Origin: Luteimonas chenhongjianii
Lineage (GTDB): Bacteria > Pseudomonadota > Gammaproteobacteria > Xanthomonadales > Xanthomonadaceae
Assembly: GCF_002327105.1 (NCBI RefSeq)
Contig: NZ_CP023406.1
Span: 2,108,001-2,172,000, forward strand
Length of the DNA: 64,000 bases
Reading direction: 5' to 3'
This document shows positions 1 to 64,000 of the stretch, piece after piece. Under the pieces are notes generated by a model, which was not told the DNA's origin, ran no database searches, and saw only the letters and a program-made list of their open reading frames with translations. A program made the translations under genes and the position numbers. Position 1 is the stretch's first letter. The number at the start of each line of letters is the position of its first letter.

Positions 1-1092
1 GTGCACGGCGATGCCGAGCTGGCGGCCGTAGCTGTGCAGCTGCTCGCGGCCGCCGATGCGCGAGGTGTCGGTGGTCACCAGGGCGATGTCGCGCGGCTGG
101 TGCTGGGCGGCGTAGAGCGCCGCGAGCTTGGCGATGGTCGTGGTCTTGCCCGCACCGGTGGGGCCGACCAGGGCGATCACGCCCGCTTCGGTCAGCGGAT
201 CCACCGGGCAGATCGGCAGGCGCTTGGACAGCAGCGCCAGCATCAGCCCACGTACGCGCGCGGCCGGTGTATCGGCCGGGATCTGCAGGACGGTGTCGCG
301 GGTGATGCCGGCGTCGAAGCCGTAATCGTCCATCAGTTCCATTGCCTGGGCGCGCGCCGGCGAACCGCGCAGCCGCTCGTCGGTGAGCCGCGCCATTTCG
401 CGCTCGATCATCATGCGCATCTGCGCCAGCTCATCGCGCATCTGCGCCAGTTCCCCGTCGCTGGACGGTACCGGCAGGGGTGCAACCGCCGTCAGCGCTG
501 CACGTGCGGGGGCTGGCGACGGAATCCTGTCGTCTTCGTCCGCCGGTGCGTGAACGGGCGGTGGTGGTGGCGTCGGCAGGCGCGGCGCGAGCGCATGTGC
601 CGGTGTCCCGTCGCGATGGCCGGCGGCCAGCAGCTCGGCGAAGGTCGGGCCGTCGAGGTCGAAGCGGGCCGGCTCTGCAGGTACAGCGAACGCCGCCGGC
701 ACCGGGGCCGATGCTGCCGGCGGCGGCGCTGGCGGCTGCATCGTCGTTTTCATTTCCGCGGGGGGCGCGGCGCTTGTCTGCGCGGCAGGCGGGGCACCGG
801 GCGCCGCGAGGTCGCGCAGCCAGCGTTCGGACGGCGCCAGGGCCGGCTCGGCATCGCGTGCGCCGGGGCTGGCCTGTGCGGCCGCAGGCGCTGGCGTAGC
901 GACCGCCGGCGCCTCTCGCTGCGCCTCCGCGATCGCGCGCACATAGCCTTCGTCGTAGTTGCTGGCCGCGACGATCTCGACGCCTTCGTCGGTACGCCGG
1001 TTGGACAGGATCACGGCATCGGGCCCATGGGCCTGCCGCACCATCTGCAGGGCGCTGCGCATGTCTTCGGCGACGAAACGGCGGATTTTCAT
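1..1092 (-). CDS. flhF: FlhF, flagellar SRP-like GTPase (3' part cut by window edge)
   Basis: FlhF is an SRP-family GTPase that places the polar flagellum and controls flagellar number. The start ATG at 1092 opens with MKIRRFVAEDMRSALQMVR, typical of FlhF. A Pro/Ala-rich linker covers roughly residues 65-200. The N and G domains follow, with P-loop GPTGAGKTTT near residue 310 and the DTSRIGGREQL segment after it. 364 codons are visible with no stop, so the last part of the G domain lies outside the window. It follows flhA by 154 bases, a stretch in which I see no promoter, so it probably belongs to the flhB-flhA-flhF unit. FlhG/FleN and FliA would be expected next, off the left edge. Confidence 0.95.
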   Translation of the reverse strand, partial: MKIRRFVAEDMRSALQMVRQAHGPDAVILSNRRTDEGVEIVAASNYDEGYVRAIAEAQREAPAVATPAPAAAQASPGARDAEPALAPSERWLRDLAAPGAPPAAQTSAAPPAEMKTTMQPPAPPPAASAPVPAAFAVPAEPARFDLDGPTFAELLAAGHRDGTPAHALAPRLPTPPPPPVHAPADEDDRIPSPAPARAALTAVAPLPVPSSDGELAQMRDELAQMRMMIEREMARLTDERLRGSPARAQAMELMDDYGFDAGITRDTVLQIPADTPAARVRGLMLALLSKRLPICPVDPLTEAGVIALVGPTGAGKTTTIAKLAALYAAQHQPRDIALVTTDTSRIGGREQLHSYGRQLGIAVH

Positions 1093-1246
1093 GGGCGTGG
1101 GTTCGGCATGTTGGCGTCGGGATTCGGAACCGCGGCGGCTGTCGCCACCCGCGTTCCGCATGTCTTCGTGCTCGATGTCATCGCTTTGTCTCCGCAGTCG
1201 CTGGATCCGCTTTCACCGATCCCGGTTCCGGTACGCCGCACCCGGC

Positions 1247-3331
1247 TCAATTGATCGTGCCCAGCAATTTCAGGCGCTTGTCTTCAGGGACTTCGTTGTA
1301 GGACAGCACCGAAAGGCCGGGCACGCTGTGGCGGACCAGGCGCGCCAGTGCGGCGCGCACCTGGCCGGGCACCAGCACCACCGCCGGCTCGTTCCTGGCT
1401 TCCTGCTGCCCGGCGCACGTGGCCAGGCTCTGCTGCAGGCGTTCCGCCAGGCCCGGTTCCAGTGCCGCGCCGCCGCCCTGCGCGGAGTCCTGCAAGACGC
1501 GTTCCAGATTCGGCGCCAGCGTGTAGACCGGCAGCTCCTCCGAGGGGCCGGCGATCTCCTGGACGATGAAGCGGCCCAGCGCGGTACGCACCACCGCGGT
1601 GAGCTGGCCCGGATCCTGGGTATGCGCGGCATGTTCGACCAGGGCTTCGGCGATGCGACGCAGCTGGCGCACCGGGATGCGCTCGATCAGCAGGTTCTGC
1701 AGTACGCGCACCACGACCGCCAGCGGCAGGGCCTTGGGCGTGAGGTCCTCGGCGAGCTTGGGCGCGGCGCGGGCGAGGGTGGCCAGCAGTTGCTGCACTT
1801 CCTCGTGGCCCAGCAGTTCCGGCGCCTGCTCGCGCACCAGGTGCGACAGATGGGTCGCGACCACCGTGGCCGGGTCGACCACGGTGTAGCCCGCGGCCTC
1901 GGCATTCGCCCGCTGCACGGGCAGGATCCACAGCGCGTCCAGGCCGAAGGCCGGGTCCTTGCCCGGAATGCCGTCGATGGGGTGCAGGGCGCCGCCCGGA
2001 TCCAGCGCCAGCAGCCGGTCGGGGTGGATCTCGGCAGTCGCCACCGGCACGCCGTGGACCAGCAGGCGGTAGGCGGTGGGCGCGAGCTCCAGGTTGTCGC
2101 GGATGTGCACTGGCGGGATCAGGAAGCCCACGTCCTGGGTGAGCTTGCGGCGCACGGCCTTGATCCGCGCCATCAGTTCGCCGCCCTGGGCTTTGTCGAC
2201 GAGCGGAATCAGCCGGTAGCCGACTTCCAGGCCCAGCGGATCGACCGGGCGCAGGTCGTCCCAGCCGAGCTCGGCGTTGGCGACCTGTTCGGGCGAAGGC
2301 AGCGCCGCGACCTCGGGGTCGACGCCGGCGCGTTCGGCCTCGAGGGCGCGCTTGCGCATCACCCAGGCGCCGTAGCCAACCACCGCCGCCAGGCTGAGGA
2401 AGGCGAGGTTGGGCATGCCCGGCACCAGTCCCACCAGCAGCAGGATGCTGGCGGCGATCGTCAGCGCCTTGTGCTGGCCGAGCACCTGGCCGCTCATCGC
2501 GACGCCCATGTCCTGCTTGCGCGAGGCGCGGGTGACCAGCAGGGCCACGGCGGACGACACCAGCAGCGCGGGAATCTGCGAAACCAGGCCATCGCCGATC
2601 GACAGCAGGGTGTAGATCTTCGCTGCCTCGCCGACCGGCAGGCCATGCTGCATCACGCCGATCGCCAGGCCGCCGATGATCGTGACGAACAGGATCAGGA
2701 TGCCGGCGATCGCGTCGCCGCGGATGAACTTGTTGGCGCCGTCCATCGCGCCGTAGAAATCGGCTTCCTGCCGCACTTCCTCGCGCCGGGCCTTGGCCTC
2801 GTCGCGGGTCAGCAGTCCGGCATTGAGGTCGGCGTCGATCGCCATCTGCTTGCCGGGCATCGCGTCGAGAATGAAGCGTGCGGTGACTTCCGACACGCGC
2901 CCCGCGCCCTTGGTGATCACCACGAAGTTGATGATGGTCAGGATCGCGAACGCGACGATGCCGACCGCGAAGTTCCCACCGACCACGAATTCGCCGAAGG
3001 ACTCGATGACCTTGCCGGCCGCGCCCGGACCTTCCTGGCCCTTGAGCAGGATCACGCGCGTGGACGCCACATTGAGCGCCAGGCGCAGCATCGTGGTGAT
3101 CAACAGCACGATGGGAAAGATGCTGAAGTCGAGCGGGCGCTGGACGTAGATCACCGCCAGCAGCACCACCAGCGACATCGCGATGTTGAAGCTGAAAAGG
3201 ACGTCCAGGATCATCGGCGGCAGCGGCACCACCACCATCGCCAGCAGCGCCAGTACCAGCATCGGTGCACCGAGACCGTTGCGCAGCATCTCGAAGACGC
3301 GGCGCGGGCCCGGGGTCATCACCGCGCTCAC
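1247..3331 (-). CDS. flhA: FlhA, flagellar type III export gate protein
   Basis: FlhA is an inner-membrane protein that forms the nonameric export gate; its large cytoplasmic C-terminal domain receives chaperone-substrate complexes. The 694 residues match the usual family length. The N-terminal half is strongly hydrophobic (about eight membrane helices up to about residue 320) and contains the conserved family stretch around NVASTRVILLKG and RVSEVTARFILDAMPGKQ. The cytoplasmic domain fills the rest and ends with KLLGTIN. The start ATG at 3331 overlaps the flhB stop by 4 bases (3328-3331), which implies translational coupling. No key element appears to be missing. Confidence 0.98.
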   Translation of the reverse strand: MSAVMTPGPRRVFEMLRNGLGAPMLVLALLAMVVVPLPPMILDVLFSFNIAMSLVVLLAVIYVQRPLDFSIFPIVLLITTMLRLALNVASTRVILLKGQEGPGAAGKVIESFGEFVVGGNFAVGIVAFAILTIINFVVITKGAGRVSEVTARFILDAMPGKQMAIDADLNAGLLTRDEAKARREEVRQEADFYGAMDGANKFIRGDAIAGILILFVTIIGGLAIGVMQHGLPVGEAAKIYTLLSIGDGLVSQIPALLVSSAVALLVTRASRKQDMGVAMSGQVLGQHKALTIAASILLLVGLVPGMPNLAFLSLAAVVGYGAWVMRKRALEAERAGVDPEVAALPSPEQVANAELGWDDLRPVDPLGLEVGYRLIPLVDKAQGGELMARIKAVRRKLTQDVGFLIPPVHIRDNLELAPTAYRLLVHGVPVATAEIHPDRLLALDPGGALHPIDGIPGKDPAFGLDALWILPVQRANAEAAGYTVVDPATVVATHLSHLVREQAPELLGHEEVQQLLATLARAAPKLAEDLTPKALPLAVVVRVLQNLLIERIPVRQLRRIAEALVEHAAHTQDPGQLTAVVRTALGRFIVQEIAGPSEELPVYTLAPNLERVLQDSAQGGGAALEPGLAERLQQSLATCAGQQEARNEPAVVLVPGQVRAALARLVRHSVPGLSVLSYNEVPEDKRLKLLGTIN

Positions 3332-4464
3332 GCGCCGGCTCCGCCGGTGTCACCCTCGACCACACCCAGATCCGCCAGCTGCGGCTGCGGCGTGCCCGCC
3401 CGCCAGTCGCGCAACTGGTAGACGTAGGACAGCACCTGGGCGACGGCTGCGTAGAGTTTCACGGGGATTTCCTGACCGATCTCCGCCTCCCGATACAAGA
3501 CGCGTGCCAGTGGCGGCGCCTCGACCAGGGCGACCCGGTGTTGCCTGCCCACCTCGCGGATGCGCAGCGCCATTTCGTCGATGCCCTTGGCCACCACGCG
3601 CGGCGCGCGCATTGCACCGCCCTCGTACTTGAGCGCCACGGCGTAGTGGGTGGGATTGACCACGATCACGTCGGCGGTCGGGATGTCCTCCATCATCCGG
3701 CGCTGCGACATCTCGTGCTGAAGCTGGCGGATGCGGCCCTTGACCTCCGGTCGGCCCTCGCTTTCCTTCATTTCCTCGCGCAGTTCCTGGCGCGTCATCA
3801 TCAGCTTCCGGCGCCAGTTCCACTTCTGGTAGGGCGCGTCGGCAAGGGCCAGCAGCAGCAGCGCCGCCGCGGTCGCCATCAGCATCCAGAGGGCGAACGT
3901 CAGCCCGCCAGCCGCGGCCCGTTCCAGCGGTTCATGCAGCATCGCGCGCAACCGCGGCATCGCCGGCCACAGGAACAGCGTCGCGGCGCCACCGACCAGC
4001 AGCACGCGCAGCAGCGACTTCAGCAGTTCCGCCAGACCTTCCGGGCCGTAGATGCGCTTGAGTCCGGCCAGCGGATCGAGCTTCTTGAGATCCGGCACCA
4101 GCCCCTTGGTCGCGAAATTGAAACCGCCCATGACCGCGGGCGCGACGAAGCAGGCCGCCAGGGTGGCGATGATCAAGGGCGCCAGGATCAACAGCAGGCC
4201 CAGCAGCAGTTCGCCGAAGTGGCCGAACAGGTGCTGGGGGTTATCGAGCAGGCCGAGGTCGGGGCTCATGGCGCCGCGCATCCAGTCCTTTGCCCGCGCC
4301 GTGACGCCGCCGCCCATCGCCAGCAGCGACGCCACGCCCGCGCCGAACACCGCCACGGTGGCCAGCTCGCGCGAACGCGGCACATCGCCCTTCTCGCGGG
4401 CGTCGCGCAGCCGTTTCTCGCTGGGAAGTTCGGTCTTCTCCTGACCGTTTTCGTTCTCGGCCAT
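3328..4464 (-). CDS. flhB: FlhB, export gate and substrate-specificity switch
   Basis: FlhB is an inner-membrane export component that switches secretion from rod/hook to filament substrates after self-cleavage. It is 378 residues long. The N-terminus (ENENGQEKTELPSEKRLRDA) is typical, with membrane helices between about 35 and 210. The autocleavage motif NPTH is intact at residues 270-273. The gene starts a new unit: 113 bases separate it from fliR upstream, and a sigma-54-type promoter lies at 4498-4513. It overlaps flhA by 4 bases. FliK at 9179-10192 is the expected partner for the switch. Confidence 0.98.
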   Translation of the reverse strand: MAENENGQEKTELPSEKRLRDAREKGDVPRSRELATVAVFGAGVASLLAMGGGVTARAKDWMRGAMSPDLGLLDNPQHLFGHFGELLLGLLLILAPLIIATLAACFVAPAVMGGFNFATKGLVPDLKKLDPLAGLKRIYGPEGLAELLKSLLRVLLVGGAATLFLWPAMPRLRAMLHEPLERAAAGGLTFALWMLMATAAALLLLALADAPYQKWNWRRKLMMTRQELREEMKESEGRPEVKGRIRQLQHEMSQRRMMEDIPTADVIVVNPTHYAVALKYEGGAMRAPRVVAKGIDEMALRIREVGRQHRVALVEAPPLARVLYREAEIGQEIPVKLYAAVAQVLSYVYQLRDWRAGTPQPQLADLGVVEGDTGGAGA

Positions 4465-4497
4465 GGGCCTGCATGCGCGGGGAGTCGACGTTGCCTT

Positions 4498-4513
4498 TGC
4501 AAGCGCCGTGCCC
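4498..4513 (-). promoter_or_regulatory. sigma-54 promoter for flhB-flhA-flhF
   Basis: Read on the minus strand the site is GGGCAC-GGCGC-TTGCA, which matches TGGCAC-N5-TTGCW except for the first T. The predicted start is near 4487, about 23 bases before the flhB ATG. The required GG/GC elements and their spacing are intact. It is the only such match in the flhB-fliR gap. Confidence 0.75.
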
Positions 4514-4577
4514 GCAGGCCGTCGCCGCTATGAAGACAGCGCGCCTGCACGCGCCCGGGCGGCGGTCGCCCGTCAGC

Positions 4578-5378
4578 TCACGGGCCGCCGAGCGGCACGC
4601 GCCCTGCGGCGTCGAAGGCGCTGTCGAAGAGGCGTTGCACCGGCGGGCCCAGTTCGCCGGCCAGCATCGCGAGCAGGAACAGGCCGATCAGCACCGAGAT
4701 CGGCAGGCCCAGCTGGATCGGATTGAGCGCGGGCGCGGCGCGCGCGAGCACACCGAAAGCCAGGTTCACCGCCAGCAGTGCCACCATCACCGGCAGCGCC
4801 AGGGTCACGCCGCCGCGCAGCACCAGGGCGAAGAACTCCGGCGCGATGCGCAGGGTGGCCTGCACGTCGGGCAGCGCGGTGCCGATGGGCAGCGCCTCGT
4901 AGCTGTGCACGAGCATGGCCACCACCGCCAGATGGCCGTTGGCGGCGAAAAACAGCAGGCCGAAGGCCAGGTAGAACCACTGGCTCACAACGCCCGACTG
5001 CACGCCGCGCAGCGGATCGCTCATCTGTGCGAACGACAGGCCCGAGCCCTGGGAAATCAATTCGCCGGCCAGCGCACCGGCCTCGAAGACCAGCCGCAGC
5101 ATGAAGCCCATTACCGCACCGACCGCCAGTTCGCGGGCGATCGACAGCACCGTTGCGGCGTCGAAGCCGGTCCACGGCGGCGGCGTCGGCAACAGCGGCG
5201 CCAGCGCCAGGCTCAGCACCAGCGCGGCCATCACGCGCAGCCGAGCGGGCAGGGCGCGCGTACCGATCAGCGGCATCGCCATCAGCAGCGCGCCGACACG
5301 CAGCGCGGTCCACAGCAGGGTGCCGATCATGCCGAAGGCCTGCTGGCCATCGATCGCCATCTGGGTGGCGGAATCCAT
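4578..5378 (-). CDS. fliR: FliR, flagellar export apparatus membrane protein
   Basis: FliR is one of the core channel proteins (FliP5-Q4-R1) of the flagellar type III export apparatus. At 266 residues it has normal family length and is almost entirely hydrophobic. The family pattern RVGALLMAMPLIGTRALPAR lies near the N-terminus and the hydrophobic segment NPIQLGLPISVLIGLFLLA near the C-terminus. It is the last gene of the fliL-M-N-O-P-Q-R unit and starts 25 bases after fliQ. The next gene, flhB, has its own promoter. Confidence 0.96.
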   Translation of the reverse strand: MDSATQMAIDGQQAFGMIGTLLWTALRVGALLMAMPLIGTRALPARLRVMAALVLSLALAPLLPTPPPWTGFDAATVLSIARELAVGAVMGFMLRLVFEAGALAGELISQGSGLSFAQMSDPLRGVQSGVVSQWFYLAFGLLFFAANGHLAVVAMLVHSYEALPIGTALPDVQATLRIAPEFFALVLRGGVTLALPVMVALLAVNLAFGVLARAAPALNPIQLGLPISVLIGLFLLAMLAGELGPPVQRLFDSAFDAAGRVPLGGP

Positions 5379-5403
5379 CAGCGGGTGCCCCGGTGCATCG
5401 GCG

Positions 5404-5673
5404 CTATCCGATCAGGTGCGGGATGCTGCGGAACAGCGTGATGGTGTAGTCCACCAGATAGCCGAGCAGCAGCGCGCCCAGTGCGAACAGCGCGGCGGTC
5501 AACGCGGCGGCCTTGGCGACGAACGCGATCGTCGGCTCGTTGATCTGGGTGGCGGCCTGCACGACGCCGACGATCACGCCGACCACGAGAACCGTGGCCA
5601 GCAGTGGGCCACCGACCCACAGCGCCACCTCGAGGCCGCGGCGAAGCTCGGTGAGCGCGAGTTCGGGAGACAT
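5404..5673 (-). CDS. fliQ: FliQ, flagellar export apparatus membrane protein
   Basis: FliQ is a small two-helix membrane protein of the export channel. At 89 residues it has exactly the usual size. It begins MSPELALTELRRGLEVALW and contains the family's GVVQAATQINEPTIAFV segment between two hydrophobic helices (about 17-38 and 52-75). It lies between fliP (10-base gap) and fliR (25-base gap) in the conserved order. Confidence 0.97.
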   Translation of the reverse strand: MSPELALTELRRGLEVALWVGGPLLATVLVVGVIVGVVQAATQINEPTIAFVAKAAALTAALFALGALLLGYLVDYTITLFRSIPHLIG

Positions 5674-5683
5674 GCGCGCGCCT

Positions 5684-6454
5684 TCAGTTGAAACTGGCGG
5701 CGAGCGTGCCGACCGTCAGCACCCAGCCGTCGACCAGCACGAACAGCAGGATCTTGAACGGCGCGGACACCAGCATCGGCGAGAGCATCATCATGCCCAT
5801 CGACATCAGCACGCTGGCCACGACCAGGTCGATGATGATGAAGGGAATGAAGATCAGGAAGCCGATCTCGAACGCGGTCTTGAGTTCGCTGGTCACGAAC
5901 GAGGCCACCAGGACCTGGAACGGCACGTCGTTCGGACCGGCGTAGGTGCTGTGCCCGGCGAGGCCGGCGAAGGTCATCAGGTCGGTCTCGCGCACCTGCG
6001 CCAGCATGAAGCCACGCAGTGGGGCGGTGCCGAGATCCCAGGCGGTGCGGAAATCGATGCGACCGTCGAGATACGGTGCGAAACCGTTGGCCCAGGCCGC
6101 TTCCCAGACCGGTGTCATGACCAGCGCGGTCAGGAACAGCGCCAGCCCGACCAGCACCTGGTTGGACGGCGTCTGGCCGGTGCCCATCGCCTGCCGCAGC
6201 AAAGCCAGCACCACGATGATCCGGGTGAACGCGGTCAGCACCAGCAGCATCGACGGGATCAGCGTGATCGCCGTCATCAGCAGCAGGGTCTGCAGCGGCA
6301 GGCTGACAGGCGCGTTGCCGATCTGGCCGACGGTCACGTCTGGCAGGGTGGGGAGCTGCGGGGCGCCGGCGGCGGCCGTGGCACACAGCGGCAACAGCAG
6401 GCCGAGAACGAGCGTGACCAGCGCGATCCAGCGCGGTCGGGTGCGGCGGGGCAT
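5684..6454 (-). CDS. fliP: FliP, flagellar export apparatus membrane protein
   Basis: FliP forms the pentameric core of the flagellar export channel. It is 256 residues long, with an N-terminal signal-type hydrophobic segment after several arginines (MPRRTRPRW..., about residues 10-27), as in other cleaved FliP proteins. The conserved segments LILIPSMLLVLTAFTRIIVVL-like, RQAMGTGQTPSNQV and FIPFIIIDLVVASVLMSMGM are present. It starts one base after the fliO stop and is followed by fliQ. Confidence 0.97.
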   Translation of the reverse strand: MPRRTRPRWIALVTLVLGLLLPLCATAAAGAPQLPTLPDVTVGQIGNAPVSLPLQTLLLMTAITLIPSMLLVLTAFTRIIVVLALLRQAMGTGQTPSNQVLVGLALFLTALVMTPVWEAAWANGFAPYLDGRIDFRTAWDLGTAPLRGFMLAQVRETDLMTFAGLAGHSTYAGPNDVPFQVLVASFVTSELKTAFEIGFLIFIPFIIIDLVVASVLMSMGMMMLSPMLVSAPFKILLFVLVDGWVLTVGTLAASFN

Positions 6455-6455
6455 G

Positions 6456-7094
6456 TCAGGTGTCCTTGCGCAGGCGCTGCGCGAGCATTTGCTTGAAATC
6501 CGGGAGGTTCTTCATCGTCGGCAGCTGCGCCGGCGGCGCCTCGGGCAACGGCTGCGGCAGCACGTGCAGGGTGCGCACACCGCCGGCGCCGATGCCCAGC
6601 AGCAGCTGCTGCCCACCGACCTGCACCACCGCCGCGCGCTCTTTCGTGCCCAGCGGAATGCTGGCGACGATGCGCAGCCCGTCCGCCTGGCGGAAACCGC
6701 CGCCCGGCAAGCGCTTGAGCAGCCAGGCCAGACCGACGATCAGCCCCAGCACCAGCAACAGCGCAAGCAGCCCACCACCCAGTCCCGGGCCCTGCGGCGC
6801 ATGCGCGCCGATGACGATCGGCTCTGGCGCCGGGATGACGCTGGCGGTCATGGCGACGGGGACGGCCGGCGCGGTGGTCGACGCGACCACCATCGAAAAA
6901 TCGACACCGGGATCGGCCGCCTCAACGATCGCATCGTCAGTTCCGCCTTCGCCTTCGGCTCGCGCCGCGGCGTCGTCCGCGCGGTCGGAAGTCGGAACGT
7001 TGACCGCGGCCGGTTCGAGGCCGATCTCGGCGGCGATGGTCGGCTGGGCCGTGCCTGGAGCCGGTGTCGTCGCCGGGGCAGGCGATGGCGTCAC
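6456..7094 (-). CDS. fliO: FliO, flagellar export assembly protein
   Basis: FliO helps assemble or stabilise the FliP ring. It is 212 residues, longer than many FliO proteins, because about 105 residues rich in Ala/Pro/Val precede the single membrane helix (about 106-124, LGGGLLALLLVLGLIVGLAWLL cut short here). The conserved cytoplasmic part follows (LRIVASIPLGTKERAAVV, then LLLGIGAGGVRTLHVL). The ATG overlaps the fliN stop by 4 bases. The assignment rests on the helix/beta-barrel signature and its position between fliN and fliP. An internal start would give a more usual length, but none is marked by a clear ribosome site. Confidence 0.9.
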   Translation of the reverse strand: MTPSPAPATTPAPGTAQPTIAAEIGLEPAAVNVPTSDRADDAAARAEGEGGTDDAIVEAADPGVDFSMVVASTTAPAVPVAMTASVIPAPEPIVIGAHAPQGPGLGGGLLALLLVLGLIVGLAWLLKRLPGGGFRQADGLRIVASIPLGTKERAAVVQVGGQQLLLGIGAGGVRTLHVLPQPLPEAPPAQLPTMKNLPDFKQMLAQRLRKDT

Positions 7095-7441
7095 CGCAGT
7101 CTCCGGATCCGCTCGCTGGGGCTGACCACGTCGGTCAGGCGCACGCCGAAGCGGTCGTTGATCACCACCACCTCGCCATGCGCGACCAGCGTACCGTTGA
7201 CGTAGACATCAAGCGGCTCGCCGGCGCCACGCTCGAGCTCGATCACCGAGCCGCGGTTGAGCTGCAACAGGTTGCGGATCGGCATGCGCGTGCGGCCGAC
7301 TTCCAGCGACAGCGCCACCGGCACGTCGAGGATCACGTCGAGGTTGAGGTCGGTACCGTCCATCACGCCGTCGGCGTGCAGGTCATCGAACTTGGCGGGC
7401 GCGGCGGCGTCCTGCGGGAAGGTGTGGTCCTGGGTGCTCAT
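7091..7441 (-). CDS. fliN: FliN, flagellar motor switch / C-ring protein
   Basis: FliN is the C-ring component at the base of the switch complex and contributes to export docking. The product is 116 residues. The N-terminal 30-40 residues are variable. The SpoA-type domain follows, with LDVILDVPVALSLEVGRTRM, IRNLLQLNRGSVIELER and DVYVNGTLVAHGEVVVIND. The start ATG at 7441 overlaps the fliM stop by 4 bases. The reading frame stays open upstream through fliM, but homology begins only here. Confidence 0.97.
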   Translation of the reverse strand: MSTQDHTFPQDAAAPAKFDDLHADGVMDGTDLNLDVILDVPVALSLEVGRTRMPIRNLLQLNRGSVIELERGAGEPLDVYVNGTLVAHGEVVVINDRFGVRLTDVVSPSERIRRLR

Positions 7442-8445
7442 GCGGACAGATCCTGGGGTTCGGTACGGCGCGCGGGCATGGCGCCCGGCGGATGGGTCTC
7501 GGTGATCTTCACCACGTTGTAGCCACCGGCGGTGCCGAAGCGGCCGGTGAACACGGGGATGCCTTCGACGCAGACCGGCACTTCCGCCGGCAGGTCGATC
7601 GGCAGGATGTCGCCCACCTTCAGGCGGGTCAGCTGGCGCAGGTCGATGCTGCGTTTGGCGAGCACGCTCGACACGGCGACTTCGGAAGTCATCAGCTGCT
7701 CGCGCATCGAGATGTTCCAGGTCTCGTCCCGGTCGACGCGGTCGCTCTGGATGCCGGCGTCGAGCAGTTCGCGGATCGGCTCGAGCATCGAGTAGGGCAG
7801 GGTGATGTGGATCTCGCCGCCACCGCCTTCGAGCTCGACGTGGAAGCGGCTGACCACCACGTACTCGCGCGGCGTGACGATGTTTGCGAAGTGCGGGTTG
7901 ATCTCGGAGTTGATGTACTCGCATTCCACGTCCAGCACCGGCGCCCAGGCCTCGGCCATGTCGGTGAAGGTCTGCTTGAGCATCAGCTGGATCACGCGCA
8001 TCTCGGTGGGCGTGAACTCGCGGCCCTCGATGCGCGTGGGATAGCGGCCGTCGCCGCCGAAGAAGTTGTCGACCACCGCGAATACCAGCTTGGGTTCGAA
8101 CACCACCAGGCCGGTGCCGCGCAGCGGCTTGAACTTGATCAGGTTGAGGTTGGTCGGCACGTACAGCTGGTGCAGGTAGTCGCCGAACTTGACCAGTTCG
8201 ATGCCGCGCACCGACAGGTCGGCCGAACGCCGGATCAGGTTGAACAGGCCGATGCGCCACAGGCGCACGAAGCGCTCGTTGACCATCTCCAGCGTCGGCA
8301 TGCGGCCGCGGATGATGCGGTCCTGGCTGGCGAAGTCGTAGGTACGCGCAACGCCCGGGTCCGGCGCCGGCTCGGTGTCCACCGCGCCCGAGTCCACGCC
8401 ATGCAGCAGCGCGTCGATCTCGTCCTGGGAAAGCAGGTCGTTCAT
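7438..8445 (-). CDS. fliM: FliM, flagellar motor switch protein
   Basis: FliM is the middle C-ring protein that binds phospho-CheY and passes the switch signal to FliG. It is 335 residues, the normal length. The CheY-binding peptide lies at the extreme N-terminus (NDLLSQDEIDALLHGV). The CheC-like middle domain follows from about residue 50 to 230, then the C-terminal SpoA domain (RLKVGDILPIDLP). It is the second gene of the fliL unit, 10 bases after fliL. Confidence 0.98.
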   Translation of the reverse strand: MNDLLSQDEIDALLHGVDSGAVDTEPAPDPGVARTYDFASQDRIIRGRMPTLEMVNERFVRLWRIGLFNLIRRSADLSVRGIELVKFGDYLHQLYVPTNLNLIKFKPLRGTGLVVFEPKLVFAVVDNFFGGDGRYPTRIEGREFTPTEMRVIQLMLKQTFTDMAEAWAPVLDVECEYINSEINPHFANIVTPREYVVVSRFHVELEGGGGEIHITLPYSMLEPIRELLDAGIQSDRVDRDETWNISMREQLMTSEVAVSSVLAKRSIDLRQLTRLKVGDILPIDLPAEVPVCVEGIPVFTGRFGTAGGYNVVKITETHPPGAMPARRTEPQDLSA

Positions 8446-8455
8446 CGCCCCGGGC

Positions 8456-8926
8456 TCACTGGGTCACGAAGCTGGTGAACAGAAGGGCTTCGGCCGACGG
8501 CTTGCCGGTTTCCTCGGTCATCAGCGCCTGGACCTCCGCCAGTGCCTGCGCCTGCAGCGCTTCCTTGCCGGCGCGCGTGGCGACGCCCGCGTGGGTCTGC
8601 TGCGCGAACAGCATCAGCAGGCGCGCCCGCAGGGCCGGCTCGTGCTTCTGCAGCTCGGCGACCGCCAGCGGGTCACGCGTGACCAGCTGTACTTCCACCT
8701 GCAGGTAGCGTGGTCCCATCGGCGTGTCTTCGAGGTTGACCACGAAGGCCGGCGCCATCGGCAGGTACTGGGCCGGGGCGGGCAGGGTGGTCACCGGCTC
8801 GGCCTTGCGGTTGAACAGAGACCACCCCGCGCCGGCCGCGCCACTCATGACGACGAGGCCGAGGACGATCAGGATCAGGCGGCGCTTGGAGGACGGAGCA
8901 GGGCGTGCGGATGTGACGGCGGCCAA
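8456..8926 (-). CDS. fliL: FliL, basal-body-associated protein (TTG start proposed)
   Basis: FliL is a single-pass inner-membrane protein that surrounds the stator and affects motor torque. From TTG at 8926 the product is 156 residues: a short basic N-terminus, a membrane helix (RRLILIVLGLVVMSGAAG) and a periplasmic domain (PAFVVNLEDTPMGPRYLQVE) ending LLFTSFVTQ. The frame is open further upstream to 9088, but the sigma-54 promoter at 8960-8975 would start RNA near 8949. A GTG at 8950 would then sit at or before the first base, and the longer forms would be untranscribed. No strong ribosome site is visible before the TTG, so the exact start is uncertain; the gene itself is not in doubt. Confidence 0.88.
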   Translation of the reverse strand: MAAVTSARPAPSSKRRLILIVLGLVVMSGAAGAGWSLFNRKAEPVTTLPAPAQYLPMAPAFVVNLEDTPMGPRYLQVEVQLVTRDPLAVAELQKHEPALRARLLMLFAQQTHAGVATRAGKEALQAQALAEVQALMTEETGKPSAEALLFTSFVTQ

Positions 8927-8959
8927 GGTGCTGTACCGGTTGGGGATCACCGTGTCGGA

Positions 8960-8975
8960 TGCAAAGGGCGTGCCG
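8960..8975 (-). promoter_or_regulatory. sigma-54 promoter for the fliL-fliR unit
   Basis: On the minus strand the site reads CGGCAC-GCCCT-TTGCA, a sigma-54 consensus match with one change at the first base. The predicted start is near 8949, 23 bases before the proposed TTG of fliL. A 14-base inverted repeat lies just upstream (8985-8998 and 9068-9081) and could be the activator site. Confidence 0.75.
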
Positions 8976-8984
8976 GAACGGTGG

Positions 8985-9081
8985 CGGAAACCCGTCGCTG
9001 CGCTGCAGAGCCCGCGGGGGACGCTCGAACCTGTCCGCGGCGGGGATCGACGCGGTCGCCGCGCAGGGCGACGGGTTTCCG
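8985..9081. repeat. Perfect 14-base inverted repeat upstream of fliL promoter
   Basis: CGGAAACCCGTCGC at 8985-8998 recurs exactly on the other strand at 9068-9081, with 69 bases between the copies. Relative to the predicted fliL start the copies lie at about -43 and -126, where sigma-54 activators usually bind. The outer copy extends to GACGG-AAAC-CCGTC, which is itself an inverted repeat. A FleQ enhancer pair is an inference from position. The rest of the 252-base fliK-fliL gap shows no gene. Confidence 0.5.
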
Positions 9082-9178
9082 TCGGCACGGTGTGGTGCTT
9101 TTCCTGGAAGCTGCGTGTGGCGCCGATATGAGCGCGACAGCGGAGGGATGGCCGCGCGCTGATGTCCGTCGGCGGGGC

Positions 9179-10192
9179 TCAGGCGTAGGCGTCGAGCAGG
9201 CCCAGGCTGCGCCGCTGTGGGGCTGCCGGCGTCGCCTCCGCGGGCCCGGTGCCGGATCCGTCTCCGGGGTTCGCGGCAGTCGAGGTCGCGCCGCCCCTCG
9301 CATCGCTGCCGCCGGCGCCCACGCCGGCATGGGCCAGCTGGAAACCGTGCTCGCCGAGCAGGTCACGCAGGCGCGGCAGGCCGTGCTCCAGCGCCTGGCG
9401 GGTTTCGGCATTGGCGCTGACGAAATCGGCGCGGATCCGGTCGCCGTCGAGATGCAGGCGCACCTCCACTGGCCCCAGGTCGTTCGGAGTCACGCGGATG
9501 CGCGCCTCGCTGAGCTTCTGGCTGGCCATCCATTCGATCTGGGCGCCGAACCGGGCGTCGAAGTCGTCCGCGCCCACTTCCGGCGTCGGCAGCGGCGCCG
9601 CCAGCAGCGGTGGTGGTTCGCGCAGCGCAACCGGCGCCGGAAGCGTGAAGGCGACCGGCGCGGGCTCGCCGCCTTCCGCCATGGCGGAAGGCTCGGGCAG
9701 CAGCCCGGTCGCGGTGACGGCGGCGTCGTCGATGGGCTGCGCCGGGAGCATGGGGGCCACGGTCGCGGGCATGGCGGCGGTCACGGCACTGGCGCCGGCC
9801 GGCGGCCCGCCGGCCAGCAGGGGCGGCATCGTTTGGGCGCCGCCGGACGCCACGGGTTCGGCCTCGTCGGCAAACCCGAGCAGCCCGGCGAGGCCGACCG
9901 GTGGCCAGCCGGGCGCGGGCGGTTGGATGTCGACGGCCACCGGCACGGCCACGCCGGACGCCGCGGGCATGGACGCTCCCGCGTCCGGCTCGGCCGCGTC
10001 GGGCGATGACGCCTCGGACTCGGTCCCGGTGGTGTCGGAAGGTGCCGACGGCGCGGCGTCGGTGGCCTGACGCCGCTGCAGGGCCCGGGCAAAGGCGTCG
10101 GGCTGATCGCCGCCACGCGCCGTGGAGGCTGCGCCACCGCGCGGAACCGGGGTGGGCGGCCCGGCCGGCGCGGAGGTGGCCGCGACGCTCAA
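9179..10192 (-). CDS. fliK: FliK, hook-length control protein
   Basis: FliK is the secreted molecular ruler that measures hook length and triggers the FlhB specificity switch. It is 337 residues long, rich in Ala/Pro/Gly with very low complexity through about residue 220. The conserved flagellar-hook C-terminal domain follows, recognisable from QIEWMASQKLSEARIRVTPN, LGPVEVRLHLDGDRIRADF and LRDLLGEHGFQLAHA. The start overlaps the fliJ stop by 4 bases. It is the last gene of the fliE-F-G-H-I-J-K unit. Confidence 0.93.
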   Translation of the reverse strand: MSVAATSAPAGPPTPVPRGGAASTARGGDQPDAFARALQRRQATDAAPSAPSDTTGTESEASSPDAAEPDAGASMPAASGVAVPVAVDIQPPAPGWPPVGLAGLLGFADEAEPVASGGAQTMPPLLAGGPPAGASAVTAAMPATVAPMLPAQPIDDAAVTATGLLPEPSAMAEGGEPAPVAFTLPAPVALREPPPLLAAPLPTPEVGADDFDARFGAQIEWMASQKLSEARIRVTPNDLGPVEVRLHLDGDRIRADFVSANAETRQALEHGLPRLRDLLGEHGFQLAHAGVGAGGSDARGGATSTAANPGDGSGTGPAEATPAAPQRRSLGLLDAYA

Positions 10193-10644
10193 GCGTCGGC
10201 TCCGTCGGCAGCGGCAAGCTGGGCAATCCGCACGCGGCGCGCACCGAGATCGTCGAGCTCGCGCTGCGACCGGCGTTCGTCGACCTGGCGCTCCTGCGCG
10301 CGATAGCTCGCGGCCAGCTGCTCCAGTACCTGTTTGTCGCGACTGGCCAGCAGCAGGCGGCCGCGTTCGATCTCGACGGTTTCGCGGCTGTTGTCGACGT
10401 TGCGCGACTGCTGGTCGACCGCCGATTGCAGCCGGTCGAGGAAGGCACGGCGGTTGGCCAGTTGCGCGGGGCTGGTGGCGGCCAGCTGGCTCTGGCCGTA
10501 CTCGTCCGCGTAGCGGCGCAGTTCGTGCAGCTGCGCCTCGTGCTGGGCCAGCACGCGCTGGCGCTCGGCCAGCAGGCGTGCCGCCGCGTCCTGGGTTTCC
10601 TGGGCGCGGTCGAGCAGGGGATCGATGCGGCGGGACTGCTTCAT
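10189..10644 (-). CDS. fliJ: FliJ, export apparatus stalk/chaperone escort protein
   Basis: FliJ is the coiled-coil stalk inside the FliI ATPase ring and links it to FlhA. The product is 151 residues and is almost entirely predicted alpha-helix rich in Arg, Gln and Glu (MKQSRRIDPLLDRAQETQDA...; heptad-like spacing throughout), as in the family. The ATG at 10644 overlaps the fliI stop by 4 bases. The assignment rests on size, helical composition and the fixed position between fliI and fliK. Confidence 0.93.
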   Translation of the reverse strand: MKQSRRIDPLLDRAQETQDAAARLLAERQRVLAQHEAQLHELRRYADEYGQSQLAATSPAQLANRRAFLDRLQSAVDQQSRNVDNSRETVEIERGRLLLASRDKQVLEQLAASYRAQERQVDERRSQRELDDLGARRVRIAQLAAADGADA

Positions 10645-12032
10645 GCGGCGGCTTCCTCGGGATGCAGCAGGCGCTCGAGCGCCTCGCGGCTGTGGTTCAG
10701 ATCGGCGGCGTGGGCGATGTCCTGGCCGAGGAACTCGACGATCTCGGGCCAGCGGGCCAAGGCCTCGTCGACCGCAGGATCGGCGCCGCGCTGGTAGGCG
10801 CCGATCGCGATCAGGTCGCGGTTGGCGGTATAGGCCGAGACCAGCCGCTTGAGCGCGCGGATGCGCTCGCGCCAGGTGTCGTCGGCGATCTCGGTGACCA
10901 CGCGGCTGACCGAGGATTCGACGTCGATCGCCGGGTACAGGCCGCCATCGGCGATCCGGCGCGACAGCAGGATGTGGCCGTCGAGAATCGCGCGAGCGGC
11001 GTCGGCGATCGGATCCTGCGGATCGTCGCCCTCGGTGAGCACGGTGTAGAACGCGGTGATCGAGCCGCGTCCGGCGGCGCCGTTGCCGGCGCGCTCGACC
11101 AGCGCCGGGAGTTTGGCGAACACCGAGGGCGGATAGCCGCGGGTAGTCGGCGGCTCGCCGACCGACAGACCGATCTCGCGCTGCGCCTGGGCAAAGCGGG
11201 TGAGCGAATCCATCAGCAGCAGCACATTGAGCCCCTGGTCGCGGAACCATTCGGCGATCGCGGTGGCGCGATAGGCGCCATGCAGACGGGCCAGTGGCGG
11301 GCGGTCGGCGGGCGCGGCGACCACGACCGCTCGGCGCAGGCCTTCCTCGCCGAGCGTGCTCTCGACGAAATCGCGCACTTCGCGGCCGCGCTCGCCGATC
11401 AGGCCCACGACGATGACGTCGGCGGCGGTGAAGCGGGTCATCATGCCCAGCAGGGTCGACTTGCCGACGCCCGAGCCCGCGAAGAGGCCCACGCGCTGGC
11501 CGCGGCCGATCGGCAGCAGCGCGTTGATCGCGCGCACGCCGACATCGAGCGGCTGGGTGATGGGCTCGCGCGCGAGCGGATTGATCGATACGCCGGCCAT
11601 GCCGACCGTGCCCTCGGCACGGATCGGGCCCTTGCCGTCGAGCGGCACGCCGTCGGAATCGATCACCCGGCCGAGCAGGCCCTCGCCGATCTCGACCCCG
11701 CCGCGCCGGTGCAGGGGCACCACGCGTGCATTCGGCAGCAGGCCGTGCAGTTCCGCGCTGGGCATCAGTGAAGTGCGGTCGCCGGCGAAACCGACGACCT
11801 CGGCTTCGACCCAGCCGCCATCGACCTCCACCTTGCAGGTGGCACCCATCGGCGATTCGCAGCCGACCGCCTCGAGGGTCAGCCCGATCGCGCGGCGCAG
11901 GATGCCCTCGCGCACCAGGCCTCGCCCGGCGGCGGGATCCGGGCCGGTCGCATCCAGGCGCGTGACCAGGCGCAGGTTGCGCGCGGTCAACCAGTCGGCC
12001 GGGTCGGCGATGGGCAGTTCCGGCGTGGTCAT
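10641..12032 (-). CDS. fliI: FliI, flagellum-specific export ATPase
   Basis: FliI is the hexameric ATPase at the base of the export apparatus, related to the F1 beta subunit. It is 463 residues long. Walker A is AGSGVGKST at residues 185-193, followed by the helix LLGMMTRF. Walker B is in NVLLLMDSLTRFAQAQREIG, and the catalytic-domain segment GEPPTTRGYPPSVFAKLP is intact. The start overlaps the fliH stop by 4 bases and the stop overlaps fliJ by 4, which indicates tight coupling. Confidence 0.98.
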   Translation of the reverse strand: MTTPELPIADPADWLTARNLRLVTRLDATGPDPAAGRGLVREGILRRAIGLTLEAVGCESPMGATCKVEVDGGWVEAEVVGFAGDRTSLMPSAELHGLLPNARVVPLHRRGGVEIGEGLLGRVIDSDGVPLDGKGPIRAEGTVGMAGVSINPLAREPITQPLDVGVRAINALLPIGRGQRVGLFAGSGVGKSTLLGMMTRFTAADVIVVGLIGERGREVRDFVESTLGEEGLRRAVVVAAPADRPPLARLHGAYRATAIAEWFRDQGLNVLLLMDSLTRFAQAQREIGLSVGEPPTTRGYPPSVFAKLPALVERAGNGAAGRGSITAFYTVLTEGDDPQDPIADAARAILDGHILLSRRIADGGLYPAIDVESSVSRVVTEIADDTWRERIRALKRLVSAYTANRDLIAIGAYQRGADPAVDEALARWPEIVEFLGQDIAHAADLNHSREALERLLHPEEAAA

Positions 12033-12643
12033 GCGCGTGCCCCGGCACGGCGCAGCACCGTGTCGAGCGCGCCGCGCAGGCGGGCATCGAGGCTGCCGTC
12101 GATGCGTACGGTTTCGGCGTGCACGCGCAGGTCGCCGCGGGCCAGCGCGGGATCGGCCACCAGCCGCGTCGCAGGGGCCAGGGTCAGCACCGGGGCGAGC
12201 GCGGCGATGTCATCGGGATGCAGGCGCACCTCGACCTCGCGCGCCGCGCCGCCCGCGGCGTCGACCGCCTCGCCGACGAGCCCGGCCAGCAGTTCCGGAT
12301 CGGCCTGGTAGGCGCGTCCCACCAGCCCGCCGGCGATGCGTACGGCAAGCTCGCCGAGCGCTGCCACGACTTCGGTTTCCAGCCGCGCCAGCGGGCGCGA
12401 GAAATTGTCGAGGATGCCTTCGATCTGCGCGCTCAGCCGGCGCATCTCGCCCTGCGCCTGCGCCAGTCCCTCGGCGCGGCCCAGGGCCAGGCCCTCGGCA
12501 TGGCCTTCGCGCTGGGCATCGTCGCGGATCTGCTGGATCTCCTCCAGCGACGGCGGGTGCGGGATCTGCTCGGGCGTTTCCTCGCGGGCGACCGGTTGCG
12601 GGTCTTCCAGCGGTGGCGCGTACCAGCGCACTGCGTTGCTCAT
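12029..12643 (-). CDS. fliH: FliH, negative regulator of FliI
   Basis: FliH dimerises, binds the FliI N-terminus and docks it at the C ring through FliN. It is 204 residues. It begins MSNAVRWYAPPLEDPQ; the aromatic/Pro-rich N-terminus resembles the FliN-binding region. A long helical part with alanine and glycine spacing follows (HAEGLALGRAEGLAQAQGEM), then the E/V-type stator-like C-terminal domain (VEVRLHPDDIAAL, RIDGSLDARLRGALDTVL). It overlaps fliG and fliI by 4 bases each. Confidence 0.94.
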   Translation of the reverse strand: MSNAVRWYAPPLEDPQPVAREETPEQIPHPPSLEEIQQIRDDAQREGHAEGLALGRAEGLAQAQGEMRRLSAQIEGILDNFSRPLARLETEVVAALGELAVRIAGGLVGRAYQADPELLAGLVGEAVDAAGGAAREVEVRLHPDDIAALAPVLTLAPATRLVADPALARGDLRVHAETVRIDGSLDARLRGALDTVLRRAGARA

Positions 12644-13656
12644 ACCAGTTCCTCGGCGGTGCCGCCGCCCAGGGCGATCGTGCCCTCATCGGCCAGCCGG
12701 CGAACCAGGGTCAGGATCTCCTTCTGCGCGGCCTCCACGTCGGACAGGCGCACGGGGCCGCGGGCGTCCATGTCTTCGAGCAGGATTTCGGCTGCGCGCT
12801 GCGACATGTTGCGAGTGATCTTGTCGCGCACCTTGGGATCGGCGCCGCGCAGTGCGATGCCCAGGCGCTCGCCCGACACCTCGCGCAGCACCGCCTGCAG
12901 CTCGCGGTCGTCGAGTTCGATCAGGTCGTCGAATACGAACATCAGGTCCTGGATGCGCTGGCCCAGCACTTCGTCCACCTTGCGGATGGCGCCGAGCAGA
13001 CTCTGGTCCTGACCGGTGTCCATGAAGTTGAGGATGTTGGCCGCGACCTTGATGCCGCCCACGGCCGAGGATTTGAGGTTCTGGTTGCCGGCGAACTGGC
13101 GCTCCATGATCTCGTTGAGTTCGTTGAGCGCGTTTGGCGGAATGCCGTCGAGCGTGGCGATGCGCAGCAGCACGTCGGCGCGGGTGCGCTCTGGCAGCAG
13201 CTTCAGCGCATCGGCCGCCTGGTCGGCGTCCAGATGCGAAAGCACGATGGCGATGATCTGCGGGTGCTCGTGGCGCACCAGGTCGGCGATCGCCCGCGGG
13301 TCCATCCACTTGAGCGTATCGAGCCCGGTGGTGTTGCGGCCGAGCAGGATGCGATCGATCAGGCTGCTGGCCTTGTCGGCGCCCAGCGCCGAGACGAGCA
13401 CCGCGCGGATGTAGTCGTCGGCGCCGACGCCGAGCGAAGTCTGCCGGTCGAGCGCGGAGGCGAAATCGTCCATTACGGTGCCGACCTGTTCGCGGCTCAC
13501 CGCGCCCATCGTCGCCATGGCCAGGCCCAGCTTCTGCACTTCCTTGGCGTCCATGTGCTTGAGCACCTCGGCCGCGTCCACTTCGCCGAGCGAGAGCAGC
13601 AGCACGGCCGCGCGTTGTACGCCGCTCAGGGCGTTGAGGTCATGCGGCCGCTTCAT
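12640..13656 (-). CDS. fliG: FliG, flagellar motor switch protein
   Basis: FliG is the rotor protein that contacts the stator and generates torque. It is 338 residues long, with all three armadillo-like domains and the EHPQ motif at residues 130-133. The C-terminal torque helix carries the expected charged residues (DKITRNMSQRAAEILLEDMDARGPVRLSDVE region). The start lies inside fliF, and the two genes overlap by 17 bases (13640-13656). Confidence 0.98.
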   Translation of the reverse strand: MKRPHDLNALSGVQRAAVLLLSLGEVDAAEVLKHMDAKEVQKLGLAMATMGAVSREQVGTVMDDFASALDRQTSLGVGADDYIRAVLVSALGADKASSLIDRILLGRNTTGLDTLKWMDPRAIADLVRHEHPQIIAIVLSHLDADQAADALKLLPERTRADVLLRIATLDGIPPNALNELNEIMERQFAGNQNLKSSAVGGIKVAANILNFMDTGQDQSLLGAIRKVDEVLGQRIQDLMFVFDDLIELDDRELQAVLREVSGERLGIALRGADPKVRDKITRNMSQRAAEILLEDMDARGPVRLSDVEAAQKEILTLVRRLADEGTIALGGGTAEELV

Positions 13657-15337
13657 CGTCCAACCATCCCTTGACCACCTGTGCCACGCGCTTGGAATCC
13701 GTCTTCACCGCCTCGCGCGCGGTGCGCAGGCGGTCCTCGTAAGCGTCCGACGGCAGCGCGATCTGCGCGCGACCGTCGGCGAGCGCGTCGATCTGTACCG
13801 TGTCACTGGCCAGCGCCGGCAGCGGCTCGTCGAGCAGGGTGACCTCGGCCGTCACCGGCGTCTTCGGCGCTGGCGGCTTGGAAGGGCCGGCGATCTGGCG
13901 CACTGCCGGGCGCACAACGCCGAACACCAGCGCCAGCACCACCAGCGCGCCGAGCGCGAGCCGGGCGATGTCGCGCAGCATCGGGTTCTGCCACCACGGC
14001 GGCGCGTCGAAGCCTTCGGATTGTTCGCGCACGAACGGCGCGTTCATCACCGATACCGTGTCGCCACGCGCTTCGTCGAAGCCGACCGCCTGGCGCACCA
14101 GCGCCTCGATGCGCTGCAGTTCGGCGGCCGTCAGCGGCTGCGTCGAGGTCGCGCCATCGGCGCCGGTGCGCGGCACGTGGTCGACCAGCACCGCGGCGCT
14201 GACCCGGCGGATGCGGCCGGGCGGCTGGCGGGTGTGGCTGAGCGTGCGGTCGAGCTCGTAGTTGCGGGTGGAGCTGCGCGACGAGTCGCCGGCGCCCGCG
14301 CCGTTACCCGTAGCGGCGGCGACCTGGGCATTCAACGGCGCCGGATTGATCGCGGTGTCGGGCAGGTTCGGGGTGGCGCCGGGAATGCCCTGCGCGCCGG
14401 TTTCGCGGCTGGCGGACTCGCTCAGCTGCTCGCTGCGCAGCTTCGGCGGGTCGGCGTTGTAGAGCTCCCGCGCCTCTTCGATGGCGGAGAAGTCCATGTC
14501 CACCGTGACTTCGGCATTGACCCGGCCGGCGCCGGCCATCGGCTCGAGCAGCTCGCGGATGCGCTGGTTGAAGGAAGTCTCCTGGCGACGCACCTGCTCG
14601 AACTGGATCGCGCTCATGGCGGCCGCCGGATCCTGGGCATCGTTGCTCAGCAGGCGACCGTTCTGGTCGACGACGGTGACCCGGTCGGGCGAGAGGTCGG
14701 GGATGCTGGACGCGACGAGATGCACGATCGCATCCACCTGGCCGCGTTCGAGCGTCGCGCCACCACGGAGCTCCAGCACGACCGAGGCGCTGGCGACCTC
14801 GCGCTGGCGGGTGAACGCCGACGGCTTGGGGATCGCCAGGTGCACACGCGCGTCGCGGACCGGGCGCAGTGCGGCGATGGTCCGCACCAGTTCGGTCTCC
14901 AGCGCATGCTGGTAACGCGCCGTCTCGACGAACTGGCTGACGCCGAAGCCCGGATCGCGCTCCATCATTTCGAAGCCGATGCGGCCCGACTCGCCCAGAC
15001 CCGAGCCGGCGAGCTTCAGGCGTGCGTCGTGGAGATTGGCCTCCGGCACGGAGATCGCGCCGGAGGCCTGGTCCATCTTGAACGGGATCTGCGCCGCGCG
15101 CAGCAGATCGGTGGCTTCCGCGGTGGCCTTGGCGTCGAGCCCGGCGTAGAGCGGCACGAAGCCGGGCTTCTGCGCCCAGAAAAACACGATCAGCCCGACC
15201 GCGATGGCGGCGGCCAGCAGCGCCATCTTCGCCAGGCGGCCGGCGAGCTGCATCTTCTCCAGACGATCGAGCACATCGACCGCCTTGCGACTCGCCGCAT
15301 CGGTGTTGAGGGCTTCCTTGGACAGCGTGATCGCCAT
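13640..15337 (-). CDS. fliF: FliF, flagellar MS-ring protein
   Basis: FliF builds the MS ring in the inner membrane and is the foundation of the basal body. It is 565 residues. Membrane helix 1 is at about 36-56 (LAKMALLAAAIAVGLIVFFW) and helix 2 at about 448-470 (IARLALGALVVLALVFGVV). Between them lie the periplasmic ring-building motifs, including PGFVPLYAGLDAKATAEATD, VEVTVDMDFS-like strands and a low-complexity loop. The C-terminal tail that binds FliG ends AQVVKGWLDDEAAA. It follows fliE by 29 bases. Confidence 0.98.
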   Translation of the reverse strand: MAITLSKEALNTDAASRKAVDVLDRLEKMQLAGRLAKMALLAAAIAVGLIVFFWAQKPGFVPLYAGLDAKATAEATDLLRAAQIPFKMDQASGAISVPEANLHDARLKLAGSGLGESGRIGFEMMERDPGFGVSQFVETARYQHALETELVRTIAALRPVRDARVHLAIPKPSAFTRQREVASASVVLELRGGATLERGQVDAIVHLVASSIPDLSPDRVTVVDQNGRLLSNDAQDPAAAMSAIQFEQVRRQETSFNQRIRELLEPMAGAGRVNAEVTVDMDFSAIEEARELYNADPPKLRSEQLSESASRETGAQGIPGATPNLPDTAINPAPLNAQVAAATGNGAGAGDSSRSSTRNYELDRTLSHTRQPPGRIRRVSAAVLVDHVPRTGADGATSTQPLTAAELQRIEALVRQAVGFDEARGDTVSVMNAPFVREQSEGFDAPPWWQNPMLRDIARLALGALVVLALVFGVVRPAVRQIAGPSKPPAPKTPVTAEVTLLDEPLPALASDTVQIDALADGRAQIALPSDAYEDRLRTAREAVKTDSKRVAQVVKGWLDDEAAA

Positions 15338-15366
15338 GGTCTTCGCTTATTCCGTTCCGGGCCGCA

Positions 15367-15753
15367 TCACAGCGGCATGTTCATGACGTCCTGGTACGCC
15401 TGCACCAGTCGATTACGCACTTCCACCGTGGCCCGGAAGGCCACCTGCGACTGCTGCGCAGCCACCATCACCTTGGCCAGGTCCGCGCCGGGTTCGCCGA
15501 GCTCGAACGCGCGCACCAGTTCGCCCGAACGCTGCTGGGCGCCATTGACCCCCTCGAGCGCGTTGCGCAGCGTCGCCCCGAAGCTCGGCGCCGCAACACC
15601 AGTCGTCCCACCGACCCCCTGCATCCCGCCGACGCCGCCCTGGACGGCGATCGCATCGCTGCGCTGCACGTCGCCCGCCATCGGCCGCGCCTGGGACACC
15701 TGGCCCTGGTAACTGCGGATCTGGGAGAGGATCGAATTGACGGAATGGCTCAT
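15367..15753 (-). CDS. fliE: FliE, MS ring-rod junction protein
   Basis: FliE connects the MS ring to the proximal rod and is the first substrate of the export system. The product from ATG 15753 is 128 residues and begins MSHSVNSILSQIRSYQ. The conserved part is the C-terminal half (APSFGATLRNALEGVNGAQQ, then VMVAAQQSQVAFRATVEVRN and LVQAYQDVMNMPL). An ATG 33 bases upstream is in frame, but it sits at the predicted 5' end of the sigma-54 transcript, so the downstream ATG is preferred. It is the first gene of the fliE-K unit. Confidence 0.95.
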   Translation of the reverse strand: MSHSVNSILSQIRSYQGQVSQARPMAGDVQRSDAIAVQGGVGGMQGVGGTTGVAAPSFGATLRNALEGVNGAQQRSGELVRAFELGEPGADLAKVMVAAQQSQVAFRATVEVRNRLVQAYQDVMNMPL

Positions 15754-15789
15754 GCGGGACGTCCGGGGACGGAAACCTGTCTGCATCGA

Positions 15790-15805
15790 TGCAAGACGTG
15801 TGCCG
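15790..15805 (-). promoter_or_regulatory. sigma-54 promoter for the fliE-fliK unit
   Basis: Minus-strand sequence CGGCAC-ACGTC-TTGCA matches the sigma-54 consensus with one change. The predicted start is near 15779, 26 bases before the fliE ATG. The motif CGGAAACCTGTC (15770-15781) overlaps the start and resembles sites near the fliL and flgB promoters. The rest of the 292-base gap to fleQ shows no gene. Confidence 0.75.
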
Positions 15806-16045
15806 CAGCGCGCACCCGGGCGCGCGGAGCGCGGAGGTTTGGTCGCAGCGCTCGATCCGGCAGGCGCGGAACCGCGCGGCCACGCCGGTGAAGCCGCCCA
15901 CGCGACGGTGGCGAGGGCGTGGCCCGCGTGCCTCCCCGCACGCCTTGCGGCGTCGTCGGCAGGGGGCGTGCGCGGCTATTGGTGCTTGGGCGCGGGATGC
16001 AGCACTGTCGGTAGCCTGCGGAGCCCGCGTCGGGCGAGCGAGCGG

Positions 16046-17502
<1,457 letters not shown>

Positions 17503-17506
<4 letters not shown>

Positions 17507-17898
17507 GAAACGTCTCCGTCACGCGCGCTATCGGCGTGCAGGGTTTCGAGGATCTGCATGACGTCCTGGATGTAGGACAGCTTGCTGACGAAGTTGTCGG
17601 CGCCGGCGCGGGTCGCGTGTTCGCGATGTTCGGCATCGTCGAAATGGCTGGCGATGACGATGTAGGGCGGGGCGTCCTGCGCCTTGATCAGACGCGTGGC
17701 CTGCAGCCCGCCCATCTCCGGCATGGCCAGATCCATCAGCACCACGTCCGGGCGCAGGGCTTCGGACTGGGCAATGGCCTCCAGCCCGTTGGCCGCGGTC
17801 CCCACGACCTTCAGCCAGTCCACCTTGCGGAAATGCCGCTGCGCGGCGTTGATGAAGCCTTCGTGGTCGTCGACCAGGAGCACGTGGATAGTCTGCAT
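17503..17898 (-). CDS. Stand-alone receiver-domain response regulator
   Basis: This 131-residue protein consists of a single CheY-like receiver domain. It has the acidic pair at residues 10-11 (LLVDDHEGF), phosphoacceptor Asp56 in [13 protein letters not shown], a switch Ser/Thr region (IVIASHFDD) and the conserved Lys in FVSKLSY. There is no output domain. It lies in the rpoN-regulator-fleQ string (10 bases after rpoN, 4-base overlap with fleQ), an arrangement I recall from xanthomonads. A role in tuning FleQ or RpoN, or a direct motor effect, is inferred from position only. Confidence 0.85.
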
Positions 17899-17907
17899 GT
17901 CGCGTCC

Positions 17908-19314
17908 TCAGCCCGCGCGGGCGAGCAGGGTGGGGCGGGCGCCGCGGCGGCGCGTGCGCGCCGGAGCGATGTCGAGCTGTTCGCGGTACTTGGCCACGGT
18001 GCGGCGTGCGATGTGCACGCCCTGCCTGGCCAGCAGCGCGGCGATGGCCTCGTCGGCCAGCGGATTCTGCGCCGGTTCCGCCTCGATCAGCCGGCGCACC
18101 ATCGCCCTGACCGCGGCGCCCGAGACGCTGGCGCCATCGAGGCGCACGGCGAAGAAGCGCTTCATCTCGATCGTCCCGCGCGGTGTCTGCAGGAACTTGC
18201 CATTGGTGATGCGCGAAACCGTGGACTCGTGCATGCCGATCGCATCGGCGACGTCCTTGAGCGTGAGCGGCGCCATCGATTCCTCACCGCGCTCCAGGAA
18301 CGCGGCCTGCCGCTCGACGATGACCCTGGCGGTGCGCAGCAGGGTGTCGTAGCGCATCGCCAGGCCGCGCGTGAACCAGCGCGCCTCCTGCAGCATCTCG
18401 CGCATCGGCGCGCTGCCTTCGCCATCGGCCAGTGCACGCTCATAGCCGGCATTGATCGACACCCGCGGCGCGGCGGCTGGATTGAGCGCGACCCGCCAGC
18501 CGGCATCGGCGTGCCAGACCACCACATCCGGCACCACCGCCGTGCTTTCCATCGGCGCACCGGCTTCGGCGGGGCGCGGGTCCAGCGACAGGATCAGGCG
18601 TACGGCTTCCTGGATATCCGCTTCGTCGCGTCCCAGCTGACGGGCGACGCCGGCGATGTCGTGCGCGCCCAGCAGCTCGAGCGCCTCGTCGAGGATCCGG
18701 CGCGCGAGCCCACGGCCGGCGACGCGGCCAGGCAGGGCGTCGAGCTGGGCGACCAGGCACTCGCGCAGATTCCGCGCGGCCACGCCGGCGGGATCGCCGG
18801 ACAACAAACGCTGGCGCACGCCCTCGACTTCGGCAGGCGTGCGCCCGAAACGCGTGGCGCCTGCGTCGAGCAGTCCGGCGTGCGGCGCGGCGAGATAGCC
18901 GGCGTCGTCGCAATGCTCGAGCCAGAATGCGGCGATCGCGAGGTCGCCCTCGCCGAGCGCCATCGACAGGCGCTGCAGGATGCGCAGATGCGGATCGGTG
19001 GAGTCGTCGGCCGCGATGCGCTGCAGGCCGTCCGAGTCGTCGCCGTTCCAGCTCGCCCCGCGCACGTCCCACAGCGAGGATTCGGGCAGTTCGTCGAATG
19101 CGGCGACGTCGGACATGCCGTCTGCAGGTTCCGGCACCGGACTTGCAGTGGATTCCTCGTCGAGTTCCAGCAGCGGGTTCTGCTCCAGGGCCCGACGGAT
19201 CTCCAGTTCGAGCTGCAGGCCGTCGAGCTGGAGCAGCCGGATCGATTGCAGCAGCTGGGGCGTCATCTGCAGCTGTTGGCCCAGCTGCATCGAGGTGGTA
19301 GCACTTGCTTTCAT
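17908..19314 (-). CDS. rpoN: RpoN, RNA polymerase sigma-54 (flagellar copy)
   Basis: This sigma factor is required by the enhancer-dependent flagellar promoters in this window. The product from ATG 19314 is 468 residues. Region I (MQLGQQLQMTPQLLQSIRLL) is intact, the core-binding region is central, and the RpoN box ARRTVAKYRE lies at about 436-445 near the C-terminus. The open frame reaches 19359, but conservation starts at MKASATTSMQL. The location next to fleQ is that of the rpoN2 copy in xanthomonads, where a second rpoN sits elsewhere in the genome; that second copy is not visible here. Confidence 0.95.
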   Translation of the reverse strand: MKASATTSMQLGQQLQMTPQLLQSIRLLQLDGLQLELEIRRALEQNPLLELDEESTASPVPEPADGMSDVAAFDELPESSLWDVRGASWNGDDSDGLQRIAADDSTDPHLRILQRLSMALGEGDLAIAAFWLEHCDDAGYLAAPHAGLLDAGATRFGRTPAEVEGVRQRLLSGDPAGVAARNLRECLVAQLDALPGRVAGRGLARRILDEALELLGAHDIAGVARQLGRDEADIQEAVRLILSLDPRPAEAGAPMESTAVVPDVVVWHADAGWRVALNPAAAPRVSINAGYERALADGEGSAPMREMLQEARWFTRGLAMRYDTLLRTARVIVERQAAFLERGEESMAPLTLKDVADAIGMHESTVSRITNGKFLQTPRGTIEMKRFFAVRLDGASVSGAAVRAMVRRLIEAEPAQNPLADEAIAALLARQGVHIARRTVAKYREQLDIAPARTRRRGARPTLLARAG

Positions 19315-19492
19315 CGCGGGTCCGGAGCCTCGTGGCGCTCCCTGCGCCCGTGAAAGCATCGTGAAGGCGATGCGACGGTTCCGGTATCGGGGCGTTTCCC
19401 ACGGCGGCAGGGGCCAGCCTGAGGGCTGTAGGGGTTTTCCTGACAGCGAGTCCAGCGCGCGGGTGGCGGTTTTCCGGCGCGTGCCGCGCGCC

Positions 19493-20128
19493 TCAGGCCG
19501 GCTCGCGCCCCTGGCGCGCCGCGAACAGCACCAGTTCGTTGGCGCGGCGGCAGCCCAGCACTTCCATCATGCGCGCGCGGTGGGTCTCTACAGTCTTGAC
19601 GCTGATGCCCAGTTCGACGCCGATCTCCTTGCTGCTGAGTCCGCGGCCGATCATGTCCAGGATCTGTCGCTGCCGATTGGACAGCGCATCGATACCGGCC
19701 GACCTGGGGCGGTTGAACAGCGGCGCCATCATCCGCGACGACAGCCGCGGGCTCAGGAACACCTCGCCCGCGACCGCGGTGCGCAGGGCCAGTTCCAGTT
19801 CCAGCGGCGCTGCGTCCTTGACCACGAAACCGGCGGCGCCACGTTCGAGCGCGCTGCGCACGTGCTGGGTGTCGTCGTGCATGGACATGATCAGCACGCG
19901 AACCGACGGCAGCTCGGCATGGATCGACCCCATCGCTTCGATCCCGCTGCGTCCGGGCAACGAGAGGTCCATCAGCACGATGTCAGGGCGGTGGATCAGC
20001 GCGAGCTCCAGCGCCTCCTCGGCGCGACTGGCCTCGGCGCAGACGTCGATGCCGCCGAATCCCTGCAGCAGGCGGGCCAGGCCCGCCCGCACAAGGGTAT
20101 GGTCGTCCACGATCATCACTCGCAACAA
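19493..20128 (-). CDS. NarL/FixJ-type response regulator with LuxR HTH
   Basis: This is a two-component response regulator of 211 residues. The receiver domain has Asp7-Asp8-type acidic pair (MIVDDHTLVRAGLARLLQ), phosphoacceptor Asp54 (VLMDLSLPGRSG) and Lys in GFVVKDAAPLEL. The LuxR-type helix-turn-helix follows (LSNRQRQILDMIGRGLSSKE, then IGVELGISVKTVETHRARMM). No kinase lies beside it. The NarX-like kinase at 48183-49337 has the right type to be its partner, but that is inference. It sits 178 bases before rpoN and 58 bases after the PilZ-like gene. Confidence 0.92.
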   Translation of the reverse strand: MLRVMIVDDHTLVRAGLARLLQGFGGIDVCAEASRAEEALELALIHRPDIVLMDLSLPGRSGIEAMGSIHAELPSVRVLIMSMHDDTQHVRSALERGAAGFVVKDAAPLELELALRTAVAGEVFLSPRLSSRMMAPLFNRPRSAGIDALSNRQRQILDMIGRGLSSKEIGVELGISVKTVETHRARMMEVLGCRRANELVLFAARQGREPA

Positions 20129-20186
20129 CAGCTCTCCTTAGCCTCCCGGGCATGCCCGGACTCCGAAGGATACGCGAGGCAGGCGT

Positions 20187-20756
20187 TCATCGTCGGCGCT
20201 GCTCCGCGACCGCCCGGCGATGCAGGCGGAAGAGGTGACGGTCGAGCGCTTCCACCAGGTCAGGGCGGAGGTCGACGAAGGCCAGCCACATGCGGGTGCC
20301 GTGGGCACCTTCTCGACGGGCGATGACTTGGGCAGGCAGTTCGAGGTGATCGGGCAGCCAGTCGGCCGGTTGCAGCCGGACGATCGCACGGCCGCGCTGC
20401 GCGAGCCCGACGGTCGGGTCCAGATCGACGCGCAGGCCCGCCCGGGACCAGCGCACCGGTTGCTCGGGCAGGTCGTGGGTCCGCGCCAGACGACCAATGA
20501 GCCCGAGGATCAGGTCCAGCTTCGCGTCCATCCGCTGCGCCAGCAGGGGCAGGTCCCCATGCTCCTCGCCGCCATCGTCCTTGCGGAGATCCTCGATGTG
20601 CGCGAGCCCCGACAGCAGTGCGATGGCCTGCGCCTGACGGCCGCGGGAGGCAGAAGGCTCGACGGCGACGGGGAGTTCGATGTCGCAGGTCAGCGAGTCG
20701 CCGAACAGGTGTGCGTCAGCCTCGTCGACCTGTGCGGGGTCGACATCCGGGCTCAC
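20187..20756 (-). CDS. PilZ-like protein of the fliDS operon
   Basis: This 189-residue soluble protein has the fold pattern of PilZ-type proteins found next to fliS in xanthomonads. The N-terminal 75 residues are acidic and variable. A helical segment follows (MDAKLDLILGLIGRLARTHD), then a beta-rich C-terminal domain with WSRAGLRVDLD, which resembles the second PilZ motif (D/N-x-S-x-x-G) without its first residue. The RxxxR c-di-GMP arm is not obvious, so ligand binding is doubtful. It overlaps the FliT-like gene by 4 bases. I infer a motility function from context. Confidence 0.7.
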   Translation of the reverse strand: MSPDVDPAQVDEADAHLFGDSLTCDIELPVAVEPSASRGRQAQAIALLSGLAHIEDLRKDDGGEEHGDLPLLAQRMDAKLDLILGLIGRLARTHDLPEQPVRWSRAGLRVDLDPTVGLAQRGRAIVRLQPADWLPDHLELPAQVIARREGAHGTRMWLAFVDLRPDLVEALDRHLFRLHRRAVAEQRRR

Positions 20757-21040
20757 GACGCGTCTCCGGCGTAGGCACGCGACGCGTTCTCGGTGCGACG
20801 GGCCAGACGCAATGCTTCGCCGATGACCTGTTGGCGTTCCTGCATCCGCAGCAAGAGGGCGTTCTGCAACTGCAGCAGGCCACGCAGCGCCGCGACAGGT
20901 GCGTGGGCGCCGACCTCCGCGATATAGACGTGCAACTGGTCGTGGTATGCGGCCATCTGCTGGCTCGCGTCGTGGACATCGCCATCGAGGGCGATTCCGA
21001 GCGCGTCCAGACGCGCGTGGAGCTCCCCGATGTCGGGCAT
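20753..21040 (-). CDS. Small helical protein, FliT-like chaperone candidate
   Basis: This 95-residue, mainly helical protein starts at ATG 21040 (MPDIGELHARLDALGIAL), two bases after the fliS stop. The frame is open further up into fliS, but that part overlaps fliS coding. The size, helical character (Gln/Leu/Arg-rich stretch LLQLQNALLLRMQERQQVIG) and position right after fliD-fliS fit a FliT-type chaperone for the filament cap. Sequence similarity to FliT is not evident by eye, so the name is inferred from position. Confidence 0.7.
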   Translation of the reverse strand: MPDIGELHARLDALGIALDGDVHDASQQMAAYHDQLHVYIAEVGAHAPVAALRGLLQLQNALLLRMQERQQVIGEALRLARRTENASRAYAGDAS

Positions 21041-21042
21041 GG

Positions 21043-21462
21043 TCACGCCGCCGCTCCGGCGGTCATCGGGGGCGCGACGGGCTGGATCGCATGCCATGCG
21101 GACTCGATCTCGACCAGCAGGGCCAGCGATTCATGCAGGGCGTTGACATCGCTGTGCAGATTGGCTTCGGTCAGACGCCGGATCAGGTACTCGTACAGCG
21201 ACGCCAGGTTTCCAGCGATTTGGCCCCCGGCTTCGTGGTCGAGCGAGCCATTGAGATGGCTGACAATCGCGCAGGCCTCGCCGATCGCCTTGCCTTTGCG
21301 CAGCTGGTCGCCGTTGGCAATGCAGGCTTCGGCAAGCCGGATGCGCTCGCAGGCGCCCGCCAGCAGCAGGGCGATCAGCTTGTGCGGATCGGCCTCGGCC
21401 ACGCTTGTGGCAACTGCCATGCGGCGATACTGGTCGGCGTGCTGGCGGCTGGATCCGTACAT
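21043..21462 (-). CDS. fliS: FliS, flagellin-specific export chaperone
   Basis: FliS binds the C-terminal helix of flagellin and prevents polymerisation in the cytoplasm. It is 139 residues long. It starts MYGSSRQHADQYRRMAVATS, with the Tyr-rich/Gln N-terminus typical of the family, and contains the conserved segments DPHKLIALLLAGACERIRLA and LYEYLIRRLTEANLHSDVNAL. It sits 73 bases after fliD and is probably co-transcribed with it. Confidence 0.95.
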   Translation of the reverse strand: MYGSSRQHADQYRRMAVATSVAEADPHKLIALLLAGACERIRLAEACIANGDQLRKGKAIGEACAIVSHLNGSLDHEAGGQIAGNLASLYEYLIRRLTEANLHSDVNALHESLALLVEIESAWHAIQPVAPPMTAGAAA

Positions 21463-21535
21463 GAGGTGTTCCTGGAATGACGAGGCCTGGCGGCCGACAC
21501 TGGGGTATCGGCGGTACTGGGCCGAGACTTGAGCT

Positions 21536-22867
21536 TCAGTTATCGCGGTTGGACGCCAGCAGGCTGTTGAGCGAACTGCTGCTGCTCTGCATCTGCACGA
21601 CCATCATCTCCATCGCGGTGAACTGCGAGGTATAGAGGCTGGACAGCTTCGTCATGCGGAGGTCCAGCGCGTCGAGCTGTTTCTCCAGGTCGGAGACCTG
21701 CTTGTTCAGACCTTCGGTGCGCTTGACCAGGCTGCCGCTGATCGAGTCGAGATTGTCCTTCAGCAGCGTGGTCAGCTTCTCTGCGTAGCCGCCTTGGGTA
21801 CCGAAGGCTGACGCCGCCGCGCCCGGATCGGCGGCGATTGCCACCGTGAAGTCGCTGGCGTTGAAGCTCAGCAGGCCGTCCTTGCCGGCCGTCACGCCCA
21901 GTGCCTTGAGACTTTCGGACTGCTCCCCGACCTGGCTGCGAAGCTGCTGCTGCAGCGTGCGCACCAGTGAGTCGCCATTCAACGCAGCGGCGGCCTTGGT
22001 CGTGGCGTTGTAGCTGCTGTTGGACTTCAGCGTGGTGACGACGTTGTTGTAGGCGGTGACGAAGGAGGCGACGTTGGTGCTGAGGGCCTCGTTGTCCTGG
22101 GCGATGCGCAGCGTCTGCGCGCCTTGCGTGACACGCGTGAGATCGAGCGTGGTGCCCGGCACGAGCCCGGAGACGCTGTTGCTGGCCGAGCGGCGCTCCA
22201 AGCCGTCCACCCAGACAACGGCATCGGTCGCGGCGACGGTTTCGCTCATCCCGCCACCGGAGCCGGTGGTCAATGCCTGCAGGCCGTTGTCATCCCCCTC
22301 GGCGGTGATTGTCAGCGCGTTGGCGGTGCCCGTGGAGGCTGCCGTGAAGACCAGATGCTGGCCCTGGCTGGAGGTCACGACCGTCGCGCCCACCCCCTTG
22401 CCCCCGGCCGCGCGATTCACCGCGTTGGCGATGTCGGTCAGCGTCGCATCTTCACCGATCTCGACTGACAGGCTTTCATCCTCCCCCCAGGCGAAGGTCA
22501 ATGTGCCGCTGCCGGGCTTCGCGTCCGGCGCGTGGCCGGCGGATGCCAGTTTCTGCGCACCTGCCAGCGCATCGACGCGCACGCTGTAGGTGCCGGGCAC
22601 CGCGCCACTTGCCGCAGTCGCGGCGAAGCCCGCATCAGCGGCGGTGGTCGCCTTGAACGACGGCTTGTCGGCACTCGTCGAAAGCCGGCTCAATGCAGTC
22701 TGCAGGTTGGCCATGGCGCTCTTGACCTGGCCGACCGCCGACAGCTTGGCATTGATCGCGGTCCCTGCACTCGTGATGCGCTTCTCGGTCGGTGCACGGG
22801 ACGAAGACACCAGACTCGACACGAGACTGGGAATGTCGATGCCGGAGCCGGTCGCGGAAATGGCCAT
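21536..22867 (-). CDS. fliD: FliD, filament cap protein
   Basis: FliD caps the growing filament and folds incoming flagellin subunits. It is 443 residues. The N-terminal coiled part is conserved (SGIDIPSLVSSLVSSSRAPT), the central beta-rich D2/D3 region is variable, and the C-terminal helical region is conserved (YAEKLTTLLKDNLDSISGSL and LRMTKLSSLYTSQFTAMEMM). Tandem sigma-28 and sigma-54 promoters lie upstream, which is consistent with a middle-to-late gene. fliS, the FliT-like gene and the PilZ-like gene follow. Confidence 0.96.
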   Translation of the reverse strand: MAISATGSGIDIPSLVSSLVSSSRAPTEKRITSAGTAINAKLSAVGQVKSAMANLQTALSRLSTSADKPSFKATTAADAGFAATAASGAVPGTYSVRVDALAGAQKLASAGHAPDAKPGSGTLTFAWGEDESLSVEIGEDATLTDIANAVNRAAGGKGVGATVVTSSQGQHLVFTAASTGTANALTITAEGDDNGLQALTTGSGGGMSETVAATDAVVWVDGLERRSASNSVSGLVPGTTLDLTRVTQGAQTLRIAQDNEALSTNVASFVTAYNNVVTTLKSNSSYNATTKAAAALNGDSLVRTLQQQLRSQVGEQSESLKALGVTAGKDGLLSFNASDFTVAIAADPGAAASAFGTQGGYAEKLTTLLKDNLDSISGSLVKRTEGLNKQVSDLEKQLDALDLRMTKLSSLYTSQFTAMEMMVVQMQSSSSSLNSLLASNRDN

Positions 22868-22930
22868 GTCGATCTCCTGTTATCTGGACGCGCCAGCCTG
22901 CGGCACCGGTTTTCGTGAGAGCACACTGGG

Positions 22931-22956
22931 TATCGGCAAACTTGTGCCGGACTTGA
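22931..22956 (-). promoter_or_regulatory. sigma-28 promoter for fliD
   Basis: On the minus strand the elements are TCAA, a 15-base spacer, and GCCGATA. This is the same form as the flgM promoter. The predicted start is near 22924, about 57 bases before the fliD ATG. The spacer contains an imperfect palindrome, CGGCACAAGTTTGCCG, that is nearly identical to a segment before flgB. Confidence 0.7.
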
Positions 22957-22971
22957 GCCGCTCTCCGCCCC

Positions 22972-22987
22972 TGCAATAAACGTGCCT
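22972..22987 (-). promoter_or_regulatory. sigma-54 promoter for fliD
   Basis: Minus-strand AGGCAC-GTTTA-TTGCA matches the sigma-54 consensus with one change at the first base. The predicted start is near 22961. It lies immediately upstream of the sigma-28 site, giving fliD two flagellar promoters. Confidence 0.6.
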
Positions 22988-22997
22988 CTGGACGGGG

Positions 22998-23015
22998 GAG
23001 CGGGCAGGCCCGCTC
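22998..23015. repeat. 8-base inverted repeat at the glycosyltransferase stop codon
   Basis: GAGCGGGC-AG-GCCCGCTC is a perfect inverted repeat that overlaps the stop codon of the large glycosyltransferase gene (23014-23016). It could fold at the end of that transcript. The loop is only two bases and no run of U follows, so an intrinsic terminator is doubtful. Confidence 0.35.
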
Positions 23016-26000
23016 AGTCGGGCAGCCACTGCGACAGCCAGAACGTTGCATGTGATTCGTCGAGCATCCAGTCGCGACGCACTGCGTCTCGCAGTGCGTC
23101 TCCGGCTCGGGCCGCAGCGTCCAGGTCGTGCGTGTGCATGCGGACGGCCTCGACCCAGTCCCTGAAACGCGGTTTGACGCGCGTGACCGGCAACTCGCCC
23201 CGATACGGCGTGACATCGCTGCAGACGATCGGATAGCCACACGCGCCGTACTCGAGCAGGCGCAGATTGCTCTTGCAGCGGTTGAACAGGTTGTCCTCGA
23301 GGGGGGCCAGGGCGAGGTCGAGATTCAAGCCGGCCAGTCGGGCTGGGTAGTCCTCGATCGCGACGCCGGGATAGAACTCGTGCACGTAGGGGCGCAGCTT
23401 GTCCGGGCACATCCCCAAAAACACCCATTCGACCTCGTCGGCCAGTTCGCGCACCACGTCTGCAATCAGTTCCAGATCGCCGCGATGTCCGGCGCCGCCG
23501 CCCCAGCCCACGCGAGGGCGGCGGCCCTGGCGTCGCTGCGCCTTCACCGCGCCCCACCACGGCAGGGGCAGGCGGTTCTCAATGATACGGATGTCCGGGT
23601 GCAGACCGTCCAGTGCTTCGGCGAGAGGGGCGGTCGATACGACAAACCGGTCCACCAGCTTCAGCGCATCGCGCATCGTCTTGAGCACGTCGCTCGGCAG
23701 CTGCCCCTTGTGCGCACTCTTCATCGGCACGTTGGGGAGGTAGTCGTCGAGCTCGGCGACCTTGAAGCTGCGACTGAACCGGAGCATGCGCTTCTGCGGC
23801 TCCAGCTGGCTCTTGAGCATCTGCCGCTGCAACACCACCACGTCTGGCGCGAGGCGTTCCATCTCCACCGGCGTGCAGTAGCGGTCGCCGACCCGCACAT
23901 CAGCGATGCCGAACGCGTTCATTGCGGTAGCCGGCTGGAGAATCCGGTAGTGGCCGCAGCCGAAGCGGTCGGCCGGAAGCGCGAGCGCCACCGGCAGCGG
24001 GCGCCATGGCAGCGGGTTCCAGTTGAACGTGGTGTCGGTCTCGACTTGGAACGCCGGGCCGTTGAGGCTCAGGTTGCGGTTGTAGGCCGGATCATTGGCG
24101 AGCACCGGCAGCCATTTCACGTACATCGCGTCCTGCGCCTCGATGCGCAACCGTGCTTTCGTCTCAATATTTGTCCTGTCTTCCCGAACCTGGCTGGCGC
24201 CACCTTCGTGGAGGAGCAGCGCGTGGGGCGTCCACACGATCAGATAGCCCGCCTGACCGGCCTTCAGGCACAGGTCGGCGTCGTTATAGGCGTTGCGCAG
24301 CGGCCCGCCGTCAAGACCGCCAATCTCGTCGAACACTGACCTGCGGATCATCAGGCACGAACCCGAGACGGCACTGTAATTCTGGTCCACCTGCAGGCGG
24401 TACATGTAGCCTGGCGCGTCGATTTTCCCGCCGGCGAAGGCGGGCGCCGCTGGGCCATGCAGCCCCAGCACCGAGCCGGCGTGCTGCACCGTGCCATCAG
24501 GATTGAGCAATTTTGCGCCGACAATCCCGACCTCCGGGCGTTGCGCATGATTGAGCATCGCGTCCAGCCAGTCATCACGCAGGATCGCGGTGTCGTTGTC
24601 GAGCAGCAGCAGATACTCGCCTCGCGCACTCTGCGCGGCGAGATTGACCATCGCTGCATAATCGAAGGGCTGCGCGTAGCGCATTACCCGCAACTGCGGG
24701 GTGTCCATCGCCGTGATGCCGTCCAGCCAGCTGCAGGCATCGCTGTCGGTACTACCGTTGTCGACGATCAGCACCTCGTAGTTCGCGTAGCGCGTTTTCT
24801 CCAGCAGCGACTCGATACATCGGTTGAGCAGGCCGAACTGGTTCCGGCTGGGAATAATGATGGAAACCCCCGGCGTCGGCTGGTGTCCATAGTCGATCCT
24901 ATAGCAGCCAGGGAGGTGCGCCTCGATTGAGGCGCGATCGTAGCCGCGATTGCGCAGGTGCCGATGCAAGAGCTCGAGTTCCGAGTCGCGCGTGCGCACC
25001 TCCTGCAGCGGCAGGATCAGCAAAGGTTCGTGCACATGTCCGAGTCCTTCGATGCCGCCGGCATCGATCAGCCGGAGCAACAGATCGAACTCCGGTGCGT
25101 CTGCGAACGCGGGATCGAAGCCGCCCGTGTCGAGAAACGCGTCGCGGCGGAACAGCCAGTGACGCGACAGGCCCGACGGCATCGACAGCAGCAGATCGAG
25201 ATTGAAGTCGGGTCGCAGCAGGGCGGACAGTTCGCCAGTGCCGCCGCGCATCATCTCGTCTGCACAGAGCGCGCGTGTGTGTGGCGTTGCAATCAGCTCG
25301 AGCGCGGCCGCCAGCATGCCCGGGGCGATGAATTCAGAGCCGGCGTCGACCACGATGACCCAGTCGCAGTCACCGTTCTGCACGATTCGGTTGACGTCCG
25401 GGTAGCTGCCCTCCGCATGGAAGTGGATCTGCAGTGCCGTCGCACTCCCGACTGCCGTATGCATCGGAGGCGGCTTGCCCAGCCAGTCGAGTCGCAGATA
25501 CGGATAGAGGCCATGCGCCCGCTGCAGGCTTGCGAGGGTGGCGGCGGCCGCATCCGGCGAGTGTGCTTGGCCCACGACGATCACACCTAACATCGGGCAC
25601 GTCGCGGTCTGCAGCGCCTGCGCCACGATCGCGCTCTGGGCGGCGGTCGGCATGCGTCGCTCCAGCCACAGCTGCATGGAAGGCGCGACCTTCGGAGTAT
25701 TTTCGCCGGAGGCCTTTTTGCGCATGACCTCCTGCGTCGTTGACGTGAAGGCCTGCAGCCGGGTCCAGAAGCGGTCCTCAGCCTGTAGATGCTGGCAGCG
25801 CACTGCCGGAGTCTCCGCGTGCGCCTTGGCGAGCGACCTCGGCGAATCGTCCCAGACGATACCGCCGCCCACGTCTGCCCGCGTCTGCGGCGTGCACGCA
25901 TAGCGGTCGTAGCCCGGCGCCGTCAGGGCGACAACCGGACACCCGCACATCGCCGCCAAGCGGCAGGTCGTGGATGATTCGAAAGTGTAAAGCACGCGCG

Positions 26001-26715
26001 CCCGACGAAAGAGCGGGGCGAGCGCGTCGAGCGGGAGGGGAACATCCGGCGACAGCACCTGCACATCGGCGGGGAGCGTTTGGAAATCGATTGCCGATTT
26101 TGGCACGCGGTTGAGATACAGCAGTGTGAGCGTCCGCTCTTCCGCGGGTTCCGGCGAGAACGTGTCCGGATCCACCATTGGCAGGGTCAGAACCTCGCCG
26201 GGCCGGGCCGGATCGACGAACTCCGCACGGTGATAGACGAATATGTCGCCGGGCGCCGCATCCATCGTGTTGCCGCCGATGACGCCTTCCCTGTTGAGCA
26301 TGTAGCGAACGCATACGTCCGCCCCCAAGGGATTGCCGCGTATGGTTTCCGGGTAGACCGCGATGGGAGGGCGGCCGTCTGCGATGTGCTGATCTCGGAT
26401 GTCGTCGGTCAGGCGCGGGGTCTTGAGCCGCGGGTGGACGGTCGTGCACCCAACCACGTACGCGTCCGCGCCTTCGAGATTTAGTGCGTGGCAGAGGTAG
26501 TGCAAGCACTGGATGCCCGATGAGGTCTCTCTGTAATCCGGGGCGACCAAGTAGTAGGGAAATTCCACGCGGCGATGGAGGCGCCCGGTTTGCGGGGACG
26601 CGGCCGGGATCGGCACGATGGGCTCATGCAGGGGGCCTGCTTCGGCGTGGGACTTGCGCTCGCGCTTCTCTGTCGGAGCGCGATCGCCCTGCGTTGGCTC
26701 GATCACGATGTTCAT
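23014..26715 (-). CDS. Giant multi-domain glycosyltransferase, putative flagellin glycosyltransferase
   Basis: This predicted cytoplasmic protein of 1233 residues contains several glycosyltransferase modules. Residues about 60-365 look like a group-1 type transferase (FPYYLVAPDYRETSSGIQCL). A partial GT2-like part lies at about 400-590 (DWVIVVDAGSEFIAPGML). A clear GT2 domain lies at about 615-860 (GVSIIIPSRNQFGLLNRCIE, VLIVDNGSTD, and DxD motif LLLDNDTAI near 706). A C-terminal GT4-like domain follows (WGGAGHRGDLELIADVVREL, FNRCKSNLRLLEYGACGYPI). There is no signal peptide or membrane segment. The ATG at 26715 overlaps the methyltransferase stop by 4 bases. Sitting between fliD and fliC in a sigma-54-driven operon, it most likely attaches or extends the flagellin glycan; the substrate is inferred. 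Confidence 0.85.
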   Translation of the reverse strand: MNIVIEPTQGDRAPTEKRERKSHAEAGPLHEPIVPIPAASPQTGRLHRRVEFPYYLVAPDYRETSSGIQCLHYLCHALNLEGADAYVVGCTTVHPRLKTPRLTDDIRDQHIADGRPPIAVYPETIRGNPLGADVCVRYMLNREGVIGGNTMDAAPGDIFVYHRAEFVDPARPGEVLTLPMVDPDTFSPEPAEERTLTLLYLNRVPKSAIDFQTLPADVQVLSPDVPLPLDALAPLFRRARVLYTFESSTTCRLAAMCGCPVVALTAPGYDRYACTPQTRADVGGGIVWDDSPRSLAKAHAETPAVRCQHLQAEDRFWTRLQAFTSTTQEVMRKKASGENTPKVAPSMQLWLERRMPTAAQSAIVAQALQTATCPMLGVIVVGQAHSPDAAAATLASLQRAHGLYPYLRLDWLGKPPPMHTAVGSATALQIHFHAEGSYPDVNRIVQNGDCDWVIVVDAGSEFIAPGMLAAALELIATPHTRALCADEMMRGGTGELSALLRPDFNLDLLLSMPSGLSRHWLFRRDAFLDTGGFDPAFADAPEFDLLLRLIDAGGIEGLGHVHEPLLILPLQEVRTRDSELELLHRHLRNRGYDRASIEAHLPGCYRIDYGHQPTPGVSIIIPSRNQFGLLNRCIESLLEKTRYANYEVLIVDNGSTDSDACSWLDGITAMDTPQLRVMRYAQPFDYAAMVNLAAQSARGEYLLLLDNDTAILRDDWLDAMLNHAQRPEVGIVGAKLLNPDGTVQHAGSVLGLHGPAAPAFAGGKIDAPGYMYRLQVDQNYSAVSGSCLMIRRSVFDEIGGLDGGPLRNAYNDADLCLKAGQAGYLIVWTPHALLLHEGGASQVREDRTNIETKARLRIEAQDAMYVKWLPVLANDPAYNRNLSLNGPAFQVETDTTFNWNPLPWRPLPVALALPADRFGCGHYRILQPATAMNAFGIADVRVGDRYCTPVEMERLAPDVVVLQRQMLKSQLEPQKRMLRFSRSFKVAELDDYLPNVPMKSAHKGQLPSDVLKTMRDALKLVDRFVVSTAPLAEALDGLHPDIRIIENRLPLPWWGAVKAQRRQGRRPRVGWGGGAGHRGDLELIADVVRELADEVEWVFLGMCPDKLRPYVHEFYPGVAIEDYPARLAGLNLDLALAPLEDNLFNRCKSNLRLLEYGACGYPIVCSDVTPYRGELPVTRVKPRFRDWVEAVRMHTHDLDAAARAGDALRDAVRRDWMLDESHATFWLSQWLPD

Positions 26716-27494
26716 GCAAGTAGAAAGATCGGTCGATTGAGAAACTCGCCCAGGTCGTCCTTGCGATGGCGGTTGCCGTCGCACAGGTCGCGATAGACGA
26801 TCTCTCCTGAGGTATCGCGCTCGGCGACACCGACCTGGCGGACCCGCCATGCGCCATCAATGCCCGACTCCACGAACGCAACCATCTCGTCGATGGTGCC
26901 GTGCTCGAACATGCCCGCGTCTCGGTCGCCCTTCCAGTTGTACCCCAGTTGGAACACAAGGGTGTCGCAGTGCTCGCGCATCCGTCGCAGACTGCGAATG
27001 ATCTCGCCACGGGCGTCGTTCACGGACAGCGCCTTGTCGCCGTAGTCGTCGCCAACGTGGTGCAACACGTTCAGCAACAGGGCTACGTCGTAGTGGCCTC
27101 GCTCGCACTCGAAGTCGAAGTAGCGCGCATGGACGTCCATGCGTGCATCGAGTCCGAGCACCCCGCGTGCGGCGTTAAGAAACGCAGCATGGTCGGGACT
27201 GCCCTCGTAGGCGGTCGCATGACTGGCCCCGAGTCGCAGCATCTCCATCAGGAAGAAGCCGCCGTTGCTGCCGATGTCCAGGACGCTTTGGCCGTCCATG
27301 TCAATCCGGTCCAGCACATAGCGCAGTCGCGCCGCTTCGTATCGACGCAGCACGGGCAGAGTGCTGTCGGCCAGATGGGGCCACAGCAGGGCCGGGATTT
27401 CCTGGTAGCAGGCGTGCTTGCTCCCCAGGCGGGTACGTTCGAATGCCTCGCGCAGCGAGGACACGGCGTCGGACATGGTGGAATCCGTGGTCAT
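26712..27494 (-). CDS. SAM-dependent methyltransferase of the flagellar sugar operon
   Basis: This class I methyltransferase has 260 residues from ATG 27494 (a second ATG at 27476 is possible). The SAM-binding motif I is VLDIGSNGGFF at about 71-81. The acidic motif II follows (ATAYEGSPDHAAF), and motif IV is YDVALLLNVLHHVGDDYG. It overlaps its neighbours by 4 bases on both sides, so it is coupled to the ATP-grasp and glycosyltransferase genes. By analogy with VioM of the Pseudomonas syringae flagellin viosamine island it could O-methylate the sugar; sequence alone does not fix the acceptor. Confidence 0.85.
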   Translation of the reverse strand: MTTDSTMSDAVSSLREAFERTRLGSKHACYQEIPALLWPHLADSTLPVLRRYEAARLRYVLDRIDMDGQSVLDIGSNGGFFLMEMLRLGASHATAYEGSPDHAAFLNAARGVLGLDARMDVHARYFDFECERGHYDVALLLNVLHHVGDDYGDKALSVNDARGEIIRSLRRMREHCDTLVFQLGYNWKGDRDAGMFEHGTIDEMVAFVESGIDGAWRVRQVGVAERDTSGEIVYRDLCDGNRHRKDDLGEFLNRPIFLLA

Positions 27495-28615
27495 GGTTTG
27501 ATGGGACGAGAGGTGTGAACCAGACGCGACTTCAACGCGCCGACGATCTCGCTGAAAAAAATGCGCAAGCTGTCGCGTTTGAAATGCACGTCGCAGGCAA
27601 GCAGCGCGAGGCAGTCGCCAAGCCCTAGCTTGCGTGCGGCCGGATAGATGCGTGGCCGACGCTTGTGTCCCCAGTCGGCCAACCAGCCACCCAGCCATAA
27701 ATAGCGCCCGCCGGCGATGTCGCCGGACAGTGGGCGACCGTATCCGGTGAACGCCTCGGGCAGAAAACCGGCGCGGTCGGCGAGGCTCCATGGCCCCCAG
27801 AAGCGCGGATTGACTTCGATGAGGTAGTGCAGGCCCTCCAGCTCCATCGTCTCGATCATCGCGTAGCCGTGATAGCCCAGACCCTGGAACAGCGCGGTCA
27901 GTCGCTCGCGGGTCGACACGTCGGGACATCCGCACAGTTCAGCGGCGATGATCGATTTGCCGTTCTCTTGCTGCAGCAGGTTGCGCTGGTAGACGAACGT
28001 GGCGGTGCCGTCGCGGTCGAAATGGGCGAGATAGTAGTAGCTGGCGCCGTCGAGATAAGGCTGGAAAAAGTACTGCGTGCGATCGGCATGCCTGAGAAAC
28101 GCGTCGAGTGCGGCGGCATCGTGGATCAGTTCCGGGTAGAGCTTGCGTCCGTCTGCGGCGAACTCACATCGCGGCTTCGCCACCAGTGGCAGTGCCGCGG
28201 GAACAGCTGACTCCACCAGCGGCGGGACGAGCAATCCAAAACTCGCCGCCCGCTCCAGCAGGCTCGCCTTGTCGGAGACCGCAGCGTAGATAGTCTCACT
28301 GACGAGAGTCACGGCCAGCCCGGCCTGTTCGAAGCGTCGCCTGTGGCGCAGCACCAGCCTGTTGATCGATTCGGCGGTGGGCATGAACGCCAATGCCTGG
28401 CCTGGATGCCGCGCTGTCAGCGTGCGCACGCAGTCGATCATGTCGTCGAGGTCCAACGTGTCCACACGCCGGGCGGCTTCGATCCACCTGTGGTAGCGGG
28501 TTCGCCGCAACGGATCGGCGCCGGGTCGCGCGACCAGGGAGCAGGGCACGTCTCGTCTGGCGAACGAGCGACAGATCGCCAGCGCCGCGCGCTCGTTGGC
28601 GCCGGAAAAGATCAC
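27491..28615 (-). CDS. ATP-grasp ligase of the flagellar sugar operon
   Basis: This 374-residue ATP-grasp enzyme starts at GTG 28615 (IFSGANERAALAICRSFARR). The N-terminal nucleotide-fold part is followed by the lysine-bearing strand LPLVAKPRCEFAADGRKLYP, the segment QPYLDGASYYYLAHFDRDG and the metal-binding end GLHYLIEVNPRFWGPWSLAD, where Glu and Asn are conserved. Family members form amide or peptide bonds through acyl phosphates. In this operon it could acylate the 4-amino sugar made by the aminotransferase; that is inference. The gene lies 45 bases after the aminotransferase and overlaps the methyltransferase by 4 bases. Confidence 0.82.
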   Translation of the reverse strand: MIFSGANERAALAICRSFARRDVPCSLVARPGADPLRRTRYHRWIEAARRVDTLDLDDMIDCVRTLTARHPGQALAFMPTAESINRLVLRHRRRFEQAGLAVTLVSETIYAAVSDKASLLERAASFGLLVPPLVESAVPAALPLVAKPRCEFAADGRKLYPELIHDAAALDAFLRHADRTQYFFQPYLDGASYYYLAHFDRDGTATFVYQRNLLQQENGKSIIAAELCGCPDVSTRERLTALFQGLGYHGYAMIETMELEGLHYLIEVNPRFWGPWSLADRAGFLPEAFTGYGRPLSGDIAGGRYLWLGGWLADWGHKRRPRIYPAARKLGLGDCLALLACDVHFKRDSLRIFFSEIVGALKSRLVHTSRPIKP

Positions 28616-28660
28616 GTAGCGGATAGTAGGGTGCGCGTCCAGGACCAGTCTCTGCCGACG

Positions 28661-29935
28661 TCACGCCGGCCCGGCGGCGCGAGCCACGATGGAGATGATC
28701 CCGTCCTGTGCCTCGGGCGGCAGGCCCGGGTATAGCGGCAGGCAGATCACCTGGTCGGCGATCGCATTTGCGTGCGGCAACCGTGCGGGGTCCGATGAGG
28801 GCAGCCCCCGATACATCGGAAAACTGCTGATCAAGGGATAGAAGTAGCGACGCGCATGGATGCCGACATCCTTCAAGGCCTGGTACAGCATGTCGCGTGA
28901 CAGCGGGTAGCGCGGACGCACCAAGATCGGGAAGTAGCCATGGTTGTGACGGAATGCATCGCTGCGCACAGGTGTGATCCCGGCCACGCCGTTCAGGCCC
29001 GCCTCGTAGCGCTCCACGACTCGTTTGCGCTGCGCCAGCGCCGCGTCGATGTGCTCGAGCTGGAGCAGGCCGAAAGCGGCATTGATCTCGCTCATCTTGC
29101 CGTTGATGCCCGGCGCGACCACGGTGGTCTCGTCAGCGAAGCCGAAGTTTTTCAGGTGATCGATGCGGCGCTTGGTGCGTGCATCCGGACAGACGATGGC
29201 ACCTCCCTCGAATGTGTTGAACACCTTCGTGGCGTGCAGGCTGAGCACGGACAGGTCGCCGTGGCGTAGGATGCTGCCGCCGATGTCCTGCACGCCGAAG
29301 GCATGGGCTGCGTCGTAGACAACCTTCAGCCCGTAGTTGTCGGCGATCATCTGGATGGCGTCGACATCGCAAGGACGTCCATAGCAGTGCACGGGCAGGA
29401 TTGCCGTGGTCTGTGGCGTGATCGCGGCTTCGATTTGCGTCGGGTCGAGGTTCAGCGTGCGCGGGTTGATGTCCACGAACACCGGCTTGATGCCATTCCA
29501 CAGCAGCGCATGTGAGGTCGCCACAAAGCTGTAAGGGGTGGTGATGACCTCGCCAGTAATGCGCAGCGCCTGCAGCGCGGTCAGCAGGGCTATGGTTCCG
29601 TTGGCGAACAGCGAGATGTGTTCGACGCCCAGGTATTCGGCCAGTCGAACCTCCAGTTCCCGATGGCACGGCCCGTTGTTGGTCAGGATCTGCCTGTCCC
29701 AGATGCCCTGCAGATAGGGGATGAACTCCTCCAGGGGTGGCAGGTGGGGGCGGGTGACATAGATTGGCTCCGGCTCACGCTCAGACGCGGGCAACGTCGC
29801 GGCTTTCGTGTGCGCCGTCCGCTGCGCTGCCGGCCCGAAGCCGGGCAGAGCGTTCAGCAGCACGCTGTCGACGGCGCTGCCATGAGTGGCAGAGGCGCTG
29901 TGCAACCGTGCAGATGAGGCTTCGTCGACAGACAT
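28661..29935 (-). CDS. VioA-like nucleotide-sugar aminotransferase (DegT/DnrJ/EryC1)
   Basis: This is a PLP-dependent sugar aminotransferase of 424 residues. The start ATG 29935 follows a GGAG 8 bases upstream. About 65 variable residues precede the conserved domain, an extension most family members lack. The core shows ILTNNGPCHRELEVRLAEYL, ISLFANGTIALLTALQAL, the PLP-phosphate region YDAAHAFGV, and the Schiff-base lysine in SLHATKVFNTFEGGAIV. This pattern is closest, from memory, to VioA/FdtB-type enzymes that make dTDP-4-amino-4,6-dideoxyglucose or a 3-amino isomer. It is the first gene of the sugar operon and has a sigma-54 promoter at 29990-30005. Confidence 0.88.
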   Translation of the reverse strand: MSVDEASSARLHSASATHGSAVDSVLLNALPGFGPAAQRTAHTKAATLPASEREPEPIYVTRPHLPPLEEFIPYLQGIWDRQILTNNGPCHRELEVRLAEYLGVEHISLFANGTIALLTALQALRITGEVITTPYSFVATSHALLWNGIKPVFVDINPRTLNLDPTQIEAAITPQTTAILPVHCYGRPCDVDAIQMIADNYGLKVVYDAAHAFGVQDIGGSILRHGDLSVLSLHATKVFNTFEGGAIVCPDARTKRRIDHLKNFGFADETTVVAPGINGKMSEINAAFGLLQLEHIDAALAQRKRVVERYEAGLNGVAGITPVRSDAFRHNHGYFPILVRPRYPLSRDMLYQALKDVGIHARRYFYPLISSFPMYRGLPSSDPARLPHANAIADQVICLPLYPGLPPEAQDGIISIVARAAGPA

Positions 29936-29989
29936 CGCAGACTCCAAGGAGAACGAGCGGTCGTTACGGCCGCCGGATGCCGCTGACGT

Positions 29990-30005
29990 TGCAAGAGGCG
30001 TGCCG
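29990..30005 (-). promoter_or_regulatory. sigma-54 promoter for the sugar-modification operon
   Basis: Minus-strand CGGCAC-GCCTC-TTGCA is a sigma-54 match with one change. The predicted start is near 29979, 44 bases before the aminotransferase ATG. It lies in the 304-base fliC-aminotransferase gap, which otherwise holds the fliC terminator and no visible gene. It puts the four sugar genes under RpoN like the basal-body genes. Confidence 0.72.
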
Positions 30006-30182
30006 GGGCGTGCGACGGCATCGGGTCCAAGGCCGTGCGCTGACTGCGGCCGTGGTCTCTCGTGACGCGGAGCTGCGAGTGGCCTCCGTTGCCCGGGGAG
30101 CGGCCTGGCTTTTCCCAAAGCCGGGATCCGCGCAGGAAGACCGGCACAGACTCACCGCGCGTCCAGGCTCTCCGGACAGCAT

Positions 30183-30215
30183 AAAAAAACCCGCCTCCGA
30201 TGCCGGAGGCGGGTT
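30183..30215 (-). terminator. Intrinsic terminator of fliC
   Basis: A perfect 12-base stem (AACCCGCCTCCG with its complement, 30188-30199 and 30204-30215) closes a 4-base loop. On the minus strand it is followed by seven U residues. It starts 25 bases after the fliC stop codon and should end the fliC message before the sugar operon. Confidence 0.95.
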
Positions 30216-30239
30216 CGATGTCGCACTACGGAGGCGGAA

Positions 30240-31070
30240 TTACTGCAGCAGGCTGAGCACGCTCTGCGGAGCAGACTTGGCCTGTGCCAGCATCGCGGTA
30301 CCGGCCTGCTGGAGGATCTGCGTCCGGGTCAGTTCGACCGTCTCCTTGGCGTAGTCGGTGTCCTGGATGCGGCTGCGCGAGGCCGAGAGGTTCTCGGAGC
30401 TGGTCTGCAGATTCGAGACCGCCGAGCTGAAGCGGTTCTGGATGGCACCCAGCTCGGCGCGGGCTTCGTTAACCGACTTCAAGGCGTCGTCGAGGGTCGT
30501 CAGCTGGGTAGCACCCGAGCCTGCGGCCATGCCCGAGATCGAGAAGGTGTCACTCGTCACGCCCGACAGCGCAGCCGTCATGTCCGTCAGCGCGATGTCG
30601 ATCTTGTCGTAGTCGGTGGCATTTGCGCCGACCTGAATGGAGATGGTGCCGCTAGCGCTGAGCAGTGCGGTGTCATTGAACTTGGTGTTATTGACCACAC
30701 GCAGGATTTCCGACTGCAGCTGCGTAACTTCCTTCTGCAGCGCGTCCTTGTCGTCAATGTTGTTAGTGCCGTTGGCGGCCTGCACGGTCAGTTCGCGGAT
30801 ACGCTGCAGGTTGTTGCCGATTTCGCCGAGCGCGCCCTCGGCGGTCTGCGCCAGTGAGATGCCGTCGTTGGCGTTGCGGGCAGCCTGGTCCATGCCGCGG
30901 ACCTGCGAGGTCATGCGCTGCGAGATGGCGAGGCCGGCGGCGTCGTCCTTGGCGCTATTGATGCGCAGGCCAGACGACAGACGCTGGATGGTGGTCGACA
31001 GGCTGGCGCTGTTGGTGGACAGGTTGCGCTGGGCGTTGAGGGCGATGGTGTTGGTGTTGATGACGGACAT
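30240..31070 (-). CDS. fliC: FliC, flagellin (short form)
   Basis: This is the filament subunit, 276 residues from ATG 31070, an upstream in-frame ATG being less likely. The N-terminal D0/D1 region ([40 protein letters not shown]) and C-terminal D1/D0 region ([20 protein letters not shown], then [20 protein letters not shown] and SLLQ) are complete. Only about 50 residues of central region remain, so outer D2/D3 domains are essentially absent; many xanthomonad flagellins are near 400 residues. The flg22-type segment [15 protein letters not shown] is almost canonical. It has two sigma-28 promoters, a strong terminator, and FliS and FliD nearby. Confidence 0.97.
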
Positions 31071-31174
31071 GATGCAGGTCTCCTGGTATGGGGAATCCGG
31101 CACGGGAACAGGGCCTGGCCGGTGGCTCCGCAGGGAGTTGCCGTTGATTCGGCCCTGTCCTCTGCTGTAACCAA

Positions 31175-31200
31175 TAACGGCGTCTCGTCGTCAAGCTTTA
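31175..31200 (-). promoter_or_regulatory. sigma-28 promoter P1 of fliC
   Basis: On the minus strand TAAAGCTT, then GCCGTTATT with exactly 15 bases between TAAA and GCCG. This is very close to the enterobacterial FliA consensus. The predicted start is near 31167, leaving a leader of about 97 bases before the fliC ATG. Confidence 0.85.
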
Positions 31201-31247
31201 GTGCTGTTTTGCCGGCGATCCGCAGCCCGCTTCCGGACCGTTTCCAT

Positions 31248-31273
31248 TAACGGCGCGAAAGCTCGGAGATTGA
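31248..31273 (-). promoter_or_regulatory. sigma-28-like promoter P2 of fliC
   Basis: TCAA-N15-GCCGTTA on the minus strand, about 73 bases upstream of P1. The TCAA form is the one used before flgM, cheV and fliD in this window. A 7-base inverted repeat (GAGCGCG/CGCGCTC, 31272-31288) overlaps its -35 end and may be an operator or a weak end for flgL transcription. The rest of the 382-base fliC-flgL gap holds no visible gene. Confidence 0.5.
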
Positions 31274-31452
31274 GCGCGCAGCGCGCTCGGCGTTCGCAGA
31301 GGAGGGGGGCGGTTCCACGCGGCGGGTAGGGGCGCGGTAGGCAGCTGCCCCGGGATACTAGAAGCGGTGAGGATCCGCTATCGCAGACAGCCTGGGCGGC
31401 GCGTGAGCCCATACCACGCGCTGGACCGCAGGCGCTCAGGCAAATGCCTGGA

Positions 31453-32652
31453 TCAACGCATCAGGTCGAACAGCGACAGCCGCTGCATCTGCGTGAAGCT
31501 CAGCTGGGCCGCCTCGAGCGCGATCTTTTCCAGATTGAAACGGCCGATGGCGTCGACGTAGTCGAGATCGCGTATGCCCGAGAGCGTGGTCTGGAGTGTC
31601 ACGTCGAGCGCGCTGCGCAGCTCCGTCGCCTGATCCAGCGCAGCGAGCTGCGCGCCACCGCTGGCGCGCGTGTCGATGAAGTGGTTCTCGGCCATACTGA
31701 TGTCGCGCAGCGCACTGCTCAGCGCGTTCTGCTGCGCGGCGCGTTCGGCAGTGGTTGTGGGTGTCGAGGTCAGCGCCTGCAGCAATCCATCGAGCGTTGC
31801 GAAGACGTCACGCGTTTCGGAAGGCCCGATCTGGAACGTATCGCCGGCAGCGGGACTGCCGGTGATCGTCAGTTGCAAGCCGGCGAAGACAATCGCCTCG
31901 CCCGCCTTGTATGTCCCCGTGCCAACTGCGCCACCGCCGGCATCACGGACGATGTAGTCGCCACCGGCGCCGAACTCGACCTGGTAGCGTCCGCCATCCC
32001 AGGCAGCCGCATCCGTGAGCGTGAAACTCCCGATCTGTCCCGTGCCTGTGTTGGCGAGCGCCGCCCCAGCATCGAGCCGGCCGTTGCCGGTGCGCACGCG
32101 CAGAAATACCTCGCTGCCGGGCTTTGCGTCGGCTGCGAACATCTGCGGCGCGACCTCAACCTGCCGCTGCGTCTGGTCCCCGCCATACGCGACGCCGGCG
32201 CCGCTGCGCGCGAAGGGTGGATCGCCGTCCTGGGTGCCGCCGAACAGGAATCTCCCCATGCCATCGGCGGTGTTGCTGAGGTCGAGCAGGCCGTCCCGCA
32301 GGCTTCGAATCTCGGTCGCAATCGTCTTGCGGTCACTGTCTGACATCGTGCCCGTACTGGCCTGGATGGTCAGCACATTGATGCGGCCCAGGATGTCGCC
32401 CGCCTGCGACAGCACGTTCTCCTGCATGCTGAGGCGGTGACGTACTACATCACTGTTCTTTCCGAAGCGCTCGAGTTCGGCCACCGCGCGGTCCAGGCCG
32501 ACCACGGTACCGGCGCCGACCGGATCGTCCTTGCCGGTATTGAGCTTCATTGCGGTGGCGAGCTGCTGCTGCAACTTCGCGAGTGACGCCTGCCTGGTTT
32601 GCATGCTCGTCAGCGACTGCTGGTAACGCATGCCAGTGGAGATGCGGGTCAT
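31453..32652 (-). CDS. flgL: FlgL, hook-filament junction protein 3 (HAP3)
   Basis: FlgL joins the hook-associated zone to the filament. It is 399 residues. The N-terminal flagellin-like helix is conserved (MTRISTGMRYQQSLTSMQTR, LAKLQQQLATAMKLNTGKDD), the centre is a variable beta-rich part, and the C-terminal flagellin-like helix is IALEAAQLSFTQMQRLSLFD. It overlaps flgK by 4 bases and is the last gene of the flgG-H-I-J-K-L string. Confidence 0.95.
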   Translation of the reverse strand: MTRISTGMRYQQSLTSMQTRQASLAKLQQQLATAMKLNTGKDDPVGAGTVVGLDRAVAELERFGKNSDVVRHRLSMQENVLSQAGDILGRINVLTIQASTGTMSDSDRKTIATEIRSLRDGLLDLSNTADGMGRFLFGGTQDGDPPFARSGAGVAYGGDQTQRQVEVAPQMFAADAKPGSEVFLRVRTGNGRLDAGAALANTGTGQIGSFTLTDAAAWDGGRYQVEFGAGGDYIVRDAGGGAVGTGTYKAGEAIVFAGLQLTITGSPAAGDTFQIGPSETRDVFATLDGLLQALTSTPTTTAERAAQQNALSSALRDISMAENHFIDTRASGGAQLAALDQATELRSALDVTLQTTLSGIRDLDYVDAIGRFNLEKIALEAAQLSFTQMQRLSLFDLMR

Positions 32653-34526
32653 CGGCGGACGGCTCCGAGCAGGGACTGGAACAGATTGTCGGCGGTCGAA
32701 ATGAGCTGCGCGGCGGCCTGGTAGGCCTGCTGCAGCCGAAGCATATTGGCCGCTTCTTCGTCCAGATTGACGCCGGAAACGCTCTCGCGGGCCGCTTGCG
32801 CCTGCTCGTGAAGCGAAGCCTGTGCCTCGGCCGCATAGCCGGCTTGACGCGCGGCCGAGCCCACTGCCGTGGTAAGTCCGGAGATCGCCCCGTTGAGCGT
32901 CAGCGAACCGCCGTTGAGCGCCGCGCGGGTCTCGACGCCTGACAGCAACGCCGCATTGCCGTTGTTGCTCGAGCCCGGCGCGGTGGGCGCCATGATGAAG
33001 CTGTCACCGGCTGCCGGAATGCCGTCGAGGCTGACCGACCAGCCATTGGCGCTGATGGTGTCGCCTGGCGCGAAGGCAAACGGGCCATCGCCGTCGAGCA
33101 TGTATTGATTGGCGTCGAGAAATTCGATGGTTGAGGGCGTGCGCAGCGTGGGATCGCCTGCATCGACGATACGCACCGCCCTGGGCAGGGCGCTGCCGAT
33201 ATTCCCCAAGGCGGCCTGGATCTGGACGGGCGTGGCCGCCGCGATGCGGGCGGGATCGCTGATCGCCACCGTCAGGCCACGCGCTGTCTGGGCGGTTGGT
33301 TGAAGCAGGAAACGGTCGCCGTCCTGGGCGGCGCCCTCAAGCGCGAGCGCCATGCCGCCGACACGCAGCGGATCCGCGGCCGTGCCGGTCCCGGTGACCG
33401 TGGCTGCAACGCCGGTCATCGCGTCGGTCGCCGACCACGCGCCTGCCTGGAACTGCAGTACGAGGTTGCGCCCACTGACCGCACCGAGATTACCGATGCT
33501 GGCCGACAAACGCGCGGTGCCCGTGTTCGCGGCATGTCCGCTGACCGCTGGCGGAGGGATGTTGAAGAACGACCCGCCCATGTCGCCGTACTGGTCGACG
33601 CCCGCGGCGTGGTCGGCATTGAAGGTTGTGCCCAGCGCCAGTGCGATCCGGCCCAGCTCGGACTGCGTCTGGTCCAGCACCTGGCTACGGAACTCGAGCA
33701 ACCCGCCGATCGCGCCGCCCATGACGCGCTCGTCGAGACGGATCGTCTGTCCCTGGGTCTGCAGTGCGAGCTGTTGCCGTTCGGGGCGGTAAGGATCTTC
33801 CACCATCGTGAGCTGCGATGCCTGCACCCCCACCACGAGCGCCTGCCCGCCGGAGGAGAACACGTTCACAGCACCCCCGTCCTGCTGCACGGCCGCGCCG
33901 CCGGTCAGCGAGACCAGGTCGCGGATCATCTGGTCGCGACGGTCGAGCATGTCCGGCGATGCGGTCTGGGCACTTCCGATGTTGCCGTTGAGTCGGGCGA
34001 TTTCGCTGGCAAGCCGATTGACCTCTCCTGCGCTGGCGGTAAGCCCGCTGTCCACCTCGGTCGCCAGGCGGTCGAATTGTCCCTGCAACTGCTGGAAGCG
34101 CGTGCTCAGTGCGTTCGCCTGGCCCAACATGTCCTGGCGCTCTGCCGGGGCCGACGCGTTGGACGACAGCGCGCTGACGGAGTCGAAGAAGCTCGACCAG
34201 ATGCCCGAGATTCCGGTCGCTTTGTCGGACATCAGGGTATCCACCCGCGCCGACAGCGAGGACAGCTGCTCAAGCCGCGCCAGCTCGCCGCCGCTGTCGA
34301 TCAGACGCGCATTGGCGAGATCGTCGGCGACCCGGCGCACGTCGACGATCTGGGTGCCGCGGCCTACGTAGCCTGCGCCGATGAACTGCGGCGAGCGCGC
34401 TTCGAAATCCACCCGCTGGCGGCTGTAGCCGGGCGTGTTGATGTTCGCGACGTTGTGGCTGACTGTCGACAGGGCCCGCTGGAAGGCGAGCAGTGCGCTG
34501 GTACCGGTGGAGAGGATATTGGCCAT
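32649..34526 (-). CDS. flgK: FlgK, hook-filament junction protein 1 (HAP1)
   Basis: FlgK is the first hook-filament junction protein. It is 625 residues long. The N-terminus carries the rod/hook family signature (LSTVSHNVANINTPGYSRQR) and the C-terminal end the matching helix (GVNLDEEAANMLRLQQAYQA, then AAQLISTADNLFQSLL). A long beta-rich middle part separates them. It lies 8 bases after flgJ. Confidence 0.97.
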   Translation of the reverse strand: MANILSTGTSALLAFQRALSTVSHNVANINTPGYSRQRVDFEARSPQFIGAGYVGRGTQIVDVRRVADDLANARLIDSGGELARLEQLSSLSARVDTLMSDKATGISGIWSSFFDSVSALSSNASAPAERQDMLGQANALSTRFQQLQGQFDRLATEVDSGLTASAGEVNRLASEIARLNGNIGSAQTASPDMLDRRDQMIRDLVSLTGGAAVQQDGGAVNVFSSGGQALVVGVQASQLTMVEDPYRPERQQLALQTQGQTIRLDERVMGGAIGGLLEFRSQVLDQTQSELGRIALALGTTFNADHAAGVDQYGDMGGSFFNIPPPAVSGHAANTGTARLSASIGNLGAVSGRNLVLQFQAGAWSATDAMTGVAATVTGTGTAADPLRVGGMALALEGAAQDGDRFLLQPTAQTARGLTVAISDPARIAAATPVQIQAALGNIGSALPRAVRIVDAGDPTLRTPSTIEFLDANQYMLDGDGPFAFAPGDTISANGWSVSLDGIPAAGDSFIMAPTAPGSSNNGNAALLSGVETRAALNGGSLTLNGAISGLTTAVGSAARQAGYAAEAQASLHEQAQAARESVSGVNLDEEAANMLRLQQAYQAAAQLISTADNLFQSLLGAVRR

Positions 34527-34534
34527 TGGGGCAC

Positions 34535-35713
34535 TCAGCGACGCAGGAGCGCCTGGGCCGCGCGTTCTGCGGCCTCGGCGACGGTGTTGAGGGAGGCAGG
34601 CGCGGTGGCGCGCGTCGGCGAGGCGCTGGCGGCTGCACTGGCGTACTGCGAGATCGTCGACAGCGCACGCCCGAGGGTCGGGCCGTTGGCGATCGCGCTG
34701 AGCTTGTCGGCATAACGCGGGTCGGTGGCGTAGCCGGCCTGCTGCAGGGCGCCGGCGAAGCGGCGTACGTCGCCCCCGGCTTCCAGCGCCTGGCGATACC
34801 GCGGGTTCTGCTTGAGCAGGCGCACGTAGTCGGCAAAGCTTTCGGCCGGCGAGGCATAGGCGCGGAAGTCGGCGCGCTCGGTGTGGCGCACGCCGTTGCT
34901 GTATTCGTGGGTGTTGACGGTGGCGCGGTCGCCCTTCCAGCCGGTGGCCTTGATGCCGAAGAGGTTGTTGGCGGAGCTGCCGTCGCCACGCGAGATGGTG
35001 CGGCGGCCCCAGCCGGTCTCCAGCGCCGCCTGCGCGACCAGCGCCTTGGCGTCCACGCCCAGTTCGCGCGCGGCGGCCTGGGCATGCGACCAGATCGATG
35101 CCACGAAACGCTCCGGCGAACGCGGCGCGAAGCTCTCCGCCGCCGCGCGCGAGGCCTGTTCCAGCGCCGCGGGTGCCTGCGCCACGGCCGCGGCCGCGAT
35201 GCGTGCGCCGCCGGTGGCGGCGTCGGCCAGTGGACGGGCGCGCGCCATGAGGCTGTCGATGAAGCCGTCCATCGGCGAGCGCGATGCATCCCCGGATGCG
35301 GCCTGGGTCATCGGTCGGCCGGCGATCAGGTCGAGCGTCTGCGCGCCGAGCGCCTCCGGCAATGCGGCCATGCCGCCGCCGATGTCCAGCGCGTCGTCCA
35401 GCGGCGCGGCAGGCGGCGCGATGCGCGTGTCGAGTGCCGGCCCGTCAGTACCACCGCCGAGCTGGCGTGCGATCACCTTGGCCAGTCCCAGGCCTTCGCC
35501 ATCGGTCAGAGACTTGGCCAGTCGCTGGTCGTAGAGGTCGCGGTAAAGCTGGTTTTCGCCCGGAAACAGTGCATCGCCGAAGCTCGCATCGCGCATGCTC
35601 TTGATCAGCTGCTGGGCGAACACGCCCTCGAACTCGCGCGCAGCCTTGTCGATGCGCGCGGCATCGGGCCGTTGCACCGGATTGAGCTCGACAGGGGCGG
35701 CGGCGATGCGCAT
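34535..35713 (-). CDS. flgJ: FlgJ, rod cap protein with muramidase domain
   Basis: FlgJ assembles the rod and cuts peptidoglycan so the rod can pass. The product from ATG 35713 is 392 residues. The N-terminal rod-cap domain is about 15-110 (FEGVFAQQLIKSMRDASFGD). The C-terminal glucosaminidase domain is about 210-345, with catalytic Glu in AQAALETGWGRRTI and NNLFGIKATGWKG nearby. A variable Ala-rich linker sits between, and about 40 Ala/Ser-rich residues follow. It is the dual-domain form of gamma- and betaproteobacteria. Only one base separates it from flgI. Confidence 0.96.
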   Translation of the reverse strand: MRIAAAPVELNPVQRPDAARIDKAAREFEGVFAQQLIKSMRDASFGDALFPGENQLYRDLYDQRLAKSLTDGEGLGLAKVIARQLGGGTDGPALDTRIAPPAAPLDDALDIGGGMAALPEALGAQTLDLIAGRPMTQAASGDASRSPMDGFIDSLMARARPLADAATGGARIAAAAVAQAPAALEQASRAAAESFAPRSPERFVASIWSHAQAAARELGVDAKALVAQAALETGWGRRTISRGDGSSANNLFGIKATGWKGDRATVNTHEYSNGVRHTERADFRAYASPAESFADYVRLLKQNPRYRQALEAGGDVRRFAGALQQAGYATDPRYADKLSAIANGPTLGRALSTISQYASAAASASPTRATAPASLNTVAEAAERAAQALLRR

Positions 35714-35714
35714 G

Positions 35715-36833
35715 TCAGATGACCTCGAGCTCCGCGCGCAGCGCACCGGCCTGCTTGAGCGCTTCGAGAATGGCGATCAGGTCCCCGGGCGCCGCGCCGA
35801 CCGCATTGACCGCGCGCACGATCTCGTCGAGCGACGAGCCGCCGGCGAAGCGGAACATCCGGCTGCCGTCCTGGTCCACCGAGACGTCCGAGCGCGGGGT
35901 GATGACCGAGTTGCCGCGTCCGAAGGCCTCGGGCTGGCTCACGTCCACGCTTTCGGTGATGGTCACGCTGAGCGAGCCGTGGGCGATCGCCGCCGGCAGC
36001 ACGCGCACCTGCGCGCCCATGACCACGGTGCCGGTACGCGAATTGACGATCACCTTGGCAGGCGCGGTGCCGGGCGACAGCTCGACGTTCTCCACCTCGG
36101 CCAGGAAGCCGATGCGCGCGCCGGGGTCGAACGGGGCGCGCACGGCCACGGTGACCCCGTCCACGGCCCGCGCGGTGCCCGGGCCGAAACGCGCGTCGAG
36201 CGCGCGCACCATGTTGGAGACGGTGCTGAAGTCGGCGCGGTTGAGATTGAGGGTCAGCTCGCCGCTGTCGCCGAAACCACCGGCCACTTCGCGCTCGACC
36301 ATCGCGCCGTTCGGAATCCGGCCCACGCTCGGCACGTTCACCGACACCCGCGAGCCGTCGCGACCCTGGGCGCCGAAGCCGCCCACCACCAGGCTGCCCT
36401 GGGCGATCGCATAGACCTGGCCGTCGGCGCCCTTGAGCGGCGCCATCAATAGGGTGCCGCCGCGCAGCGAGACCGCGTTGGCGATCGACGAGACGGTGAT
36501 GTCGATGGTCTGGCCGGGCTTGGCGAACGGCGGCAGCTCGGCGTGGATCGCCACGGCGGCGACGTTCTTGAGCTGCGGGTTGACATTGGCCGGCACGGTC
36601 ACGCCCAGCTCGTTGAGCATGTTGCGCAGGCTCTGCACGGTGAAGGGCGACTGGCTGGTGCGGTCGCCGCTGCCGTCCAGGCCGACGACCAGGCCGTAGC
36701 CGACCAGCGCATTGCCGCGCACGCCGCCCACCGACGCCAGATCCTTGACGCGCTCCTGCGCGTGCACGGGCGAGGCCAGCGTGGCGAGGGCCAGCAGAGC
36801 AAGCGGCAGCAGGCGGAGCAGGGAAGTACGCAT
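35715..36833 (-). CDS. flgI: FlgI, flagellar P-ring protein
   Basis: FlgI forms the periplasmic P ring. It is 372 residues with a cleavable signal peptide ([20 protein letters not shown] followed by QERVKDLAS). The family core is present: [38 protein letters not shown], and the C-terminal [20 protein letters not shown]. It is one base before flgJ and 18 bases after flgH. FlgA at 43773 is its expected assembly chaperone. Confidence 0.97.
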
Positions 36834-36850
36834 GGCGGTCCGGTGGAAAC

Positions 36851-37546
36851 TCAGTAGGGATACAGGCGCGAATGGAAGAACCGGCCGAGCCAGCCCATCG
36901 CGTTCGACTGGGCGATCGCGCCGCGGCCGCCATAGACGATGCGTGCATCGCCCACCCGGCTCGACATGACGGTGTTGTCCGGGCCGATGTCGGCCGGGCG
37001 CACGATGCCCTGTACCTGCACGAGCTCGTTGCCCTGGTTGAGGCGGATCTGCTTGCTGCCTTCCACGACCAGGTTGCCGTTGGGCAGGCGCTGGACGACG
37101 GTCACGGTCACGTTGCCCTGCAGGCGGTTGCTCTGCGCGCTGCGGCCGCTCGCGTCGAAATCGCGGCTGCCGCTCGCCGAGGCGCTGAGCACGTCGCGGC
37201 CGCCGATGGTGACGGGCGCGCCGAACACCTGGGGCACGCCGATGTCGATGCTGCTTTCCTTGCCCACCTGGGTGCTGGCATTGGTCTGGGCGTTGGTGTT
37301 CTCGATCAGCTGGATGGTCAGCAGATCGCCGACGTCACGCGCGCGGCGGTCGGCGAACAACGACATGCCGCTGCCGCCACCGGCCTGGTAGATCGCACCG
37401 GGCGAGGCCTGGGCGGGCAGGGCGACGACCGGCTGGATCGGCGCCATGGCCGGATAGGGGCGAACGTCACCGGCAGCGACGCAGCCTGCCAGCAGTGCGG
37501 ACAGGGCCAGCACGGCGACACGGCGGAAGGAGTGGGCACGGGTCAT
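36851..37546 (-). CDS. flgH: FlgH, flagellar L-ring lipoprotein
   Basis: FlgH forms the outer-membrane L ring. It is 231 residues with a lipoprotein signal peptide whose lipobox is LLAGC, placing the lipidated Cys at residue 22. The conserved parts are [55 protein letters not shown], and the C-terminal [17 protein letters not shown]. It lies 8 bases after flgG. Confidence 0.97.
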
Positions 37547-37554
37547 CGCAGTGC

Positions 37555-38340
37555 TCAGACGTTGTTGTTGAGGTAGCCGAGCATCGAATCGGTCGTCGAG
37601 ATCGCCTTGGCGTTCATCTCGTAGGCGCGCTGGGTTTCGATCATGCTCACCAGCTCCTCGACCACGTTGACGTTGCTGCCTTCCAGCGCGCCCTGCTCGA
37701 GCAGGCCCAGGCCGTTGAGCCCGGGCGTGCCGCTCTGCGCGGGGCCGGAGGCGGTGGTCTCGAGATACAGGTTCTCGCCGCGCGCCTGCAGGCCGGCGGG
37801 ATTGATGAAGTCGGTGATGGTCAGCGAGCCGATCTCCAGCGCCTGGGCTTCACCGGCGATCTGCACGGTGATCGTGCCGTCCTTGCCGATGGTCACCGCC
37901 TGCGCGCCCTCGGGCACCTGGATGCCCGGCTGCACCGGAAAGCCGCTGCTGGTGACCAGTTCGCCCTGGGCATTGATCTGGAAGCTGCCGTCGCGGGTAT
38001 AGGCCGGCGTGCCGTCGGGCATCAGCACCTCGAAGAAGCCGCGGCCGTTGACCATGACGTCGAGCGCGCGGCCGGTCTGCTGCGGGTTGCCCTGCTGGAA
38101 ATCCTTGGACGTGGACACCACGCGCACGCCGGTGCCGAGCTGCAGGCCGGTCGGCAGCTGCGTCTGCGCGGAACTCGAGCCGCCGGGCTGGCGCACCTGC
38201 TGGTAGAGCAGGTCCTCGAAGTTGGCGCGGTCGCGCTTGAAGCCGGTGGTATTGGTATTGGCGAGATTGTTCGACACGACCGACATGCGCGTCTGCTGCG
38301 CATCCAGTCCGGTCTTCGCCACCCACAGCGCCTGGTTCAT
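37555..38340 (-). CDS. flgG: FlgG, distal rod protein
   Basis: FlgG makes up the distal rod. It is 261 residues from ATG 38340, exactly the family length. It begins MNQALWVAKTGLDAQQTRMS with the rod signature VSNNLANTNTTGFKRDRANF and ends VSMIETQRAYEMNAKAISTT followed by the rod-family C-terminal helix. The frame is open upstream to 38688, but no conservation extends there, and the sigma-54 promoter at 38388 lies inside that part. The gene starts a new unit separated from flgF by 408 bases. Confidence 0.97.
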   Translation of the reverse strand: MNQALWVAKTGLDAQQTRMSVVSNNLANTNTTGFKRDRANFEDLLYQQVRQPGGSSSAQTQLPTGLQLGTGVRVVSTSKDFQQGNPQQTGRALDVMVNGRGFFEVLMPDGTPAYTRDGSFQINAQGELVTSSGFPVQPGIQVPEGAQAVTIGKDGTITVQIAGEAQALEIGSLTITDFINPAGLQARGENLYLETTASGPAQSGTPGLNGLGLLEQGALEGSNVNVVEELVSMIETQRAYEMNAKAISTTDSMLGYLNNNV

Positions 38341-38387
38341 CGGTCCTTCCTCGGTGCGGGCGCCTGTGCGCCTGTCGGATATGCAGA

Positions 38388-38403
38388 TGCAATCGGCGTG
38401 CCA
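38388..38403 (-). promoter_or_regulatory. sigma-54 promoter for flgG-flgL
   Basis: Minus-strand TGGCAC-GCCGA-TTGCA is a full sigma-54 consensus match with the preferred G after the GGCAC. The predicted start is near 38377, 37 bases before the flgG ATG. The rest of the 408-base flgF-flgG gap shows no gene; a GGCAC-N4-TTGC half-match at 38502-38516 has the wrong spacing. Confidence 0.85.
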
Positions 38404-38748
38404 GAAGCGCTCGGGTGGTTCGATCGCGGCCGCGAGACGGGACTTGGTGGGGATCTGCAGCCGGGCAGGCTCAGGCATTGCTGCGATGCTGGCCTCACGG
38501 GGCAACGTCGTGCCGATCGGCAAACGGGCGGCGCGCACCGCGGCTGACAGGGGCGTTGGGTTTCGGACGTCAACGACCGCGTAGGTGCACGCGGGCCCAT
38601 GGGAAGGCAGCGAGCGCGCCGACCATTCGGACGGGTGGCGCAGATGGCACGCGGTCCGGCCGAAAACCATTCCGTCGGTGATCCGCACGGGTCTCCGGGA
38701 ACGTCGCGGCGACGCGCGACGATCGCCCGGGGCAGGAGTCCGAGACGA

Positions 38749-39498
38749 TCAGCCGCCCAGGCGCAACAGGCTGTTGGCGGACTGGGCGTTCTCGTCGCCG
38801 CGACTGATCAGCTTGACCTGCATCTCGAACTGGCGCTGCAGCTGGATCATCTGCACCAGCGCACCGGCCGCGTCGACATTGCTGGCCTCGAGGGTGCCGG
38901 TGGCCATGACCTCGCCCGGCGCCTGCGCGAACGGCTGCTCGGGCGTGGTGTTGCGCATCAGGCCATCGAGGCCGCGTGCCAGCCGGTCGGGCGCGGCTTC
39001 CACGACGCGCAGCCGGCCGATCACCGCCATCGTCTTCGGGCCTTCGCCGAGCGGGATGATCGAGACCGTGCCGTCATGACCGATGTCGAGCGCCTGATGG
39101 GGCGGCAGCGCGAACGGCTGACCGTTCTCGTCGACCAGCGGGTGACCGCCGCCGGTGACCAGCTGGCCGTTGGGGGTCAGCGACAGATTCCCGGCGCGGG
39201 TATAGGCCTCGCCCCCGTCCGGGGACTGCACGGCCAGCCAGCGGTCCGGGCGCATCGACACGTCGAGTGGATTGCCGGTCACGCGTTGCGCCCCGACGCG
39301 ACTGTTGAAGCCCTGGTCGACATGCATCGCGTCGATGCGCGAGGCGTGCGTCCCGCCCGGTACCCGGTAGGACACCGTATTCGCCAGCGCCGCCTTGAAG
39401 CCGGCGGTGTCGGCATTCGCCAGGTTGTGCGAGGCCGTGCCCTGCGCCTGCAGCGTGGCGCGGGCGCCGGTCATCGCGACGTAGAGGGCCTTGTCCAT
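38749..39498 (-). CDS. flgF: FlgF, proximal rod protein
   Basis: FlgF is a proximal rod subunit. It is 249 residues. It starts MDKALYVAMTGARATLQAQG with SHNLANADTAGFKAALANTV, and its C-terminal helix is AGALVQMIQLQRQFEMQVKL, as in the rod/hook family. It is the last gene before the 408-base gap and starts 95 bases after flgE. No promoter match is seen in that 95-base gap. Confidence 0.96.
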   Translation of the reverse strand: MDKALYVAMTGARATLQAQGTASHNLANADTAGFKAALANTVSYRVPGGTHASRIDAMHVDQGFNSRVGAQRVTGNPLDVSMRPDRWLAVQSPDGGEAYTRAGNLSLTPNGQLVTGGGHPLVDENGQPFALPPHQALDIGHDGTVSIIPLGEGPKTMAVIGRLRVVEAAPDRLARGLDGLMRNTTPEQPFAQAPGEVMATGTLEASNVDAAGALVQMIQLQRQFEMQVKLISRGDENAQSANSLLRLGG

Positions 39499-39593
39499 GG
39501 GAGCGGGAAATCCGGATGCGGGAAGAAAGAACCGGACGCGCGGACCGGACGCCTAGGGAACGCCCGGTGCCGCGCGCCGGCTGGCTGGGGTCA

Positions 39594-40817
39594 TCAACGG
39601 ATGTTGATGACGGTCTGGGTGACCTGGTCCTGGGTCGAAATCATCTGCGCATTGGCCTGGAAGTTGCGCTGGGCCACGATCATGTTGACCAGCTGCTCGG
39701 TCAGGTCGACCGTCGACGACTCCAGCGCGCCGGCCTGGATCTGACCGAAGTCCGAACTGTCCGGCGCACCGGTGCGACCCGCGCCGGAGCTGTGGGTCTC
39801 GGCCCACACATTGTTGCCCTGGGGCTGCAGCCCCTGCGGGTTGACGAAGGTCGTCAGTGCGATCTGGCCCAGCGCGGCATCGGCGCCATTCGAATAGCGC
39901 GCGAACACCACGCCGTCGGCGGAGATGCTGATCTCGTTGAGCTTGCCGGCGGCGTAGCCGTCCTGACGCGTGTCGCGCAGCTGGAAGCGGTCGCCGTACT
40001 GGGTGGTCCCGGCCAGATCGAGATCCAGCTCCATCACGCCCGCGCCGTTGGCCGGGGTGAACGGGTCGAGGGCGATGCGGCCGTCGGGGGGCGTAAGCAG
40101 GGCACCGCTGTCGGAGAACTGCAGGGTAGTGGGTGCGCCCACGCTTTCGCCATCGACATAGCTGTGCACCTGCCATTCGTTCGGATTGGCGGTCTTGACC
40201 AGATAGGAGGTCTGCACATGGCCTACGCCCAGCGTATCGAAGACGGTGATGCCGCCGGTCGACGCGTTGTAGCTGTTGGGTTCGGCCGGGTCGAAGCTCG
40301 TCATCGTCGGCGGCTGCGCGGTGCCGGGCAGGGTGAACATCAGGTTGACGCGGCTGCTGGGGCGCGGCGGGCTGTCGGTGGTCAGCAACTGCAGATCACC
40401 CACCCGGCCGACATCGAAGCCCTCGCCGTCGGCACGGGGCTGGTAGACCTGCAGACGTGCGCCCTCGGGCGTGCCGACGAAGCCCTGCGCATCGGTCTGG
40501 AAGTTGCCGGCGCGGCTGTAGACGCGTGCGCCGTTCTTGTTGAGCGTGAAAAAGCCTTCGCCATCGACGGCCATGTCCAGGCTGCGCCCGGTGGGATCGA
40601 TGTTGCCCTGCGAGAACTGCTGGGCCACGTTGCTGAGCTTCACGCCCGAGCCGATCGCATTGCGCGCCAGGCCGTAGGAGCTGTTGGAGAACAGGTCCGC
40701 AAACTCCGCACGCGATTCCTTGAAGCCCGTGGTGTTGACGTTGGCGATGTTGTTGGCGGTGACGTTGAGATTGGCGTTGGCCGCGTTGATGCCGGACAGC
40801 GAGGTATTGAAGCTCAT
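39594..40817 (-). CDS. flgE: FlgE, flagellar hook protein
   Basis: FlgE is the hook subunit. It is 407 residues from ATG 40817. The N-terminus is MSFNTSLSGINAANANLNVT with the family motif NNIANVNTTGFKESRAEFAD. The conserved DMAVDGEGFFTLNKNGARVY and C-terminal SSTVDLTEQLVNMIVAQRNF are present, with a variable middle part exposed on the hook surface. It lies 50 bases after flgD. Confidence 0.97.
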   Translation of the reverse strand: MSFNTSLSGINAANANLNVTANNIANVNTTGFKESRAEFADLFSNSSYGLARNAIGSGVKLSNVAQQFSQGNIDPTGRSLDMAVDGEGFFTLNKNGARVYSRAGNFQTDAQGFVGTPEGARLQVYQPRADGEGFDVGRVGDLQLLTTDSPPRPSSRVNLMFTLPGTAQPPTMTSFDPAEPNSYNASTGGITVFDTLGVGHVQTSYLVKTANPNEWQVHSYVDGESVGAPTTLQFSDSGALLTPPDGRIALDPFTPANGAGVMELDLDLAGTTQYGDRFQLRDTRQDGYAAGKLNEISISADGVVFARYSNGADAALGQIALTTFVNPQGLQPQGNNVWAETHSSGAGRTGAPDSSDFGQIQAGALESSTVDLTEQLVNMIVAQRNFQANAQMISTQDQVTQTVINIR

Positions 40818-40867
40818 GGCGGACTCCGTGAGGTCGTGCGCGAAAAAAGCGGGAAGGGGCGGGCGGC

Positions 40868-41536
40868 TCAGCCGACGCGCAGAACGTGGGCGAGCGGGGC
40901 GGTGCCGAGGCCTTCGAGGTCGAGGTAGAGCCCGTCCGAGCCCACCGAGACGCTCTGCACCTTGCCGCGCACGTAGGTGCCGAGGCTGGTCGCCGTCCCG
41001 GTCTCGGTGACGTGTCTGGCGGTGATGCCGTAGGCGCCGGGCGGCAGTTTTTCGCCGGCGGTATTGGTGCCGTCCCATTCGAACGCCACCTCGCCGGCGG
41101 CCTTGGCAGGCACGGTGAACTGGCGCACCGGCAAGCCGTTGGGGTCGGTGATTTCGAAGGTGACCATGCCCGACGAGGGCGCGGCCACGATGCCGCCGGC
41201 CTCGCCGCCATCGGGCAGTGCGAGCTTGGCGGACGGCAGCAGCACCTCGCGGCCGACCATCGTCGCGCCGCGCAGCAGCTGGTCGGTCGCCATCGAGCCG
41301 GCGAAACCATTGACGGTCGCGTTGAGGCCCTCGATGCCCTGCACGGTGGAGAACTGCGCCAGCTGGCCGAGGAACGCGCTGTTCTCCATCGGCTTGAGCG
41401 GGTCCTGGTGCTTGAGCTGTTCGGTCATCAGGCGCAGGAAATCGGCTTGGCCCAGGGACTCGGCCTTCTTGTCGGCGGCCTTCGGCGCGCCGGCAATGCC
41501 GAGGCTGCTGTAGATGTCGTTGGCGATCGTGCTCAT
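40868..41536 (-). CDS. flgD: FlgD, hook cap / scaffolding protein
   Basis: FlgD caps the growing hook and is lost when the hook is complete. It is 222 residues. The N-terminal cap region is well conserved (LGQADFLRLMTEQLKHQDPL, KPMENSAFLGQLAQFSTVQG). The FlgD Ig-like and tudor-like domains follow (VPAKAAGEVAFEWDGTNTAG). It lies 31 bases after flgC. Confidence 0.96.
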   Translation of the reverse strand: MSTIANDIYSSLGIAGAPKAADKKAESLGQADFLRLMTEQLKHQDPLKPMENSAFLGQLAQFSTVQGIEGLNATVNGFAGSMATDQLLRGATMVGREVLLPSAKLALPDGGEAGGIVAAPSSGMVTFEITDPNGLPVRQFTVPAKAAGEVAFEWDGTNTAGEKLPPGAYGITARHVTETGTATSLGTYVRGKVQSVSVGSDGLYLDLEGLGTAPLAHVLRVG

Positions 41537-41567
41537 CGGCGGATGCTCGGGGAATGGGGCGGAGGGC

Positions 41568-41975
41568 CTAGCGGCCCATCGTCAGGGTGGCCATCGCCAG
41601 TTCCTTGGCGGTATTGAGCATCTCCACGCCGGCCTGGTAGCTGCGCGAGGCGGAGATCATGTTGACCATCTGCGAGACCGGATCGACGTCCGGCGCGTAG
41701 ACGTAGCCCTGTTCGTCGGCCAGCGGATGGCCCGGCTCGTAACGCTGGACCGGCGGGGTGTCGCGCTCGACGATGCCCGCCACCTGCACGTTGGTCAGCG
41801 ACGGATCGCTGCCATGGGCGGTGGCCCGGAACACGGCCTCGAGCGGTCGGTAGACCTGATCGGGCGAGCCGGCGACCGAGTCGGCATTGGCCAGGTTGCT
41901 GGCCAGCGTACTCAGGCGCACCGACTGCGCCTGCAGGGCGGAGCCGGCGACGTCGAAGATCGGCAGATTGCTCAT
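41568..41975 (-). CDS. flgC: FlgC, proximal rod protein
   Basis: FlgC is a proximal rod subunit. It is 135 residues, the usual length. It begins MSNLPIFDVAGSALQAQSVR with the rod signature LASNLANADSVAGSPDQVYR. The conserved YVYAPDVDPVSQMVNMISAS and SYQAGVEMLNTAKELAMATL end the protein. It starts 3 bases after flgB. Confidence 0.97.
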   Translation of the reverse strand: MSNLPIFDVAGSALQAQSVRLSTLASNLANADSVAGSPDQVYRPLEAVFRATAHGSDPSLTNVQVAGIVERDTPPVQRYEPGHPLADEQGYVYAPDVDPVSQMVNMISASRSYQAGVEMLNTAKELAMATLTMGR

Positions 41976-41978
41976 GGC

Positions 41979-42383
41979 TTACTGTCCCGTGATGGCGGTC
42001 AGGAGGGTGCGGACCTTCGACTCGAGGAAGCTCAGCGATGCGCGGTACTCGAGCGCGGCGCGGCCGTAGGCGGCCCGCTCTGCGTCGGGATCGACGGTAT
42101 TGCCGTCGAGACTGCCCTGGCTGGCGATGCGCGCCATTTCGAAGGGTTGCAACGTGTCGAAGCCCGACAGCGGAATCCGGTTGCCCTGTTCGCGTGCCGT
42201 TGCGTTGCCCGCCTCGCGGACCCGCGCGGCGCTGGCGAGGGCGGCGTTGAAATCCAGGTCACGTGCCTGGTAGCCGGGAGTGTCCGCGTTCGCCAGATTG
42301 CTGGCGATCAGCTTCATGCGCTGCTCGCGCAACGGCAGAGCGTCGGCCTGCAGCCCGAGATAGGACGAGATCGGATTGGACAT
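41979..42383 (-). CDS. flgB: FlgB, proximal rod protein
   Basis: FlgB is a proximal rod subunit and the first gene of the flgB-C-D-E-F string. The product from ATG 42383 is 134 residues (MSNPISSYLGLQADALPLRE) with the rod motif LIASNLANADTPGYQARDLD and the C-terminal helix AALEYRASLSFLESKVRTLL. The open frame extends upstream to 42497, but that part carries the promoter and is not conserved. Confidence 0.96.
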   Translation of the reverse strand: MSNPISSYLGLQADALPLREQRMKLIASNLANADTPGYQARDLDFNAALASAARVREAGNATAREQGNRIPLSGFDTLQPFEMARIASQGSLDGNTVDPDAERAAYGRAALEYRASLSFLESKVRTLLTAITGQ

Positions 42384-42415
42384 CGGCGCCTCCGGCAAAC
42401 CTGTGCCGGGACAGC

Positions 42416-42431
42416 TGCAAGCGGCGTGCCA
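42416..42431 (-). promoter_or_regulatory. sigma-54 promoter for flgB-flgF
   Basis: Minus-strand TGGCAC-GCCGC-TTGCA is a full sigma-54 match. The predicted start is near 42405, 22 bases before the flgB ATG. An imperfect palindrome, CCGGCAAACCTGTGCCGG (42392-42409), overlaps the start and nearly repeats the spacer of the fliD sigma-28 site. The remaining part of the 289-base gap to cheV shows no gene. Confidence 0.87.
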
Positions 42432-42672
42432 GAACGCGCTGCGGCGGGCACGAGGCGCGACCGGATTCGGACGTTGCGCGCGGATGCGCAGCGGCACGTA
42501 GCACGGCGGCAGGCCACGTCCACAGTCGCTGCGGCGGTTCGTCCGGTGCGTCGTCGCGACCCCGTTCGCGGCGGCTCCGCGCGCGTAGGGCGGGAGCCAG
42601 GCGTGCCGCGGTTCGGTCAGGCGACAGGTCCTGCGCCGGGCTGGCGCTGCCGGAGGCCTTGCCCGCCGGTGC

Positions 42673-43635
42673 TCAGGCGTTCGCGACCAGACGCCCGCCG
42701 GCGGCCTCGGCCACGGCGTTCAGGCGTTTGAGCACCTCGTCGGCCAGGTCGTGGGGGCTGTACTTGGCGACGAACGCGTCGGCGCCCACGCTCTGCACCA
42801 TCGAGGTATTGAACACGCCCGACAAGGACGTGTGCAGCAGCACGAACAGGTCCGACAGGCCCGGGTGTCGACGGATTTCCGTCGTCAGCGTGTAGCCATC
42901 CATCGCCGGCATTTCGATGTCCGACACCACCAGGGCGTAGCGCTGCGACGGCGGCTCGCCGGCCGCGTGCAGCTGCAGGAGGTGGTCGAGCGCCTGGCGC
43001 CCGTCCGAGAGCAGGGTGACGCCGACGCCGAGCTGGTCGAGCACGCTGCGGATCTGCTGGCGCGCGACACGGGAGTCATCGACCACCAGTACCTGCATCG
43101 GCGGCGCGCCCTCGGGCAGCGCGTATTCGGAGGACAGGTCGGCGTCCATGCGTGCCTGGGAGATGTCCGCCAGCACGCTTTCCACGTCGATGACCTGGAT
43201 CAGTTCGCCCTGGAAACGGGTCACCGCGGTCAGATATCCGCCATCGGCACCGAGATCGGGGGGCGGCAGGATGTCCTCGACCGCGATGTTGACGATGCGC
43301 TCGACGTCGCTGACCAGGAAACCCTGCACCGAGCGGTTGAACTCGGTCACCACCAGGTAGCCGGGCAGGTCGTCCTGGGCGCGCTCGGGATGGCCGATTC
43401 CCAGGCCGAGATCGAGCACGGGCACGCTGCGTCCGCGCACGTCGGCCACGCCGGCGAACTGCAACGGCAGGCCCGGTACCTGGAACAGGTTGGGCCGGCG
43501 CAGCACTTCCTGCACCTTGAACACGTTGACGCCAAAAACCTGGCGCCCGCCGAGGCGGAACAGCAGCAGCGCCAGCCGGTTGTGGCCGGCGAGACGGGTG
43601 CGTTGGTCGATGCGGTCGAGCAGATCCTGCGACAT
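42673..43635 (-). CDS. cheV: CheV, CheW-receiver chemotaxis coupling protein
   Basis: CheV couples chemoreceptors to CheA through a CheW domain and is tuned by phosphorylation of its receiver domain. It is 320 residues from ATG 43635. The CheW-like domain is about 18-160 (LALLLFRLGGRQVFGVNVFK, VADVRGRSVPVLDLGLGIG). The receiver domain is about 180-305, with phosphoacceptor Asp239 in VVSDIEMPAMDGY and the conserved Lys in AFVAKYSPHD. A sigma-28 promoter at 43644-43669 stands so close that the message would be almost leaderless. It is divergent from flgA. Confidence 0.95.
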   Translation of the reverse strand: MSQDLLDRIDQRTRLAGHNRLALLLFRLGGRQVFGVNVFKVQEVLRRPNLFQVPGLPLQFAGVADVRGRSVPVLDLGLGIGHPERAQDDLPGYLVVTEFNRSVQGFLVSDVERIVNIAVEDILPPPDLGADGGYLTAVTRFQGELIQVIDVESVLADISQARMDADLSSEYALPEGAPPMQVLVVDDSRVARQQIRSVLDQLGVGVTLLSDGRQALDHLLQLHAAGEPPSQRYALVVSDIEMPAMDGYTLTTEIRRHPGLSDLFVLLHTSLSGVFNTSMVQSVGADAFVAKYSPHDLADEVLKRLNAVAEAAGGRLVANA

Positions 43636-43643
43636 GGTCCCGG

Positions 43644-43669
43644 TATCGGCGCCACGGCCGCGCACTTGA
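43644..43669 (-). promoter_or_regulatory. sigma-28 promoter for cheV
   Basis: TCAA-N15-GCCGATA on the minus strand. The -10-type element ends 8 bases before the cheV ATG, so RNA would start within about two bases of the start codon. Confidence 0.7.
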
Positions 43670-43725
43670 GGGTGGCCCGATCAACCGCCGCGCGGTCCGC
43701 CCGTCGCGGCGTGCGGCAAGCCGCC

Positions 43726-43741
43726 CGGCACGGGACTTGCA
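43726..43741 (+). promoter_or_regulatory. sigma-54 promoter for flgA
   Basis: CGGCAC-GGGAC-TTGCA matches the sigma-54 consensus with one change at the first base. The predicted start is near 43752, 21 bases before the flgA ATG. Confidence 0.75.
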
Positions 43742-43772
43742 CCAGTGCCGGCATCCCGTACCGGACCGCCCC

Positions 43773-44459
43773 ATGCTCCTTCCGCTGCCCACCCTCATTG
43801 CATGGCGCCGACTGGCAGTCCGCCTCGCCGTGGGCGCGCTGCTCGCGGCCTGGGGCGCCAGCGCCGTGGCCAATCCCTTCCAGCCGGTGGAATCGATCCG
43901 CGCCGCCGCGCTGTCGACCGCGGAAGCGGGCGAAGAGGCGGACGCGAGCCTCGACCCGGCGCTGCGGATGCCGCGCTGCGCGCAAGCGCTGCAGGCCCGG
44001 CGGACCGGCGCCGCCACCGTGGAAGTGGCCTGCCCGGAAGGCTGGCGTCTGTTCGTGCCGCTGCGCGTGCGCCGCCAGCAGAGCGTCCTGGTGCTGTCGC
44101 GCAGCGTCGCTGCAGGCGAGGCGATCACGGCCGATACCTTCATGACCCAGCAGCGCGATGCCACCCGCATCGCCGGCGCGGCGATCGCCGATCCGGCAGA
44201 AGCGATCGGCCGCAGCGCCCGGCGCACCCTGGTGGCCGGCAGCGTGCTGACCGCTGGAGACCTGGTGACGCCGCGCCTGGTGCGGCGGGGCGATACCATC
44301 GCCCTGGTGTCGAGCCAGGGCGGGATCGAAGTGCGGATGGCGGGGCGGGCGCTGGCCGATGCCGGGGTTCGCGAGCGCGTCAGCGTCGAGAACCTCAGCT
44401 CGCGCAGAGTGGTGCAGGGAACCGTCGACGAGGCCGGCGACGTGCGGGTCGGGCGTTGA
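43773..44459 (+). CDS. flgA: FlgA, P-ring assembly chaperone
   Basis: FlgA is a periplasmic chaperone for FlgI polymerisation. The product from ATG 43773 is 228 residues with a signal peptide (RRLAVRLAVGALLAAWGASA followed by VANPFQ). The conserved pattern RLFVPLRVRRQQSVLVLSRS and the SAF-type segment (VAAGEAITADTFMTQQRDAT, LVTPRLVRRGDTIALVSSQG) are clear. The C-terminal EVRMAGRALADAGVRERVSV matches the family end. It is followed by flgM and flgN on the same strand, though flgM has its own promoter. Confidence 0.95.
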   Translation: MLLPLPTLIAWRRLAVRLAVGALLAAWGASAVANPFQPVESIRAAALSTAEAGEEADASLDPALRMPRCAQALQARRTGAATVEVACPEGWRLFVPLRVRRQQSVLVLSRSVAAGEAITADTFMTQQRDATRIAGAAIADPAEAIGRSARRTLVAGSVLTAGDLVTPRLVRRGDTIALVSSQGGIEVRMAGRALADAGVRERVSVENLSSRRVVQGTVDEAGDVRVGR

Positions 44460-44479
44460 AGCCGTGGTCACATTGCCCC

Positions 44480-44505
44480 TCAAGCTTCTCCCGATCCGGC
44501 CGATA
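44480..44505 (+). promoter_or_regulatory. sigma-28 promoter for flgM-flgN
   Basis: TCAAGCTT, then GCCGATACC, with 15 bases between TCAA and GCCG. The predicted start is near 44513, about 37 bases before the flgM ATG, which has a GGAG ribosome site 6-8 bases upstream. It is the cleanest sigma-28 match in the window. Confidence 0.85.
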
Positions 44506-44549
44506 CCGGCCATGACCCCATACAAGACCCTCGTGTCAGGAGCTCCGAC

Positions 44550-44861
44550 ATGACCAACAGGATCGAAGGCACCGCCGCCCCCGTGAGTCGCGCCCTGGCT
44601 GCCGTCGGCACCGCCCAGGCCGGCCGCGCAGGCGAGTCGCGCGCCAGGCCGATCGAGGCTGCCGCCGCCGCGGACAGCCTGCGCCTGACCGGCGAAGCCA
44701 CCGGGCTGCAGACCCTCCAGCGCGACCTCGCCACGAAGCCCGCATTCGACGAAGCCCGCGTCCAGGCCCTGCGCGAGTCGATCGCGTCGGGCAGCTACAA
44801 GGTCGATGCCGAGGCCATCGCCTCGCGCATGCTCGACCTGGACGCCCGGCTGGCCGGCTGA
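44550..44861 (+). CDS. flgM: FlgM, anti-sigma-28 factor
   Basis: FlgM binds and blocks FliA until it is secreted through the completed hook. It is 103 residues. The N-terminal half is disordered-looking and Ala/Arg-rich, and the C-terminal sigma-binding region is recognisable (LQTLQRDLATKPAFDEARVQ, ALRESIASGSYKVDAEAIAS, RMLDLD). The stop codon overlaps the flgN ATG by one base. A sigma-28 promoter upstream gives the usual autoregulated loop. Confidence 0.93.
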   Translation: MTNRIEGTAAPVSRALAAVGTAQAGRAGESRARPIEAAAAADSLRLTGEATGLQTLQRDLATKPAFDEARVQALRESIASGSYKVDAEAIASRMLDLDARLAG

Positions 44862-45196
44862 TGTCCGACCCTCAGGCCAGCCTGGAACGTCTCGCGGCCG
44901 CGCTGTCGGCCGAGCGCGAGGCGCTGATCGGTCACGACGTGGACGCGCTGATGCGCTCCACGCGCGACAAGATCGTCGCCCTGCGCGAGCTGGAAACCTA
45001 TCCCAGCGGCGAACTGTCGGGCCCGCTTGCCGAACTGGCCGAGTTCAACCGGGCCAACGGCGCGCTGCTGGCGCGGCGCCGGCGCGAGGTCAACTGGGCC
45101 TTGCGCCACCTCGGGCGGATGGAAAGCGCCCCGGCCTACGACGCCAGCGGCCGGGCCGAGACTGCCCGCCGTCCGCGCGAGCTGGCGGTCGCCTGA
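44861..45196 (+). CDS. flgN: FlgN, chaperone for FlgK and FlgL
   Basis: FlgN is a cytoplasmic chaperone for the hook-associated proteins. It is 111 residues and mainly helical: LERLAAALSAEREALIGHDV, DALMRSTRDKIVALRELETY, LAEFNRANGALLARRRREVN. This spacing and the immediate position after flgM are typical of the family. Sequence conservation in FlgN is weak, so the name rests on size, helices and order. Confidence 0.9.
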   Translation: MSDPQASLERLAAALSAEREALIGHDVDALMRSTRDKIVALRELETYPSGELSGPLAELAEFNRANGALLARRRREVNWALRHLGRMESAPAYDASGRAETARRPRELAVA

Positions 45197-45211
45197 GCCC
45201 GGCTTAGAATC

Positions 45212-46450
45212 GTGGGCCCCCTCCAACGGGTCTACGCCGTGCCGCCGCTTTCCCCGCTGTCCGCTCCCCCGGCCCCGTTGGCCGCCATTGCCCTGTCCCG
45301 CGTCGACGAGGGCGTCTGCCTGCACGAGGCGGACGGCCGCCTGATCTATGCGAACCCTGCGGCCGAGGCGATGCTGCGCGCGCACCCGGTCTGGGTCGAC
45401 GCCTGCGGACGTCTCGATCGCCTGGTGCCACTGCAGGCGGCACGCGACGCCCGCGCGCATGGCAGCTGGGCGGACAGCATCGTCCTGCCGGCCACGACGC
45501 TCGAGGTCCGGCTGTACTGGCTGGGGGCCGAAGCGGGCCGCTTTCTTCTGCTCCTGCGCAGCGACGCGCAGCCAGGCAACGGCGATGACGGCGAGCTCCA
45601 GCAGCGCCACGAGGAACTCAACGTCCGCTTCAATGCCGCGCAGGAACAACTGCTGCAGTCCGAGAAGCTCGCCTCGATCGGCCAGCTGGCCGCTGGCGTG
45701 GCGCACGAGATCAACAATCCGATCGGCTATGTCCACTCGAACCTGGGAAGCCTCCAGGAATACGTGGGCAATCTGTTCGCGCTGATCGACGTCTACGAAC
45801 GCGCGATGCGCGCGCACGACCCGCTTTCGATGCGGGCCGAGATCGACGACACGCGCGAGCGTCTGGACGTCGATTTCATCAGCCGCGACCTGCCGCAGCT
45901 GCTGACCGAGTCGCGCCAGGGCATCGAGCGGGTGACCGCGATCGTCCGCGACCTGCGCGACTTCTCGCGCTCGGACCGCGAACACGCCTGGCGGCTGGCC
46001 GATCTGCATGCAGGGCTGGATTCGACGATCAACATCGTCTGGAACGAGCTGCGTTACAAGGCCAGGCTCGAGAAGGACTACGGCACGCTGCCGATGATCG
46101 AATGCCTGCAGTCGGAGTTGAACCAGGTCTTCATGAACCTGCTGCTCAATGCCGGCCAGGCCATCGATGGCGAGGGCGTGATCAGCGTGCGGACCGGGCA
46201 CGAACCGGGGCAGGTGTGGGTGGAGATCGGCGACACCGGCAACGGCATTCCGCCCGAAGTCCTGCAGCGCATCTTCGACCCGTTCTTCACCACCAAACCG
46301 GTGGGCAAGGGCACCGGTTTGGGCCTGTCGATCTCCTACGGGATCGTGGCCAAGCACCACGGGCGCATCGAGGTCGAGAGCACGCCGCAGGCCGGCAGCC
46401 GGTTCCGGGTGATCCTGCCGGTGCGCCAGCCGCAGCCGGTGGAGGGCTGA
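45212..46450 (+). CDS. PAS-containing sensor histidine kinase
   Basis: This soluble histidine kinase has up to 412 residues. A PAS-like domain is at about 28-130 ([20 protein letters not shown]). A coiled segment leads to the HisKA box ([20 protein letters not shown], the His being phosphorylated) and the HATPase domain ([42 protein letters not shown]). The start is uncertain: GTG 45212, or GTG 45239 nine codons on, because TAGAAT at about 45206 looks like a -10 box that favours the later start. The gene ends one base before the oppositely directed EAL-receiver gene. Confidence 0.85.
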
Positions 46451-46451
46451 C

Positions 46452-48173
46452 TTACTCCGGCTCGCGGACGCGCTGGGCTTCGTACGTGCGGAAGGCCTGG
46501 CGGATGTGTTCGCGCAGCTTGTTGTCGTCCCAGGGCTTGGTCAGGAAGCGGTAGATGGCGCCGCGGTTGATGGCGTCGGTCACGGTGGCCAGGTCGGTAT
46601 ATCCCGACAGGACGAGGCGGATCGTGTCGGGATAGAGCATCTTGACCCGACCGAGGAACTCGGTGCCGTCCATCTCCTGCATCCGCTGGTCCGACAGGAT
46701 GACCTGGACCTGGTTGGTGGCCAGCAGACCGAAGGCATCGCGCACGTTGCCGGCTGCGAGGATGCGGTAGCCGTCGCGGCGGAACAGCCGCACCAGCGAA
46801 CGCAGCACGTTCTGCTCGTCGTCGACCAGCAACAGCGTGCGGTCGGACTGGGTGGCGGTGAAGAGTTCGGGCCTCAGGTAACGGCGACGAAGTGCCTGGC
46901 CCGCGGCGTCGGCGCTCATCGGCTCGCCGAACAGGTAGCCCTGGAAATAGTCACAGTCCGCGCGGCGCAGGAAGCCCAGCTGCGCCTCGCTCTCCACGCC
47001 ATTGGCGATGACCTTCATGCCGAGCTGGTGGCCCATTGCGATGAGCGCGCGCACGATGGCCGTCTCGCGGCTGCCGGCGGGTGCGGCGCTGATGAAGCTG
47101 CGGTCGATCTTGAGGATGTCGGCGGGGTAGCGCACGAGCGCGCCGAGACTGGCGTCACCGGTCCCGAAGTTGTCGAGGGTGACGGCGATGCCCTCGTGGC
47201 GCAGCGCCGACACGGTGCGATAGACCACGTCGGTGCTGTTCTGGGTGAGCACGCGTTCGTTGAGTTCCAGCACGATCGACGACATCGGCAGGCCGGCATG
47301 CTGCATGCGCGCAAGCAAGCGGTCGACGAAATCCGGCTGCAGCAGCTGCTGGGTCGTCACGTTGACGCCGACGAAGAAGTCGTCGAAGCCCTGTTCGCGC
47401 CAGGCGCGCACCTGCACGATGACCCGCTCGAGCATCCAGTCGCCGATCTTCAGGATCAGCCCGATACGTTCGGCGGTGGGCAGGAAGCGTTCGGGCAGCA
47501 GCGGGCCCAGCACCGGCGACTGCCAGCGGACCAGTGCCTCCATGCCGATCACGCGTCCGTCGCGGGCGCTGATCTTGGGCTGGTAGCGCAGCCGGAACTC
47601 GCCGTTGGGCAGGGCGTCGACGATCTGCCTGGCGATCGTGCTTTCGCTCTGCGTGCGTTCGTGGACGCCGGTGGCGTGCAGCTGCACCGGCTCGTCGACG
47701 GTTTCCGATGCCCGGCGCACGGCCGTTTCCGCCAGTTGCAGCAACATCGAGGGGTCGTCGCCATGGTGCGGGCAGAGACTGATGCCGATCTTGGCCTCGA
47801 GGAACAGCGTGTAGGGCAGCACTTCCAGCGGGCGCTCGATCTCGGCGATCAGTTCGAGGGCCAGCGTCTGTGCCGCCTGGGCATCGGCGCCGGCCTGTGA
47901 GACAGCCACGATGAACTCGTCGCTGCCATGCCGCCACGCCTGGCCGCGGCCCGCCACCCGGTCCTGCAGCCGCTGGCCCACGGCGTCGAGCGCGGCGTCG
48001 CCTACATCCACGCCCATGTTCTGGTTGACCGAGGCGAAGTGTTCGATGTCGACATGCAGCAGGACCAGCGGGACGCCGGAAATCCCGGCGTCCCGGATCA
48101 TCCCCACCAGTACGGGATGCGCTGCGCCGAGCCGGGGTGTCGGAGGGGTGGGAACGGCATCGGGCATGTGCAT
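46452..48173 (-). CDS. Degenerate GGDEF-EAL protein with C-terminal receiver domain
   Basis: This is a 573-residue cytoplasmic protein. A GGDEF-type domain occupies about 20-165, with GSDEF at 83-87 in place of GGDEF. An EAL-type domain occupies about 180-430. EAL (212-214), Asn271, Glu303, Asp334, Lys355 and Gln411 are present. The second Asp of DDFGTG is Asn335, and the catalytic Glu of the AEGVE loop is Asn391. A receiver domain fills 445-565, with LLVDDEQNVLR and Asp495. Two key changes make phosphodiesterase activity unlikely, so it may bind c-di-GMP or partner proteins. It follows the NarX-like kinase by 9 bases on the same strand. Confidence 0.85.
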   Translation of the reverse strand: MHMPDAVPTPPTPRLGAAHPVLVGMIRDAGISGVPLVLLHVDIEHFASVNQNMGVDVGDAALDAVGQRLQDRVAGRGQAWRHGSDEFIVAVSQAGADAQAAQTLALELIAEIERPLEVLPYTLFLEAKIGISLCPHHGDDPSMLLQLAETAVRRASETVDEPVQLHATGVHERTQSESTIARQIVDALPNGEFRLRYQPKISARDGRVIGMEALVRWQSPVLGPLLPERFLPTAERIGLILKIGDWMLERVIVQVRAWREQGFDDFFVGVNVTTQQLLQPDFVDRLLARMQHAGLPMSSIVLELNERVLTQNSTDVVYRTVSALRHEGIAVTLDNFGTGDASLGALVRYPADILKIDRSFISAAPAGSRETAIVRALIAMGHQLGMKVIANGVESEAQLGFLRRADCDYFQGYLFGEPMSADAAGQALRRRYLRPELFTATQSDRTLLLVDDEQNVLRSLVRLFRRDGYRILAAGNVRDAFGLLATNQVQVILSDQRMQEMDGTEFLGRVKMLYPDTIRLVLSGYTDLATVTDAINRGAIYRFLTKPWDDNKLREHIRQAFRTYEAQRVREPE

Positions 48174-48182
48174 CGATCGATT

Positions 48183-49337
48183 CTAGCCGCCGGCGTGCGG
48201 ATCGGGCGGCGTTGTCGATGCCCCGGCATAGGGGAGCCAGGCTTCGATCCGCGTGCCGTTGCCCGGCCGCGACTCCACGTCGAACCGGCCCCCGATCATG
48301 TGCGCACGCTCGCGCATGATCACCAGGCCGAGGCCACGCGCCGCGCCGGGGAGGAATCCCGCGCCGTCGTCCTCCACGCACAGGTGCAGGCCTTCGCCGT
48401 CGTCACGCAGCGACAGGGCGACCCGGCTGGCGCCGGCATGGCGCATGATGTTCGTCAGGGCCTCCTGGGCGATGCGGAAGCAGGCCTGTTCGACCGCAGC
48501 GTCGGGCCGGCGGGGCAGGGGGTCGATCTGCAGCGCGGGAACCAGGCCCGCGCCGCGCAGCAGGCGCTCGGCATGCCAGCGAAGCGCGGCCTCCAGGCCC
48601 AGCGCATCGAGTTGCGGCGGGCGCAGCAGGATCGAGATATCGCGCAGCCGCTCTAGGGTCGCGTCGGCCAGCACGAGAATGTCGCCAAGGTCGTCGCGCC
48701 GACGATGCTCGTCGGATTCGTCGAGCGCGCTGAGCGCCGCCATCTTCATCGCCGTGACGGACTGTCCGATGTCGTCATGCAGCTCGCGCGAGATCGCACG
48801 GCGCTCGTCCTCCTGCACCGTGAACACACGCGCGGCCAGTGCCTGCAGCTCGCGGTTGCCACGGGCCAGTTCGTCGCGCATGCGCTCCACCTCTGTCAGG
48901 TCGCGCACGACGAGCAGCGTGCACGGGCGACCGTCCAGGCCGACCTGCGCACAGGTGAGTGCGGCCTCGAACCGCGAGCCGTCGCGGCGACACATGCGCA
49001 GCGATGGCGGTGGTGCGTCCCCCGCGCCGGCCGGGGTCGTCAGCCAGCCCAGGAATGCTTCGCGTGTGCCGTCGCTCACCAGGCGACCGGCATGCATGCC
49101 GCACAGCCCGCCGGGGGGATGGCCGAAGATCGCCTCTGCGGCCGGATTGGCGTGGACGATCCGGTCCTCTACCAGCAGCAAGATCCCATCGGGAAGCAGG
49201 CGCATGAGTTCGCGAAATTCGCCTGCTGCCGTGTGCACGGCGGTCAGGGGGTCGGCCATGCGCTCGACAGCGCGGCCACGATGGGTCGGATCGGGGGCAG
49301 TGGGTCCGGACGCCATTTCCGGCGCATCTCCTTCCAT
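48183..49337 (-). CDS. PAS-containing NarX-type sensor histidine kinase
   Basis: This is a soluble kinase of 384 residues. A PAS domain is at about 38-160 (LMRLLPDGILLLVEDRIVHA, NPAAEAIFGHPPGGLCG). A coiled segment (RMRDELARGNRELQALAARV) leads to the HisKA_3 box, with the phosphorylated His in AISRELHDDIGQSVTAMKM. The HATPase part has QEALTNIMRHAGASRVALSL and GAARGLGLVIMRERAHMIGG. Such kinases pair with NarL-type regulators; the one at 19493-20128 is a candidate. No transmembrane segment is seen. Starts at ATG 49317 or 49260 are also possible. Confidence 0.85.
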   Translation of the reverse strand: MEGDAPEMASGPTAPDPTHRGRAVERMADPLTAVHTAAGEFRELMRLLPDGILLLVEDRIVHANPAAEAIFGHPPGGLCGMHAGRLVSDGTREAFLGWLTTPAGAGDAPPPSLRMCRRDGSRFEAALTCAQVGLDGRPCTLLVVRDLTEVERMRDELARGNRELQALAARVFTVQEDERRAISRELHDDIGQSVTAMKMAALSALDESDEHRRRDDLGDILVLADATLERLRDISILLRPPQLDALGLEAALRWHAERLLRGAGLVPALQIDPLPRRPDAAVEQACFRIAQEALTNIMRHAGASRVALSLRDDGEGLHLCVEDDGAGFLPGAARGLGLVIMRERAHMIGGRFDVESRPGNGTRIEAWLPYAGASTTPPDPHAGG

Positions 49338-49380
49338 GCATGTGGCCCCGGAGTCTAACGCCCGCGCGCGCAGTGGCGGC

Positions 49381-49407
49381 TCAACTTCAGTGCGCCGGCG
49401 CCGCTAA
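49381..49407 (+). promoter_or_regulatory. sigma-28 promoter for the PAS-GGDEF-EAL gene
   Basis: TCAACTT, then GCCGCTAA, with exactly 15 bases between TCAA and GCCG. The predicted start is near 49414, about 53 bases before the ATG. It differs from GCCGATAA at one base. It lies in the 129-base divergent gap with the NarX-type kinase. Confidence 0.65.
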
Positions 49408-49466
49408 CACTCGGGACGCCCCGCCGCTTCCGCGGACGAGGCCACAGATGGAGCGACCGCAGCGCG

Positions 49467-52232
49467 ATGGAACCCGGCCTCATTTCCAGCCTCCTCGACC
49501 ATCCGGTCTCGGATGGCGTGCTGCTGCTCGACCGGGGCGGGCGCTGCATTGCGGCCAACCCCGCGGCTCGCCGGCGCGGCCTGGACCGGCTGGTCGAGCG
49601 GCATGCGGCGTCGCTGGCGGGGCTGTACGCACGCCTGCTCGACGGTGTGGACGAGCTGCCCTGCGAACTGCCCGATACCGGCATGCCGCTGCGCGGCCTG
49701 CTGCGGGCGGTGCAGGTCGACGACAGCGGGCCGCTGGCGTTCTCGCTGAGCGTGCGCCTGTCGGAGGATCTGGATGACTGGCTGGAAGCCGCCGAGTCGG
49801 GCGGGCACGCGTTGTGGGTGTGGGAGCTGCGGCATGACCAGATGCGCGGGTCGGCGGCCTGGATCCAATGGGTGGGTCGCGCGGGACACGACGCGCCTCT
49901 GCCATTCGACGCGGTGGAGCAGCGCATCCATCCCGACGACCGCGGCCCCAGGCGTACTGCCCTGGGCGCCTATCTCGAAGGCGCCCTCGCGCAGTACCTG
50001 TGTGAGTACCGATGCCTTCGCGAGGACGGTGACTGGCGCTGGGTGCGCGACAGCGGACAGGTCACCGCACGCGATGCGCAGGGCCGTCCATCGAAGGTCG
50101 CCGGAACGCTGACCTGCATCGATCACCAGAAGCGTCTCGAGCACACGCTGCGCGAGCAACGCGGCCTGGTCGAGGACACCCAGCGCCTGGCGGGCATGGG
50201 CAGCTGGCAATGGGCCATCGATGACGATCGCGTCTCCTGCGCGCCGCAACTGCGCGCCCTGCTCGACATCGAGGAGGGCGCCGGGCTGCGCAACTGGCTG
50301 CGGCGCTGTCGACGGGCGGAGTTCCCCGTGCTGCGCCGCGCGTGGCGCGAACTGCGCGACCGCACCGAGCCGGCGCACTTCGAGCTCACCCTGTCCGGCA
50401 AGGGCGCGGCCAACGTCCTGCAGATATGGGCTTCGCCGCAATGCGACGGGAATGGCCGGCCGCTTACGGTACTGGCCCAGGTGCAGGATGTGACCCGCCA
50501 GCGCCAGAGTGATGCCGAAGCCCGTCGGCGCGGCGCGCTGCTGCGCCGAGTTGCCGAGCTCGGCCGGATCGGCGGCTGCGAGATCGACGCAGAGACACGC
50601 ACGCTGCACTGGACCGGAGAGTGTGCCGGGCTGCACGGGCGGGAAGGGCAGTCGCTTCCGCTCGACGATCTGCTGAGGCACTACACCACCGAATCCCGCG
50701 AGGCCCTGCAGGCGGCGATGAGCCGGGTCGCATCGGGCGCGCCCGCGGCATCGATCGAACTATGTTTCTACCGCCCGGACGGGGCGCAGGTCTGGACCCA
50801 GGCGGTGGTCGATTTCGTCCGCGAGCCGGGTCTACCGCCGCGTTACCTGGTGCTGTTCCGGGATATCTCGGGCGAACGTGCGGCCAGCGAGCGCATCGAG
50901 CAGCTGGCCCACTACGATGCGCTCACCGGACTGCCCAACCGCACCCGTCTGCGTCAGGACGTGGATTCGGCATTGAGCCAGGGCGGATCGCTGTGCCAGG
51001 CGCTGCTGCTCCTCGATATCTCCGGTTTCGGCGGAATCAACGAGGCCCATGGCCATGCCGCCGGTGATCTCGTGCTCAAGGCGGTCGCGGCCCGGCTGCA
51101 CATGCTGGTGGACGCCGGCGACGTGTTCGGGCGCATCGGCGCCGACGAGTTCGTGGTGCTGCTGCAGCAGGGCGCCAGTCGCCAGGAGGTGACGCTTGCC
51201 GCCCAACGCATCGTCAACGGCCTGTCCGACCCCGTGCCCGCTGCCGGCGAGCTACTGCGCTTCGGGATCAGCGCCGGGATCGCGGTGCGTCCGCCGGGCG
51301 TGGGCTTCGATGAGCTGCTGCGCGCCGCCGGCGTGGCCCTGCATGGTGCCCGCCGCGAAGGGCGCAACCACATCGAGTTCTACAGCCCCACGGCGTGGCT
51401 GCAGGCCCGGCGCCGCCTGGAGATCGAGCATGCGCTGCGCGGCGCGCTCGAGCAGGAGGAGTTCTCGCTGGCTTACCAGCCGCTGATCGATCTGGCCGAC
51501 GGCGGCGTCTGCGGCATGGAGGCGCTTCTGCGCTGGCACCATCCGGAGCTTGGACCCTGCGCGCCGGGCGAGTTCATCGAAATCGCCGAGGCGACAGGCG
51601 ACATCGTCGCGATCGGCGAATGGGTCCTGCGCGAGGCCTGCCGGCAGGCCGCCGCATGGGATGCGTCGGGCCTGCGCTTTGGCCGCATGTCGGTCAATGT
51701 CTCGGCCGTGCAACTGCGCGATCCCGGGTTCACCCAGCGCGTCCTGCTGGCGTGCGCCGACACGGGATGGTCCACCGCCCGGCTCGAACTGGAGATCACC
51801 GAGTCCGCCTTGCTGCTCGATACCGACGCCTTGTGGGAGTGCTTCGGCGCATTGCAGAGCGCTGGCGTTGCCCTGGCCGTGGACGATTTCGGCACCGGAT
51901 TCTCGAGCCTCAGCTACCTGAGCCGTTTTCCGGTAGGGCGGCTGAAGATCGACCGGAGCTTCATTGCCGGCCTGGCGGCATCCGACGGGACGGGGCGGGC
52001 GGTGGAAGTGACGCGCGCGATCATCCAGCTCGGCAAGGCGCTGCGCATGCAGGTGCTGGCCGAAGGGGTCGAGTCGAACGAGGACGAACGGCTGCTGCGC
52101 GAATACGGGTGCGACGAGGTGCAGGGCTATCTGCATTCCAGGCCGCTGGCTCCGCGGGAGATGGTGCGCTGGCTGCAGGCTCGCGCGCTGAGCGCCGATC
52201 ATGTCGAGCCGGTCCACGCGTCCATGGGCTGA
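49467..52232 (+). CDS. PAS-GGDEF-EAL c-di-GMP signalling protein
   Basis: This 921-residue cytoplasmic protein has about three PAS-like domains (about 115-215, 240-345 and 365-470; for example HALWVWELRHDQMRGSAAWI and YRCLREDGDWRWVRDSGQV). The GGDEF domain starts near 475 (HYDALTGLPNRTRLRQDVD), with GADEF near 557 in place of GGDEF, so cyclase activity is doubtful. The EAL domain (about 650-905) keeps the catalytic set: MEALLRWHH, NVSAVQL, LEITESALL, DDFGTGFSSL, LKIDRSFI and LAEGVES. It is probably an active phosphodiesterase. A sigma-28-type promoter suggests expression with late flagellar genes. An ATG at 49448 is out of frame and not used. Confidence 0.9.
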   Translation: MEPGLISSLLDHPVSDGVLLLDRGGRCIAANPAARRRGLDRLVERHAASLAGLYARLLDGVDELPCELPDTGMPLRGLLRAVQVDDSGPLAFSLSVRLSEDLDDWLEAAESGGHALWVWELRHDQMRGSAAWIQWVGRAGHDAPLPFDAVEQRIHPDDRGPRRTALGAYLEGALAQYLCEYRCLREDGDWRWVRDSGQVTARDAQGRPSKVAGTLTCIDHQKRLEHTLREQRGLVEDTQRLAGMGSWQWAIDDDRVSCAPQLRALLDIEEGAGLRNWLRRCRRAEFPVLRRAWRELRDRTEPAHFELTLSGKGAANVLQIWASPQCDGNGRPLTVLAQVQDVTRQRQSDAEARRRGALLRRVAELGRIGGCEIDAETRTLHWTGECAGLHGREGQSLPLDDLLRHYTTESREALQAAMSRVASGAPAASIELCFYRPDGAQVWTQAVVDFVREPGLPPRYLVLFRDISGERAASERIEQLAHYDALTGLPNRTRLRQDVDSALSQGGSLCQALLLLDISGFGGINEAHGHAAGDLVLKAVAARLHMLVDAGDVFGRIGADEFVVLLQQGASRQEVTLAAQRIVNGLSDPVPAAGELLRFGISAGIAVRPPGVGFDELLRAAGVALHGARREGRNHIEFYSPTAWLQARRRLEIEHALRGALEQEEFSLAYQPLIDLADGGVCGMEALLRWHHPELGPCAPGEFIEIAEATGDIVAIGEWVLREACRQAAAWDASGLRFGRMSVNVSAVQLRDPGFTQRVLLACADTGWSTARLELEITESALLLDTDALWECFGALQSAGVALAVDDFGTGFSSLSYLSRFPVGRLKIDRSFIAGLAASDGTGRAVEVTRAIIQLGKALRMQVLAEGVESNEDERLLREYGCDEVQGYLHSRPLAPREMVRWLQARALSADHVEPVHASMG

Positions 52233-52989
52233 ACCGCGGCGGCTGGTGCTCGGGCTGCTGCATCGATGAAGCTGCAGCGCCGGACATGCGCGCTGCAGGA
52301 CACGACCGTTCCGTAGCGGCCTCGCCGCCCAGACCGCGCGCCACGCGTGGTGAGTCCGGCTCCTGCCAGCTGCGATCGCACGCCCGCATTCCCGGCGCCG
52401 CGATGGGGCACATCTTGGACAATCAAACGGACTTGAACGCTCGCGTGGTCGCCCCCGCTGCACGGATCCGCCGCGCGCTGCCCAGCGCGGCGCGGCGGGC
52501 GTAAGGCTGCGTCTCAGCCCCGCAGAACCCGCCGGCATCGTCATGCGCGTCGTGGACAAGGGGGCGTGTTGCACAGCGCGCCGCGCCTGTATGGCGAGCG
52601 TCGGCGTCGTTGCGTAACCGACGCAGCCCGTCGGAAACGGCGAGCGGGGTCCCGCCCAGAAAGCGCGGCCGGTCGGCAAGCGCCCTGCTGCGACCGGACA
52701 AGTCCCGATCCTCCGTGGGCGATGCACCGTCATCGAGGCAAGAACTGGGCACGAGCGGCGACGAGGCGGCCGCGCCTTCCTGGCCCGTTGGCTGAGTCCT
52801 GCCCGGTTCTCCCGGATGTGCGGCGGTCATGTGGCGCGCGCGCCCCACGACCCGATCGGTCGAGCGCAGGCGCGTCAATGCGCTGCGGAGGTCCGCCAGT
52901 ACGTATATGCGCGCAACTGCTGTCGCGGTGCAGGGACCTGATCGACCGTCGCCCGCGTGCATCCCGCGTGCGACTACGCACTCCGCCGC
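52233..52989. other. Long intergenic stretch without a recognisable gene
   Basis: This 757-base stretch lies between the PAS-GGDEF-EAL gene and a small minus-strand gene. Several frames are open because the DNA is GC-rich, but their products are Arg/Ala/Gly-rich with no family pattern. I see no tRNA, no sigma-54 or sigma-28 match and no strong terminator. It may hold decayed sequence. Confidence 0.5.
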
Positions 52990-53274
52990 TCAGAACCCGG
53001 CGGCGAGATCCCAGGCAATCACCGACTCGACCGGGTCGAGTGCGGGCGCGTGATGCCCGTCCGGCGCTGCCGGGCCGAGCAGCGTCTGCAGTTCCTGGCG
53101 GCCCGCGAGTTCCAACCGCTCGAGCAGGTCGCCGCCTATCCGCTGCACCTTATCGGGCCCGGAGGGCGGCAACGCGCATGCCCCGGACAGGGCCGGGGCG
53201 TGCGGGTCGATCCAGCCGGGGCTCGGAAGGTCCAAGTTCGGGCTTCGGTCAGAACAGCTCGACCGTACCGGCAC
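52990..53274 (-). CDS. Small hypothetical protein after the MCP gene
   Basis: A short frame of 94 codons from ATG 53274, or 81 from TTG 53235 ([18 protein letters not shown]). The part after the TTG has the strong third-position GC bias of real genes here. It encodes a plausible soluble end ([20 protein letters not shown], then [15 protein letters not shown]). It overlaps the end of the MCP gene by 26 bases if the ATG is used. I do not recognise a family. Confidence 0.45.
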
Positions 53275-54442
53275 CCAGCGAATCCTGAGTCACCGGCTTG
53301 TGCGGCGGTCGCTCCCAGGTCGTGCGCAGTTCGCGCAGGCGCTGTCCGATCCGCTGCAGGGCCTTGGTGAGCTCCTCGTCGAAGACGCCGCCGTTACGGC
53401 GCAGCAGGTCCTGCAGCTCGATCGCCTCACGGTTGATCGCGTTGAGGCGTTCGAGGTGGGTGTGCACGCCGCCCAGCGCCTGCGTGGCGATGTCCTCGAA
53501 CTGCAGCGCGCGTACGGCCTCGCTGACGCTCGCGTCGATCGCGCGACCGCACTCGGAGATCTCGCGCATGCCGTCGCCGAGCGAGCGGTTGATGGTGGCG
53601 ACCTGTTCGAGCATGCCGGCCGCTTCGGTCCTAGCTTCGCGTGAGCGGTCGAGGTCGCGCGAGGCCATGCCCGAAACGGTGTCGCGGACCTTGGCGATCG
53701 ATTCCTTCGAGGAATGCGCCAGCTTGCGGATCTGCTCGTTGAACGCAGTGGAGCGTTCGGACAGGTTGCGGACCTCATCGGCAACCACGGCGAAGCCGCG
53801 ACCCGCTTCGCCTGCGCGCGCCGCTTCGATCGCCGCGTTGAGGGCCAGCAGGTTGGTCTGGTCGGCGATCGACTTCACGTCCTCGAGCAGGGCGAAGATG
53901 CCGTCCAGATGTCCGGCCATCTCGTCGATGTGGGTAACGGTCACGCCGCTCTGGCCGCTGACCTGCTCCAGCGCCTCGACCAGCTGCTCCATGCGCTGGC
54001 TGGCGTGCTGGGCAAAGCGCGCGACGTCCGCCCCGCCCATGCCGTCCTGGTCACCGGCTCGGTCGAGCAGCCGGCTCATCGCCTGGGCCTGCTGGCGCGA
54101 CTTGCGGTTCATCGCATCGAAGCTGCTGCCAAGGCCGCTGACCGCCTGGCGGATCAGCTCGCGGGCGCGTTCGACCTCCACGCGGGAGCCCTCGATTTCC
54201 GCGCCGACGAACTGGCGCAGTTCACCGAGCAGGTCGTCCTGCTCCTTCATCGCGCGGGAGTGCTCGGCAGTCGGGCGGGCGTCACGGAGCGCCAGCCAGC
54301 CGGCGGTCACCAGCCAGCTGGCGGTCAGGGTGATCAGGATCGCCCAGCGCACCGGCGCCGCCCAATCGAGGACGAACGCAAGCGGCAGCAGCAGGGTCAG
54401 GGCTAGGGGCGCGGCGAGGCGGATCAGGATGCGTGCGTACAT
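53249..54442 (-). CDS. Methyl-accepting chemotaxis protein without periplasmic sensor
   Basis: This 397-residue receptor-like protein has two hydrophobic helices at about 10-27 and 32-52, with almost no periplasmic loop between them and no HAMP domain. The signalling domain is complete: the hairpin tip is [20 protein letters not shown] followed by [19 protein letters not shown] long C-terminal helical part follows ([20 protein letters not shown]). The sensory input must come from the membrane or cytoplasm. A sigma-28 promoter at 54474-54499 places it in the late flagellar class. Confidence 0.92.
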
Positions 54443-54473
54443 GGGCGGTCTCAGGGGGTTCCTACATCCCCGG

Positions 54474-54499
54474 TATCGGCACCCATGTGCGCGGCTTTA
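54474..54499 (-). promoter_or_regulatory. sigma-28 promoter for the MCP gene
   Basis: On the minus strand TAAA-N15-GCCGATA, a complete match to the FliA core. The predicted start is near 54467, about 25 bases before the MCP ATG. Confidence 0.82.
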
Positions 54500-54549
54500 G
54501 CTTGGTCAGCGAGATCGCGCGCCCTTGGTGATGTATCCGCGTCGCGGCT

Positions 54550-55137
54550 TCAGATCGCCGCGAGCATCTGCTGACGGCGCAGCAGGAAGTCCCACAGGCT
54601 GCCGCCCATCTGCCTCCAGAGGACTGCGGAGCGCAACGAGGCCAGCAGCACCGCCCGGATCTCGGCGACGACATTGGCTTGCCCCAGGTAATGCGGGTTG
54701 CCCTGGACCATCACTTTCGGGCGCAGGTGGCTGACGGTGTCGGCATACAGCGCGCCGAGCGCCGCCAGCACCTCGGGGTGCGTGTGCCCCAGTTGCTCGG
54801 CCTTGGGCTTGATCTCGAGAATGCCGTGATGGACCTCGCCGCTGACCGTCGCGTCCTGCATGAAGCGGCGTTCGAGCTGCACTACCGCCAGGCCGAGCTT
54901 GGGCAGCACCGGATCGCTGCCCTGGTTGCTGAAATAGTCGCGCAGCAGTACCAGGCCCGGCACCACCGCATCGCGGCCGCCATAGACGGCTTCAGGCGAT
55001 TCGGCATCGATGCGGAACACGCTGTCGAGCGCGGTCGAAAGCACCGCGGCGTCGGCCTGGCCGGTTTCGGCGATGCGCCGGACCTGCTTGAGCGCCTGGG
55101 CCATGCCGGCGAGCGCAAGCACACGTTGTTCCATCAT
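54550..55137 (-). CDS. hflD: HflD, lysogenization-regulator family protein
   Basis: HflD (YcfC) is a membrane-associated protein known in E. coli for binding phage lambda CII. The product from ATG 55137 is 195 residues. It has [42 protein letters not shown] helices, and [20 protein letters not shown] near the end. The ATG overlaps the mnmA stop by 3 bases. The order nudJ-mnmA-hflD is the same as in E. coli, which supports the assignment. Confidence 0.93.
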
Positions 55138-56255
55138 GCCGCCACCTCGCGGGCGCGCAGTTCCAGCGGCGCGTCGGTACGCGCGATGATCGCGCCGCCC
55201 AGGCACACGTCGCCGTCATAGAGCACCACGGACTGGCCGGGTGTAACCGCGCGTTGAGGGCGGTCGAACCGCACGTCGAGCCGGCCGGTGTTCTCGTCGA
55301 TGGTCACTTCGCAGGATTCCTCGTGTTGCCGGTAGCGGGTCTGGGCGGTGCAGCGGAAACGCTGCGCCGGCGGATCGCCACCGATCCAGTGTGCGGGTTC
55401 GCTGGTCAGGTGCGACGACAGCAGGTACGGCGTGTCGGCGCCCTGGGCGACGTAGAGCACATTGTCGCCCACATCCTTGCCGACGACGTACCAGGGCGCC
55501 GCCTCGAAGCCGCGAACGCCGCCGATCTGCAGGCCTTCGCGCTGGCCAAGGGTGAAATAGAACACGCCCGGATGCGTGCCCACCGTGCGGCCGTCGGGTG
55601 TGCGCATCTCGCCTTCGCGGGCCGGCAGGTACTGGCCAAGAAACGTACGGAAATCGCGTTCGCCGATGAAGCAGATACCGGTCGAGTCCTTCTTCTCCGC
55701 CGTCGGCAGGCCTGCCGCACGGGCGAGGGCACGCACGTCGGTCTTGGGCAGTCCCCCGAGCGGGAACAGGGTCGCCGCGAGCTGCCGCTGGCCGAGCTGG
55801 TGCAGGAAGTAGCTCTGGTCCTTGTTGCGATCGAGCGCTCTCAGCAACCGCCAGCGGCCTCCCTCGTGGTCGACGCGCGCGTAATGGCCGGTCGCGATCC
55901 GCGCCGCGCCCAGCGCATGCGCCGCATCCAGGAAGTGCTTGAACTTGATCTCGCGGTTGCACAGCACGTCGGGATTGGGCGTGCGGCCGGCGGCATATTC
56001 GGCGATGAAATGCTCGAACACGCCGCCCCAGTACTCGCCGGAGAAATCACGGAAATGGATCGGAATGCCCAGACGACCCGACACCGCGACCGCATCGCGA
56101 CGGTCCGCCTCGGCCCGGCATTCGCCACTGCCGTCGTCGGCCCAGTTCTGCATGAACAGCCCGGCGAGCGGCGTGCCGGCGTCGCGCAGCAGCAACGCCG
56201 CCACCGACGAGTCCACGCCGCCGGACATGCCGACGATGATGTCCGGTGTGCTCAT
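55134..56255 (-). CDS. mnmA: MnmA, tRNA U34 2-thiouridylase
   Basis: MnmA adds sulfur to U34 of tRNAs for Lys, Glu and Gln. It is 373 residues. The PP-loop motif GMSGGVDSS is at about 9-17. Catalytic Cys99 is in [11 protein letters not shown] and Cys195 in [10 protein letters not shown]. The C-terminal beta-barrel ([20 protein letters not shown]) is complete. It overlaps nudJ upstream by 4 bases and hflD downstream by 4. Confidence 0.97.
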
Positions 56256-56737
56256 GTGATGTGGCGGACCAGCGACAGCGGATGGCGCTGGCCACCGAGA
56301 CAGTCCGCCACCGCCTGCCAGACCAGCGGGCTGCGGTGCCGGTGACGCTCGGCCTGCAGCGCGGCCGGCGTGAACCAGGTTGCCTTCTCGATGCCCTCGT
56401 CGAGCGTGCGTGCCGGATCGTGCGCGAGCGGGCGCGCGGCGAACGCGAACCGCAGGAAGTGTCGGCCCTCCGGTTCACCAGGACGCGGAGCGGACGTCCA
56501 CAGATAACTGCCGACGAAAGCGGTCAGTTCCACAGTCCAGCCCGACTCTTCGAGCGTCTCGCGCACCGCGGCCTCGAGCAGGGATTCGCCCGGCTCCAGG
56601 TGGCCGGCCGGCTGGTTGATGACCAGGCGCCCGTCCACGCGCTCCTCGACGCAAAGCACGCGGCCGCCATCCATGACCACGGTGGCGACCGTGACATCGG
56701 GCTGCCAGAAACGCGGATCGGCCGACACTGCCATCAC
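56252..56737 (-). CDS. nudJ: NUDIX hydrolase, NudJ-type phosphatase
   Basis: This NUDIX hydrolase has 161 residues. The Nudix box runs from Gly45 to Gly66 ([14 protein letters not shown], then RETLEESG), with all metal-binding Glu residues present. E. coli NudJ, in the same place before mnmA, hydrolyses nucleoside di- and triphosphates and HMP-PP. The start may be Met1 or Met2. It overlaps the YbjN-like gene by 4 bases. Confidence 0.88.
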
Positions 56738-57237
56738 ATCGCGTCCCCGCCGGTGAGTTGCAGTTCCATATCGTCGGCGAGCTGCGCAGCGATCTCCAGC
56801 GCCTGCTCGATCCGGGTGCCGTCTGCATCGTCGTGCAGCTTGATGACGTAGAACAGCGTCTCGCCGGCGATCTCCCAGCCCCCGAGGATGTTGCGCTGGC
56901 TCTCGCGCAGCAGCATGTCCGCCTGGCTGGCGCTGAAGCCGCCCGCCGGAACCGGCGCGGCCGGCGAGAACACCTCGCGCACCGAGGTGTCGCCGAGCGC
57001 GTGGGCGCTGCCGCTGACGAAGGCGATCTGCGAGCGGTCCTCCTGCTGCCAGGCGAACACGACCCGGAAATCTCCGTCCTCGTCGCGCTCGTAGCGCACG
57101 CCCTGTGCATCGAGTCGCTGGGCCAAGGTGTCACCTGGCGCTGCGGGCGGCGTTTCGGCAGCGGCCAGCGGCGACAGGGCCAGCAGGCAGGCGAGCGAGG
57201 CCGGGCGGGAGGCCCGCAACAGTCGGCTGGGATGCAT
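56734..57237 (-). CDS. Secreted YbjN-domain-like protein
   Basis: This 167-residue protein from ATG 57237 has a signal peptide ([20 protein letters not shown] followed by ETPP). The mature part shows the YbjN-type alternation ([60 protein letters not shown]). The family function is unknown; some members affect motility or stress. It overlaps nudJ by 4 bases and diverges from clpS by 87 bases. Confidence 0.65.
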
Positions 57238-57312
57238 CGAGGCACCGGTATCGGGGGGAGTGCCGGCCATTCTGACGGTCGGGGTCCGGGGCGTCCATCG
57301 CCGCCCCGGCGG

Positions 57313-57318
57313 TATAAT
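57313..57318 (+). promoter_or_regulatory. -10 box placing the clpS start at its ATG
   Basis: TATAAT ends 6 bases before the clpS ATG, so the expected RNA start falls on the A of ATG. No convincing -35 is seen at 16-18 bases. A leaderless clpS message is inferred. Confidence 0.55.
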
Positions 57319-57324
57319 CGGCGC

Positions 57325-57645
57325 ATGAGTCGCAGACCCGAACACGAAGACGCGCACGGCACGGCCGTCGCCGCAAGTCGCCCCGACGTGGCGCCGCCGC
57401 CGCTCTATTCAGTGCTGCTGCTTAACGATGACTACACGCCGATGGACTTCGTCGTCGAGATCCTGGTGCGGTTCTTCGCCCTGGATCTCGAGCGGGCGAC
57501 CCAGGTGATGCTGCATGTCCACACGCGCGGCCGCGGCGTCTGCGGTGTGTACAGTCGCGAGGTGGCCGAGTCCAAGGTCGCCCAGGTGAACGAATACGCG
57601 CGCCTCAATCTTCATCCCTTGCTCTGCACAATGGAAAAGGCCTAA
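57325..57645 (+). CDS. clpS: ClpS, N-degron adaptor for ClpAP
   Basis: ClpS binds N-end-rule substrates and delivers them to ClpA. It is 106 residues from ATG 57325. The core shows [20 protein letters not shown] (N-degron pocket) and [20 protein letters not shown] (ClpA interface). It ends [11 protein letters not shown]. The clpA gene follows after 80 bases on the same strand. Confidence 0.97.
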
Positions 57646-57725
57646 TAAGGCCTACGGGGGGCAGGGTTTGATTGCCGGATTCGGGCCCCATCTAGGGTGT
57701 CAGTGAAGCCGGAGGCGTCCGCCCC

Positions 57726-60005
<2,280 letters not shown>

Positions 60006-60029
60006 GTGTGCTGACGTGGTGTCACCCGG

Positions 60030-60055
60030 AAGGCGCCTGCGGGCGCCTTCTTCTT
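60030..60055 (+). terminator. Intrinsic terminator of clpA
   Basis: Stem AAGGCGCC with its complement (60030-60037 and 60042-60049), 4-base loop TGCG, then CTTCTT. It is placed right after the clpA stop. Confidence 0.85.
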
Positions 60056-60293
60056 GCCTGCGGACGATCGTAGCCGGCTCGGGACGTGTCGTGACGCTGC
60101 GGGCGGCCAAGACTCCTGGCATCAGCAGCATCGGCAGGGTGCGTCGTCAGCGATGAGCGGATCCGCCCAGGCATTCGCAGCGCCCCTGCCAGTGCCAAGG
60201 AAGGCAGCGCGACAAGCGCTGCGTGAGCAATCCCACAGGCGCGTGCCGCATGACGCGCAGGACACCCGTCCCGCGCGCTGCGGCCACCCAAAC

Positions 60294-60319
60294 GAAAGAA
60301 GGCAGCCAAGGCTGCCTTC
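60294..60319 (-). terminator. Intrinsic terminator of infA
   Basis: A 10-base inverted repeat, GAAGGCAGCC and GGCTGCCTTC (60298-60307, 60310-60319), is followed on the minus strand by a short U-rich stretch (TTTCGTTT). It begins 24 bases after the infA stop. The stretch 60056-60290 between this and the clpA terminator has no visible gene. Confidence 0.8.
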
Positions 60320-60343
60320 CAACACGCATCGCAATGCCTGCGC

Positions 60344-60562
60344 TTACTTCATGCGGTAAGTGATGCGGCCCTTGGTGAGATCGTAGGGCGTCATCTCGAC
60401 CTTCACCCGGTCGCCGGTCAGGATCCGAATGTAGTTCTTGCGCATGCGGCCGGAGATGTGCGCAATGATTTCGTGGCCGTTCTCGAGCTTCACCCGGAAC
60501 ATGGTGTTCGGGAGGGTCTCGGAGACCGCGCCTTCGAACTCGATGACGTCATCTTTCGCCAT
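60344..60562 (-). CDS. infA: IF-1, translation initiation factor
   Basis: IF-1 is the S1-fold factor that occupies the ribosomal A site during initiation. It is 72 residues from ATG 60562 ([20 protein letters not shown]), with the conserved [19 protein letters not shown] and [20 protein letters not shown] segments, ending KGRITYRMK. The frame is open upstream, but this start has the exact family length. Confidence 0.99.
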
Positions 60563-60685
60563 TCGTCTGGAATATCCGTTGTTGAGGGATGCGGCGGGCG
60601 GCCAGGTCACGACCGGGCTCTCGCCAGCAAAGCGGGGTATTCTCGCACGCGGCGGCAGACGATGCAAAAGATCCTGCGGCTCGGA

Positions 60686-61429
60686 TCAGTCGGGTTCAGC
60701 CAGCCGGGCTGCTTCGAGCCGGCCGAACGCTCCGTGCCAACTCCCTTCGACTGCGGCGGGGCGCGTGACCAGTGCAGCAAGCGCCGCGACGAAGCGTTCG
60801 CGCGGCCAGGATGTCGCCCCCAGCATCTGCAGATGCGGGTTGTCGAGCTGAGCGTCGATCAACGGCATCTCCCAGCGGCGCATCTGCCGGGCCAGCCCCA
60901 TCAGCGCCGCCTTGGAACCGCCGGATCGCGCGCTGAACATGCTTTCGCCGAAGAACATCCGGCCGATCGCCACTCCGTAGATGCCGCCGACCAGCTCGTC
61001 GCCGTCGAATACCTCGACACTGTGGGCGAGGCCTGCCGCATGCAGTCGCACATAGGCATCCTGCATCGCCCGGGTGATCCAGGTGCCGTCCTGACCGGGT
61101 CGCGGTGCGTTCGCGCATGCGGCCACGACGTGCTCGAAGGCGCTGTCGGCGCGCAGGGCCCAGCCGCTGTTGCGCAGTGCGCGTGCCAGCCGGCGGTTGG
61201 GCCGCAGCGTCGCGGTTTCGAAGACGGTGCGCGGATCAGGCGACCACCAGAGGATCGGCTGGCCTTCGGAGAACCACGGAAAGATGCCGTGGCGGTAGGC
61301 ATTGCGCAGGCGTGTCACCGACAGATCCCCGCCAAATGCCAGCAGCCCATCGGGCCGACGCAGCGCAGTCTCGACCGCTGGAAACGGCGCCTCCGGATCC
61401 AGCCCGAGGCGCGGCAGATGCTGACTCAT
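60686..61429 (-). CDS. aat: Aat, leucyl/phenylalanyl-tRNA-protein transferase
   Basis: Aat adds Leu or Phe to proteins with N-terminal Lys or Arg, creating N-degrons for ClpS. It is 247 residues from ATG 61429. The conserved pattern includes FPAVETALRRPDGLLAFGGD, AYRHGIFPWFSEGQPILWWS, TWITRAMQDAYVRLHAAG and FFGESMFSARSGGSKAALMG. Its proximity to clpS and clpA makes functional sense, and the clpS-clpA-infA-aat group is common in gammaproteobacteria. Confidence 0.97.
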   Translation of the reverse strand: MSQHLPRLGLDPEAPFPAVETALRRPDGLLAFGGDLSVTRLRNAYRHGIFPWFSEGQPILWWSPDPRTVFETATLRPNRRLARALRNSGWALRADSAFEHVVAACANAPRPGQDGTWITRAMQDAYVRLHAAGLAHSVEVFDGDELVGGIYGVAIGRMFFGESMFSARSGGSKAALMGLARQMRRWEMPLIDAQLDNPHLQMLGATSWPRERFVAALAALVTRPAAVEGSWHGAFGRLEAARLAEPD

Positions 61430-62568
61430 GGTCCGGCGCCGCGGAACGGGCTGGCGGCGGCCAGCGTCGCTGCGTGCGCGCGGACGGCCTCGGCCTCCTG
61501 GCCGCACCAGTTGCGCAGCGCCTCGCGGAACGCTGGATCGGCGACCCAGTGCCGGCTGTGCACCAGCGTGGGCAGGAATCCGCGCGCAAGCTTGTGTTCG
61601 CCCTGCGCGCCGGGTTCGAAGTGGCGCAGGCCCATCCGCAGACAGTAGTCGATGCCCTGGTAGTAGCAGGTTTCGAAGTGCAGGCCGGGCAGGGTGGCGA
61701 TCGCGCCCCAGTAGCGGCCGTAGAGCGTGTCGGCACCGCGCAGACACAATGCACCGGCGATGGGCGTGTCGCCTAGATCGGCCAGAACCAGCACCAGCTG
61801 GCGCGGCATCGTCGCGGCGAGGTGGCGCAGGAAATCGAGCGTCAGCGCGGGCGAGTTGCCGTACTCGGCGAAGGTCTGCAGGTAGAAGCGGTACATCGTC
61901 GCGAGATCGTCATCACTGGCTTCGTCGCCGTGCAGCACGCGGAAGGTCACGCCGGCGCGCGCGACCTTGGCCCGCTCCTGGCGGATGTTCTTGCGGTGCT
62001 TGTGGTCCATCGCGCCGAGATAGTCGTCGAAGGTCGACCAGTCGCCCGGGTTGCGCCAGTGGTACTGCACGTCGATGCGGGCGAGCCAGTCCGCGTCGAA
62101 GGCGTCGCCCTCGGCTGACGCGTGGAAGTTCACGTGGGCCGATGACCAACCGGCTGCGCGCGCCAGCGCCTGCAATGCGTCCGCCAGTGCCCGACGATCA
62201 TGCGCGTCGCTCGCGAGCAGGCGCGGGCCGGTGACCGGCGAATAGGGCACCGCGCACAGAAGCTTGGGGAAATAGTCCCGCCCGTACTGCGCGTAGGCGC
62301 GTGCCCAGGCATGGTCGAACACGAACTCGCCGTGGGAATTGGTCTTCGCGTACGCGGGCGCCGCCGCAACGAGCGTTCCATCGCGCCAGAGCGTCAGGTG
62401 CCTGGGCGTCCAGCCCCAGTCCTCGCGCAGGCACCCGTGAAGTTCCAGGCCGCTCAGGAATGCGTGGGCGACAAAGGGGTTGGCGCCATCGTGCAAGGCA
62501 TCCCAGTCGCCCGCGGCAACGCCGGTCAGCGACGTTAATACCCGGATTTCGCCTGCGGCCTGCGTCAC
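61426..62568 (-). CDS. FemAB-like GNAT-fold protein (DUF482 type)
   Basis: This is a protein of 380 residues from GTG 62568; an in-frame TTG at 62628 would add 20. It has the pattern of the widespread GNAT/FemAB-like family annotated as peptidoglycan-biosynthesis-related (ANPFVAHAFLSGLELHGCLR, PVTGPRLLASDAHDRRALAD, MDHKHRKNIRQERAKVARAG, GRYWGAIATLPGLHFETCYY, then GIDYCLRMGLRHFEPGAQGE). The true reaction is not known. It overlaps aat by 4 bases, and the same neighbour arrangement occurs in other gammaproteobacteria. Confidence 0.82.
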   Translation of the reverse strand: MTQAAGEIRVLTSLTGVAAGDWDALHDGANPFVAHAFLSGLELHGCLREDWGWTPRHLTLWRDGTLVAAAPAYAKTNSHGEFVFDHAWARAYAQYGRDYFPKLLCAVPYSPVTGPRLLASDAHDRRALADALQALARAAGWSSAHVNFHASAEGDAFDADWLARIDVQYHWRNPGDWSTFDDYLGAMDHKHRKNIRQERAKVARAGVTFRVLHGDEASDDDLATMYRFYLQTFAEYGNSPALTLDFLRHLAATMPRQLVLVLADLGDTPIAGALCLRGADTLYGRYWGAIATLPGLHFETCYYQGIDYCLRMGLRHFEPGAQGEHKLARGFLPTLVHSRHWVADPAFREALRNWCGQEAEAVRAHAATLAAASPFRGAGP

Positions 62569-62768
62569 GGCCGAAGCTCTAGGGCCTGGATCATCCGAGG
62601 CGCCTCGAAGTGGGCCTGGCCGGCGCAAGGCGTGAGCAGCGATGCGGACGGCGGCGGAGCGATCCCGCCCGCCGAAGCCGCCATGTGAGCGGCGGCAACA
62701 CCCGCCAGCTCACGGGGAAGAAGCCCTGCCGTAGCTCGTTGTCCATGCGCGTCGTCGACGCCGCCGGC

Positions 62769-63871
<1,103 letters not shown>

Positions 63872-63888
63872 GTGCAGGAGTCGGCGAC

Positions 63889-64000
63889 ATGCGTATCGGG
63901 ATTCCCAGTGAGACCAAGACCCTCGAAGGCCGCGTGGCCCTGGTACCTGCCGCGGCGGGCGATCTGGTCAACCGTGGTCACGAAGTGTGGGTGCAGCAGG
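63889..64000 (+). CDS. ald: Alanine dehydrogenase, N-terminal part (cut by window edge)
   Basis: The first 37 codons of alanine dehydrogenase are visible: MRIGIPSETKTLEGRVALVP, then AAAGDLVNRGHEVWVQQ. This is the conserved N-terminus, with the substrate-binding Arg and Lys segment typical of the family. The enzyme interconverts L-alanine and pyruvate with NAD. A ribosome site CAGGAG lies 9 bases before the ATG. The remainder is outside the window. Confidence 0.9.
   Translation, partial: MRIGIPSETKTLEGRVALVPAAAGDLVNRGHEVWVQQ

What the first reader, a model, noticed from the sequence alone, without database searches (positions are those of the whole stretch)
23014..30005. RpoN-driven sugar operon between fliD and fliC: viosamine-like glycan pathway with an ATP-grasp ligase
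Seen: a VioA-like aminotransferase, an ATP-grasp enzyme, a methyltransferase and a 1233-residue multi-domain glycosyltransferase lie in one operon with 4-base overlaps between the last three genes. A sigma-54 match stands 44 bases before the first gene. Known: the flagellin glycosylation island of Pseudomonas syringae makes a modified viosamine with VioA (aminotransferase), VioM (methyltransferase), VioT (glycosyltransferase) and an acyl-transfer step. Inference: here an ATP-grasp amide ligase may replace the acyltransferase, giving a 4-amino sugar that carries an amino-acid or hydroxy-acid amide. I do not know of a described flagellin pathway with this set.
Basis: partly seen in the sequence, partly recalled or inferred. 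Interest (0 to 1): 0.8.

Follow-up and report, generated by a model that had tools for sequence, protein, structure and literature searches.

The report
Flagellin sugar cassette with amide ligase
Between two flagellum genes sits a four-gene operon that probably makes an unusual amide-decorated, methylated amino sugar and attaches it to the flagellum protein; its three-gene core recurs in flagellar and other sugar gene clusters of distant bacteria, and its exact product is still unknown.

Summary
On the minus strand, between fliC and fliD, lie a DegT-family sugar aminotransferase closest to DesI (AT), an ATP-grasp protein, a class-I methyltransferase (MT) and a 1233-residue multi-domain glycosyltransferase (GT). 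Both 4-base overlaps are real. The sigma-54 site (11 of 12 positions) has a counterpart in a relative with the same operon. The operon is an insert: of 20 other same-genus fliD loci examined, 19 have fliC followed by fliD without it.

New result: AT, ATP-grasp and MT form a conserved cassette. Of 80 loci picked only by the ATP-grasp protein, 67 have all three on one strand, in eleven named phyla; 26 of 80 carry flagellar genes. Flanking proteins elsewhere are often glycosyltransferases and flippases. No acyltransferase family is among the 25 listed for 92 flanking proteins, and the genome has no NeuD/VioB-type protein above cut-off.

Best reading: the ATP-grasp enzyme stands where Pseudomonas syringae has an acyl branch (VioS, VioR, ACP, VioB), and ligates an acid, perhaps an amino acid, to a dTDP-4-amino-4,6-dideoxyhexose. 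This is inferred; the acid is unknown. ATP-grasp genes in flagellin modification are already described (C. difficile type B, Shewanella SfmE): a new variant of a known kind.

The parts
31174..31200 (-). sigma-28-like promoter of fliC, TAAAGCTT-N11-GCCGTTAT (consensus recalled)
   Evidence: sequence read
30240..31070 (-). fliC, flagellin, 276 aa; presumed acceptor
   Evidence: Pfam Flagellin_N and Flagellin_C
30183..30213 (-). intrinsic terminator-like hairpin plus T-run behind fliC
   Evidence: sequence read by eye
29990..30005 (-). sigma-54 (RpoN) site CGGCACGCCTCTTGCA, 11 of 12 positions
   Evidence: 10 of 12 at the corresponding place in L015
28661..29935 (-). sugar aminotransferase, DegT family, closest to DesI (4-aminotransferase)
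   Evidence: Pfam DegT E 4.9e-97; NCBIfam best DesI 299 bits, below cut-off 650; top PDB sequence match 2po3, recalled to be DesI
27491..28615 (-). ATP-grasp protein, putative amide ligase; GTG start, exact start uncertain
26712..27494 (-). class-I SAM methyltransferase; its homologues share an EFLNRPxFIL-like end
   Evidence: Methyltransf_23 28.0 bits against cut-off 27; alignment of 39; fold
23014..26715 (-). 1233-aa multi-domain glycosyltransferase; GT2 domain 618-799, weak GT1-like matches near the C-terminus, exchangeable N-terminal module about 1-346
   Evidence: (C-terminal matches E 0.005 and 0.016, below cut-off)
22972..22987 (-). sigma-54 site before fliD, AGGCACGTTTATTGCA, 11 of 12
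   Evidence: best site before fliD scores 10 or 11 in 11 of 20 same-genus loci
21536..22867 (-). fliD; downstream border of the insert
   Evidence: Pfam FliD_N and FliD_C over cut-off

Best explanation
The four genes are a patchily distributed flagellin glycosylation cassette under its own RpoN promoter. RmlA and RmlB, encoded elsewhere, supply dTDP-4-keto-6-deoxyglucose. AT converts it to a dTDP-4-amino-4,6-dideoxyhexose (viosamine type). The ATP-grasp enzyme activates a carboxylic acid as an acyl phosphate and joins it to the 4-amino group as an amide; the acid is probably a common metabolite such as an amino or hydroxy acid, since I saw no gene for making a special acid recur beside it. MT methylates this product, on the acyl part or on the ring. 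The large GT builds the glycan on flagellin in the cytoplasm and adds this sugar, as VioT does in P. syringae. Shown by computation: gene content, promoter-like site, insertion, folds, conserved linkage of AT, ATP-grasp and MT. Inferred: each catalytic step, the amide, the acid and the acceptor.
Against: No Pfam or PDB sequence match assigns the ATP-grasp protein to amide ligases. The highest-Z folds are biotin carboxylases, GAR synthetases and PurK, tied with PylC within 1 Z, so the fold does not fix the reaction; NCBIfam's weak hits are carbamoyl-phosphate-synthase-like. AT is far below the DesI cut-off (299 of 650 bits). The ATP-grasp gene has no same-strand AT nearby in 10 of 80 loci and no MT beside it in 5 of 80, so its substrate need not be this AT's product. 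54 of 80 loci show no flagellar gene in the DNA fetched, so the cassette is not flagellin-specific as such; 33 of 80 loci are shorter than 20.8 kb, so some absences are contig ends. 45 of the 70 families are not shown, so rarer acyltransferases could be missed. Eight sites of 11 or 12 positions in 64 kb show that a good sigma-54 match is not rare. I saw no mass spectrum.
Confidence: 0.58

Rival explanations
1. As above, but the ATP-grasp enzyme does not act on the 4-amino sugar. It makes a separate small amide or dipeptide, or activates another group, as proposed for the D-Ala-ligase-like gene of C. difficile type B, and the cap is attached later or at another position.
For: MT is tied to ATP-grasp (75 of 80) a little more often than AT is (70 of 80). 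In C. difficile a FemAB-type acyltransferase, not the ATP-grasp gene, was proposed to acylate Fuc3N (PMC5207245 Discussion).
Against: No FemAB or other acyltransferase gene is in this operon, and none shows among the 25 families listed of 70 for 92 flanking proteins.
Confidence: 0.2
2. A plain viosamine-type flagellin glycan: the amino group is acylated by an ordinary CoA- or ACP-dependent acyltransferase encoded elsewhere, and the ATP-grasp protein plays a minor part.
For: P. syringae needs vioB and vioR, with vioS and acp proposed, for this step (PMC3927599); hexapeptide-repeat matches exist in the genome.
Against: The 8 NeuD-model hits in the genome are all below cut-off; 7 touch only the later part of the model (from position 82 on) and one only its first 87 positions. 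Other acyltransferase families were not searched in the genome. The ATP-grasp gene is kept with MT and AT across phyla.
Confidence: 0.1
3. The operon acts on lipopolysaccharide or another polysaccharide; its place between fliC and fliD is incidental.
For: Among 92 flanking proteins of relatives 26 are Glycos_transf_2 and 15 flippase-family members. The flagellar label changes at least 10 times on starred branches of the ATP-grasp tree.
Against: Its promoter-like site is of the class seen before the neighbouring fliD. In the 11-row clade that holds it (support 99) 9 have flagellar genes in reach. No flippase or polymerase is in the operon.
Confidence: 0.1

Closest known systems
Viosamine island of Pseudomonas syringae pv. 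tabaci 6605 (vioA, vioM, vioT, vioS, vioB, vioR, acp) and the P. aeruginosa PAK glycosylation island; PMC3927599, abstract and sections 2.1 and 2.3 read
   Same: Sugar 4-aminotransferase, methyltransferase and a very large glycosyltransferase (VioT 1173 aa) for flagellin; dTDP-sugar route
   Different: VioS, VioR, ACP and VioB, which serve the 3-hydroxybutyryl group, are absent from the operon; one ATP-grasp gene stands in their place. VioA, VioM and VioT sequences were not compared here.
C. difficile type B flagellin locus (CDR20291_0241-0247) and its peptidylamido-glycan; PMC5207245 abstract and Discussion, PMC5207246 one section read
   Same: Amino sugar route from RmlA/RmlB, FdtB-like aminotransferase, ATP-grasp gene, methylation, beside fliC; the product does carry an amide-linked amino-acid-type cap
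   Different: 3-amino sugar (Fuc3N), a FemAB acyltransferase and an alanine-dehydrogenase-like gene, three separate GTs, ATP-grasp of Pfam PF13535; here the AT is best matched by the 4-aminotransferase DesI
Shewanella oneidensis sfmABCDE; PMC3765264, passages, abstract and Discussion read
   Same: Methyltransferase followed by an ATP-grasp gene (SfmD, SfmE), both needed for full flagellin modification
   Different: NeuB-like, TPP-dependent and reductase genes on a nonulosonic acid route; no aminotransferase in that operon; SfmE is described as ATP-grasp_4
PylC (4ffl) and 2pn1, solved ATP-grasp structures
   Different: 15% and 18% identity; whether substrates are related is unknown

Membership tests
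P. syringae-type viosamine island | dTDP-4-keto-6-deoxyglucose 4-aminotransferase (VioA type) | tested here: inconclusive
   DegT family; DesI best model but 299 bits against cut-off 650; not compared with VioA itself
P. syringae-type viosamine island | RmlA and RmlB in the genome | tested here: met
   one hit each over cut-off at 3.265 Mb
P. syringae-type viosamine island | VioB acyltransferase with VioS, VioR and ACP in the island | tested here: not met
   operon holds four genes only; NeuD model: 8 hits in the genome, none over cut-off
P. syringae-type viosamine island | large multi-domain transferase like VioT | tested here: inconclusive
   1233 aa, GT2 plus weak GT1-like matches; not aligned with VioT
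P. syringae-type viosamine island | sugar found on flagellin | not testable with these tools
   needs mass spectrometry
C. difficile type B peptidylamido-glycan locus | FemAB-type acyltransferase in the operon | tested here: not met
   none among the four proteins; rest of the genome not searched for it
C. difficile type B peptidylamido-glycan locus | ATP-grasp of Pfam PF13535 | tested here: inconclusive
   1 of 31 family members touches PF13535 at E 0.004; 26 of 31 touch PF02655 at E up to 0.1
C. difficile type B peptidylamido-glycan locus | 3-aminotransferase (FdtB) | tested here: inconclusive
   best NCBIfam model is the 4-aminotransferase DesI; FdtB not compared directly
ATP-grasp superfamily | complete ATP-grasp fold | tested here: met
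ATP-grasp superfamily | curated Pfam cut-off of an ATP-grasp model | tested here: not met
   PF02655 14.7 bits against 23.2
ATP-grasp superfamily | carboxylate-amine ligase activity | not testable with these tools
   needs an enzyme assay
DesI equivalog (TIGR04427) | score over 650 bits | tested here: not met
   299 bits
class-I SAM methyltransferases | Pfam Methyltransf_23 over cut-off and matching fold | tested here: met

The most novel reading that the evidence does not exclude
AT, ATP-grasp and MT are a portable three-enzyme module, undescribed as such in the papers I could search, that makes a new class of sugar: a dTDP-4-amino-4,6-dideoxyhexose acylated directly by an ATP-grasp ligase with a free amino or hydroxy acid and then methylated. 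It needs no CoA, ACP or dedicated acyl donor, and it is plugged into flagellin glycosylation in some bacteria and into capsule or O-antigen type clusters in others, across eleven phyla.
Probability: 0.42. Interest if true: 0.74.

Novelty: new variant of a known kind. Interest (0 to 1): 0.57.

Why it matters
Flagellin and capsule sugars affect motility, phage binding and immune recognition (general knowledge), and their odd acyl groups are often found by mass spectrometry before any enzyme is known. A three-gene cassette that recurs across phyla gives a genomic marker for one such decoration and a small, testable set of enzymes. If the ATP-grasp enzyme joins a free acid directly to a nucleotide-linked amino sugar, it is a simple route to amide-sugars. 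The pair of related Luteimonas operons also offers a clean comparison: same cassette, different N-terminal glycosyltransferase module.

Tried and rejected
Compositional island: rejected. GC of the four genes (63.1-65.2%) is close to that of the five flagellar neighbours measured (63.4-67.7%), though below the window mean of 68.7%; the evidence for insertion is synteny only.

Sigma-54 site by chance: unlikely (0.0015 per gap, and a counterpart in a relative), but 8 sites of that quality exist in the window. My first reading by eye of its spacing was wrong; one search corrected it.

Biotin carboxylase, GAR synthetase or PurK identity from the fold: not accepted. These top the list but tie with PylC and 2pn1 within about 1 Z, and Foldseek's 50 rows shown are biotin or pyruvate carboxylase types with TM-scores of 0.50-0.60 on the query.

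Reciprocal test seeded by MT: small yield. Class 2 of 274 genomes (own included), one small family 1 of 5, phylum 1 of 398 (own) at E 1e-30. The one foreign hit (L124) does carry ATP-grasp, MT and AT, but its contig has the same length as that of L089, so it is probably the same genome and not independent. The cassette is rare.

Paper searches: searches listed no paper that I recognised as describing AT, ATP-grasp and MT together; only open-licence PubMed Central is covered. The C. botulinum legionaminic acid with an N-methylglutamyl amide is recalled, not read; PMC5109656 (a passage) mentions a methylated legionaminic derivative there.

Full report
WHAT IS THERE. The window lies in a single-contig 3.35-Mb genome. 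The ATP-grasp protein is 93% identical to one from Luteimonas terrae, so I take the organism to be a Luteimonas or close kin (inference). On the minus strand the order is flgK, flgL, fliC, AT, ATP-grasp, MT, GT, fliD, fliS (flagellar families by Pfam, FlgL by its flagellin domain and place). fliC has a sigma-28-like promoter (31200-31174) and ends in a terminator-like hairpin (30213-30183), both read by eye. The operon has its own sigma-54 site at 30005-29990. MT overlaps ATP-grasp, and GT overlaps MT, each by the four bases ATGA.

PROMOTER. The site matches 11 of 12 specified positions. On both strands of the window 8 sites score 11 or 12; one is this and one lies before fliD at 22987. In a first-order Markov model of the 304-base gap, one strand, a score of 11 or more came up in 0.145% of 20000 trials. 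Luteimonas sp. BLCC-B24, which has the same operon, has CGGCACATCCCTTGCA (10 of 12) at the corresponding place. In the 260 bases before fliD the best site scores 10 or 11 in 11 of 20 same-genus loci and 5 to 9 in the other 9. So RpoN control is a good prediction, untested.

INSERTION. Of 52 same-genus genomes (own included) 31 have a FliD match. I fetched 20 of the 30 others. One of 20 (G022) has AT, ATP-grasp, MT and GT between fliC and fliD; 19 of 20 have the order flgK-flgL-fliC-fliD-fliS and no hit to any of the four. In two of those (L105, L106) the fliC-fliD gap is only about 200 bases. G022 and L015 (Luteimonas sp. BLCC-B24) have contigs of equal length and equal identities, so they are taken as the same genome and counted once. 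In the family, 13 of 345 genomes have any ATP-grasp match at E 0.001 and only the window's own and G022 are above 31% identity; homologues of 66% and 63% also exist in Pseudoxanthomonas sp. JBR18 and [Pseudomonas] boreopolis. The distribution is patchy.

THE CASSETTE. A scan of GTDB genomes with the ATP-grasp profile gave 151 relatives, of which the best 80 were kept. Around these 80, chosen without regard to neighbours, 55 have AT-ATPG-MT and 12 ATPG-MT-AT on one strand; 8 have ATPG-MT without a same-strand AT within 3.5 kb, 3 have AT without MT within 1 kb, 2 have neither. The 67 full sets fall in 11 named phyla (Pseudomonadota 26, Bacteroidota 16, Bacillota 13, Calditrichota 2, Fidelibacterota 2, six others 1 each) and 2 in none; phyla follow record titles, many of them metagenome bins. 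33 of 80 loci are shorter than 20.8 kb, that is, cut by contig ends, and are in the denominator. MT proteins keep a signature of their own (KHxxYQ, NVLHHxGDD, EFLNRPxFIL-like end) at 25-48% identity to the window's outside Luteimonas, in the 39 aligned. All 10 AT proteins I scanned, of 70 found, have DesI as the best NCBIfam model, at 171-513 bits against a cut-off of 650.

CONTEXT. 26 of 80 loci have at least one flagellar gene (tblastn E 1e-5) within the fetched DNA, 24 of them with the full set; in 8 of the 26 the ATP-grasp gene lies between flagellar genes of its own strand, in Luteimonas, Pseudomonas and Bacillaceae genomes. In a tree of 81 ATP-grasp proteins the flagellar label needs 14 changes, at least 10 on starred branches; shuffled mean 22.8 (quick method). 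The window's protein falls in an 11-row clade (support 99) with Pseudomonas and enterobacterial-type proteins, 9 of 11 with flagellar genes. Of 92 flanking proteins scanned (92 of 239 listed, mostly immediate neighbours from L025-L094; flanks of the closest loci mostly left out), 26 hit Glycos_transf_2, 15 a flippase family, 5 an NTP transferase, 3 an epimerase/dehydratase family; no acyltransferase family is among the 25 families listed of 70.

THE BIG GT. Its C-terminal part, residues 347-1233, is 73% identical to that of L015, but residues 1-346 find no match there (blastp E 1e-6). The window's N-terminus instead matches Pseudomonas L016-L018 (48-49% over nearly the whole length), while L015's N-terminal region matches Erwinia L020, Mixta L022 and Pseudomonas L023-L024. 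Two Glycos_transf_2 stretches pass in L015's protein and in L023's, one in the window's. So two related operons share the cassette and the GT body but differ in the first GT module. A protein search returned 2794 homologues among 7999 scored candidates, and many of the 120 listed cover only 72-77% of the query. I infer that the N-terminal module sets one sugar of the chain and the shared body adds others.

MECHANISM. RmlA and RmlB make dTDP-4-keto-6-deoxyglucose; AT aminates C4; the ATP-grasp enzyme forms an amide at that nitrogen; MT methylates; GT transfers to flagellin. Only the order of genes, the folds and the linkage are shown. In P. syringae the same sugar carries a 3-hydroxybutyryl group; vioB and vioR mutants lack the sugar, vioS and acp are proposed partners, and vioM mutants carry demethylated mVio (PMC3927599, sections read). 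Here one gene stands where those four stand.

PRIOR ART. C. difficile type B flagellin has Fuc3N capped with a taurine, alanine and glycine peptidylamido group (PMC5207245, abstract and Discussion). Its locus holds an FdtB homologue, an ATP-grasp gene and a FemAB-type acyltransferase, the last proposed to acylate the amino group. Shewanella SfmE is an ATP-grasp protein; its deletion shifts flagellin mass somewhat less than sfmA-D deletions (PMC3765264, passages). The enterobacterial and Geobacillus island surveys (PMC4875605, PMC5109656; passages only) list aminotransferases and methyltransferases, the first also acyl-supply genes; the word carbamoyl does not occur in either and the listing counts no ATP-grasp in them. 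So the kind is known; the gene set and the cross-phylum cassette appear undescribed within the papers searched.

VERDICT. Observation confirmed; interpretation partly supported and extended. New variant of a known kind. The open and interesting step is the acid and the enzyme that joins it.

Noticed in passing
window 25678-26715 (GT residues 1-346) and L015:11901-15542: The N-terminal module of the big GT differs between two related operons: 73% identical bodies, no match in the first 346 or so residues, each matching GTs of other bacterial families.
   Followed up: partly
window 28616-28663: AT and ATP-grasp genes are in the same reading frame, parted by one TGA and 45 bases without an in-frame ATG, GTG or TTG before GTG 28615, which lies right at the conserved first strand; no clear ribosome-binding site seen by eye.
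   Followed up: partly
window 29770-29935: AT has an N-terminal stretch of about 55 residues that aligns with the Luteimonas BLCC-B24 protein but not with the ATs of L004, L005, L009 or L124.
   Followed up: no
window 30240-31070; L104, L105, L106: Flagellins of the two operon-bearing genomes have more Ser plus Thr (59 and 62) than those of two operon-free relatives (48 and 51), by eye mostly in the variable region; four sequences only and confounded by kinship.
   Followed up: partly
window 42431-42416 and 38403-38388, minus strand: Two perfect 12-of-12 sigma-54 sites, perhaps of other flagellar operons; genes behind them not looked at.
   Followed up: no
window 19493-20128, minus strand: LuxR-type response regulator (Response_reg plus GerE) just beyond the flagellar genes.
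   Followed up: partly
L005 (G077) 175-2202: A 70%-identical AT stands beside only a partial, weak ATP-grasp match (27-29%, E 1.9e-12), so the AT may also travel with other ATP-grasp types.
   Followed up: no
P0056, P0133, P0138: Some homologues of the big GT list methyltransferase domains (PF13489, PF08241) in the same protein.
   Followed up: no
L019:7760-8698, L039:11880-12812, L066:2385-3332, L091:11142-12092: A family of unknown proteins of about 310 residues recurs in 4 of 80 loci downstream of MT; the L019 member has no Pfam match at E 0.001.
   Followed up: partly
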